From Acidimicrobiales bacterium (GTDB lineage Bacteria; Actinomycetota; Acidimicrobiia; Acidimicrobiales; MedAcidi-G1), in assembly GCA_022452035.1 (NCBI GenBank), contig JAKURV010000023.1:1-34540 (forward strand): a stretch of DNA of 34,540 nucleotides. The letters run 5' to 3'. The notes under the pieces were generated by a model. It did not search any database. It saw only the letters and a program-made list of their open reading frames with translations, and had not been told where the DNA came from. A program made the translations under genes and the position numbers. This document shows positions 1 through 34,540 of this stretch, piece after piece; positions within the stretch are counted from its first letter, which is position 1, and the number at the start of each line of letters is the position of its first letter.

Positions 1-104
1 TAGGTCTTGCACGCCGGGGGCGTACAACATTGCGCGAACACCGCTCTACTGGACGGTGGTGTGTTGTCGCCACAATTCTTCCACCGCCCTAATTGAGGGC
101 CAAG

Positions 105-383
<279 letters not shown>

Positions 384-416
384 TTAGTTCGACTGTTGAG
401 GGATTCAATTTCGCCC

Positions 417-445
417 CGCCCCCCTACGGGGTGGGGTGACAGACT
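417..445 (-). repeat. Dispersed repeat copy G (promoter half only)
   Basis: A C/G-rich palindromic stretch (CCCCTACGGGG) runs into GGGGTGACAGACT. The same end occurs at 4923-4931, 6232-6240 and 8799-8807 in the opposite direction. TGACAGACT resembles an extended -10 box (TGN followed by xAxxxT). It lies 6 nt before the GTG at 452, the spacing expected for a leaderless promoter. Strand is given relative to the full-length copies, which read left to right; the box itself points rightward, into the lipoprotein gene. Confidence 0.6.
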
Positions 446-451
446 CAGACC

Positions 452-1720
452 GTGAAGAAGTACGTGGTCCTGGTGGCTTTGCTGCTGGTTGCCTCCGCGT
501 GCAGCAGCAATGTGGAAACGACCGCACCCGTTGCCACCACTTCTGTTCCGACACCTACGACGGCTATTCCCTCCACGACTGGTGCACCAACGACCACCGC
601 CGCACCAACCACCACCGCCGCACCGACCTGGACGTCTGATTCGACCTGGGACATGTGCCTCGTGACCGCCCCCGGCGGCCGCAGGTACGAGTGGCTCAAC
701 CACGAAACCTGGATGTCCCTCGAGCGGCAGCGCCGGGAAATCCAGAGATCCCTCACGCCGGACGGAGGTGGCGCCACCACCGCATCCGCCGCTTCTCGGG
801 AAGCGGGTGACCACGTGGCCCTGATCGACGGCTTCGCTGACGCGCGCTGTGACCTCATCGTCACCATCGGAGCCGAAATGGGCGAGGCGACGACGGCCAA
901 TGCCCGTCGGCATCCCGATGTCGCCTTCATCGGCATCGACCAGCACCACGGCGAGGAACTCCCGAATCTGGCTGGGCTGGTCTTCCCCGAGGATCGTGCA
1001 GGGTTCCTCGTCGGAGCACTCGCCGCGTCGGCGACCGTGACCGAGATCGTCGCCGTGGTGTTGGATTCGGGCACCGAACCCTCGTCGGTCGCCTACGGCA
1101 CCGGCTTTACCAACGGGGTTGCCCACGTCGATCCCGACGTCGAGGTCCTCTCGATCGTCCACCCGGTCAACAGAGGGGAACCGGACGCCGACTGGGGAGC
1201 GACCGCGGCCCGTGAAGCCCTCGATGGCGGCGCCGACGTCGTGTTCGGACCCGGGAGCGGAAGCGGGCGCGGAGTGCTGGTGGAGGTGGCCGGAACGGGG
1301 TACAACGCCCGAAACGGAGCACTATGCATTGGCGCAGAGGCCGACGATTGGCTTCAGGTGATCAAAGCCCGGCGGTGTCTGCTCACCAGCGTCTTGAAAC
1401 TGCCCAACGAATTCCACAGCATGTACTGGCGCCCGGGTCGACCGTCTCACATCAAGCATTACGAGGAGGCGCTGGACCTGCCGTCCGAATACGAGAGCGA
1501 GCGCTCCTACTCCACCCTGGCACTCATCAACCAGGAGTTCCTCCTCGGAGGCACCCCATCCGGTGGTCACGTCGGACCAGTCGGCCTGCACTTCTTCAAC
1601 CTCTGGAGCGCCCACAAGACGGGAGTCCCTAATCGGACCTTTTGGCCATCCGACGATCTCAAGTCGATGCTGGCCGACCTCACCGGAACCCTTTGGACCG
1701 GCGAAGTCCCGGCCTCGTAG
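452..1720 (+). CDS. BMP-family substrate-binding lipoprotein
   Basis: A 422-residue exported lipoprotein. The signal peptide has a KK n-region, a hydrophobic core at residues 5-13 and a lipobox ending at C17. A Thr/Pro/Ala-rich linker follows (about 20-60). The remainder resembles the Bmp/PnrA periplasmic-binding fold: the stretch around residues 135-165, with DLIVTIGAEMG and then DVAFIGID, is the typical first-lobe signature. Family members bind nucleosides or other small ligands for ABC importers, but no permease or ATPase genes adjoin it, so it may act as an orphan receptor or serve a distant transporter. The GTG start is placed by the -10-like TGACAGACT box 6 nt upstream. Confidence is high for lipoprotein, good for the BMP fold. 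Confidence 0.85.
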   Translation: MKKYVVLVALLLVASACSSNVETTAPVATTSVPTPTTAIPSTTGAPTTTAAPTTTAAPTWTSDSTWDMCLVTAPGGRRYEWLNHETWMSLERQRREIQRSLTPDGGGATTASAASREAGDHVALIDGFADARCDLIVTIGAEMGEATTANARRHPDVAFIGIDQHHGEELPNLAGLVFPEDRAGFLVGALAASATVTEIVAVVLDSGTEPSSVAYGTGFTNGVAHVDPDVEVLSIVHPVNRGEPDADWGATAAREALDGGADVVFGPGSGSGRGVLVEVAGTGYNARNGALCIGAEADDWLQVIKARRCLLTSVLKLPNEFHSMYWRPGRPSHIKHYEEALDLPSEYESERSYSTLALINQEFLLGGTPSGGHVGPVGLHFFNLWSAHKTGVPNRTFWPSDDLKSMLADLTGTLWTGEVPAS

Positions 1721-1885
1721 GGACCTAACCTTCAGGCCAACGCGTCGACCGCCCCTGTGAAGACCTTGTCCAGACGGGTTAGGCACTCACGTTCGGCCCA
1801 CGCTCGGCTTTCCAACTTCTTTCCAACTAGGCCGTTAGGCAGTCCAGATGAGGCCGCCGACCTTTTCTCCTGCCGCCCCAGTCCG

Positions 1886-2770
1886 TCAGACGCCTGAGCG
1901 CTCCACGAGGTCTGTGATTGCGTCCAGGATCCGCGGCCACGCCCCTTCGGGCCATTCGTGGCCCATGCCTTCGATCCAGACCATCTCCGCTCCGGGAATG
2001 GCGTCGGCGGTTCTCTGGCCGTACCCGGGTGGCACGAGACGGTCGTCGGTCCCGTGCACAACGGTCGTCGGCACGTCCAGGCCGGCCAGGGCAGCCCGGC
2101 GGTCTCCGTCGGCCGCGAAAGCCGCGTACTGGCGGTCGGTGCCCTCGGGGTGCCAGGCCCTGTCGACGGCGGTGACCGCGAGCTGGCCCATGTACTCCTC
2201 GTCGAACTCGAAGCCGCTGCCACTGATGAGCCTGAAGGTCTCCATCGAGCTGTTGATGCGCTCCTCCCTGGTCTCGGGATCCGAGCCCAGTTTCAACAGT
2301 TTCATCGTCAGCCCCACCGACGCGCTCGGCGGCCTGGTGCTCGACATGATCGAGCACAGAGAGCGGACGCGCTCCGGGTGCTCAATGGCGAGGCGCTGGG
2401 CGATCATGCCGCCCATGGACACCCCCACGATGTGCGCCGAGTCGATTCCGAGGGAGTCCAGCACCCCGGCGGCATCCTCGGCCATGTCGCACAGCCTGTA
2501 GGCCGCCTTCGGCCGAATGCTCAGAGCCGACTTCAACCACAGGAGCGCCGGGTTGGGGCGGGGATGGTCGTCGAACCAGGTGGACAGGCCCACGTCGCGG
2601 TTGTCGAAGCGGACCACGTGGAACCCCCGACCGGCCAGCTGCTCCACAAAGCCGTCGGGCCAGTGCACCAGTTGGAAGCTGATGCCCATGATCAGCAGGA
2701 TTGTCGGGTCCCGAGGGTCACCGGAGGTCTCCACCTCGATGTCGATTCCGTTCGCCCGGACCTTTGTCAT
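1886..2770 (-). CDS. Alpha/beta hydrolase (TAP/esterase-like)
   Basis: A 294-residue cytoplasmic alpha/beta hydrolase. The nucleophile elbow is GVSMGG with Ser118, the acid is probably one of the Asp pair at 242-243 in HGTDDRLVP, and the base is His271 in GMGHEWP. An oxyanion-region segment lies around residues 27-35. The substrate is unknown; the family includes esterases, lactonases and aclacinomycin-methylesterase-like enzymes. The open frame runs further upstream, but the ATG at 2770 has a GGGGGAG ribosome site 4-5 nt upstream and begins at the conserved MTKVRANGIDIE segment. It is a paralogue of the hydrolase at 13155-14069 (shared RFDNRD, GVSMGGMI and MCSIMS-type motifs). It is divergent from the DUF1214 gene. 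Confidence 0.88.
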   Translation of the reverse strand: MTKVRANGIDIEVETSGDPRDPTILLIMGISFQLVHWPDGFVEQLAGRGFHVVRFDNRDVGLSTWFDDHPRPNPALLWLKSALSIRPKAAYRLCDMAEDAAGVLDSLGIDSAHIVGVSMGGMIAQRLAIEHPERVRSLCSIMSSTRPPSASVGLTMKLLKLGSDPETREERINSSMETFRLISGSGFEFDEEYMGQLAVTAVDRAWHPEGTDRQYAAFAADGDRRAALAGLDVPTTVVHGTDDRLVPPGYGQRTADAIPGAEMVWIEGMGHEWPEGAWPRILDAITDLVERSGV

Positions 2771-2892
2771 GGTTCTCCCCCACATGCGGTCGGCCCGCCA
2801 TGGAGCCTGACACCGAGAAGACCTGCCACGCCAGCCTGGTCTGGGCCCAGCGTTAGCATCGGTATATCGCTTGAGGTCCCGGGGGGATGCAG

Positions 2893-4002
2893 ATGTCCGA
2901 GACGCGTGCTGCATGGGCTGAGTTGCTCGAGGTGCTGGCCGAGGCCGGTGAGCGGTTTGCCGGCAAGGAGTGGATGGTGGTCGACGACCGCGACGTCGCC
3001 GAGGCCCACCGCACAATCGCCCACATTCTCCAGTCGGGACTGGTGAGCCACGCCGAGTTCGATCCGGAACGTCCGGTGTGGCGCCGTATCGTGACGCCGA
3101 CCCGCAAGTTCAGCGGCGACAATGCCGATGCCATCTACTTTGAGGCCCCTATCCGGGGCGACTGCACCTACCGGATCACTGGCAATTTGACCCAAGCGGT
3201 GTACACGGCGTTCACAGTGGAGGCCGGCGCCAACGACGGCTCGTACCCGGACCGTACCGACGGGATGCTCAACGACACGCAGTTTGACGTCGCCGCCGAC
3301 GGCTCCTACGAAATCACCCTCGGAGGTGAGCCCCAGGACCGGAACTGGTTGGGGCTGTCGGTCGATGCCGGTCGCCTCACTAGCCGCCACTACTTCGAAT
3401 GGGAGTCCTCGGCCGCCGGCACCGATGTCCACCTACCGCTGACTATCGCAAACCTCAACCCACCTGATGAGCCGCCGCCACCGTGGGATGACGACTCGGT
3501 GGCTGCTGCCATCAGACGGGTAGCCACCCATGTAAGAAGCAAGACCACCGACGGTCCCCGGCCGGCCGGCCGAGCCGCGCCACCCGACTGGGTGGGCCAA
3601 ATCCCCAATGAATTTCCGGTACCTCAGGAGCCCGGCGATATTGCTTTATCGGCCGCAGACGCGCACTACTCGCTTGGTCGCTGGCTGCTTGGGCCGGATG
3701 AAGCGCTGGTTGTCACCGGCCGGTGGCCCGTGTGTCGTTTTGCCAGCGTCTGCGCCTGGAACCGGTTCCTACAGACCCTTGACTACGTGAATCGGCCGGT
3801 CAGTAGGAACAGGGCCACCACCACCCTCGAAGCCGACGGCTCGTTCCGTATGGTCGTGGCCCACGCCGACCCCGGCATCCCTAACTGGATCGACACCGAG
3901 GGTCGGGCTTCTGGCACCCTGTTCTTCCGTTTCTTTCTGGCAGAGGGCGACATCGACCCCCTGAGGGCCGAAGTGGTCCCGTTCGCCGAGATAGAGACTT
4001 GA
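2893..4002 (+). CDS. DUF1214 domain protein
   Basis: A 369-residue protein with a C-terminal DUF1214-type half; the end carries the family-like pattern NWIDTEGRASGTLFFRF. No signal peptide or membrane segment is evident, so it is probably cytoplasmic. The biochemical function of DUF1214 is not established; members often sit near lipid or hydrocarbon catabolism genes. Two ATGs are close together (2887 and 2893). The second is 7 nt after a run of six G (2881-2886), a good ribosome-binding distance, while the first is directly abutted by it, so 2893 was chosen. A repeat copy begins within 10 bp of the stop codon. Confidence 0.8.
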   Translation: MSETRAAWAELLEVLAEAGERFAGKEWMVVDDRDVAEAHRTIAHILQSGLVSHAEFDPERPVWRRIVTPTRKFSGDNADAIYFEAPIRGDCTYRITGNLTQAVYTAFTVEAGANDGSYPDRTDGMLNDTQFDVAADGSYEITLGGEPQDRNWLGLSVDAGRLTSRHYFEWESSAAGTDVHLPLTIANLNPPDEPPPPWDDDSVAAAIRRVATHVRSKTTDGPRPAGRAAPPDWVGQIPNEFPVPQEPGDIALSAADAHYSLGRWLLGPDEALVVTGRWPVCRFASVCAWNRFLQTLDYVNRPVSRNRATTTLEADGSFRMVVAHADPGIPNWIDTEGRASGTLFFRFFLAEGDIDPLRAEVVPFAEIET

Positions 4003-4010
4003 CGTGGACT

Positions 4011-4070
4011 GCTCTCACCCCATGGGGCGGGGAGGACACCGAAGCCCCCAGGTGTAGATACGGGCAGCCG
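4011..4070 (+). repeat. Dispersed repeat copy A
   Basis: A degenerate full-length copy in the 68-bp gap between two convergent genes. Read left to right it has a CTCACCCCATGGGGCGGGG segment, a short spacer, then AAGCCCCCAGGTGTAGATAC and GGGCAGCC, abutting the stop codon of the MOSC gene. The right half matches copies B (4923-4987) and D (7639-7700) almost base for base. The promoter-like end is decayed (TGAGAGC instead of TGACAGACT), consistent with no gene lying in that direction. Confidence 0.75.
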
Positions 4071-4901
4071 TCAGGCGGCGAGGACGAAGCGGTCGCCGAG
4101 ACGGACGGTGCCCGGGTTGGTGACCTCGGCGTAGGTGCCGAGGCAGGCGAAGACGCCCATGCCGGTGTCGTGGCGGGCGTGCTCGGCCAGCGCCTGCAGG
4201 ACCTCCCGCTGGGCACCGAGGTCACCCTGCGGAAGGGTCGTCATCACGCACCGGGGCGCCGGCCCGTCGATGTGGAGGCCCACGTCGCCAGCGGTAGCGG
4301 CCCGGTCCACCCAGGCCAGGTCGACGAACCCGGGGGCGGCCTCCATCACCGACCTCAACAGCGCGGTGGGGCGGAAGCGTCGAATCGGTACCTCGGCACC
4401 GATCAACTCCGACAGGTGCGCTACGGAGTCCTCGACGACCAGGTGGACGGCAGCCAGGTCCACGAACGACGCTCGCTCCGTCATCATCGCCACCGGGAGT
4501 TCCACCTCGACCTCGGACAGGGCCGTCCCCGGGATCTCCGGCCACTCGCTGTCGTAGGTCTCCTCGCGGCCGGCCTCGACGGGGGCCAGAACCAGCGGCC
4601 GGTCGAAGGCCCGAGACAGCGCCGTGTCGAGGTCCGGGTCGCCGGCAGTCCATGTCTGGCCGCCCGGCGAGGCCACCTCAACCGTTCCGTCGTCGGTGAT
4701 CCGGGCCGACCAGTCGAGCAGACCACCGAACGGCCGGGGCTTCTTGGCGCTGGCCAGCCGATCGGTGTCCAAATCGCGGACGCCCCACCGTCGGTCCCCA
4801 GCCACCCCGTCGGCGTCGAGTTCCACCGCCTCGACGGCCTCGCCGGCCATCGACTTAACGGGGTACCGCCAGAGCCCGTTCACTTCGTAGGCGTCGCTCA
4901 C
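4071..4901 (-). CDS. MOSC domain protein (YcbX/MOCO sulfurase C-terminal type)
   Basis: A 276-residue protein with an N-terminal MOSC_N beta-barrel (from VNGLWRYPVKSM, with the DGVAGDRRW signature near residue 30) and a C-terminal MOSC domain (RRFRPTALL, then PAPRC with Cys218). MOSC proteins carry sulfur or bind molybdenum cofactor on such a Cys; bacterial members include N-hydroxylated-base reductases that need a ferredoxin-type electron donor, so a link to the ferredoxin at 105 is possible but unproven. The GTG start at 4901 has AAGGAGAGG upstream. Direct copies of the dispersed repeat flank the gene (A after the stop, B before the start). A 37-bp piece (4784-4820) is duplicated exactly at 6005-6041. 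Confidence 0.9.
   Translation of the reverse strand: MSDAYEVNGLWRYPVKSMAGEAVEAVELDADGVAGDRRWGVRDLDTDRLASAKKPRPFGGLLDWSARITDDGTVEVASPGGQTWTAGDPDLDTALSRAFDRPLVLAPVEAGREETYDSEWPEIPGTALSEVEVELPVAMMTERASFVDLAAVHLVVEDSVAHLSELIGAEVPIRRFRPTALLRSVMEAAPGFVDLAWVDRAATAGDVGLHIDGPAPRCVMTTLPQGDLGAQREVLQALAEHARHDTGMGVFACLGTYAEVTNPGTVRLGDRFVLAA
4784..4820 (+). repeat. 37-bp exact direct repeat, copy 1 (inside MOSC gene)
   Basis: This segment encodes the LDADGVAGDRRW region of the MOSC protein and is identical, base for base and in the same orientation, to 6005-6041, 1221 bp away. Flanking bases differ immediately on both sides. The copies bracket the 2-oxoglutarate oxygenase gene. Confidence 0.95.
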
Positions 4902-4922
4902 GCGTCCTCTCCTTACAGTCGC

Positions 4923-4987
4923 AGTCTGTCACCCCTCCCCTGGGGGGCGGTCGACGTCAGGAGCCCTAGGTGTAGATACGCGCAGCC
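4923..4987 (+). repeat. Dispersed repeat copy B with outward promoter-like box
   Basis: The best-preserved copy: AGTCTGTCACCCCTCCCC, a G-rich arm, then CAGGAGCCCTAGGTGTAGATAC and GCGCAGCC (written in two parts). On the minus strand it ends in GGGGTGACAGACT, an extended -10-like box. The box is 21 nt before the GTG of the MOSC gene, leaving room for its AAGGAGAGG ribosome site. A further 43 bp (4988-5030) resembles 7493-7535. Confidence 0.8.
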
Positions 4988-5030
4988 GTCCGACGGTGCC
5001 GCACGCCCTCGGGCTGGACACTGTTCTCAG
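4988..5030 (+). repeat. Repeat tail shared with 7493-7535
   Basis: Both stretches begin GTCCGACGGTG and share TCGGG, TGGAC and CTGTT at the same spacing; by eye 33 of 43 positions match without gaps. Here the tail joins copy B to the stop codon of the 2-oxoglutarate oxygenase gene; at 7493 it follows the second repeat type (R1). This links the two repeat types as modules of a larger composite. Confidence 0.6.
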
Positions 5031-5031
5031 G

Positions 5032-6009
5032 TCAGCGGGTGGTTTTCTCCAGCATTGAAAGGATCCATTCCCCAGATGTCGTTGGCGCGTAGTGCGGTGG
5101 GTCGTTTGGCGACGTGCAGGTGGGAATACATTCGATGACGGTGTCATATGCGGGTTGGTGAAAAAAAACAATCGAGAGGCGGTCGGCAGAGCGACCTTCG
5201 GGGATGATCACACGGTGGTAAGTGGACTTCCACTGGTCGTTGGTCCAAGAGGCCATGAGGTCACCCAGGTTGATGACAAACGCATTAGGGACAAGCGGGA
5301 TGTCTTCCCATTCTCCGTCAGTTGATTTGATTTGCAATCCGGGCTCACCGTCATGGAAAAGGATGGAGAGACTGCCCCAGTCGGTGTGTTCACTTCGCCG
5401 GAACTGATCCCGGGCTGCAGGCCGCTCAAGTTCCGGGTAGTAGTTGACCGTCAGACTGGTGATGTGGTCCCGGACCTTGTCGTCAAACCAGTGCTCGTTA
5501 AGCCTGAGGGCTAATGCCATCAGCCTCATGAGACAAGTCGCTAGGTCTTCCATAACCCCGTAGTAAGTCTCGAAGGCGTGTTTGAAGCCTTCGGGCCGTT
5601 CTGGCCAGATGTTCGGAGCGAAGAAAGCCTCACGGCCCTCTTGCAGACCAGATCGGAGGGCGACCTCATGGTCGTCAAACCGATTGATGGAGAATGCCTC
5701 ACACAGATCTGGCGGAGTCACGATGTCTCGCGACAATGCCAGCGTGGACGTCTCGATTGGTGTGAACCCTCGGAAAACACCAGGGCCGCTGATGCAGCAC
5801 ATCTTTTCCTCATGAGGAAGCGAGAAGAACTCGCGTGATACGGCTTCTATGCCCCTGATGACCTCGTCGGATACGCCGTGGCCGGTGACTACGAGAAACC
5901 CGGTGTCTTCGCATGCTTCGCGGATTTTCTCCACTACCTCTTCGCGGTGTGCACCCGGTTGGAAAGCGCCGGTTAGATCCACCAGTGGTATTCGTGAGGT
6001 CAGTCCCAC
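5032..6009 (-). CDS. Isopenicillin N synthase-like Fe(II)/2-oxoglutarate oxygenase
   Basis: A 325-residue cytoplasmic non-heme iron oxygenase. The N-terminal DIOX_N-type part starts with IPLVDLTG. The metal triad is H208-x-D210 (SEHTDWGS) and H265 (STYHRV). R277 with S279 (RLS) is the usual 2-oxoglutarate carboxylate binder, so a 2-oxoglutarate-dependent hydroxylase or ring-forming enzyme is more likely than a true IPNS. The substrate is unknown. The GTG start at 6009 lies inside the duplicated MOSC fragment, so the first codons come from copied DNA; the conserved IPLVDL begins seven residues in. The gene looks more AT-rich than the MOSC gene beside it, which suggests acquisition. Confidence 0.88.
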   Translation of the reverse strand: MGLTSRIPLVDLTGAFQPGAHREEVVEKIREACEDTGFLVVTGHGVSDEVIRGIEAVSREFFSLPHEEKMCCISGPGVFRGFTPIETSTLALSRDIVTPPDLCEAFSINRFDDHEVALRSGLQEGREAFFAPNIWPERPEGFKHAFETYYGVMEDLATCLMRLMALALRLNEHWFDDKVRDHITSLTVNYYPELERPAARDQFRRSEHTDWGSLSILFHDGEPGLQIKSTDGEWEDIPLVPNAFVINLGDLMASWTNDQWKSTYHRVIIPEGRSADRLSIVFFHQPAYDTVIECIPTCTSPNDPPHYAPTTSGEWILSMLEKTTR

Positions 6010-6041
6010 CGTCGGTCCCCAGCCACCCCGTCGGCGTCGAG
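6005..6041 (+). repeat. 37-bp exact direct repeat, copy 2
   Basis: Identical to 4784-4820 in the MOSC gene. Here it covers the extreme 5' end and start codon of the oxygenase gene, and no further MOSC similarity is seen on either side. It is a relic of recombination, or a footprint of the insertion of the oxygenase gene. Confidence 0.95.
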
Positions 6042-6042
6042 A

Positions 6043-6225
6043 TCAGTGGCCACTAGGAGGGGGGCTGTTCCTGTTCCAAGAAGCCCACCCACCGACCAAC
6101 TCTGATAACTCCAGATCACACTTGTAACAGAACTCGTACTCGTCGTCGCTCTCAGTCTTGTCAGGAATAGTGACGCCACAGCGTGGACAGGAGTCGAAGG
6201 CCTTGGGCGACGGAGCGCTGTCCAC
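6043..6225 (-). CDS. Zinc-ribbon microprotein
   Basis: A 60-residue protein with two CxxC knuckles (CPRCG and CYKC) about 20 residues apart, separated by an acidic stretch (KTESDDEYEF), probably forming one zinc ribbon. The function is unknown; such proteins bind nucleic acid or protein partners. An ATG at 6315 is in frame, but using it would overlap the upstream oxygenase by 56 bp. The GTG at 6225 is preferred because it sits 6 nt after the repeat-borne TGGCAGACT box, the arrangement also seen at 452 and 8792. It lies between two iron oxygenase genes on the same strand. Confidence 0.6.
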   Translation of the reverse strand: MDSAPSPKAFDSCPRCGVTIPDKTESDDEYEFCYKCDLELSELVGGWASWNRNSPPPSGH

Positions 6226-6231
6226 AGTTGG

Positions 6232-6256
6232 AGTCTGCCACCCCCCTGAGGGGGCG
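6232..6256 (+). repeat. Dispersed repeat copy H (promoter half only)
   Basis: AGTCTGCCACCCCCCTGAGGGGGCG. Read on the minus strand it is a CCCCCTCAGGGGG palindrome followed by GTGGCAGACT. The CAGACT hexamer is exactly 6 nt before the GTG at 6225. The GTGTAGATAC half of the repeat is absent. Confidence 0.6.
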
Positions 6257-6259
6257 TAA

Positions 6260-7111
6260 TCAACCGTTGGAAGCAACCGATTGCCGCACGAGTGGGAACT
6301 TGTCACCCACAACATGATCTCCTGACGAGAGCGACGGGTCGATGTAGGTATCCAGCGCCGGCTGTCCGTTATAGGTCACGTCATCACCGAGCCAGTTGAC
6401 AGAGAACGCGGCCCGCCGCCTGTCGAGACGATTACCCGGTGCGCAATGGAGTGTGTGGGACCACCAAACCAACATGTCTCCCGGATGCAGGCTCGTTACC
6501 AGGATGCGATCGTCCTGGTTGATCGGCGGTAGAGGGAGCTCAGAGCGGGCGTGCCGGTAGGCGGCACTCGGATCGCCGAAGTCGACAGCGCGATAGAGGG
6601 TGGATGAACTGTGCGAACCGGCCAGAAATCGCAGTGCCGATTCGAGCGGAATGTGATCCAACGCAACCCAGCTGTTGACCACCTTCGTTCCATCGAGTGG
6701 GTAGTAGGAGTGGTCTTGGTGCCATGGCGTGAGCGCACTGTCGCTGTGAGCTTCCTTGATCAACAGGAAGTCGTAGAACAGTGTCAACGTCGAGCTGTCG
6801 AGCAGTGGCCACACGAGATCGGCGAGAGGAGAGTCAAAGATGAACCGCTGGAAGGGTTCCACGGTCTGCCACGCTCCTGAACTGAACGAGAACTGACCCT
6901 TGTCGCCCTCGCGCTTCACCACATCGAGATCGACGCTCGCACCGGCTAACGCTGCGACGATTCCGTCTTCGACGATCGAGAGCCACGAGGCCTCGAACGC
7001 TCCCCGGAGACAGACGACGCCGTCGTCGCCGAGGGCCTGGCGTGCATCGCCGTCGGCGCTTACCAAGCCGGCATCAAACGACTGGATCGACTCCGTGGAC
7101 AACTGCTGCAC
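6260..7111 (-). CDS. Phytanoyl-CoA dioxygenase (PhyH) family oxygenase
   Basis: A 283-residue Fe(II)/2-oxoglutarate dioxygenase. The first metal motif is H131-Q-D133 in WHQDHSYYPLD; the distal His is His222 in HTLHCAPGN, followed by the Arg cluster near 231 that binds 2-oxoglutarate. The fold is the PhyH double-stranded beta-helix, unrelated in close sequence to the oxygenase at 5032. The family hydroxylates lipids, alkaloids or secondary metabolites; the substrate here is unknown. The GTG at 7111 is used because an in-frame TAG lies about ten codons upstream and no ATG intervenes; no ribosome site is visible. The 3' end borders repeat copy H. Confidence 0.85.
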   Translation of the reverse strand: MQQLSTESIQSFDAGLVSADGDARQALGDDGVVCLRGAFEASWLSIVEDGIVAALAGASVDLDVVKREGDKGQFSFSSGAWQTVEPFQRFIFDSPLADLVWPLLDSSTLTLFYDFLLIKEAHSDSALTPWHQDHSYYPLDGTKVVNSWVALDHIPLESALRFLAGSHSSSTLYRAVDFGDPSAAYRHARSELPLPPINQDDRILVTSLHPGDMLVWWSHTLHCAPGNRLDRRRAAFSVNWLGDDVTYNGQPALDTYIDPSLSSGDHVVGDKFPLVRQSVASNG

Positions 7112-7272
7112 GACAACAGGATCGCTTTCGTCGGGGCACTAAAGCCAGTCATTCGGTGTCACCCACGAGAGGCCGTACCAGGGAACCTTTGCCGATTTTG
7201 GAGATCCACCACCAGAGCGGCCGTTTTGAACAGACTGACGGGCGAGGACATTGTCCCCTCCATGCCCTCAGG

Positions 7273-7299
7273 AACGGCCGCCCCTACTGGGCGGTCGTT
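7273..7299. other. Strong hairpin (11-bp stem)
   Basis: AACGGCCGCCC and GGGCGGTCGTT pair with one G-T wobble around a 5-nt loop. No T-run follows on either strand, so it is not a classical intrinsic terminator. It may be a structured RNA, a protein site, or another repeat module. Confidence 0.5.
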
Positions 7300-7404
7300 C
7301 TCTCGGTAGGGCACCTTCCCCCATGAGTGCCGATGTCATCTACGTGCATCGGAATTTCTACGGGAGTCGCTAGAACATTGCTCCGGGAACCGTCTCTTCC
7401 CATA

Positions 7405-7471
7405 GGGGCGTACCACCAATGCGAAACCCCTGCCTGTATTGAGGCGGAGGCTAGGTGCCACCTCGATGGCC
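7405..7471 (+). repeat. Intergenic repeat R1
   Basis: Matches R2 (11427-11496) in the same orientation. Both start AGGGGCG, share CCCTGCCTGT-TTGAGGC and GGCTA-GTG, and end CTCGATGGCC. It sits in noncoding DNA, and the tail shared with 4988-5030 follows 21 bp later. Confidence 0.75.
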
Positions 7472-7540
7472 CCCGTTATGTACGAGCGGTGGGTCCGACG
7501 GTGTCTCATGCGGTCGGGTTGGACGCTGTTTTGGGCTGAA

Positions 7541-7568
7541 AAAGCAGAAAGGCCGCCCGAAGGCGGCT
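7541..7568 (-). terminator. Intrinsic terminator of the SGNH lipoprotein gene
   Basis: On the minus strand AGCCGCC-TTCG-GGCGGCC forms a tight tetraloop hairpin followed by TTTCTGCTTTTT. It lies about 160 bp beyond the stop codon at 7728 and is the clearest rho-independent terminator in the window. Confidence 0.75.
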
Positions 7569-7638
7569 GAAATCATGTCGACGACCCCAATTTTACCACA
7601 CCTAGATTTTCAATGTCGGATCCTGGGTGGGGTTTCTT

Positions 7639-7700
7639 CAGAACCCCCACCCCGCAGGGGAAATTGGCGACGCCAGGAGCCCTATGTGTAGATACACACC
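7639..7700 (+). repeat. Dispersed repeat copy D
   Basis: CAGAACCCCCACCCCGCAGGGG, then GACGCCAGGAGCCCTATGTG and TAGATACACACC. The right half matches copy B closely. The promoter-like end is decayed. It lies just beyond the stop codon of the SGNH lipoprotein gene, as copy A lies beyond the MOSC gene. Confidence 0.75.
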
Positions 7701-7727
7701 TGTGAACTGTGCCGGACTAATTCCGGT

Positions 7728-8792
7728 TTATGGCATGGCCCGATCGCTTAGATCGACGATTGTGGCATCGACCCAGCCAGCGGCCACGAACTCATCAACG
7801 ATGGCCTTCGCGTACCGCCAGGCCCCGAGGGCCTCCAGATGGCCGTAGGGCGGAGGAGACCGCAACTCCCCCATCCCGTCGATACAGCCAGGCTCTGCCT
7901 CCTCACAAGGCGCAGACTGGAGGAAGCGTCCGCCCGGTGACACCGACGCCCAAGTCGAGAGGAACCGGACGTTCCCACCGGGATACCGCTCGGGCATGGT
8001 CCGAAAGACTGGGTGGGTCCCCGAGACCAGGTCTCCCCGACTCACCGGTTGGTCGACGAACAGCACCCGACTCTCAGTGCGTACCGCCAGATCGACGAGG
8101 CGTTCGCTGTCGGCAAGGTACTTCTCCTCATAGGCCTCGCCACGCAGCGGCCTCCCATCGGCGCCGGCCATGCACGGGGTCAGAGCGTTCCCGCCGTGGT
8201 CGACTACATATACGTGAGGATTCCACTCCTCAAGATTCTCAAAACCAAGGTCGCCGCCGCGGTCGGCGAACCAGTCGCACAGGGCCGTGCCGGCGAAGTG
8301 TCGCCGTTCAACGTCGGCGAACCGGCCAAGGATCCACTTCAGGTATGGCGAAATCTGGTCGGTGATCGAGTCTCCAGTGAGCACCACCCGAAGTCTCTCT
8401 CCGGGTTCCAGTTGGATGGGCGAGGGCGGTGGTTCGGCCAGCACAGTGGTCGACGCCAGATCGACGACTGTCGTAGCGATTGGAACGGTTGTCGTCGCCG
8501 GCTCCGCTGTGGTGGTAGGTGGAACCGTGGCGGTAGACGGAACTGCAGCACTCGCGGGTGTTGTAGTTGTAGTCAGAGCCTCCGTGGTCGTCGCCGGTAC
8601 CGCGGTTGTTGTCGGCGCCACCGTCGTGGTCGATACCGCGTTCGTGGTTGGTGTCGTGGTCGGCGCCGTGTTCGCGATAGGTGTCGTAGTCGTGGTCGTT
8701 GATTCAGTCGAGGTTGGTGCTGCTGTGTCAGAACTACCGCCACACCCCGAGACGATCAACAAGACCGTCACCGCAACAGCGTGCGCCCTCAC
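7728..8792 (-). CDS. SGNH/GDSL-type lipoprotein with long Thr-rich linker
   Basis: A 354-residue exported lipoprotein. The signal peptide ends in a VSGC lipobox (C17). Residues of about 21-115 are a low-complexity Thr/Val/Ala/Pro linker, probably spanning the cell wall. The C-terminal domain shows SGNH blocks: VVLTGDSITDQ (nucleophile Ser), the DHGGNALTPC region in the place of block III, and YGHLEALGAWRYA for the His block. It may be an esterase or O-acetyl transferase-like hydrolase of surface polymers; the catalytic Asp is not obvious. The GTG start is 6 nt after the repeat-borne TGACAGACT box (a leaderless arrangement). Copies D and E of the dispersed repeat flank the gene. Confidence 0.8.
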   Translation of the reverse strand: MRAHAVAVTVLLIVSGCGGSSDTAAPTSTESTTTTTTPIANTAPTTTPTTNAVSTTTVAPTTTAVPATTTEALTTTTTPASAAVPSTATVPPTTTAEPATTTVPIATTVVDLASTTVLAEPPPSPIQLEPGERLRVVLTGDSITDQISPYLKWILGRFADVERRHFAGTALCDWFADRGGDLGFENLEEWNPHVYVVDHGGNALTPCMAGADGRPLRGEAYEEKYLADSERLVDLAVRTESRVLFVDQPVSRGDLVSGTHPVFRTMPERYPGGNVRFLSTWASVSPGGRFLQSAPCEEAEPGCIDGMGELRSPPPYGHLEALGAWRYAKAIVDEFVAAGWVDATIVDLSDRAMP

Positions 8793-8798
8793 ATCCCA

Positions 8799-8865
8799 AG
8801 TCTGTCACCCCTCCCCAGTGCAGGGTGGAGCGAGGTACGAGCCCCCAGATGGCGATACGTGCAGC
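8799..8865 (+). repeat. Dispersed repeat copy E with outward promoter-like box
   Basis: AGTCTGTCACCCCTCCCC is identical to copy B over 18 bp. It is followed by ACGAGCCCCCAGATGGCGAT and ACGTGCAGC. On the minus strand TGACAGACT ends 6 nt before the GTG of the SGNH lipoprotein gene at 8792. Confidence 0.8.
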
Positions 8866-8972
8866 GGCTGAAAGGAAGGCCCATCGCCTCCCGTTAGGGG
8901 TGTTCCGTTTAAGCAATTAGACCTAAGGGGTGCACTACGTAACCGGCGTCGGCTGTGTACGCACGGTGGGAC

Positions 8973-8978
8973 TACGGT
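8973..8978 (+). promoter_or_regulatory. Leaderless -10 (TACGGT) for haloalkane dehalogenase
   Basis: TACGGT lies 8 nt before the ATG at 8987, and no ribosome site is visible. This fits the TANNNT-N6-8-start pattern seen at many genes here. Confidence 0.5.
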
Positions 8979-8986
8979 CCGCCGGT

Positions 8987-9874
8987 ATGACCCCAACCGC
9001 AGGAAAGCACCCGACCGACAAGCGGTTCGCCACCGTCAACGGCAGGCGGATGGCCTACGTGGAGGTCGGTGAGGGCGACCCGATCGTGTTCCTGCACGGC
9101 AACCCCACGTCGTCGTACCTCTGGCGCAACGTCATCCCGCACGTGGCCGGCCTTGGACGCTGTATCGCCCCCGACCTGATCGGCCAGGGCGATTCGGAGA
9201 AGTTGGACGACTCCGGCCCCGGCTCATACCGGTTCGTGGAACACCGCACCTACCTGTGGGAACTGTTGGAACAGATCGGCGTGACGGGACGCGTGACTCT
9301 GGTCGTGCACGACTGGGGTTCGGCTCTCGGGTTCGACTGGGCCGCCAACCACCCCGAGGCGGTGGCCGGGATCTGCTACATGGAGGCCATCGTCCGGCCT
9401 ATAGCTACGTGGGACGAGTGGCCCGAGGCCGCACAAGGCATCTTCCAGGCCTTCCGGTCGCCGGCGGGCGAGGACATGGTGCTGGAGAAAAACCTGTTCG
9501 TGGAGGCGGTTCTCCCTGGGGCGATGATCTGCAACCTGGCACCCGAGGACCACGACGAGTACCGGCGACCGTTCGCCGAACCGGGCGAAGGGCGGCGCCC
9601 TACTCTTACCTGGCCCCGTGAGATCCCGATAGCGGGCGAGCCGGCCGACGTGGTGTCAATCGCCTCGGCATACGCGGACTTCATGGCGTCGGCCCCGTTC
9701 CCGAAGTTGTTCGTGAACGCAGAACCCGGCGCCATCCTGACCGGCACCCAGCGCCAGTTCTGCCGTACCTGGCCCAACCAGACGGAGGTCACAGTCGCCG
9801 GAAACCACTTCATCCAGGAGGACTCCGCCGATGAGATAGGAGCGGCGCTGGCCGACTGGCACGCGTACCTGTAG
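8987..9874 (+). CDS. Haloalkane dehalogenase (HLD-II / LinB-DhaA type)
   Basis: A 295-residue alpha/beta hydrolase that would cleave carbon-halogen bonds to give an alcohol and halide. The diagnostic residues match the HLD-II subfamily: Asn39 (HGNPTSS) and Trp110 as halide-stabilising residues, Asp109 nucleophile in HDWG, Glu133 (YMEAI) as catalytic acid and His274 (GNHFIQED) as base. These sit one to two positions from LinB numbering (N38, D108, W109, E132, H272, from memory). The frame is open for another 19 codons upstream, but the ATG at 8987 gives the family length and has a leaderless -10. A haloacid dehalogenase lies about 2 kb downstream on the other strand. Confidence 0.93.
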   Translation: MTPTAGKHPTDKRFATVNGRRMAYVEVGEGDPIVFLHGNPTSSYLWRNVIPHVAGLGRCIAPDLIGQGDSEKLDDSGPGSYRFVEHRTYLWELLEQIGVTGRVTLVVHDWGSALGFDWAANHPEAVAGICYMEAIVRPIATWDEWPEAAQGIFQAFRSPAGEDMVLEKNLFVEAVLPGAMICNLAPEDHDEYRRPFAEPGEGRRPTLTWPREIPIAGEPADVVSIASAYADFMASAPFPKLFVNAEPGAILTGTQRQFCRTWPNQTEVTVAGNHFIQEDSADEIGAALADWHAYL

Positions 9875-9949
9875 GCAGCAGGCAGCCACGAGGTGAGGGC
9901 CTAAAGTCGGGCGTTATCAAGAGGGCTACAGAAAGTTAGAGAAATCACC

Positions 9950-10060
9950 ATGGCTGGCAAAGACAAGGGTGGGCGGGCCAGCAAGACTCCCGCCTCCAAG
10001 ACCGCCAAAGAGAAGCGACAGGCAAAGAAAGACAAGAAAGCAGCGAAGGGCTCCCTCTAA
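9950..10060 (+). CDS. Lys/Arg-rich 36-residue protein
   Basis: A short gene that starts MAGKDKGGRASKTPASKTAK and ends KAAKGSL, followed by TAA. Over a third of residues are basic, with no hydrophobic core, so it is probably an unstructured nucleic-acid- or ribosome-associated protein. Short basic proteins of this look occur in actinobacteria, but I cannot name a family. The purine-rich AGTTAGAGAAATCACC before the ATG contains a weak ribosome site. It stands alone between the haloalkane dehalogenase and the serine hydrolase. Confidence 0.65.
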   Translation: MAGKDKGGRASKTPASKTAKEKRQAKKDKKAAKGSL

Positions 10061-10177
10061 ACCTGCTGGGGTCAGAAAAAGGGGGAGTTGGAATCTCGCC
10101 CCGTGGACTAGTGCCACGGCTGGGGCTTGTGCGATGCCATTTGTCAAACTCCAGCGGGCAGCTACCGGGAGAGATCA

Positions 10178-11359
10178 ATGACTCTGATACACGGCGAAGT
10201 GGCAGAAGGATTCGGGCCTGTCGCCGACGCCTTTGCCGACAACTTTGATCAGCGCGGCGAGGTCGGGGCCGCCTTCTGCCTTTACCTCGGTGGTAGCAGC
10301 GTGGTCGACGTCTGGGGTGGGATAGCCGATCCGGCAACCGGTCGCCCATGGGAGCGGGACACCCTCCAGTTGCACTTCTCGACCACCAAGGGCGTAGCCG
10401 CAATCTGTGCCGCCATTCTTTACGAACGAGGCCAGCTTGACTACGACTCACCGGTGACCGCCTACTGGCCCGAATTCGCGGCCGGCGGTAAGGGAGCAGT
10501 GACCGTCGCCCAGTGCATGTCCCACCAAGCCGGCCTGGCAGCCGTCGACACCCCGCTCACCCTCGACGAGATCTGCGACAAGGAACCTGTGCTCCGCGCC
10601 CTCGAGGTTCAAGAGCCCCTGTGGGCGCCGGGAACGGCCAACGGGTACCACGCCATCACCTACGGGTGGATCGTCGGCGAGATCCTGAAGCGGATCGACG
10701 GACGGCCCATCGGCCGCTTCCTAGCCGATGAGGTGGCCGGGACCCTGGGTATCGATTCGTTCATCGGTCTTCCTGAATCCGAAGAACACCGGGTCGCCCA
10801 GCTCATCCCCGCACCGGTGATCACTGACCCGCCAACTATCGAGCTAATAACGGCGATGATGGGTCCCGGATCTCTCGGCTACCGGTCCCTCACCATGGAC
10901 GGAGCGATGCTCGGCGACCAGGAATACGATCCCTCCGTTCCTCTCCAAATAGACACCTTCAACTCCCGCCAGGTACATGCAGCTGAGATTCCCGGAGCAG
11001 CCGGAATCAGCGAGGCCCGCGCTCTAGCCCGGATGTACGGGGCGTGTGTGAGCGAGATCGACGGGATCCGACTGATCAGTGACGACACGGTCCAGACGGT
11101 GCGGGCCGAGCGCTCGCGCGGGCCTGACAAGAGCCTCATTGTGGAATGTGCATGGGGAATGGGATTCATGAGGCACCTTGATACGAACCCGATGTTGACC
11201 GGAGAATCATTCGGACACCCGGGAGCCGGTGGTTCCCTGGCCTTCGGAGATCTCGACCATCAGGTGGGCTTCGGCTACGTCATGAACCAGATGGGCAACG
11301 GAGTCGCTGGAGACCCCCGGGCGAACGCTTTGATCGAGGCGGTCCGTTCCTGTCTGTGA
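10178..11359 (+). CDS. Serine hydrolase, beta-lactamase/EstB family
   Basis: A 393-residue protein of the class C beta-lactamase/penicillin-binding-protein fold. Motif 1 is S68-T-T-K71 (FSTTKG), motif 2 is the Tyr in NGYHAITYG, and motif 3 is replaced by HPGAGG near the C-terminus, as in EstB-type esterases. The GGIADPATGRPWERDT segment before motif 1 is typical of the family. No signal peptide, so a cytoplasmic esterase, lactamase or amidase is likelier than an antibiotic resistance enzyme. The frame is open to 10127, but the ATG at 10178 has GGGAGAG at a good distance and fits family length. The 3' end converges on the haloacid dehalogenase; repeat R2 lies between. Confidence 0.9.
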   Translation: MTLIHGEVAEGFGPVADAFADNFDQRGEVGAAFCLYLGGSSVVDVWGGIADPATGRPWERDTLQLHFSTTKGVAAICAAILYERGQLDYDSPVTAYWPEFAAGGKGAVTVAQCMSHQAGLAAVDTPLTLDEICDKEPVLRALEVQEPLWAPGTANGYHAITYGWIVGEILKRIDGRPIGRFLADEVAGTLGIDSFIGLPESEEHRVAQLIPAPVITDPPTIELITAMMGPGSLGYRSLTMDGAMLGDQEYDPSVPLQIDTFNSRQVHAAEIPGAAGISEARALARMYGACVSEIDGIRLISDDTVQTVRAERSRGPDKSLIVECAWGMGFMRHLDTNPMLTGESFGHPGAGGSLAFGDLDHQVGFGYVMNQMGNGVAGDPRANALIEAVRSCL

Positions 11360-11426
11360 ACGACCGGAGTGGTCCCTTAAAAGCGGAATAGCAAGATCAG
11401 GTTCTGGCTTTCCGTGGTCCACTCCC

Positions 11427-11496
11427 AGGGGCGCACTACATACCCGAAAGCCCTGCCTGTGTTGAGGCCAAGGCTAAGTGAGCCAACTCGATGGCC
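11427..11496 (+). repeat. Intergenic repeat R2
   Basis: Second copy of the R1 repeat (7405-7471), same orientation. It shares AGGGGCG, CCCTGCCTGTGTTGAGGC (one base different from R1 in the middle) and CTCGATGGCC. It lies between two convergent genes. Confidence 0.75.
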
Positions 11497-11514
11497 GGGG
11501 GGGTCGTCAACCTG

Positions 11515-12234
11515 TCACAAGGTCAACTCAACTGCCACAGCAGCAGCCATCTCTGCCAGGGAGAAGAAGAGGTAGTCGGTTGCTGGAAGATCGGAAGTAG
11601 CTGTCTCCGAGAGACGGTTACGGTCGATCCAAGCGTTGTCAAGACCGATTGAGCGGGCTGGGATGTGGTCGTGTCGAACGCCCTGCGCCGTATGCAAGAT
11701 GTCCGACTTGCCGTACCCCAGATCAGACTCCACGTGTTTGATCAGATACTCGAAGTTAGAGAGGTCCGGCTTGTACGAGCCGATGTCCTCAGCTGTGTAG
11801 ACGGCATCAAACTCAATACCCAACAGAGCGCTGGAAGCTGCAAAGCCCGCACGATCAACGTTCGAGAGAATGACGAGCCCAAAGTGCTCTGACAGGAACC
11901 TAAGAGCTTCGGTTGAGTCGGGAAACGCCGGCCAAGATGGAACTGACGCACCGAACGCATGATCGAGTATTGGTGTCGTGACTAGCTTCAGGTCCTCGGC
12001 TAGCGCCCGGTGCACACATTCCAGAACGGTGGGATAGGCCATGGTGGGTGTTGCAACCTGCTGCTCCGCTTCAAAGTTGTTGAAGGCCGCAATCAAGGCG
12101 TTTCGCGTGAGCCCAGTCGCTGGGTTCTCTCTAAGCAGCGGTTGGAACGCTTCCCAGATTCCGGCCTCCCAGTCGATGAGTGTGCCGTAACAGTCGAAGG
12201 TAAGAACTGAGTGGTCAGTGAGTCGGCGAGTCAT
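11515..12234 (-). CDS. Haloacid dehalogenase, type II (HAD superfamily)
   Basis: A 239-residue cytoplasmic HAD hydrolase. Motif I is FDCYGTLIDWE (nucleophile Asp14; the type II pattern is DxYGT), motif II is LSNVD, motif III is the Lys in YKPDLSNF, and the tail HTAQGVRHDHIPARSIGLDNAWIDR matches the late conserved block of L-2-haloacid dehalogenases. The predicted reaction is hydrolysis of 2-haloalkanoates to hydroxyacids, though related sequences act as phosphatases. It is the last gene of a probable four-gene minus-strand run (DUF805, alpha/beta hydrolase, MBL hydrolase, HAD; gaps of 24, 39 and 47 bp). The ATG at 12234 has no clear ribosome site. Confidence 0.87.
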   Translation of the reverse strand: MTRRLTDHSVLTFDCYGTLIDWEAGIWEAFQPLLRENPATGLTRNALIAAFNNFEAEQQVATPTMAYPTVLECVHRALAEDLKLVTTPILDHAFGASVPSWPAFPDSTEALRFLSEHFGLVILSNVDRAGFAASSALLGIEFDAVYTAEDIGSYKPDLSNFEYLIKHVESDLGYGKSDILHTAQGVRHDHIPARSIGLDNAWIDRNRLSETATSDLPATDYLFFSLAEMAAAVAVELTL

Positions 12235-12281
12235 TTTCGAATAGAACCCATGTGTTGGTTGTCCTCTGGGTCTGACCCGAT

Positions 12282-13115
12282 TCAGATCCCGTGGACTTCG
12301 ACCCTGTGTAGGTCGTCGCCTAACTCGATGGTGCCGGAGAAGTGGACGGCAGCAAGGTCACGCCAGTCCTCGCCACCGCCGGATGGGAATGCTGGTACGT
12401 AGTGCGTAAGCACCAGGGTCTCCATTGAAGCCCGTGCCGCTGTCTTCGCAGCCTCTTCGGGAGAGGAGTGATAGTTGAGTATGTCTTGCGCCCTCTGCGC
12501 TGGAACGTTCTCGATGATGTCCTTGCGGATGACCGTGTGCACTAGAGCCTGCGCACCAGTGCACAGCCTGTCGAGGCCTTCGCACGGCACGGTGTCACCG
12601 GCGACGACTAGCGACGCGCCCTCGTAGTCCAGGCGGAATCCGATACTGGGTTCTACCGGTTTGTGGTCTGTGGGGGCGCAGGAGACACGTACCTGTCCGC
12701 CTAGGTCGATCTCCTCCTCGGTCACTTCGATGACCTCGACCTGGGGTGGGTAGTTCAGGTCTTCGTGGTGGGAGGTGCGGTAGCCGATGTCTGGTTCAAG
12801 CGAGGCGAGGATGTGGTCGATGACGGACCTCGTCCCAACAGGACCGACGATGATGAGTGGTGATGGTTCGAAGGTCATGACCCACCTGGTGGTGATCACG
12901 TCGTTCAGGTCGGTGATGTGATCGCTGTGTAAATGGGTCAGCAGCACAGCACTGAGTTGGCCTGCACTGCTACCGGCACCCCCCAGTCGCATGAGTACTG
13001 CTCGGCCAGCGTCGATCAGAAACTGTTCAGTGCCACCGGTAACGAGCGTGGCTGGTCCGGCTCGGTTCGGGTCGGGCAGGGGGCTACCGGTCCCCAGGAG
13101 TGTGATGGCAAGCAT
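12282..13115 (-). CDS. Metallo-beta-lactamase-fold hydrolase (RNase Z/AtsA-like)
   Basis: A 277-residue zinc hydrolase. The N-terminus LLGTGSPLPDPNRAG is typical of the RNase Z/alkylsulfatase branch. The zinc motif is H61-L-H63-S-D65-H66, with further ligands likely in PTDH, in GDT, and in LTHY near the C-terminus. The RNase Z HEATF-type motif is replaced by LVHTVIR with a downstream NYHSSPEEAA, so a small-molecule ester or lactone hydrolase is more likely than tRNA 3'-end processing. The substrate is unknown. Gaps of 39 and 47 bp to its same-strand neighbours suggest cotranscription. Confidence 0.85.
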   Translation of the reverse strand: MLAITLLGTGSPLPDPNRAGPATLVTGGTEQFLIDAGRAVLMRLGGAGSSAGQLSAVLLTHLHSDHITDLNDVITTRWVMTFEPSPLIIVGPVGTRSVIDHILASLEPDIGYRTSHHEDLNYPPQVEVIEVTEEEIDLGGQVRVSCAPTDHKPVEPSIGFRLDYEGASLVVAGDTVPCEGLDRLCTGAQALVHTVIRKDIIENVPAQRAQDILNYHSSPEEAAKTAARASMETLVLTHYVPAFPSGGGEDWRDLAAVHFSGTIELGDDLHRVEVHGI

Positions 13116-13154
13116 GTGATCTTCGTGACAGTGCTTCGGACTAGGTGACGCTCT

Positions 13155-14069
13155 CTAATGAGAGCCGGCACGCCGACAGTTCTCGACGATTGCGTCTCGG
13201 ATCTCAAGCCAGCGTGGTCTGGGCAGGTCGTGTCCCATGTCTGGAATACCTAGAAATCGGGAGCCCGGAATAGCTTTGGCTGTCGTCTTTCCGCCACTCG
13301 GCTTAACCAGTGGGTCGACTAGGCCATGAATGACCAGGGTTGGCGCGATCACCGAACTCAGAAGGGTCGTGCGATCACGAGTACTGGCGATTGCCGACAT
13401 CTGTCGCTCCACTCCTTCCGGTAAGAAGCTTCGGGAAACTTGCGCTTGAGCGTGTTCCCGGTGCTCTTCGGCGTCGAAGTGAGGTCCGGCAATCAGGCGG
13501 AACGTCTCCACGTTGTCTTCCACGGCTGTTTCCAGTGTGGGCTTTGGCCGCCCGACAAGCTTCGAAATCAGCGACGCAGCCATACCGCCATTTCGACGGT
13601 CGCCGGTGTTCGACATGATGGAGCACATGGTTCGGACCCGAGTCGGGTGGTTGATTGCTATCTCCTGGACGATCATTCCGCCCATTGACACACCAACGAC
13701 ATGGGCAGAATCGATGTTGAGATGGTCGAGGAGGCCGACGGCATCGGCTGCCATTTCGACCATCGAGTAGGCCACCCCTTTGACCGGTTTCTTGGTGAGG
13801 ATCGATCGAACCACGCTGGCCTGATTAGGCGGCTTCCAGGTTCCCTGCGACGAAAGTCCACTGTCGCGATTGTCGAACCGAATGACCTGAAAGCCCTTTT
13901 CGACAAACAGCTCGACGAAGTCATCGCGCCAGTCGGTCAGCTGGCCTCCCAGGCCCATAACAAGCAGTAGTGGTTCGCCCTCGCCACGGAAGTCGTATTC
14001 GATCGTGACTCCGTTGATGTCAGCTTGGGGCATCGACGGACCGTAACCGCTGACCTGCGGGGCTGGCAT
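13155..14069 (-). CDS. Alpha/beta hydrolase, paralogue of 1886-2770
   Basis: A 304-residue alpha/beta hydrolase with nucleophile elbow GVSMGG, an acid in HGLVDPLV and a base in PDMGHDLPRP. The conserved strings VIRFDNRDSGLS, GVSMGGMIVQ and TMCSIMSNTG match the paralogue near the left edge, though the ends differ. It probably acts as an esterase or C-C hydrolase; the substrate is unknown. The ATG at 14069 has AAAGGGGATG upstream; an internal ATG at 14033 lacks a ribosome site. It follows DUF805 by 24 bp. Confidence 0.87.
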   Translation of the reverse strand: MPAPQVSGYGPSMPQADINGVTIEYDFRGEGEPLLLVMGLGGQLTDWRDDFVELFVEKGFQVIRFDNRDSGLSSQGTWKPPNQASVVRSILTKKPVKGVAYSMVEMAADAVGLLDHLNIDSAHVVGVSMGGMIVQEIAINHPTRVRTMCSIMSNTGDRRNGGMAASLISKLVGRPKPTLETAVEDNVETFRLIAGPHFDAEEHREHAQAQVSRSFLPEGVERQMSAIASTRDRTTLLSSVIAPTLVIHGLVDPLVKPSGGKTTAKAIPGSRFLGIPDMGHDLPRPRWLEIRDAIVENCRRAGSH

Positions 14070-14093
14070 TTCGTGCCATCCCCTTTGTCGTTC

Positions 14094-14516
14094 CTAGGAA
14101 ATGATTGGGCCTGCTGGTCCTGTTATCTCAGGGTTGTCAGACCCAGGCTCGGCGGGTGAAGCGTCCCCAGGCGGCGGACCCCAAGCGTTTGCCTCATTCT
14201 CGCCGGAGCGACATGCCCAGACGATAAGCAGAATGACTCCGATCCCGGTGAGGACGATGAGTAGCCACCAACCGCTGCGACCTATGTCGTGCAGGCGCCT
14301 GATGCCGAGGGCGATACCGGGGCAGAGCCAGGCCAGTTGGTAGATCACCTCTAAGGGGCCTGGCTCATCTGAGGCGGTTCCAAAGACGAGTTCGGAAATA
14401 CCACCGAGAACGAACGAGATGATGATGGTTAGAACGAAGGGATACCAGTAGGCGGCACGCGATGACCGGCCCTTGAAATCCGTGTAGCGCTTCCAGGCCT
14501 CAACGTAATGCTTCAC
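14094..14516 (-). CDS. DUF805 (YhaH-type) membrane protein
   Basis: A 140-residue integral membrane protein. Its opening YVEAWKRYTDFKGRSSRAAYW is the DUF805 signature, followed by three to four hydrophobic helices (about 27-45, 58-72 and 82-103), the conserved RRLHDIGRSGWW loop, and a polar Pro/Gly-rich tail. The function is unknown. The GTG start has AGGAG 6-7 nt upstream. It is first in the minus-strand run ending at the haloacid dehalogenase. Confidence 0.9.
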   Translation of the reverse strand: MKHYVEAWKRYTDFKGRSSRAAYWYPFVLTIIISFVLGGISELVFGTASDEPGPLEVIYQLAWLCPGIALGIRRLHDIGRSGWWLLIVLTGIGVILLIVWACRSGENEANAWGPPPGDASPAEPGSDNPEITGPAGPIIS

Positions 14517-14633
14517 AGATCGCTCCTAATCGTGGTGACACCTAGGCACGCAGATCTCCTGATCCGGAGATACAAGTCACTAGCGGACTCACCTTAGGGG
14601 AGGGCCTCCGAGCGGACCCGCCCGCCTGCGCGT

Positions 14634-14668
14634 TTGGGCACCTAGGGGCTCCAGGGTCACCCCCCTCC
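14634..14668 (-). repeat. Degenerate relative of the dispersed repeat (copy F)
   Basis: Read on the minus strand, TGGAGCCCCTAGGTG followed by CCCAAACGCGCAG resembles AGGAGCCCTAGGTG-TAGATACGCGCAG of copy B, next to a C/G-run. The similarity is partial and the promoter-like box is in the wrong place, so this is a tentative member. Confidence 0.35.
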
Positions 14669-14694
14669 CCCAGAGCAAAAAATTGGGCTCTGGG
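14669..14694. other. Hairpin in divergent promoter region
   Basis: CCCAGAGC and GCTCTGGG form a perfect 8-bp stem around an A/T-rich loop, between the divergent DUF805 and amidase genes. It could be an operator dyad. It ends 35 bp before the amidase -10 hexamer. Confidence 0.4.
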
Positions 14695-14729
14695 CTAACT
14701 ACGAGTTCGGTCACCATTACGGAATTGTT

Positions 14730-14735
14730 TAGGTT
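14730..14735 (+). promoter_or_regulatory. Leaderless -10 (TAGGTT) for amidase
   Basis: TAGGTT, a 6-nt spacer, then GTG at 14742. No ribosome site precedes the GTG. Confidence 0.6.
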
Positions 14736-14741
14736 GCTGCA

Positions 14742-16142
14742 GTGACTGAAGACCTCTGGAAGCGGACCGCCAATAATTTGGCCCAGATGATCGCTGCTGG
14801 CGAGGTATCCAGCCTCGAGGTGGTCAACGCCCATCTGGATCGGATCGGCGAAGTGAACGACTGGTTGAACGCCGTCACCCGTGTGCTGGCCGATGAGGCC
14901 AGAACCGCGGCAATCGACGCTGACGCCGCCGTAGCCACTGGTGATGAACTGGGTCCCCTCCACGGTGTGCCTTGCACGGTCAAGGAGAACGTAGACGTGT
15001 CCGGCACTGCCACCACCCAAGGCCTTCCTGCGTTCGCTGAACTCATCGCCTCAACCGACGCTCCGCTAGTTGAACGCCTTAGAGGAGCGGGCGCCATCCC
15101 CATTGGCCGGACCAATCTTCCCGAACTCGGCCTCCGGGTAAGCACCGATAACCCGCTGCATGGCCTGACTCGCAACCCGTGGCACCCCGATCGAACAGCT
15201 GGCGGATCGTCCGGAGGAGAGGGCTCGGCAATCGCATCAGGAATGTCGCCCTTGGGTCTCGGCAACGACATCGGCGGCTCGGTCCGCAACCCTGCCTTCT
15301 GCTGCGGGATCACCTCAATAAAGCCCACCCATGGCCGCCTTCCGGCCTACAGCGTCTTCGAACATGACCAAAATCCGGGGTTGGCCAGTCAGGTCATGCT
15401 CACCGACGGTCCGATGGCCCGATCGGTGGCTGACCTTCGAACCGCTATGGAGGTGCTACACGGGCGTGATCCCCGGGACCCTCGATCGGTGACCGTTCCG
15501 CTGGACGGGCCCGACACCCACCGTCGGGTGGCCGTGGTCCACAGCGTCCCCGGAGTCAACTGCCACCCTTCGGTGATCGACGGAGTCGGGCGTGCCGCAT
15601 CGGCCCTGACTGAGACGGGTTGGGAAGTCGTCGAAAGCACCCCTCCCGAAATGGAACGCTGCTCCGACGTCTGGGCCCACCTGCTTGCCGCCGACGTGGC
15701 GGTCCTGATGGAAGCGGCCCGACCCATCTTGAGCGAAGAACTAGCCGCCGTGCTGGACGGTCTGGCTGAGGACTATTCCAAAGCCGTGATGGCCCCACAT
15801 CTCGTCCACTCCGAGATAGTCCGACTAGCGCGAGAGTGGGCGCTGTTCTTTGTCGATCACCCTGTGGTTCTCATGCCAACGTGGACAGAACCCCCTCCTG
15901 AGCACGGGTTTGACCTTGGGGGCGACGCCATTGTCTCGTTGACAGAACTACTGAGATGTATCACCCCACCCAACCTGCTCGGAATCCCGTCGGTAGCCGT
16001 CCCGGTGGGAGTCAGCGATGGCCTACCTCAAGGCGTGCAGTGCATTGCGGACCGTTGGCGCGACGACCTAGCGCTCGCCGCAGCAGCTGACGTCGAGGCG
16101 GCCCTAGGCGCCATCACCCCAATCAACCCGGTCACCACCTGA
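14742..16142 (+). CDS. Amidase signature family hydrolase
   Basis: A 466-residue cytoplasmic amidase. The Ser-cisSer-Lys triad is visible: Lys81 (TVKEN), Ser156 in TAGGSSGGEGS and nucleophile Ser180 in GNDIGGSVRNPAF; the 24-residue spacing of the two serines is the family norm. It would hydrolyse a carboxamide to acid and ammonia; the substrate cannot be read from sequence. A GatA role is unlikely because gatC and gatB are absent nearby. The GTG start follows a leaderless -10. The amidohydrolase gene begins 45 bp beyond the stop. Confidence 0.93.
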   Translation: MTEDLWKRTANNLAQMIAAGEVSSLEVVNAHLDRIGEVNDWLNAVTRVLADEARTAAIDADAAVATGDELGPLHGVPCTVKENVDVSGTATTQGLPAFAELIASTDAPLVERLRGAGAIPIGRTNLPELGLRVSTDNPLHGLTRNPWHPDRTAGGSSGGEGSAIASGMSPLGLGNDIGGSVRNPAFCCGITSIKPTHGRLPAYSVFEHDQNPGLASQVMLTDGPMARSVADLRTAMEVLHGRDPRDPRSVTVPLDGPDTHRRVAVVHSVPGVNCHPSVIDGVGRAASALTETGWEVVESTPPEMERCSDVWAHLLAADVAVLMEAARPILSEELAAVLDGLAEDYSKAVMAPHLVHSEIVRLAREWALFFVDHPVVLMPTWTEPPPEHGFDLGGDAIVSLTELLRCITPPNLLGIPSVAVPVGVSDGLPQGVQCIADRWRDDLALAAAADVEAALGAITPINPVTT

Positions 16143-16173
16143 ATCAACAAATCGTGATCCGCTATGACGGGGC

Positions 16174-16179
16174 TAAGTT
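16174..16179 (+). promoter_or_regulatory. Leaderless -10 (TAAGTT) for amidohydrolase
   Basis: TAAGTT, an 8-nt spacer, then ATG at 16188. This favours that ATG over the in-frame ATG at 16164, which lies upstream of the hexamer. Confidence 0.5.
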
Positions 16180-16187
16180 CGGGTGCC

Positions 16188-17201
16188 ATGGCCGGGCGCG
16201 AGATGTTCGCATTCCAAGGGCCAGAGTGGTACTCGCAGGTTGATGAGGAGGTCATCGAGCCCGAACTGGCAATCGTTGATCCCCACCACCACCTGTGGCG
16301 CCTCCCCGACTCCGAGTACCTGCTCGCCGACCTGTGGGCTGACACCGGGTCGGGACACCGGATTGAGCAGACGGTCTTTGTGGAGTGCGGCGCCTCCTAC
16401 AGTTCCAGTGGTCCGAAACACCTCCGACCAGTGGGTGAAACCGAGTTCGTGGCCAGAGTGGCCGCCGAGTCCGCTGATGGCCCCGGGGCGCGTATTGCCG
16501 GAATCGTGGCCCATGCCGACCTCCGGCTCGGCGGCCAGCTTTCCGAGGTGCTCGACGCCCACGCCGAGGCCGGCCGGGGCCTGTTCCGCGGCATCCGCCA
16601 CGCCGGATCTCACACTGAGCACCCGGAGATGCTCTTCATCCCTGGCAGGGCGCCGGCCAACCTCTTCTCCGACCCGTCCTTCCGGCAGGGGGTAAGGCTC
16701 CTAGGCGCTCTCGGCTACACCTACGAGAGTTGGCACTACCACTACCAGCTGGGCGAGTTCACTGACCTGGCCCGATCTGTACCGGAGACCACGATCATCC
16801 TCGACCACTTCGGAACCCCGCTGGGGGTGGGCCCGTACGAGTCGCAGCGCGACGACGTCTTCGCCGCCTGGAAGGCCGACGTCACAGAGTTGGCCCAATG
16901 CCCCAACGTAGTAGCGAAGCTGGGCGGTTTGGCCATGCCCGACAACGGGTTCGGCTGGCACCTGGCAGACCGTCCACCCACGTCCGACGAGATCGTCGAG
17001 GCCCATCAGGACTATTTCCTTCACACCATCGACTGCTTCGGCCCGGACAGGTGCATGTTTGAGAGCAACTTCCCGGTTGATCGCCTCTCGGTCTCTTACC
17101 GGGTGCTGTTCAATGCGTTCAAGAAGATGGTCGCCAACTTCAACGATGGCGAACGCTCGGCGATGTTCTCCGGCACGGCGGCACGGACCTATCGGCTCTG
17201 A
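16188..17201 (+). CDS. Amidohydrolase family protein (amidohydrolase_2)
   Basis: A 337-residue TIM-barrel metal hydrolase or decarboxylase of the ACMSD/lactonase-like branch. The metal motif is DPHHHLW near the N-terminus; later blocks are VFVECGASY, the GIVAHADL strand, ILDHFGTPLG (barrel His) and FESNFPVD (barrel Asp). Relatives hydrolyse lactones or decarboxylate aromatic acids. Together with the amidase upstream it suggests breakdown of an imported organic compound. An earlier in-frame ATG (16164) would add eight residues. Confidence 0.88.
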   Translation: MAGREMFAFQGPEWYSQVDEEVIEPELAIVDPHHHLWRLPDSEYLLADLWADTGSGHRIEQTVFVECGASYSSSGPKHLRPVGETEFVARVAAESADGPGARIAGIVAHADLRLGGQLSEVLDAHAEAGRGLFRGIRHAGSHTEHPEMLFIPGRAPANLFSDPSFRQGVRLLGALGYTYESWHYHYQLGEFTDLARSVPETTIILDHFGTPLGVGPYESQRDDVFAAWKADVTELAQCPNVVAKLGGLAMPDNGFGWHLADRPPTSDEIVEAHQDYFLHTIDCFGPDRCMFESNFPVDRLSVSYRVLFNAFKKMVANFNDGERSAMFSGTAARTYRL

Positions 17202-17307
17202 CTGGGGTAGCGCCCCGGTTGGGCCACCCCCGCACGCGGCCTACGGATCCTCCCGGAGTCGGTGGATTGTGCCTTCGGTTGATCGGGCACCACCGACGTC
17301 ACGAATC

Positions 17308-17313
17308 TAGGCT
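17308..17313 (+). promoter_or_regulatory. Leaderless -10 (TAGGCT) for Ddn-like protein
   Basis: TAGGCT, a 6-nt spacer, then GTG at 17320; no ribosome site. Confidence 0.6.
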
Positions 17314-17319
17314 CGACCC

Positions 17320-17751
17320 GTGCCTAGCGACAGCCAACTGCGGACAATGAACAGGCTGCACCGCGGCCTCCTGAAGGTCAGCGGTGGACGGTTCGGGTGG
17401 ACAGCAGCCAACATGCCGGTGCTCGAGTTGACCACAGTCGGTCGAAAGTCGGGCAAACCGAGGTCGGTCATGTTGACGTCGCCGCACCGGGACGGGGACG
17501 TGATCGTGATCGTCGCCTCCAAGGGCGGAGAAGACACCCACCCAGCCTGGTTTCTCAACCTGAGGGAGAACCCGCAGGTCGTCGTCACCACGAGGGACTC
17601 CCACGAACGCCAGATGGTCGCCCAGGTCGCGTCGCCCGAGAGCCGGGACCGGCTGTGGCCGATCGTGACCGGGAAGCACACCAACTACGCCGGCTACCAG
17701 GAGAAGACGGATCGCGAGATCCCCCTGGTGCTGCTCCAACCAGCGGACTGA
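17320..17751 (+). CDS. Deazaflavin-dependent nitroreductase-family protein (Ddn-like)
   Basis: A 143-residue split-barrel protein of the F420-binding Ddn/nitroreductase family, almost confined to actinobacteria and a few other F420 makers. Visible signatures are LELTTVGRKSGKPRSV, the glycine-rich VASKGGEDTHPAWF segment with its NLRENPQV continuation, and the C-terminal GYQEKTDREIPLVLL. Family members reduce quinones or activated double bonds with F420H2. The neighbouring linalool-dehydratase-family gene starts 87 bp downstream, so both may act on the same unsaturated substrate. Confidence 0.88.
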   Translation: MPSDSQLRTMNRLHRGLLKVSGGRFGWTAANMPVLELTTVGRKSGKPRSVMLTSPHRDGDVIVIVASKGGEDTHPAWFLNLRENPQVVVTTRDSHERQMVAQVASPESRDRLWPIVTGKHTNYAGYQEKTDREIPLVLLQPAD

Positions 17752-17837
17752 GATCAGAGGCTTCGAGTTGAGCCCTCATGCCGGGAGACGGCCCCATCCG
17801 GCATCGTCTCCTGGAAGAAGCCCCGGAGGTGGTCACA

Positions 17838-19328
17838 GTGCCCTTAAGTGAGCCAGCCGCACTGGACGACCGGTCACTGGGCTGGCTCCGCTACCTCCAC
17901 CGCAAAGCCACCACTGCGGATGACTGGGACCGCGAGGGGCGCCCTCACCCCCACTGGGACAACATCACCGGTGCGCCGATGCTGTCTTGGCACCGCTTCG
18001 ACCTGATCGACTCGAGTTACGCAGTGGCGTTGATGGCCGATCGCACACCCGCTTGGCGCGAGGTCTACTCCGAGATCCTGGACCAACTGGTTACCCGCCA
18101 CACGTCGTGGTGGGCAGCGTCGGATTGGCTGACCCAATTTGGCTCCGATCCCGACCGGGCGAACTACCCCGAGGCTTGGCGCTCGATCATCCCTGCCAAT
18201 GCCTGGGGCGAATATGACGTCCCGGGTTGGACGGCAAACGGGATCGAGCCCTACGGGGTGCAAATGGACCCCATAGCGGCGGACGGCATGCTGTTTTTCA
18301 AGGGGTTTTTCGGCCTCCTACTTGGATTACACCGCTACGTCTCCAACGACGAGCAATGGAACCAACCATTCGAGATGATCCGGGACGGAGAGCACTCATT
18401 CACTTGGACCTACTCGGAGATCTCCGCCCATCTGGCCAACCAGTGGCGGAACCGCCCAATTGGCGTGCACTGCGAAAACACCAAAATCTGGCCCTATTGA
18501 CTGAGCGGCGCTGGCCTCGGTCTGAGGCTGCACGACCGGCTCCACGGAACTGATCACCACGGCGCCTTCGATCAGTGGTGGGAGTACGCCACCGATAACT
18601 ACATCACCTGGCAAGACGGCCGACCAGTTGCCATGGATCTCTACTACGACCCAGTCATCGACGAGCACGTATCGACTCCACTGGCGCTGATGGCACCGGT
18701 CTGGTACTTGGCACCGCAGAGATCCGACATGGCCAAGTCGGCTTGGGAAATGGCCGCCACACTCACAGGACTGTTCGGCGATGGTGACCTGGTCGGACTG
18801 GACGACCCGAACCTGGCGTCTCTCTTAGCTATGCAAACCGGCGATTTCACCGACGGCGAGGCCAAAACACGGCTTTGGGAGTACCTCGACGCGACCCACG
18901 AGCCTCAGTGGGATAACGACCTCGGCGAATTCACGTTCGGATTTGGCCTCGGCGAACCCCACCCCCGAGGCCAACTAAACGCCCGGGCCATGGCCGGCTG
19001 GGTGTGTACGCCGGGAGCTTGGAGCCGCATCTTCAATGATCCGAACCTGGGGAAGTTCGACGGACCGACGGTCAGCGGTCTCGACTTCCCGCGCGTCGCC
19101 ATGAGCGAAGCCTGGTGGGACGGCGCCGTCCTCCACCTCACCGCTCATGCCCAGAACTCGTCGGTTGCCAATACCCAGACCTCGATACACGTCGAGGGGC
19201 TGCCATCGGACGACGGATGGGGTCTGGTTCAACCAACTGGCGGAACCACGCCTATCGCGGTGTCAGCAGGAGCTAGCCAACTCGAGCTGGTGGTCAACGG
19301 CGGCCACTACGAACTCCGCCAACTGTGA
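17838..19328 (+). CDS. Linalool dehydratase/isomerase-family selenoprotein (in-frame TGA read as Sec)
   Basis: A 496-residue protein if the TGA at 18498-18500 is read through. Both halves are in the same frame and join into one family-length sequence: NITGAPMLSWHRFDLIDSSY, PGWTANGIEPYGVQ, FFKGFFGLLLGLH, HCENTKIWPY-(TGA)-LSGAGLGL, then LYYDPV and LAPQRSD. In relatives as I recall them the position after KIWPY is Cys. Cys212 and the TGA codon (221) are nine apart, the separation of the two active-site cysteines recalled for Castellaniella linalool dehydratase/isomerase (C171, C180). A SECIS-like hairpin follows at once. The GTG at 17838 has GGAGG 8 nt upstream; the ATG at 17778 is in frame but lacks a ribosome site. 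The substrate is probably a small unsaturated alcohol or a related compound. No sel genes lie in the window. Confidence 0.85.
18498..18533 (+). promoter_or_regulatory. SECIS-like element with recoded UGA
   Basis: UGA is at 18498-18500. The stem pairs 18513-18518 with 18524-18529 (one G-U). If T18512 bulges, C18511-G18530 and G18510-C18531 extend it. The apical loop 18519-18523 is GGTCT. The loop begins 18 nt after UGA. From memory, the E. coli fdhF SECIS has the same GGUCU loop, the same 18-nt distance and a bulged U that SelB recognises. Confidence 0.8.
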
Positions 19329-19436
19329 CGACGCTGCCCGGCTGAAACGCTACGACTAGTAGCCCAATCCGACCGTGTGGTTCGATACCGGGACAGCTAG
19401 CCCAACCAGGGCTTGCCCTGGCAAAGGTGGAATCTC

Positions 19437-19733
19437 TTGTCTCAAACAATTCATGTCGAATTCCCGTGCAACGAAGGTCTCGGGGCAGGACTTGTCGAAA
19501 CTCTGAAATCCGCCCTGGTCGATACCCGAGCCTTTGACGGCTGTGAGTCGATCGAGGTGTACGTCGATGCAGACAAACCCGACACAGTCATCCTTTGGGA
19601 AAAGTTCGCCACCAGGGCCCACCACGAGGCCTACTTGGCGTGGCGTGTCGAAACCGGACTACTCGACATGCTCGCGCCGATCCTGGCTGAAGACCCCAAG
19701 TTTACGTACCTCGACAACCAGCCGGGAGTCTGA
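19437..19733 (+). CDS. Antibiotic biosynthesis monooxygenase (ABM) domain protein
   Basis: A 98-residue ferredoxin-like-fold protein. The pattern ESIEVYVDADKPDTVILWEKF then HHEAYLAWR is the ABM/YgiN signature. Members are small quinol monooxygenases or heme/aromatic oxygenases acting as dimers, but many are uncharacterised. A TTG start at 19437 is preferred: AAAGGTGG lies 7 nt upstream and the protein then begins MSQTIHVEF, the usual family start; the in-frame ATG at 19413 would place eight unconserved residues first. It follows the selenoprotein gene by 108 bp on the same strand. Confidence 0.75.
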   Translation: MSQTIHVEFPCNEGLGAGLVETLKSALVDTRAFDGCESIEVYVDADKPDTVILWEKFATRAHHEAYLAWRVETGLLDMLAPILAEDPKFTYLDNQPGV

Positions 19734-19761
19734 TCAGCGGGCCGTCCACCTCGACGCGAGT

Positions 19762-19785
19762 CGGCCCCCGCCTAAGCGAGGGCCG
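19762..19785. terminator. Bidirectional terminator-like hairpin between convergent genes
   Basis: CGGCCC-C-CGC, loop CTAA, GCG-A-GGGCCG: nine pairs with one C-A mismatch, between the stop codons at 19733 and 19864. There is no strong T-run. Confidence 0.5.
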
Positions 19786-19863
19786 TTCGCACGGTGGGAA
19801 GACCGTGTCCAGCGGCGGCTCCTCAGCCATCCACCAGTACAACCATCCTAGGGAAACATCGGG

Positions 19864-20751
19864 TTAGCGACCTCGCTCGCCGTAATCCCCCCACGGGGCG
19901 TCCCGCTCCCGGATCACCTCCCGGAAACCCTTCTCAGAAAATGACTCTGCCCACCGGTAGGCCTCCTCGGTATGGCGGGTCGCTCCGTCGAAGAACGTGC
20001 CCAGCATCTGTGATGTCCTCAAACCCATGTTCTCGAAAGCCTGGTTGACGAGCAGCTTGTTGAGGGCCAGTTGGTTGGCCGGGATGTGTCGAAATCGTCG
20101 GGCCTCCTCCTCAACGAAGCCAGCCAGGTTCTCCGGTTCGCAAACGTGGGACACCAGACCGATACGGAGGGCGGTCTCGGCGTCGATGGCCCGACCAGTC
20201 AGCAGAAACTGTTTGGCGTGCTCTAAGCCCAGCCGGTACACCCACATCATGGTGGTCGGGGTCCCGAAGATGCGGCTTGGGGCATACCCGATGTGGGCGT
20301 CTGACGCCATGTAGAGCAGGTCGGCGCACAGGATGAGGTCGGTGGCCCCACCGACCGCCCAACCCTTGACCTCGCCCAGCACCGGTTTTGGGCACTCCCA
20401 GACCTTCATGAAGCGTCGGACGTTGTTGGCCATGAATTGGTAGTCCCGAACGGGATCCCAGGCGCCCTCCCGGGGTTCTGGGCCCTGGGCGCCGTACGGG
20501 GTAGACCAGCCTGGTTCGTCTCCGCTCGAAGTTCCGACCTCGGTGCCCTCCGTAAGGTCGTAGCCGGCGGTCAACGAGTCGCCCGCTCCTCGCAGGACCA
20601 CGGCCACTACGTCGGGCGACGCGGTGGCGGAATCGATCCCGGCGGCGATTCCCTGGATGACGGCGTCGGTCAGGGCATTCTTTTTCTCGGGGCGGTTGAG
20701 GGTAATGATCGCGATGTCGTCGCGTTCCTCGTAGAGCACGGGGTCGGCCAT
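19864..20751 (-). CDS. Crotonase (enoyl-CoA hydratase/isomerase) family protein
   Basis: A 295-residue crotonase-fold protein. The N-terminal ITLNRPEKKNALT, the oxyanion GWAVGGATDLILCADL and the IGYAPSRIFGTP segment are clear. The two glutamates of classical enoyl-CoA hydratase are not present: Asp follows GGAT where GGGCE is usual, and the FGQPE position reads IGYAPS. It is therefore a non-canonical crotonase (isomerase, hydrolase, decarboxylase or lyase). ATG at 20751 with GGAAGG about 11 nt upstream. The DMT permease gene ends 51 bp upstream on the same strand. Confidence 0.9.
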   Translation of the reverse strand: MADPVLYEERDDIAIITLNRPEKKNALTDAVIQGIAAGIDSATASPDVVAVVLRGAGDSLTAGYDLTEGTEVGTSSGDEPGWSTPYGAQGPEPREGAWDPVRDYQFMANNVRRFMKVWECPKPVLGEVKGWAVGGATDLILCADLLYMASDAHIGYAPSRIFGTPTTMMWVYRLGLEHAKQFLLTGRAIDAETALRIGLVSHVCEPENLAGFVEEEARRFRHIPANQLALNKLLVNQAFENMGLRTSQMLGTFFDGATRHTEEAYRWAESFSEKGFREVIRERDAPWGDYGERGR

Positions 20752-20802
20752 GCCGGACAGCCTTCCATGCTCAACCTCAAGACGGCAGGGTCCAAGCTGG
20801 AC

Positions 20803-21627
20803 TCACCCGGCCACCACCCCGGTCACCCCGACTAGCACAAGGCCCAAGCCCATGACTTGTGGTGGGCGGACGGCGTCGCCGAACACCAGGCGTCCTAGGG
20901 CCACGCTGATTGCGGGAAACATTGCTCCGGTCACGGCGGCCGGCAGCGCATCGGCCTGTACCCCCAGGATGTAGAGCGTGGAGGCCAGCCCGCCGAACAT
21001 CCCGGAGAACAACGGCGGCCAGCGGGCGCCCTTGGGCGGCATCACCGGCGACCGGCGACCGGTAGCCAACGCCACGGTGAGGATGCAGGCCACGACACGC
21101 TGGGTGACCGCCGGCCATGAGCCACTCGATGTCGACGTGTCGATCAGGACGGCCAGGCCGATGCCGTACCCCAGACCCGACGTCGCTCCCCAGAACAGTC
21201 CCTTACGGACTCCGATGGCAGCACGCCCACCGACCGTGATGACCACCAGTCCGAGTATCGCTACCCCCACGCCGCCGAAGGCCAGCATCGAGGCCTGCTC
21301 GCCTCCGATAACTGCCGTCCCGAACGGGATGACCACGGTCAGAGTGGCCACCGTCGGTGAGATCACCGTCGACGAGCTTCGTAGGAGCCCACCCAGGTAT
21401 GCGATCATCCCCACCCCGAATCCGATCCCGGAGATGGCACCCCGGCCCAGGTCCGGCCACGACAGCTCGCTAGGGAGGACCAGCACGAGGACCAGGGCGG
21501 TCACAGCGGCCAACCCCTGGGAGACCACACCCACGGCCAGCACGCCTGCGGTTCGGGATCCCTGGCGGCCGAACATCTCCGATCCGCCCACCGATATTGA
21601 ACTCAGGGCACCGAGCAGCGCTCCCAT
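20803..21627 (-). CDS. DMT/EamA-type permease
   Basis: A 274-residue integral membrane protein with about nine to ten hydrophobic helices in two repeated halves, typical of the drug/metabolite transporter superfamily. The second half carries the usual end-of-family pattern ALPAAVTGAMFPAISVALGRLVFGD. Probably an exporter of a small metabolite; the substrate is unknown. It could be cotranscribed with the crotonase. Divergent from the homocysteine methyltransferase, with an 11-bp dyad in the shared promoter region. Confidence 0.85.
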   Translation of the reverse strand: MGALLGALSSISVGGSEMFGRQGSRTAGVLAVGVVSQGLAAVTALVLVLVLPSELSWPDLGRGAISGIGFGVGMIAYLGGLLRSSSTVISPTVATLTVVIPFGTAVIGGEQASMLAFGGVGVAILGLVVITVGGRAAIGVRKGLFWGATSGLGYGIGLAVLIDTSTSSGSWPAVTQRVVACILTVALATGRRSPVMPPKGARWPPLFSGMFGGLASTLYILGVQADALPAAVTGAMFPAISVALGRLVFGDAVRPPQVMGLGLVLVGVTGVVAG

Positions 21628-21657
21628 CAGTTAGTGGGGGCCGGAGCGGACATCTCC

Positions 21658-21695
21658 GGGACACTAGGTGGGTCAACCTCCACGCCTAGTGTCCC
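21658..21695. promoter_or_regulatory. 11-bp perfect dyad (operator or leader hairpin)
   Basis: GGGACACTAGG and CCTAGTGTCCC are perfectly complementary, separated by 16 bp. It sits between the DMT permease start (21627) and the homocysteine methyltransferase start (21736). It could be a repressor operator for both genes, or a hairpin in the methyltransferase leader. Confidence 0.6.
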
Positions 21696-21735
21696 CTTCC
21701 ACACTCATCGGTGGTGCCGGACCGCCGGAGGGATC

Positions 21736-22602
21736 ATGACGACACTGCTCGATGGAGGCATGGGCCAGGAGTTGATCAACCGCGGTGCTCCGCGTTCGGC
21801 TGAACTCTGGTCGGCTTGGGCCATGATCGAGGACCCAGGTCTCGTTACCGCTGTCCACAGCGACTACGTGGAGGCGGGTGCCGACGTCATCACCACTAAC
21901 AGCTACTCCACCTTCGCCGACCGTCTCGGCATCCATGGGCTGGGTGACCAGGCCGAGAAGTTGACCCGTCTGGCCGGCCACCTGGCTCGCGAGGTCGCCG
22001 ACTCGGCAGACCGCGACGTCCGTGTTGCCGGGTGCCTACCACCCCTGAGGCATAGCTATAACCCCTCCCCCGACGCCACCTACGAGGAGCTGGTCGCCGA
22101 GTACTCGGAGATGGTTGACCACCTCGCCGGCTTCGTCGACCATTTCCTCTGCGAGACTATGGGTGCTTGCTTCGAGGCCCGAGCGGCGTCAGACGCAGCC
22201 CGGACAGCGGGAAAGCCCGTCTGGGTATCGTTCACCCTCCAGGGTGGCGACGGAGCCCACCTGCTCGATGGGACCCCGTTCGCCGAAGCCTGTTCCTCTA
22301 TCGACGCCGACGCCTTCCTCCTCAACTGCAGCTCACCTGAGCAGATCTTCGACGCCCTGCCCCTTCTACGTACAGCGACCGGCCAGCCGATCGGGGCCTA
22401 CGCGAACGCCTTCCACGGGATGCCTGTCGGCTGGCGTGGACGGGAGGGCAGCCCTCTTCCGGATGCCCGAACCGACCTTGGAGCCGATCCATACACCCAG
22501 GTCCTCATGCAGTGGGTCGACATGGGCGTAGACATCGTCGGTGGGTGCTGTGAGATCGGGCCCGAACACATCGCTCGCGTTCGACTAGCCCTCGACGCCT
22601 GA
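21736..22602 (+). CDS. Homocysteine S-methyltransferase family protein
   Basis: A 288-residue TIM-barrel methyltransferase of the MmuM/BHMT family. Zinc cysteines are visible in LLNCSSPEQI and the C-terminal pair in GGCCEIGPEHI; the N-terminal LLDGGMGQELINRG and DVITTNSYST are family signatures. It transfers a methyl group from S-methylmethionine, betaine or a similar donor to homocysteine, giving methionine. The ATG at 21736 has GGAGGG immediately upstream; the frame is open further 5' without conservation. A second family member starts at 34330. Confidence 0.92.
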   Translation: MTTLLDGGMGQELINRGAPRSAELWSAWAMIEDPGLVTAVHSDYVEAGADVITTNSYSTFADRLGIHGLGDQAEKLTRLAGHLAREVADSADRDVRVAGCLPPLRHSYNPSPDATYEELVAEYSEMVDHLAGFVDHFLCETMGACFEARAASDAARTAGKPVWVSFTLQGGDGAHLLDGTPFAEACSSIDADAFLLNCSSPEQIFDALPLLRTATGQPIGAYANAFHGMPVGWRGREGSPLPDARTDLGADPYTQVLMQWVDMGVDIVGGCCEIGPEHIARVRLALDA

Positions 22603-22637
22603 CGTCGACCCCGACTACACCGCCCGCCGGGTCCCCA

Positions 22638-23333
22638 TCAACCCTTCCGGAGTGCGAACCGGACACCACAGATCTCAAGGTCCGCATTCAGACTGGCACG
22701 GAGTTCTACGCCCGCCAGTCCCTCGCCACGCCCGTCAAGTACGGGCACGAAGCGGATCTCGCCACCGTCCAGGGCTACCACCGTTCCCTCTGTCCGACGG
22801 CCCAGGACCTCGCCCCAGCGTCCCGCCATGGCCGCTGGGTCATCGGCCTGGATCTCCACGGCCACGATGCCGCTGACCATGCCCGTCTGTCGATGGTCCC
22901 GCCAGTTGGGGCCGGCCCAGGGCCAGGCCGTCCAGTCGTCGGTCTCGTCCACCGACAGGATGGCGCCACCGACGTCTCGGGGATGCAGATGCAACCCGAC
23001 GATCCCGGGCATACGGGCCTCCAGGACAATACGGACGTCTATCTCCCCAATCCGGTCGCGGAAATCCTCCAGGTCATCGGTCTGGAGGATGACCATGTAG
23101 CCGCCGTCTCCACCCCGCCGCTGCAGGTGTCGACCGGCCGCAGTGCCCTCCTCTATCGGTGCCACCACCTCGAGCACGGTGTCACCAACCGGGAATAGGA
23201 CATTCCGGAGTCCGAACCTCTCTACCCCGAGATCGTGGGCGCAGGCCGCCACGGCTAACTGGTCCACGAGATCGACCTCGACCTGGTCCAGATCGCCGGC
23301 CACTAACGCCACCTGTCTGAGTCTCATCACCAT
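22638..23333 (-). CDS. VOC/glyoxalase-superfamily protein
   Basis: A 231-residue protein of two beta-alpha-beta-beta-beta modules. The first begins MRLRQVALVAGDLDQV and contains FPVGDTVLEVVAP; the second begins near GIVAVEIQADDPAAM. Possible metal ligands include the Glu in LEVVAP and the LHLHPRD histidines. The family covers lyases, isomerases, dioxygenases and resistance proteins; the reaction is not predictable. The ATG at 23333 has a leaderless -10. It converges on the methyltransferase and is divergent from the aldo/keto reductase. Confidence 0.8.
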   Translation of the reverse strand: MVMRLRQVALVAGDLDQVEVDLVDQLAVAACAHDLGVERFGLRNVLFPVGDTVLEVVAPIEEGTAAGRHLQRRGGDGGYMVILQTDDLEDFRDRIGEIDVRIVLEARMPGIVGLHLHPRDVGGAILSVDETDDWTAWPWAGPNWRDHRQTGMVSGIVAVEIQADDPAAMAGRWGEVLGRRTEGTVVALDGGEIRFVPVLDGRGEGLAGVELRASLNADLEICGVRFALRKG

Positions 23334-23340
23334 CTGGTCG

Positions 23341-23346
23341 ACGCTA
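23341..23346 (-). promoter_or_regulatory. Leaderless -10 (TAGCGT) for VOC protein
   Basis: On the minus strand TAGCGT, a 7-nt spacer, then ATG at 23333. Confidence 0.6.
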
Positions 23347-23396
23347 GGTGACGATTGTCAGCCGATGGGACCCCCGATTATTCCAAGCGCTCTTGG

Positions 23397-23402
23397 TACG
23401 TT
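23397..23402 (+). promoter_or_regulatory. Leaderless -10 (TACGTT) for aldo/keto reductase
   Basis: TACGTT, a 7-nt spacer, then GTG at 23410. This fixes a start far inside the longer open frame. Confidence 0.6.
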
Positions 23403-23409
23403 GCCGGTC

Positions 23410-24285
23410 GTGCAGACTCGACGCCTCGGCCGAACCGGCCACGATTCGAGCGTTGCAATCCTGGGCGGAGCGGCCTTCATCACGGACACACCGGACGAGG
23501 CCGAGGGGCTGTTCCGCGAGGCCCTGGAGGCTGGCGTAAACCACCTGGACATTGCTCCCGGCTACGGGATGGCGGAGCGGGCCGTGGGCCCACACCTACC
23601 AGCGGTCCGCCACCGCCTTTTCCTGGCCTGTAAGACGGCCGAGACCGAGCGGGACTGGGCCCTGCGTCGCCTCGACCGCAGCCTTGAGCGCCTCCAGGTG
23701 GATCATCTAGACCTCTACCAGGCCCATGGGGTCACATCGCGGGAGGTCCTGGACCAACGCGACGAGGCCTTCCAAGTCATCCTGGACGCGCGTGACCGGG
23801 GGCTAACCCGGTACGTAGGGGTCACCGGACACGACCTTGGAGCCCCGAGCGCCCATCTAGAAGCGGTCCGTCGCTACGACCTGGATACCGTCATGTTCCC
23901 CGTTTACCCGACGGTCTGGTCCGACCCCACCTACCGAGCCGACGTGGAGGCGCTACTCGCAGAATGTGCCGCACGGGATGTCGGTGTGATGGCCATCAAG
24001 GCCGTCGCCTGGCGCCCTTGGGGTGACCGAGCCCCGGATGCCCTGAGCTGGTACGAACCCCACAGGACAGACGTCGATATAGAACGCGGTGTCCGGTTCG
24101 CCCTGTCGACGCCCGGGGTGCACGCATTCTGTACCCCCAGCGACCCGGACACGGCCAGACGGGCCATCGCAGCTGCCACCCGATACGAACCGTTGAGCGA
24201 TGGTGAGCGTCAAAGGACCGTCGAGGATGCCGAAGGCGGGGGGATCTTCCCCCTTTCCGAGAAGGCAGTCTCTCCCTGGCGCTAA
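23410..24285 (+). CDS. Aldo/keto reductase
   Basis: A 291-residue TIM-barrel NADPH-dependent carbonyl reductase. The start QTRRLGRTGHDSSVAILGGAAF and the HLDIAPGYGMAERAVG segment (catalytic Asp and Tyr) are typical; the catalytic Lys is likely in LACKTAET and the His region is LYQAHG. The cofactor segment near the C-terminus (ALSTPGVHAFCTPSDP) resembles that of AKR subgroups acting on sugars or aldehydes. The open frame extends to 23143, but that part overlaps the divergent VOC gene; the leaderless GTG is preferred. Confidence 0.9.
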   Translation: MQTRRLGRTGHDSSVAILGGAAFITDTPDEAEGLFREALEAGVNHLDIAPGYGMAERAVGPHLPAVRHRLFLACKTAETERDWALRRLDRSLERLQVDHLDLYQAHGVTSREVLDQRDEAFQVILDARDRGLTRYVGVTGHDLGAPSAHLEAVRRYDLDTVMFPVYPTVWSDPTYRADVEALLAECAARDVGVMAIKAVAWRPWGDRAPDALSWYEPHRTDVDIERGVRFALSTPGVHAFCTPSDPDTARRAIAAATRYEPLSDGERQRTVEDAEGGGIFPLSEKAVSPWR

Positions 24286-24509
24286 CCCCTTAGGGGAAGC
24301 ACAATCACGTTCAGCACTTCGTGCTTCGGGGTGGGTTATTTCGTCGGGCAACGAGGCGAGAGCAACGCCTGCCTAGCCCTTAGAAGGCTCAAAATTTTCT
24401 CTACCCACCTCCCTGACCGCAATTTCGCGGATCGCCGTAGGCTGAAACCACCGGGTCGACCACGGCCCGGTCCAATTCAAATTCAGTTCAAACGAAAGCG
24501 ATATCGATA
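24286..24509 (+). other. Intergenic region with cold-shock gene promoter and leader
   Basis: It starts with palindrome CCCCTTAGGGG (24286-24296) and a small AGCAC-TTC-GTGCT hairpin, likely ending the reductase transcript. A -10-like TAGGCT at 24438-24443 with CTGACC about 19 bp upstream would give a leader of about 60 nt containing an ACCGGG/CCCGGT stem, as is common for cold-shock genes. Confidence 0.45.
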
Positions 24510-24710
24510 ATGCCGAACGGCACAGTGAAGTTTTTCAACAGTGAAAAGGGCTACGGGTTCCTCTCCGTAGAAGGTGAAGAGGACGTCTTCGTCCACTACT
24601 CCAACATCGAGGGCGAGGGCTACCGAAGCCTCGACGAGGGCCAGGCCGTGGAGTTCGAGGTCGGCCCCGGCCGGAAGGGCCCAGAAGCCCTGAACGTCCG
24701 CAAGGTCTGA
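24510..24710 (+). CDS. Cold-shock domain protein (CspA family)
   Basis: A 66-residue single cold-shock domain, an RNA/ssDNA chaperone. RNP1 is KGYGFLSV and RNP2 is VFVHYS; the start [17 protein letters not shown] is diagnostic. The length is normal. Acidic overall, as in other actinobacterial members. Unlike many genes here it has a leader of roughly 60 nt. A GC-rich terminator hairpin lies at 24767-24788. Confidence 0.96.
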
Positions 24711-24766
24711 CACGGGTGGGGCGAGCCTCGGCGTAGCCTGAGGTCTCGGCCCAACCCGCTGCGATG

Positions 24767-24788
24767 AGCCCGCCCTCCGGGGCGGGTT
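24767..24788. terminator. Terminator-like hairpin between convergent genes
   Basis: AGCCCGCCC, loop TCCG, GGGCGGGTT: nine pairs including one G-T, followed by CGTTCG. It lies between the cold-shock gene and the DMT permease and may serve both. Confidence 0.6.
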
Positions 24789-24808
24789 CGTTCGCGTCCG
24801 GGGCCAGA

Positions 24809-25768
24809 TCAGACGTCCTGTCCGGAGCTCGGCCGGTAGCGCCGGTAGCCGGGCACGGAGCCGACGTGCAGGCCGCGCCCTCTTGCAGACAGCGCAGGTT
24901 TTCCGTCCCGGGCCATCCGGAAGGTCAACCACAGCACGGCAGCCAGGCTGATCGCCCCGCCGACCAGCGTCTCCGTCGAAGGCGTCTCGTCTCTCCAGAT
25001 CCACAGCCACACTGGAGCCATCACGATCTCGGAGATCAGCAGCAGACTCACGTCGGCTGGTGGTACGAACCGATGGGCGTAATTCCAGACTGGCGCGAAT
25101 ACGCCGATCAGCAGGCCACCCGCAATGACCCCCATGAGCACGTCGTAGGCCGGTACGACAACCCCTGGCCCGAACGACGAGACGGCGGCTGCCGCAACTG
25201 CCCCCGCCGTTCCACCTACCAGCATCGGCACCCCCGGGTCTCGGATCGGCGAACTCCTGATAAGGACGGCGTACCCCCCGAGGGCGATGGGCAGGATCGC
25301 GGACAGAAGGGTTCCCAGGGCGTCGCCGGAGCCCACATTGCCGCCGACCATCACAACCACGCCAACCGCGGCAACCACCATGGCCATCAGGGTGTCCCTA
25401 CCGACCGGTTCCTTCAGAAAGATGCGCCCGAATAGGGCGGCGTAGAACGGGCTGGTGGACTGCATGAGGAGCACGAAGGCCGCCGAGGCCCGGCTCAGCG
25501 CCACGATGAACAGGGTGAACAGCCCAGCCACCACTAGCCCGGCCGCCACCTGGCGTAGCCCGGCCTCGACTACCGAGCGGAGCGGGTTTCGGCCGGCCGC
25601 CACGATGATGGCCGCCGAAACGACGGCAGTCGCCCAACTGCGGTGGAACAGGAACTGCCAGGCGTCAGCTTCGCGGAGCGCTCGAAAGGCAAGGGGTCCA
25701 AACGAGAACATGAGGCCGCAGAAGAGGACGACGAGGGAGCCCTGCTGACGGGTGAGCACGGGGGGCAT
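24809..25768 (-). CDS. DMT/EamA-type permease (second)
   Basis: A 319-residue membrane protein with about ten helices in two EamA halves. FSFGPLAFRALREADAWQF and the ASAAFVLLMQSTSPFYAALFGRIFLKEPV helix-4 signature are characteristic; the second half has PPADVSLLLISEIVMAPVW. It ends in a basic cytoplasmic tail. Probably a metabolite exporter. The ATG at 25768 has AAGGA upstream; the frame is open to 25804 without conservation. Only weakly similar to the permease at 20803. Confidence 0.88.
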   Translation of the reverse strand: MPPVLTRQQGSLVVLFCGLMFSFGPLAFRALREADAWQFLFHRSWATAVVSAAIIVAAGRNPLRSVVEAGLRQVAAGLVVAGLFTLFIVALSRASAAFVLLMQSTSPFYAALFGRIFLKEPVGRDTLMAMVVAAVGVVVMVGGNVGSGDALGTLLSAILPIALGGYAVLIRSSPIRDPGVPMLVGGTAGAVAAAAVSSFGPGVVVPAYDVLMGVIAGGLLIGVFAPVWNYAHRFVPPADVSLLLISEIVMAPVWLWIWRDETPSTETLVGGAISLAAVLWLTFRMARDGKPALSARGRGLHVGSVPGYRRYRPSSGQDV

Positions 25769-26082
25769 GGCCGGTCCTTCCTCCCGCCGAGACGAATCCA
25801 ACAAAGCTGGCGTCGCCGACGAAGCGGACAGTCGACAAACACTACGCTCTTGCCCTCGTCTAGGGCCTATACCGGTCTTCGGGTGTCGTCGGTCACGATC
25901 CCGAAAATCGCATCATCTGGCCGGTACCCTTGGGGTTGCTTCGATGAGTTCTCGTCGAAGGGTTCGCTACCGGGTACTGGTTCTTCCGGCCACGTGGACC
26001 ACCCGAGCACCGACCTTGGCGCTTCCGCCGGGGCGACGCGAACCCTGATACCGCCCGCCCGACGCGCGGGCCTGGAGATCCG

Positions 26083-27543
26083 ATGCCCCCCACCTTCGCC
26101 CAGTTGGGTGTACCCGAACCGATCAGCCGCTCCCTAGCGGCCCACGGAATCACTGAACCGTTCGCAATCCAGGCGGCGACCATCGCCGACGCCCTGGCCG
26201 GTCGCGATGTCTGCGGCCGGGCTCCCACGGGCTCCGGCAAGACCCTGGCTTTCGGCATTCCCCTGGTGGCCTCTGTGGACCGTGCCGAACCCCGCCGCCC
26301 CCGCGGCCTGGTCCTGGCCCCGACTCGTGAGTTGGCTGAACAGATCTGCTCTGAGCTACGGACCTTTGCCGGCCGGGTACGGATCGCCGTTGTGTACGGC
26401 GGTGTCGGCTATGGCCCGCAGTTGAAGGCGCTCCGCGAGGGTGTTGACGTTCTGGTGGCCTGCCCGGGCCGCCTGGAGGACTTGCTCGAACAGGGACAAC
26501 TCCGCCTGGCCGACGTCGACCGGGTCGTCATAGACGAAGCCGACCGCCTGGCCGACATGGGCTTCATGCCCGCCGTGCGCCGGATCCTCGACCAGACGGC
26601 CACTGTGCGCCAGACGGTGCTCTTCTCCGCCACGCTGGACAACGACGTGGCCAAGTTGACCCGCGACTACCAAGTCGATCCGATCCGACACGAGGTCGGA
26701 GAGGAGACGCCGGACATCACGGCGGCCACTCACCTCTTCTGGACCGTGGATCGTAGCGAGCGGGTCAGCCTCACCGCCGAAGCAGTCGGGGCCGCATGGC
26801 CAGCCATTATCTTCTGTCGGACCCGCCACGGAGCCGACCGGCTGGCCAAGCAGCTGGCTCGGACCGAGATCCGTGCCGCCGCCATCCACGGGGGCCGCAG
26901 CCAGAACCAGCGGACCCGGGCCCTGGCCGACTTCACAAACGGAAAAGTGCATGCCCTGGTAGCCACCGATGTAGCCGCCCGCGGTATCCACGTGGACGGT
27001 GTGGCCTCGGTACTGCACTACGACCCGCCGGAAGACCATAAGGCCTACGTCCACCGGTCCGGCCGTACAGCCCGTGCCGGACGCGATGGCGTGGTCATAT
27101 CACTAGTCCAGCCCGACCAGAAGAAAGGGGTCCGGCGCCTCCAGCGTGACGTAGGGATCGACGAGCCGGTCCGAACCCCCAACCTGGACACGGTTCGGGA
27201 ACTGTCGCCTCCCCGGGTTTCTGCACCGGCCCCACGGCCATCTTCCCCGGAGGAAAACCGCAGTCGTCGGAACGGCGACACCCAGACAAACCGGACCGGC
27301 AACGGCCGCCCGCGCCAGCCGGCAAACCGCCGCCGCAACCGCTCCCACAATGGACAACGCGGTGGCCCCTCCGCCGGTAATGGTCGGCCCGCAGGCTCGG
27401 CTCGTCGTTCGGATGGAGGTAAGCCACGCAATGGACAACAAGGTGGGAACCGTCAAAAGAACGCTCGCGGAACCGGCACGGGGCGACCAGGGGCGGCAGG
27501 CGGGAATCGCCGCTCCAATCGAAACCGGCGGTCGAACGGCTGA
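26083..27543 (+). CDS. DEAD-box RNA helicase (RhlE-like)
   Basis: A 486-residue ATP-dependent RNA helicase. Motifs in order: Q motif (FAQLGV with ITEPFAIQ), Walker A APTGSGKT, PTRELAEQ, DEAD in VIDEADRLADMGF, SAT in FSATL, TDVAARGIH and HRSGRTARAGR. After the two RecA domains (to about residue 365) comes a long low-complexity tail rich in Arg, Asn and Gly that should bind RNA. It probably acts in ribosome assembly or mRNA decay, and pairs functionally with the nearby cold-shock protein. The ATG at 26083 has GGAG at 6 nt. Confidence 0.95.
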   Translation: MPPTFAQLGVPEPISRSLAAHGITEPFAIQAATIADALAGRDVCGRAPTGSGKTLAFGIPLVASVDRAEPRRPRGLVLAPTRELAEQICSELRTFAGRVRIAVVYGGVGYGPQLKALREGVDVLVACPGRLEDLLEQGQLRLADVDRVVIDEADRLADMGFMPAVRRILDQTATVRQTVLFSATLDNDVAKLTRDYQVDPIRHEVGEETPDITAATHLFWTVDRSERVSLTAEAVGAAWPAIIFCRTRHGADRLAKQLARTEIRAAAIHGGRSQNQRTRALADFTNGKVHALVATDVAARGIHVDGVASVLHYDPPEDHKAYVHRSGRTARAGRDGVVISLVQPDQKKGVRRLQRDVGIDEPVRTPNLDTVRELSPPRVSAPAPRPSSPEENRSRRNGDTQTNRTGNGRPRQPANRRRNRSHNGQRGGPSAGNGRPAGSARRSDGGKPRNGQQGGNRQKNARGTGTGRPGAAGGNRRSNRNRRSNG

Positions 27544-27609
27544 CCCGACGGAGGTCATCTGACCGGATCCTCATCTCCGGATTACCGTCCACCCGCCTCC
27601 GAGGACAAC

Positions 27610-28200
27610 ATGAGCCCTCCCGCCACCCAATGCCTGGGAAGCCCGATGGCCCCTTACCGATACCGCCCAACCATGGCGGCGCTTCTTCTGGTTGCCGTCG
27701 TTGCCTGTGGCGGAGATGCCGGACCGGTGGGTGATACCGACCCGGCCAAGGAGACCGTCCCTCTGGCCGAAGAGGAGACGAACCCTCGGGAAACCATGCG
27801 TTCCACTACCGGTGAGTTCAACGCCTGTCTCGAGGCGTCGGGCTACGAGTTCCGAGGCTTCGCCGGCGAGGACCCGACCGACGCTGCGGTGGCTGACGAC
27901 CCCGGGTATGTAGAAGCACTGCAGCGCTGCAACGCCCAAACCGGTATCGCCGACCTCCGTGCCGAGTTTCAGCAGTCACGTGCCGAGCGCACCCCGGACC
28001 AGATTCGGGAAACAAACCGACAGATCCTCGCCGTCGTGGACTGCCTGAGGGCTCGAGGATGGGAAGTCGATGACCCCACCCAGGATGAAACCGGCTCCCT
28101 GAACCTGAGGGGACTACTACAGGGATCCGACGTCGACCTCCGCGGTGACGCAGAGGCCCGGTCCTGCCTCAGCGAGATGCGCCTGCGCGAGGACGGTTGA
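27610..28200 (+). CDS. Exported lipoprotein of unknown function
   Basis: A 196-residue protein. A hydrophobic segment MAALLLVAVVAC ends in a lipobox-like AVVAC, so it is probably a lipoprotein. The mature part is acidic with four well-spaced cysteines in short segments (ACLEASGYEF, QRCNAQTG, DCLRARGWEV, RSCLSEM), suggesting two disulfides. No known domain recognised. The ATG at 27610 has GAGGA upstream; ATGs at 27646 and 27673 would give shorter signal peptides. It follows the helicase by 66 bp. Confidence 0.7.
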   Translation: MSPPATQCLGSPMAPYRYRPTMAALLLVAVVACGGDAGPVGDTDPAKETVPLAEEETNPRETMRSTTGEFNACLEASGYEFRGFAGEDPTDAAVADDPGYVEALQRCNAQTGIADLRAEFQQSRAERTPDQIRETNRQILAVVDCLRARGWEVDDPTQDETGSLNLRGLLQGSDVDLRGDAEARSCLSEMRLREDG

Positions 28201-28216
28201 TTCACTAGTCCGGCCA

Positions 28217-28222
28217 TAGCCT
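28217..28222 (+). promoter_or_regulatory. Leaderless -10 (TAGCCT)
   Basis: TAGCCT, a 6-nt spacer, then ATG at 28229. Confidence 0.55.
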
Positions 28223-28228
28223 CTTTCT

Positions 28229-28609
28229 ATGGCTATCCCTAGCCAGGGCAGCATTCCCTCGCCGATCGGCCGACTCCTGGTCTGGGCCTTCGTGCTCGTC
28301 CTGGTGGCCGCCGTGGCCAGCCAGTTCCTCTCCGGTTCCGACGACGAAGTCCGGATACCGACTACCACCCTCTCGCCGGCCACCACGACGACGACCATGC
28401 CGCCCGCATTCTGGATGAACAAGTACGAGTGGGCCCTCAAGGACCACATCGACGCCCTCGTCGTCCTGGGGGACTGCTCCGAACTCCATGACCGGTACGT
28501 GCAGGCCACCCTGGCCAACGCGGCGGTCACCCAGCGCTATGGAAGCGGAACGGCCGACCTGCTGGAGTACATCTTCTTGGCCTCCGACGCGGTTGGCTGC
28601 TACGGCTGA
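28229..28609 (+). CDS. Membrane-anchored exported protein of unknown function
   Basis: A 126-residue protein with one N-terminal transmembrane helix (about residues 15-34), a Thr-rich linker (TTTLSPATTTTTMPP) and a small outside domain with two cysteines (GDCSELHD and VGCYG) that may pair. The linker resembles those of the lipoproteins at 452 and 7728. The family was not recognised. It converges on the Rieske gene with only 9 bp between stop codons. Confidence 0.7.
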   Translation: MAIPSQGSIPSPIGRLLVWAFVLVLVAAVASQFLSGSDDEVRIPTTTLSPATTTTTMPPAFWMNKYEWALKDHIDALVVLGDCSELHDRYVQATLANAAVTQRYGSGTADLLEYIFLASDAVGCYG

Positions 28610-28618
28610 CCGGCTTGG

Positions 28619-29776
28619 TTAACCGGCCGACAGCAGTCGGCCGGCGTACCAGTCGGCGAAGCGGGCTACGTTCGGCTCTAGGTACGAGAACCGGCCCTGG
28701 CGGGCGAACGGCGACCGCATTCCCCGGTGCTGTCGTTCGAGCATCGGGATGTCCTCACCGATGGCCACGTCGAACCGCTCGTAGTAGGCCTCGACCGCCT
28801 CAGCGAAGTCTTTCCGGTCAACGGTGGCCGGTGGGAAGCACACCACCTGGGCACACCGGCAGCGGTCCGGTCCATCCGGGTAGACCTCGTACATCCACAT
28901 ACCTTCGGCTCCGGTGGCGATCACCAGGTTCGGGAACAGCCACGAGTAGCGCACCCCGAGGGCCGCACGTCCGCTTAGGCCGTCGATGACCGGCAGGGCT
29001 CGGTGCTGGTCGGCATCCAGCAGGCCGCCAGTTCCCACGGTTGTCCCGAAGTGTGTTGACCAGGCCCCGACCACGTCCTCGGGATTGTCGGGCTCGTTGT
29101 AGGTGTCGTCGATGCTGCCCGAGTGCACGTAGGGCAGGTGGTAGTACTCGTTGAAGACCTCAGCGAAGCCCTTCCAGTTGCATGACACTGTGAACTCCCG
29201 GCGCCTGGTCGTCACTAGGTCGGCCAATGGCCACGGGGCGTGAACCTCGCTGAAGTCGCCCAGCCAATCGTCGATGGGCGTGGGTGCTTCGTCCAAGCTG
29301 ACGAAGGCGAACCCGTGGCGCTCGGCCACCGTGAACTCGTGGAGCCCATGGTCGGCGCGTTCGAAGTTCTCGGTGCGGTGCATGCTGGGTGCCGCCACTA
29401 GGCGCCCGTCCAAGGCATAGGTCCAGGCGTGGAACGGGCAGCGCATCCGCGAGCAGGTGCCCTCTCCGGCCATGATCTCGGCTGATCGGTGGCTGCACGA
29501 GTTGGCGAAGGCTCGGAGCTGGCCGTTGCCGTCACGCACAACCACCACCGGAACCCCAGCTAGATCCATGGCGCTGTAGTCCCCTGCCCCGGGCCAGCGG
29601 TCCCAGCGGCCAACTCCCACCCAACCTTGGCGGAAGACCGTGTCGACCTCGATCCGGTGCACGACGGGGTCCACGTAGCAGGAGGCGGGCAGGGTTGCCG
29701 CCCGGTCTGCCGGTTCCCGGCAGGCGGCCAGCTCATCGGCCAGCCCGTCGGGGAGGTGCGCGGTTGGGTCGTGCAT
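28619..29776 (-). CDS. Rieske non-heme iron oxygenase, large subunit
   Basis: A 385-residue oxygenase alpha subunit. Rieske 2Fe-2S ligands are C94-S-H96 and C113-P-F-H116. The catalytic domain has NWKGFAEVFNEYYHLPYVHSG with iron ligands H213 and H218 and E206 or N209 near the inter-subunit bridge. The arrangement resembles the quaternary-amine and GbcA-like branch as well as aromatic hydroxylases. It needs a reductase, not seen here; the ferredoxin at 105 is too far to assume. The open frame runs upstream, but the ATG at 29776 has a TACAAT -10 at 7 nt. Confidence 0.92.
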   Translation of the reverse strand: MHDPTAHLPDGLADELAACREPADRAATLPASCYVDPVVHRIEVDTVFRQGWVGVGRWDRWPGAGDYSAMDLAGVPVVVVRDGNGQLRAFANSCSHRSAEIMAGEGTCSRMRCPFHAWTYALDGRLVAAPSMHRTENFERADHGLHEFTVAERHGFAFVSLDEAPTPIDDWLGDFSEVHAPWPLADLVTTRRREFTVSCNWKGFAEVFNEYYHLPYVHSGSIDDTYNEPDNPEDVVGAWSTHFGTTVGTGGLLDADQHRALPVIDGLSGRAALGVRYSWLFPNLVIATGAEGMWMYEVYPDGPDRCRCAQVVCFPPATVDRKDFAEAVEAYYERFDVAIGEDIPMLERQHRGMRSPFARQGRFSYLEPNVARFADWYAGRLLSAG

Positions 29777-29783
29777 CGGCCCG

Positions 29784-29789
29784 ATTGTA
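29784..29789 (-). promoter_or_regulatory. Leaderless -10 (TACAAT) for Rieske oxygenase
   Basis: On the minus strand TACAAT, a 7-nt spacer, then ATG at 29776. This is the closest match to the consensus -10 in the window. Confidence 0.65.
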
Positions 29790-29818
29790 GGACCGGACCC
29801 CGTACGGGCCGAATCCCG

Positions 29819-29824
29819 TAGGGT
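29819..29824 (+). promoter_or_regulatory. Leaderless -10 (TAGGGT) for Ldh-family gene
   Basis: TAGGGT, a 6-nt spacer, then ATG at 29831. The two divergent -10 boxes are 29 bp apart, so the promoters overlap and may be coregulated. Confidence 0.6.
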
Positions 29825-29830
29825 CCCCGG

Positions 29831-30817
29831 ATGCCCCACGTTTCGCTTGACGAGATTGAACAGGCCACCCACCGTGCCCTGGTCTGCCACGGGGCCCGTA
29901 CCGAGGTGGCCGACCACGTGGCCCGTGCTGTGCGGGTCGCCGAGTCCACCGGGAACCGGATCTGTGGGCTTTACTACCTTGAGAGTTACTGTCAGCAGTT
30001 GCGGACCGGGCGTATCGACGGCGTCGTCGAGCCGGTGGTGACCGTGGTCCGGCCAGGGGCGGTGCGCATCGACGGTCGGCTCGGCTTCGCCCAGAGTGCT
30101 TTCGCCGCCGGCTTTCCGACTGCCGTGGAAGCCGCTCGGGCCAACGGCATCTGTGGCGTCTCGGTGGAACACACCCATACTTGTACGTCACTCGGTTTCT
30201 TCACCGAGCAGTTCGCCGCTGAGGGACTACTGGCCATCGGCACCACCAACGCCACGCCACGGGTGTCGCCGCCCGGCGGCTCGGTCCCTGTACTAGGCAC
30301 CAACCCGATCGCCGTGGCTGTCCCCGACGGCGCAGGTGGAATTGCCTTCCAGTTCGACTTCTCCACTAGTGCCGTGGCCTTGGGTCGGATCACCATGGCC
30401 GCTGCGGCTGGCGAGGAGATTCCACTCGGTTGGGCCGTCGACGCCGACGGCCACCCGACCACCGACCCCCAGGCCGCTCTGACCGGCTCGCTGGTGTCGG
30501 CCGGTGGATACAAGGGCTACGGGATCGGTCTGCTGGTCGAGGTGCTAGCCGGCGCCCTAACCGGTTGTCGCCTGAGCGTTGACGTACCTCCGCTCAAGTC
30601 CCCTGAGGGTGAACCCCACGACCTTGGCCAGTTCTACGTGATCATCGACCCTGACTCGTACAGCGGCCGGACGTTCTACGATCGGTTGGCCGCCCTGGCC
30701 GAGAGCATCACCGTTCAGGAGGGCGCACGCCTTCCCGGAACTGGTCGGCTTCCCACCGACCCGGTGGACGTGGAGGATTCCGTCTGGACTCTCGTCACGG
30801 AGCTGGCTAGCGACTGA
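29831..30817 (+). CDS. Ldh-family (malate/L-lactate/ureidoglycolate type) NAD(P) oxidoreductase
   Basis: A 328-residue dehydrogenase of the Ldh_2 fold, which is unrelated to classic lactate dehydrogenase. Signatures are SVEHTHTCTSLGFFTEQF (the family HxxH/G region), the TNATPRVSPPGG and LGTNPIAVAVP stretch, and GGYKGYGIGLLVEVLAGALTG near the C-terminus. Members reduce or oxidise 2-oxo/2-hydroxy acids or cyclic imines such as delta-1-pyrroline-2-carboxylate. Divergent from the Rieske gene and convergent with the DUF3726-like gene, whose family often sits beside Ldh_2 genes (recalled). Confidence 0.9.
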   Translation: MPHVSLDEIEQATHRALVCHGARTEVADHVARAVRVAESTGNRICGLYYLESYCQQLRTGRIDGVVEPVVTVVRPGAVRIDGRLGFAQSAFAAGFPTAVEAARANGICGVSVEHTHTCTSLGFFTEQFAAEGLLAIGTTNATPRVSPPGGSVPVLGTNPIAVAVPDGAGGIAFQFDFSTSAVALGRITMAAAAGEEIPLGWAVDADGHPTTDPQAALTGSLVSAGGYKGYGIGLLVEVLAGALTGCRLSVDVPPLKSPEGEPHDLGQFYVIIDPDSYSGRTFYDRLAALAESITVQEGARLPGTGRLPTDPVDVEDSVWTLVTELASD

Positions 30818-30826
30818 GTCTGGCCG

Positions 30827-31378
30827 TCAGCCCTCAAGAGCGTCGAGGGTCTCCTCGGCAACTAGGAACGCCGCTGCCGCCTCGACCAGGGCCTCAAACG
30901 CTCCTCTGTCTACTTGCAGGCCATCGCGGTGGGCGTCGGTTCCCGACCCGGCTGCCGATTCCACTTGTCCCGGTGCTAGGTCCAGGGTGGCGATCTCCAA
31001 CCCCCCGGTGGCGTCACTAGGAATGCCCGACACGACAACACCGCGGGCCGACGCCTCGGCGACGGTCGCCGCCAAGGCGGCTAGCGGCACTGGCGGGTCG
31101 AAGGTGGCTGTGGCTGACCCGTGGTCGCGGGCGTCGACTTCGGCCGAGACAAGGGCATCGGCCGCCATGGCCCACGTGGAGGCCAACACCCCAGAGGCCA
31201 GCGCGTCGATGACCGCCGGCAGCGCTCCCCCGAACCGGACCTCAGCCGCTGTCACATTCCGGGCCGTGCGGTCGGCGCCACCGGCGTCACAGCCGGCCAC
31301 CCGGGCGCAGCGGAACACCAGATCGTGGACTTCGCGGGGCGCGACCAGCACTAAACCCACCACGACGACTGCTCTCAA
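30827..31378 (-). CDS. DUF3726-like protein
   Basis: A 183-residue Ala/Val-rich protein without membrane helices. The start APREVHDLVFRCARVAGCDAGGADRTARNVTAAEV resembles DUF3726 proteins (an N-terminal helix pair followed by LPAVIDAL). The function is unknown. It overlaps the dipeptidase stop by 4 bp, so it is translationally coupled as the third gene of a minus-strand operon. A start about 10 codons further in is possible. Confidence 0.6.
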   Translation of the reverse strand: MRAVVVVGLVLVAPREVHDLVFRCARVAGCDAGGADRTARNVTAAEVRFGGALPAVIDALASGVLASTWAMAADALVSAEVDARDHGSATATFDPPVPLAALAATVAEASARGVVVSGIPSDATGGLEIATLDLAPGQVESAAGSGTDAHRDGLQVDRGAFEALVEAAAAFLVAEETLDALEG

Positions 31379-32328
31379 GCTGAGAAGACCTGGCCGAACA
31401 GGCGCAGCCAGTTGCCGCCTAGCACCAGGTCTCGTTCATCCGAGGTGAAGCCCGCCTCGTCGAGCCCATCTGACAGGCTGCCGAAGTCCTTCGGGCCGTC
31501 GAACCATGTTGGCCACGGCGGAAACTTCGGTGCTTCGGTTGGGCCCGTCGCCCGGTCCCAACGGCCGTTGCGCATCCAACCCAGGGCATCCGGGCTCCAA
31601 CCCAGAACGGCATCCGAACCGATGGCTACGTGCTCCACGCCGACCTGGTCGGCCAGCTGGGCGACCATCGAGCAGTACTCGGCACGGGTGACGTCCGCTC
31701 CACCCATAAACAGCGGGTAGAGGGTGCAGCCAATGACCCCGCCTCGTTCGGCCACCGCGGCGACCAGCTCGTCGGGTTTGTTCCGCGGCGAATCGCAAAA
31801 CGAGGTCGGGTTGCCGTGGGTAATAGCGATGGGCTGGGCCGAGGCGTCCACGGCATCTCGACCGGTGACGTTGCCCACATGCGAGATGTCGACGAGGACA
31901 CCGGTGTCGTTTAGGGCGGCGACCATCCGGTGCCCGGCCCGGGTCAGGCCGCCGTCGTGCGGCTCCCAGCAACTAGAACCCAGATGGTTGGCAATGTTGT
32001 AGGTCAGCTGGATGACCCGTACCCCGACGTCGGCAAAGATCCCGGCCATCTCCGGGTCGTCGCCCAGCATCGATGAGTTCTGAAACCCCAGGACCACTGC
32101 CAGCACGTCGTCGGCCACCGCGGCGTGGATCTCGTCCACCGACCGGACGATCCGGATGACGTCGGCGTTGTGGCGACACAGGTGTCGGAAAGCTCCGATC
32201 CGAGCCATGGTCCCGGCAAGGTCTTCCCAGACGCCTACCGTGGCGTGTACGACATCTACCCCACCTGACCGGACCTCGGCAATCACCTCCCGGGACCAGT
32301 CGTTGATCTGCAGGCCGTCGATGATCAT
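31375..32328 (-). CDS. Divergent M19 (renal dipeptidase-like) protein
   Basis: A 317-residue TIM-barrel protein of peptidase family M19. Metal-site histidines H150 (LVDISH) and H171 (ITHGN) are kept, and GVRVIQLTYN and EHVAIGSD are recognisable. The N-terminal DGHND motif, which supplies two metal ligands, reads DGLQIND, and the bridging Glu position reads GFQNS (Gln83). The metal site must therefore differ from true dipeptidases. A similar subfamily starting IDGLQ is recalled beside methylamine/betaine catabolism genes. 4-bp overlaps on both sides show a tight operon. Confidence 0.85.
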   Translation of the reverse strand: MIIDGLQINDWSREVIAEVRSGGVDVVHATVGVWEDLAGTMARIGAFRHLCRHNADVIRIVRSVDEIHAAVADDVLAVVLGFQNSSMLGDDPEMAGIFADVGVRVIQLTYNIANHLGSSCWEPHDGGLTRAGHRMVAALNDTGVLVDISHVGNVTGRDAVDASAQPIAITHGNPTSFCDSPRNKPDELVAAVAERGGVIGCTLYPLFMGGADVTRAEYCSMVAQLADQVGVEHVAIGSDAVLGWSPDALGWMRNGRWDRATGPTEAPKFPPWPTWFDGPKDFGSLSDGLDEAGFTSDERDLVLGGNWLRLFGQVFSA

Positions 32329-34034
32329 GCGGGGCTCCCCGGTCGCGGTGGGAGGACCCAGTCGTCGGTGACGTCAGGGCCCAGGTCGTCCAGCCGCGGC
32401 GCTCCCTGGAAGAGGGTGACCCGCAGCCAGTCGGTGGACTTCGGTTTGTAGTTGTCCATGCCGTACATGGCCAGCTGGAACCGCTGGATCTGCAGCGGGA
32501 GGTAGCCGGCTGCGCACGCATTGTCCCTTGGCTCGCCGTAGCGGCGGTCACTGGCGTGGAGACGTTCGACGGCCAGGCGATGCCTAGGTCGGTCAGTAAG
32601 AAATCGGTGAATCGGGGTATTGCCGTCCTCTGAAACCAAGTCGGCTCGCAGGCGCCAGAGCCTCAGGGCCGTATCGATAGCCACGTCACGGTGTTGCGGA
32701 TCCAGAAGCGATCGGAGAGCCCGCCGGGGTTCCTCCGTATTATCGCTGACCACCCACCAGAATGTGTCAGCCTCAGCACCGTCGAGGTCCAGGTCGGCCA
32801 GCCAGTCGAATCTCTCATCAAGCAGTCGACGGGCCTCGCCGACCGTCATCGCCGGATCAGCGGCAGCACGTTCTTCGACGGCGAACATCTCGTCAACCAG
32901 GGCGTCGTCGGTCTCGTGGAGTTCTAGGAGCAGCGACACGACCATTTCGGCCGTCTCCGGGCCGTCGTCCTCCGCCCAGCGGTAGAGGGCGTCAAACGGG
33001 AGGTCACCGGTCGAGACTTCCTCCCACGCCGAGGCGATCCGGTCTAGGACGGGAACGAGGGACCGGGCGTTGAGGAAGGGGTGACAGTCGTCGTCGCCCC
33101 CGGTGGCAAAGTGCCGTCGGGCCCGCGTGATCCAGGCCCTCAGCCGCTCCATAGAGGTGGGATCGCCAGGCAGTTCTCGCTGGTCTGCCAAGGCGATCTC
33201 CCGGACTCCCACCCAGGCGTCCAATACCCGGGGGTGCTTGAAGGCGTACGGCACGAGGCCCAGTCCGGTGGCGTTGCCGAGGCCGAAGAACCGCCGCCAC
33301 TCCTCGTCGAAGGGCACCGACGTCTCCCCACCCTTCACTCGGGCACAGTGCTCGACCATGTCGTAACCGAGTTCCCGGAACAGCCAGGCGGCCACGAACT
33401 GGGCCCGGTAGGGAGGCCGGAGGGGATGGTCGGTTGGGTAGCCGGCGAAGGACCGCATGCCGAACTTGCCGTTGGCGTAGAAGGCAGTACTCCGGAGGAT
33501 GTAACCGGCGTCGCCTACCAAGTCTGGGTCGGGCTGCCGGCCGGTCGCCAGGGCGTCAACCAGGTAGCCGAAGAACCGGACGCTGCGGTTTCCTCGAGTC
33601 AGGCACAGAACCCGAGGGTCCAGGCGTCCTCGTTCCTGTTCCGGCACCTCCACCCTCAGCGTGGCCATCAGTTCCTCTGTGACCTCGCCCTCCACCAGGA
33701 CCCCGGCCACTTCCCACCGTTCGGCGATGACCCGGTCGGTGTGGGCCGACTCGTCGATGGTCGTCGTGAAGGCCACGAAGCTGAACCGATGGCCATCGGC
33801 TTCGACCGTGTACACGGACTCGCCCCGACCTTCGGCGTCTAGGTCCTGGCCGGTGCGGCAGGCCGTCCAACCTCCGGCGACGGCCCGTCGCAGCATGGTT
33901 CGACTGAAGCTGTACCGGGTGAGGCGGGCCGCCCCAAGCATCTCGGGTCGCATCACCACCTCGGGGGGACGAAGGCGCGACCCTCGGGCCTCTAACTCGG
34001 CCTGCAGCCGATCGGGCACCACGGCGACGCTCAC
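32325..34034 (-). CDS. Conserved-looking 569-residue protein of unknown function
   Basis: A large soluble protein, no signal peptide or membrane helices, acidic and rich in Arg, Asp and Trp. I do not recognise a family. Distinct segments that could be searched: RPEMLGAARLTRYSFSRTML near the N-terminus, LRSTAFYANGKFGMRSFAGY (about 185-205), VEHCARVKGGETSVPFDEEW and FQLAMYGMDNYKPKSTDWL at the C-terminus. It is first in the operon with the M19 protein and DUF3726-like gene (4-bp ATGA overlap). GTG at 34034, with a weak -10-like GATAGT 6 nt upstream. Confidence 0.8.
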   Translation of the reverse strand: MSVAVVPDRLQAELEARGSRLRPPEVVMRPEMLGAARLTRYSFSRTMLRRAVAGGWTACRTGQDLDAEGRGESVYTVEADGHRFSFVAFTTTIDESAHTDRVIAERWEVAGVLVEGEVTEELMATLRVEVPEQERGRLDPRVLCLTRGNRSVRFFGYLVDALATGRQPDPDLVGDAGYILRSTAFYANGKFGMRSFAGYPTDHPLRPPYRAQFVAAWLFRELGYDMVEHCARVKGGETSVPFDEEWRRFFGLGNATGLGLVPYAFKHPRVLDAWVGVREIALADQRELPGDPTSMERLRAWITRARRHFATGGDDDCHPFLNARSLVPVLDRIASAWEEVSTGDLPFDALYRWAEDDGPETAEMVVSLLLELHETDDALVDEMFAVEERAAADPAMTVGEARRLLDERFDWLADLDLDGAEADTFWWVVSDNTEEPRRALRSLLDPQHRDVAIDTALRLWRLRADLVSEDGNTPIHRFLTDRPRHRLAVERLHASDRRYGEPRDNACAAGYLPLQIQRFQLAMYGMDNYKPKSTDWLRVTLFQGAPRLDDLGPDVTDDWVLPPRPGSPA

Positions 34035-34124
34035 CGAGCAACTATCAGGGTGGGAAGACCGTGCAGCACGGCCGAAGCGTACGCCGTGACGGACCCTCGG
34101 GCCTCAGGGCTGTCCCACGCGGAA

Positions 34125-34150
34125 CACCCGCCTCCAACTCGAGGCGGGTG
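34125..34150. other. Perfect 10-bp hairpin in divergent intergenic region
   Basis: CACCCGCCTC, a 6-nt loop, GAGGCGGGTG, in the 295-bp gap between divergent genes (34034 and 34330). No T-run follows. It is an operator dyad or a transcription barrier. The remainder of the gap shows no gene. Confidence 0.5.
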
Positions 34151-34317
34151 CTTCCCGGGGGTGTCCCGAGCTGACCAACTCCCTACGGCGTCGCCCGAGT
34201 TTCCGTCGAACATGCACGCCCAGCCGGTCAGCCGGCCTAATTGTCGCGCCACGGTGGTCCTACGGCAAGGGTTGTAGTCGGGCCGTCGAATCGGGGGTCC
34301 CCGAACCGCCCCAGAGG

Positions 34318-34323
34318 TAGGTT
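34318..34323 (+). promoter_or_regulatory. Leaderless -10 (TAGGTT) for second methyltransferase
   Basis: TAGGTT, a 6-nt spacer, then ATG at 34330. The same hexamer and spacing are used by the amidase gene. Confidence 0.6.
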
Positions 34324-34329
34324 CGGTGC

Positions 34330-34540
34330 ATGAGCCGCTGGGTGGAACTTCTCGAGGCCCAAGGCGTGCTTGTCGCCGATGGTGCCATGGGAACCCAGCT
34401 CTTCACGGTTGGCCTGGCCGCCGGGGACCCACCCGAGGCCTGGAACGTGGATCATCCGGACCGCATCCGGGGTATCCACCGCTCCTACGTCGAGGCCGGA
34501 TCCGACATCATTCTCTCCAACTCGTTTGGTGGAAACCGAC
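34330..34540 (+). CDS. Homocysteine S-methyltransferase family protein, 5' part
   Basis: The first 70 codons of a gene cut by the window edge. VELLEAQGVLVADGAMGTQLF, RIRGIHRSYVEAGSDIILSNSFGG match the N-terminus of the BHMT/MetH-type homocysteine methyltransferase barrel. The zinc cysteines lie beyond the edge. It is closer to the MetH N-terminal or betaine-homocysteine branch than the family member at 21736. Its neighbours (Rieske, Ldh, M19) would fit a methyl donor made or used in N-methylated compound catabolism. Confidence 0.88.
   Translation, partial: MSRWVELLEAQGVLVADGAMGTQLFTVGLAAGDPPEAWNVDHPDRIRGIHRSYVEAGSDIILSNSFGGNR

Follow-up and report, generated by a model that had tools for sequence, protein, structure and literature searches.

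A probable new selenoprotein family related to linalool dehydratase/isomerase in a marine actinobacterium

The gene and its relation to linalool dehydratase/isomerase

The closest described enzyme is the linalool dehydratase/isomerase of Castellaniella defragrans (Ldi or LinD; PF18566; PDB 5I3T/5HLR/5G1U), an (alpha/alpha)6-barrel protein whose catalytic pair, Cys171 and Cys180, is spaced nine residues apart; a third residue, His129, presumably also belongs to the active site. Residue numbers are counted here from the printed chain 7ad2, and agree with the mutant titles C171A, C180A and M125A. According to PMC6600392, where they are numbered 170 and 179, the two catalytic cysteines are essential and must stay reduced, their alanine and serine variants are inactive, and the pair is assigned to acid/base chemistry. 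The second group with which the locus can be compared is that of the known bacterial selenoproteins, in which an in-frame UGA at a conserved catalytic Cys column is accompanied by a bacterial SECIS (bSECIS) hairpin and by SelA, SelB, SelD and tRNA-Sec in the genome. The constraints on this hairpin given in PMC13188914 are a spacing of 16-37 nt after the UGA, a stem of 4-16 bp, a loop of 3-9 nt with a G within its first two positions, and a minimum free energy of at most -7.5. The locus described here shares the profile family, the fold and the spacing of the catalytic pair with Ldi, and the in-frame UGA, the downstream hairpin with G at the first loop positions and the machinery with the bSECIS selenoproteins.

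The stretch of DNA analysed (the window) covers positions 1 to 34,540 of contig JAKURV010000023.1 of assembly GCA_022452035.1 (Acidimicrobiales bacterium), read on the forward strand; its features are collected in Table 1. The first-pass annotation of this DNA had described, at 17838-19328 (+), a gene free of decay with a single in-frame TGA, flanked on both sides by family-like sequence and placed nine residues past Cys212, as in the Ldi C171/C180 pair, and all of this is borne out. Indeed, translation gives a sole internal stop, the TGA of codon 221, with HCENTKIWPY before it, LSGAGLGL and LYYDPV after it, and the frame unchanged. The Pfam profile PF18566 matches residues 142-309, spanning the TGA, with E 9.8e-16 and 58.6 bits (cut-off 26.1). 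When the protein is aligned to the Castellaniella enzyme by phmmer, Cys212 pairs with Ldi Cys171, and codon 221 shares a column with Ldi Cys180; as this stretch is ungapped, the placing of the latter column is independent of the C written for Sec in the query. Besides Cys212 and the predicted Sec221, the protein has only one further cysteine-type residue, Cys390.

Table 1. Features of the window around the predicted selenoprotein gene
Position	Strand	Feature	Basis
16164..17201	+	Amidohydro_2 (PF04909)	homologue in fetched flanks of 7 further loci
17320..17751	+	F420H(2)-dependent quinone reductase family (PF04075), 87 nt upstream of the selenoprotein gene	Pfam; similarly placed in L024, L027, L059
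17825..17829	+	possible ribosome binding site GGAGG, 8 nt 5′ of the GTG start	sequence, inferred
17838	+	start codon GTG; other possible starts at 17829 and 17778	sequence
17838..19328	+	predicted selenoprotein gene, PF18566 Ldi family, 496 residues, Sec221	translation with TGA as U, Pfam, AF2 model
18471..18473	+	TGC, Cys212, matching Ldi Cys171; TGA in eight homologues	alignment
18498..18500	+	in-frame TGA, predicted Sec221, matching Ldi Cys180	translation, alignment, TGA in 41/50 loci
18513..18529	+	predicted bacterial SECIS hairpin; 18513-18518 pair with 18524-18529 (6 bp) below the apical loop GGUCU, 18519-18523	comparison
19326..19328	+	terminal TGA stop of the selenoprotein gene	translation
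19413..19733	+	antibiotic biosynthesis monooxygenase-like (PF03992)	homologue in fetched flanks of 11 further loci

The AF2 model of the protein (mean pLDDT 91, pTM 0.93), compared with solved structures, is an Ldi-type (alpha/alpha)6 barrel. Its best solved match is Ldi itself (Z 33.4, rmsd 2.6 over 322 residues), the next family following at Z 18.7; the matches beyond Ldi are sugar-acting (alpha/alpha)6 barrels (Z about 17-19), which, on the model, are taken as sharing the fold only. Several departures from Ldi are seen: Cys180 is replaced by the predicted Sec, as is Cys171 in some homologues, His129 and Met125 correspond to Phe157 and Phe153, the capping disulfide Cys48/Cys101 is without counterpart, and the model carries an extra C-terminal beta-rich region, past about residue 410, outside the structural alignment. 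Since His129 and the capping disulfide are absent, the name linalool dehydratase is unsuitable; for the same reasons, together with the change of Met125 to Phe, any chemistry transferred from Ldi is uncertain.

A gene 97.6% identical, with the same TGA, is present in another assembly (L024), and dN/dS between the two is 0.106 before the TGA and 0.109 after it. Against five further homologues the ratio is 0.05-0.10 before and 0.15-0.23 after, at dS values above 1. Judged from these ratios, the segment 3′ of the TGA is protein under purifying selection, which appears weaker than that on the 5′ segment in the farther pairs.

Homologues and the hairpin downstream of the UGA

A homologue was detected at E 1e-20 in 23 of 298 genomes of the order, own genome included, and a scan of public genome contigs contributed 36 further loci, bringing the total to 59. 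Three partial loci in which the catalytic columns are not covered (L021-L023) and six exact duplicates were left out, and 50 loci were compared. At the columns of Cys171 and Cys180, 33 of them have Cys/TGA, 8 TGA/TGA, 7 Cys/Cys and 2 Ser/His; TGA is thus found at the Cys180 column in 41/50 loci, the nine others having Cys (7) or His (2). Both outcomes speak for the first-pass annotation, which had given Cys for this column in relatives, as in Ldi, and had proposed a search for orthologues with TGA or TGC at the site. Elsewhere in the matched stretches TGA does not occur, bar the last column, 496, in L034.

In a phylum-wide sample of 396 genomes, a single genome besides the own one (G526) gave a homologue at E 1e-15; it is a Cys/TGA form (L097), additional to the 50 loci. 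This homologue was matched in two pieces (L097 and L098, G526:C17:1303-2529), perhaps reflecting a frameshift or a missing segment. The records that contain TGA forms are titled Acidimicrobiales, Acidimicrobiaceae, Candidatus Microthrix, Alpha- and Gammaproteobacteria, and Defluviicoccus. No relative of the gene was found in the scan of viral contigs, and plasmids searched at the level of near-identity were without a match.

On a tree of 43 rows, built with the two catalytic columns excluded, the Cys180 column changes at least three times, Cys appearing in two separate lineages and His in the Ser/His pair (L019 and L020). The latter forms a long branch within the clade that holds the double-TGA homologues (L009, L011, L013-L018), in which both catalytic columns are TGA, 27 nt apart. 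From the sequences, selenocysteine is predicted at both catalytic positions of these double-TGA homologues, within the motif GCHUENTKIWPFULAGA. The homologue in L048 (DCYM01000091.1, titled Candidatus Microthrix) clusters tightly with gammaproteobacterial ones and is perhaps misbinned.

The predicted SECIS hairpin has the form GGNCUC-GGUCU-GAGNCU, with the loop 18 nt past the UGA. In the TGA forms (40 distinct strings from 47 loci), all 240 of 240 pair cells are standard and the loop is GGUCU in 40/40, while the variable pair is CG in 24 strings, UA in 11, UG in 3 and GC in 2. The non-TGA forms, with Cys, Ser or His (8 distinct strings from 9 loci), pair in only 24 of 48 cells, and the loop is GGUCU in one of the eight; likewise, codons 227-229 are always CTC GGT CTG in TGA forms and are variable in the others. 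The sequence GGUCU also occurs in the loop of the Escherichia coli fdhF element. Across 24 hand-picked strings, none of 500 shuffles came up to the observed covariation score or to the observed count of cells with two-sided change; the covariation is restricted to one pair, and the count of pairs changed on both sides was matched by 458/500 shuffles and the pair types by 77/500.

The window hairpin falls within the bSECIS constraints of PMC13188914, with its spacing of 18 nt, its GGUCU loop and -10.1 kcal/mol when folded in isolation (z -2.0 against shuffles); an isolated hairpin of the U-A type, from a homologue, reaches -7.1 kcal/mol, slightly short of the -7.5 limit stated there. Within a 38-nt stretch of the window the region folds no better than shuffles (z 0.02), 54-nt stretches folded singly have no consistent stability excess over shuffles, and competing folds occur in some homologues. 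On these comparisons, it is conservation and covariation, not fold stability, that separate TGA from non-TGA forms. Rfam gave no match on the whole window at the gathering threshold, nor on positions 18440-18640 (E 5), and for this reason the SECIS assignment relies on our own comparison of the homologues. A further hairpin, of 6 bp with a 9-nt loop, could serve the first of the two UGAs in double-TGA homologues; it pairs in 48/48 cells over 8 sequences, has no two-sided change and equals the shuffles, and is regarded as a candidate only. The SECIS hairpin, the double-TGA forms and the departures from the Ldi active site had not been part of the first-pass annotation.

Selenocysteine machinery in the genomes

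The genome to which the window belongs (G000, 96% complete) contains selA, selB, selD and a tRNA-Sec(UCA), that is, all four of the components that had been proposed for a search in the same genome. SelB has 572 aa, and selA lies directly upstream of its gene; with the NCBIfam profiles they score 287.9 bits (cut-off 242.25) and 387.9 bits (cut-off 267.9), respectively. The tRNA-Sec, with anticodon TCA, scores 67.5 bits, the gathering score being 47. The selD gene, which is also above cut-off, carries an in-frame TGA of its own in GAGUGCKLAPGE (L093, G000:C16:39537-40460), and its product is predicted from this sequence to be a second selenoprotein of the same genome, similar in this respect to the protein studied here and belonging to an unrelated protein family. 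Many genomes, among them G000, have weak tRNA-Sec matches around the gathering score, and 5/14 control genomes pass it; for this reason, only strong matches were counted.

SelB is over the curated cut-off in 21/21 genomes with a TGA form that were searched, including 5/5 of those reached from TGA loci of proteobacterial title. Within the order it was found in 16/16 TGA genomes, against a background of 162/298 sampled genomes (hypergeometric P 4.1e-5, relatedness ignored), and from the latter figure selenocysteine use appears to be widespread in the sampled order. In two Cys/Cys genomes of the order, G194 (89% complete) and G283 (77%), neither selB nor selD passes the cut-off, and the best tRNA-Sec matches, 47.5 and 46.0 bits, are close to the gathering score of 47. 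SelB over cut-off is also seen outside the TGA genomes, namely in G152 and G040, which carry the Ser/His form, and in six genomes of the same family without a detected homologue. Among the genomes reached from Cys-form loci, 4/5 have selB (those of L048, L049, L054 and L056, and not that of L050); for one of these genomes, G669, the entry record shares its WGS project with the TGA-form locus L044. The TGA form is accompanied by the machinery in these searches, and the machinery without the TGA form also occurs.

Proposed chemistry, gene context and alternative readings

The conserved TGA, the alternation of Cys and Sec at its column, the SECIS hairpin and the complete machinery all speak for the selenocysteine reading that the first annotation had put forward. 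From this sequence evidence, it is very probable that the gene product is a selenoprotein and a member of the Ldi (PF18566) family, with Sec specified by UGA codon 221. SelB carrying Sec-tRNA(Sec) would read the codon as selenocysteine, the insertion being directed by the hairpin with the GGUCU loop 18 nt downstream. In the pocket of the Ldi-like barrel, the Sec221 selenolate and Cys212 would replace the Cys171/Cys180 pair of Ldi, and may take part in a hydration, elimination or isomerisation, either by transferring protons or as nucleophiles. The pKa of a selenol is near 5.2, compared with 8.3 for a thiol (PMC13188914), and Sec221 could represent a ready selenolate base or nucleophile next to Cys212. 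By analogy with Ldi, chemistry of this type is rather probable for the Sec221/Cys212 pair. The wider proposal, of a family of Ldi-barrel selenoenzymes whose selenium transfers protons or acts as a nucleophile on an organic substrate, outside redox chemistry, with a double-Sec dyad and a hairpin for each UGA in one lineage, has in our opinion about an even chance of being correct.

Gene neighbourhoods vary between clades. A gene of the arginine-deiminase family (PF02274) adjoins the selenoprotein gene in 13/36 contig-scan loci (e.g., L055:151-1566), about 20 nt or less upstream in 11 of them and about 70 nt or less downstream in 2, these distances being approximate since they were taken from match starts and a nominal end. 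In nine loci of another clade (L039-L046, L058), a phosphotriesterase-family gene is found directly downstream; in L045 the latter is followed by an ORF for a FlK-like thioesterase (PF22636). Neither a PF02274 nor a phosphotriesterase-family gene lies beside the selenoprotein gene in the window. The differing neighbours suggest that the gene is used in different operons.

Among the alternatives, the one that survives best, which we hold to be possible although rather unlikely, accepts the selenoprotein and takes Sec221/Cys212 as a redox pair forming a selenylsulfide, or as a metal site, in an oxidoreductase or detoxifying enzyme rather than in a lyase or isomerase. Many prokaryotic selenoproteins resemble thiol oxidoreductases or carry redox motifs, as reported in PMC13188914; moreover, homologues with both positions predicted as Sec exist, Ldi His129 is not conserved, and a gene of the F420H2-dependent quinone reductase family is adjacent in the window, L024, L027 and L059. 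Against this reading, the modelled fold is clearly the Ldi-type (alpha/alpha)6 barrel, the equivalent Ldi pair must stay reduced and is assigned an acid/base role (PMC6600392), and a Pfam scan of 20 neighbour proteins gave no thioredoxin-type partner.

Decoding of the TGA as some other amino acid, by code reassignment, a suppressor tRNA or a Cys tRNA with a UCA anticodon, would also explain why the protein plainly runs on past the TGA, and the Cys at this column in Cys-form homologues would fit with it. However, 19/22 hand-listed ORFs of the window terminate with TGA, which is therefore the usual stop there, and the genome has tRNA-Sec, selA, selB and selD; the hairpin, furthermore, is intact in the TGA forms and broken in the others, and such decoding is considered very improbable. 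It is equally improbable that the TGA is a real stop, with a functional unit ending at codon 220, accompanied or not by a restarted ORF of 231 residues: this ORF exists mechanically, from the ATG at 18633, but the Ldi domain extends across the TGA, invariant columns are found among the residues between the TGA and that ATG, and the Cys-form homologues are uninterrupted proteins comparable in length, with 492-543 aa from the match start (L008, L048-L050, L056). An error of sequencing, or a nonsense mutation that arose recently in a gene undergoing decay, needs only the one base that separates TGA from TGC or TGT, and is refuted by the same TGA in 41/50 loci from many assemblies and by the purifying selection downstream of it, leaving it a negligible probability.

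The first-pass annotation had also supposed that selenocysteine at an active-site cysteine of the Ldi family would be new. In agreement with this, neither PF18566 nor linalool dehydratase is present in Table 1 of PMC13188914, a May 2026 inventory of 119 prokaryotic selenoprotein families and subfamilies; NCBIfam 20.0 has no match to the window protein at E 0.1, and literature joining linalool dehydratase with selenoprotein or selenocysteine was not found in searches whose scope left out most subscription journals and bioRxiv preprints. Within the searches and the inventory covered, the gene appears to represent a selenoprotein family not described before and, among the Ldi proteins, a new form.

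A reading with the standard code would cut such proteins at the TGA, and the window gene was in fact listed as two ORFs. With its Cys, Sec and double-Sec predicted forms, the family represents a natural series in which it may be asked what an enzyme gains from selenium when acid/base chemistry is the role assigned to its homologue. As for the organism, a marine actinobacterium very probably uses selenocysteine, the rare 21st amino acid, at the catalytic-cysteine site of an enzyme related to Ldi.
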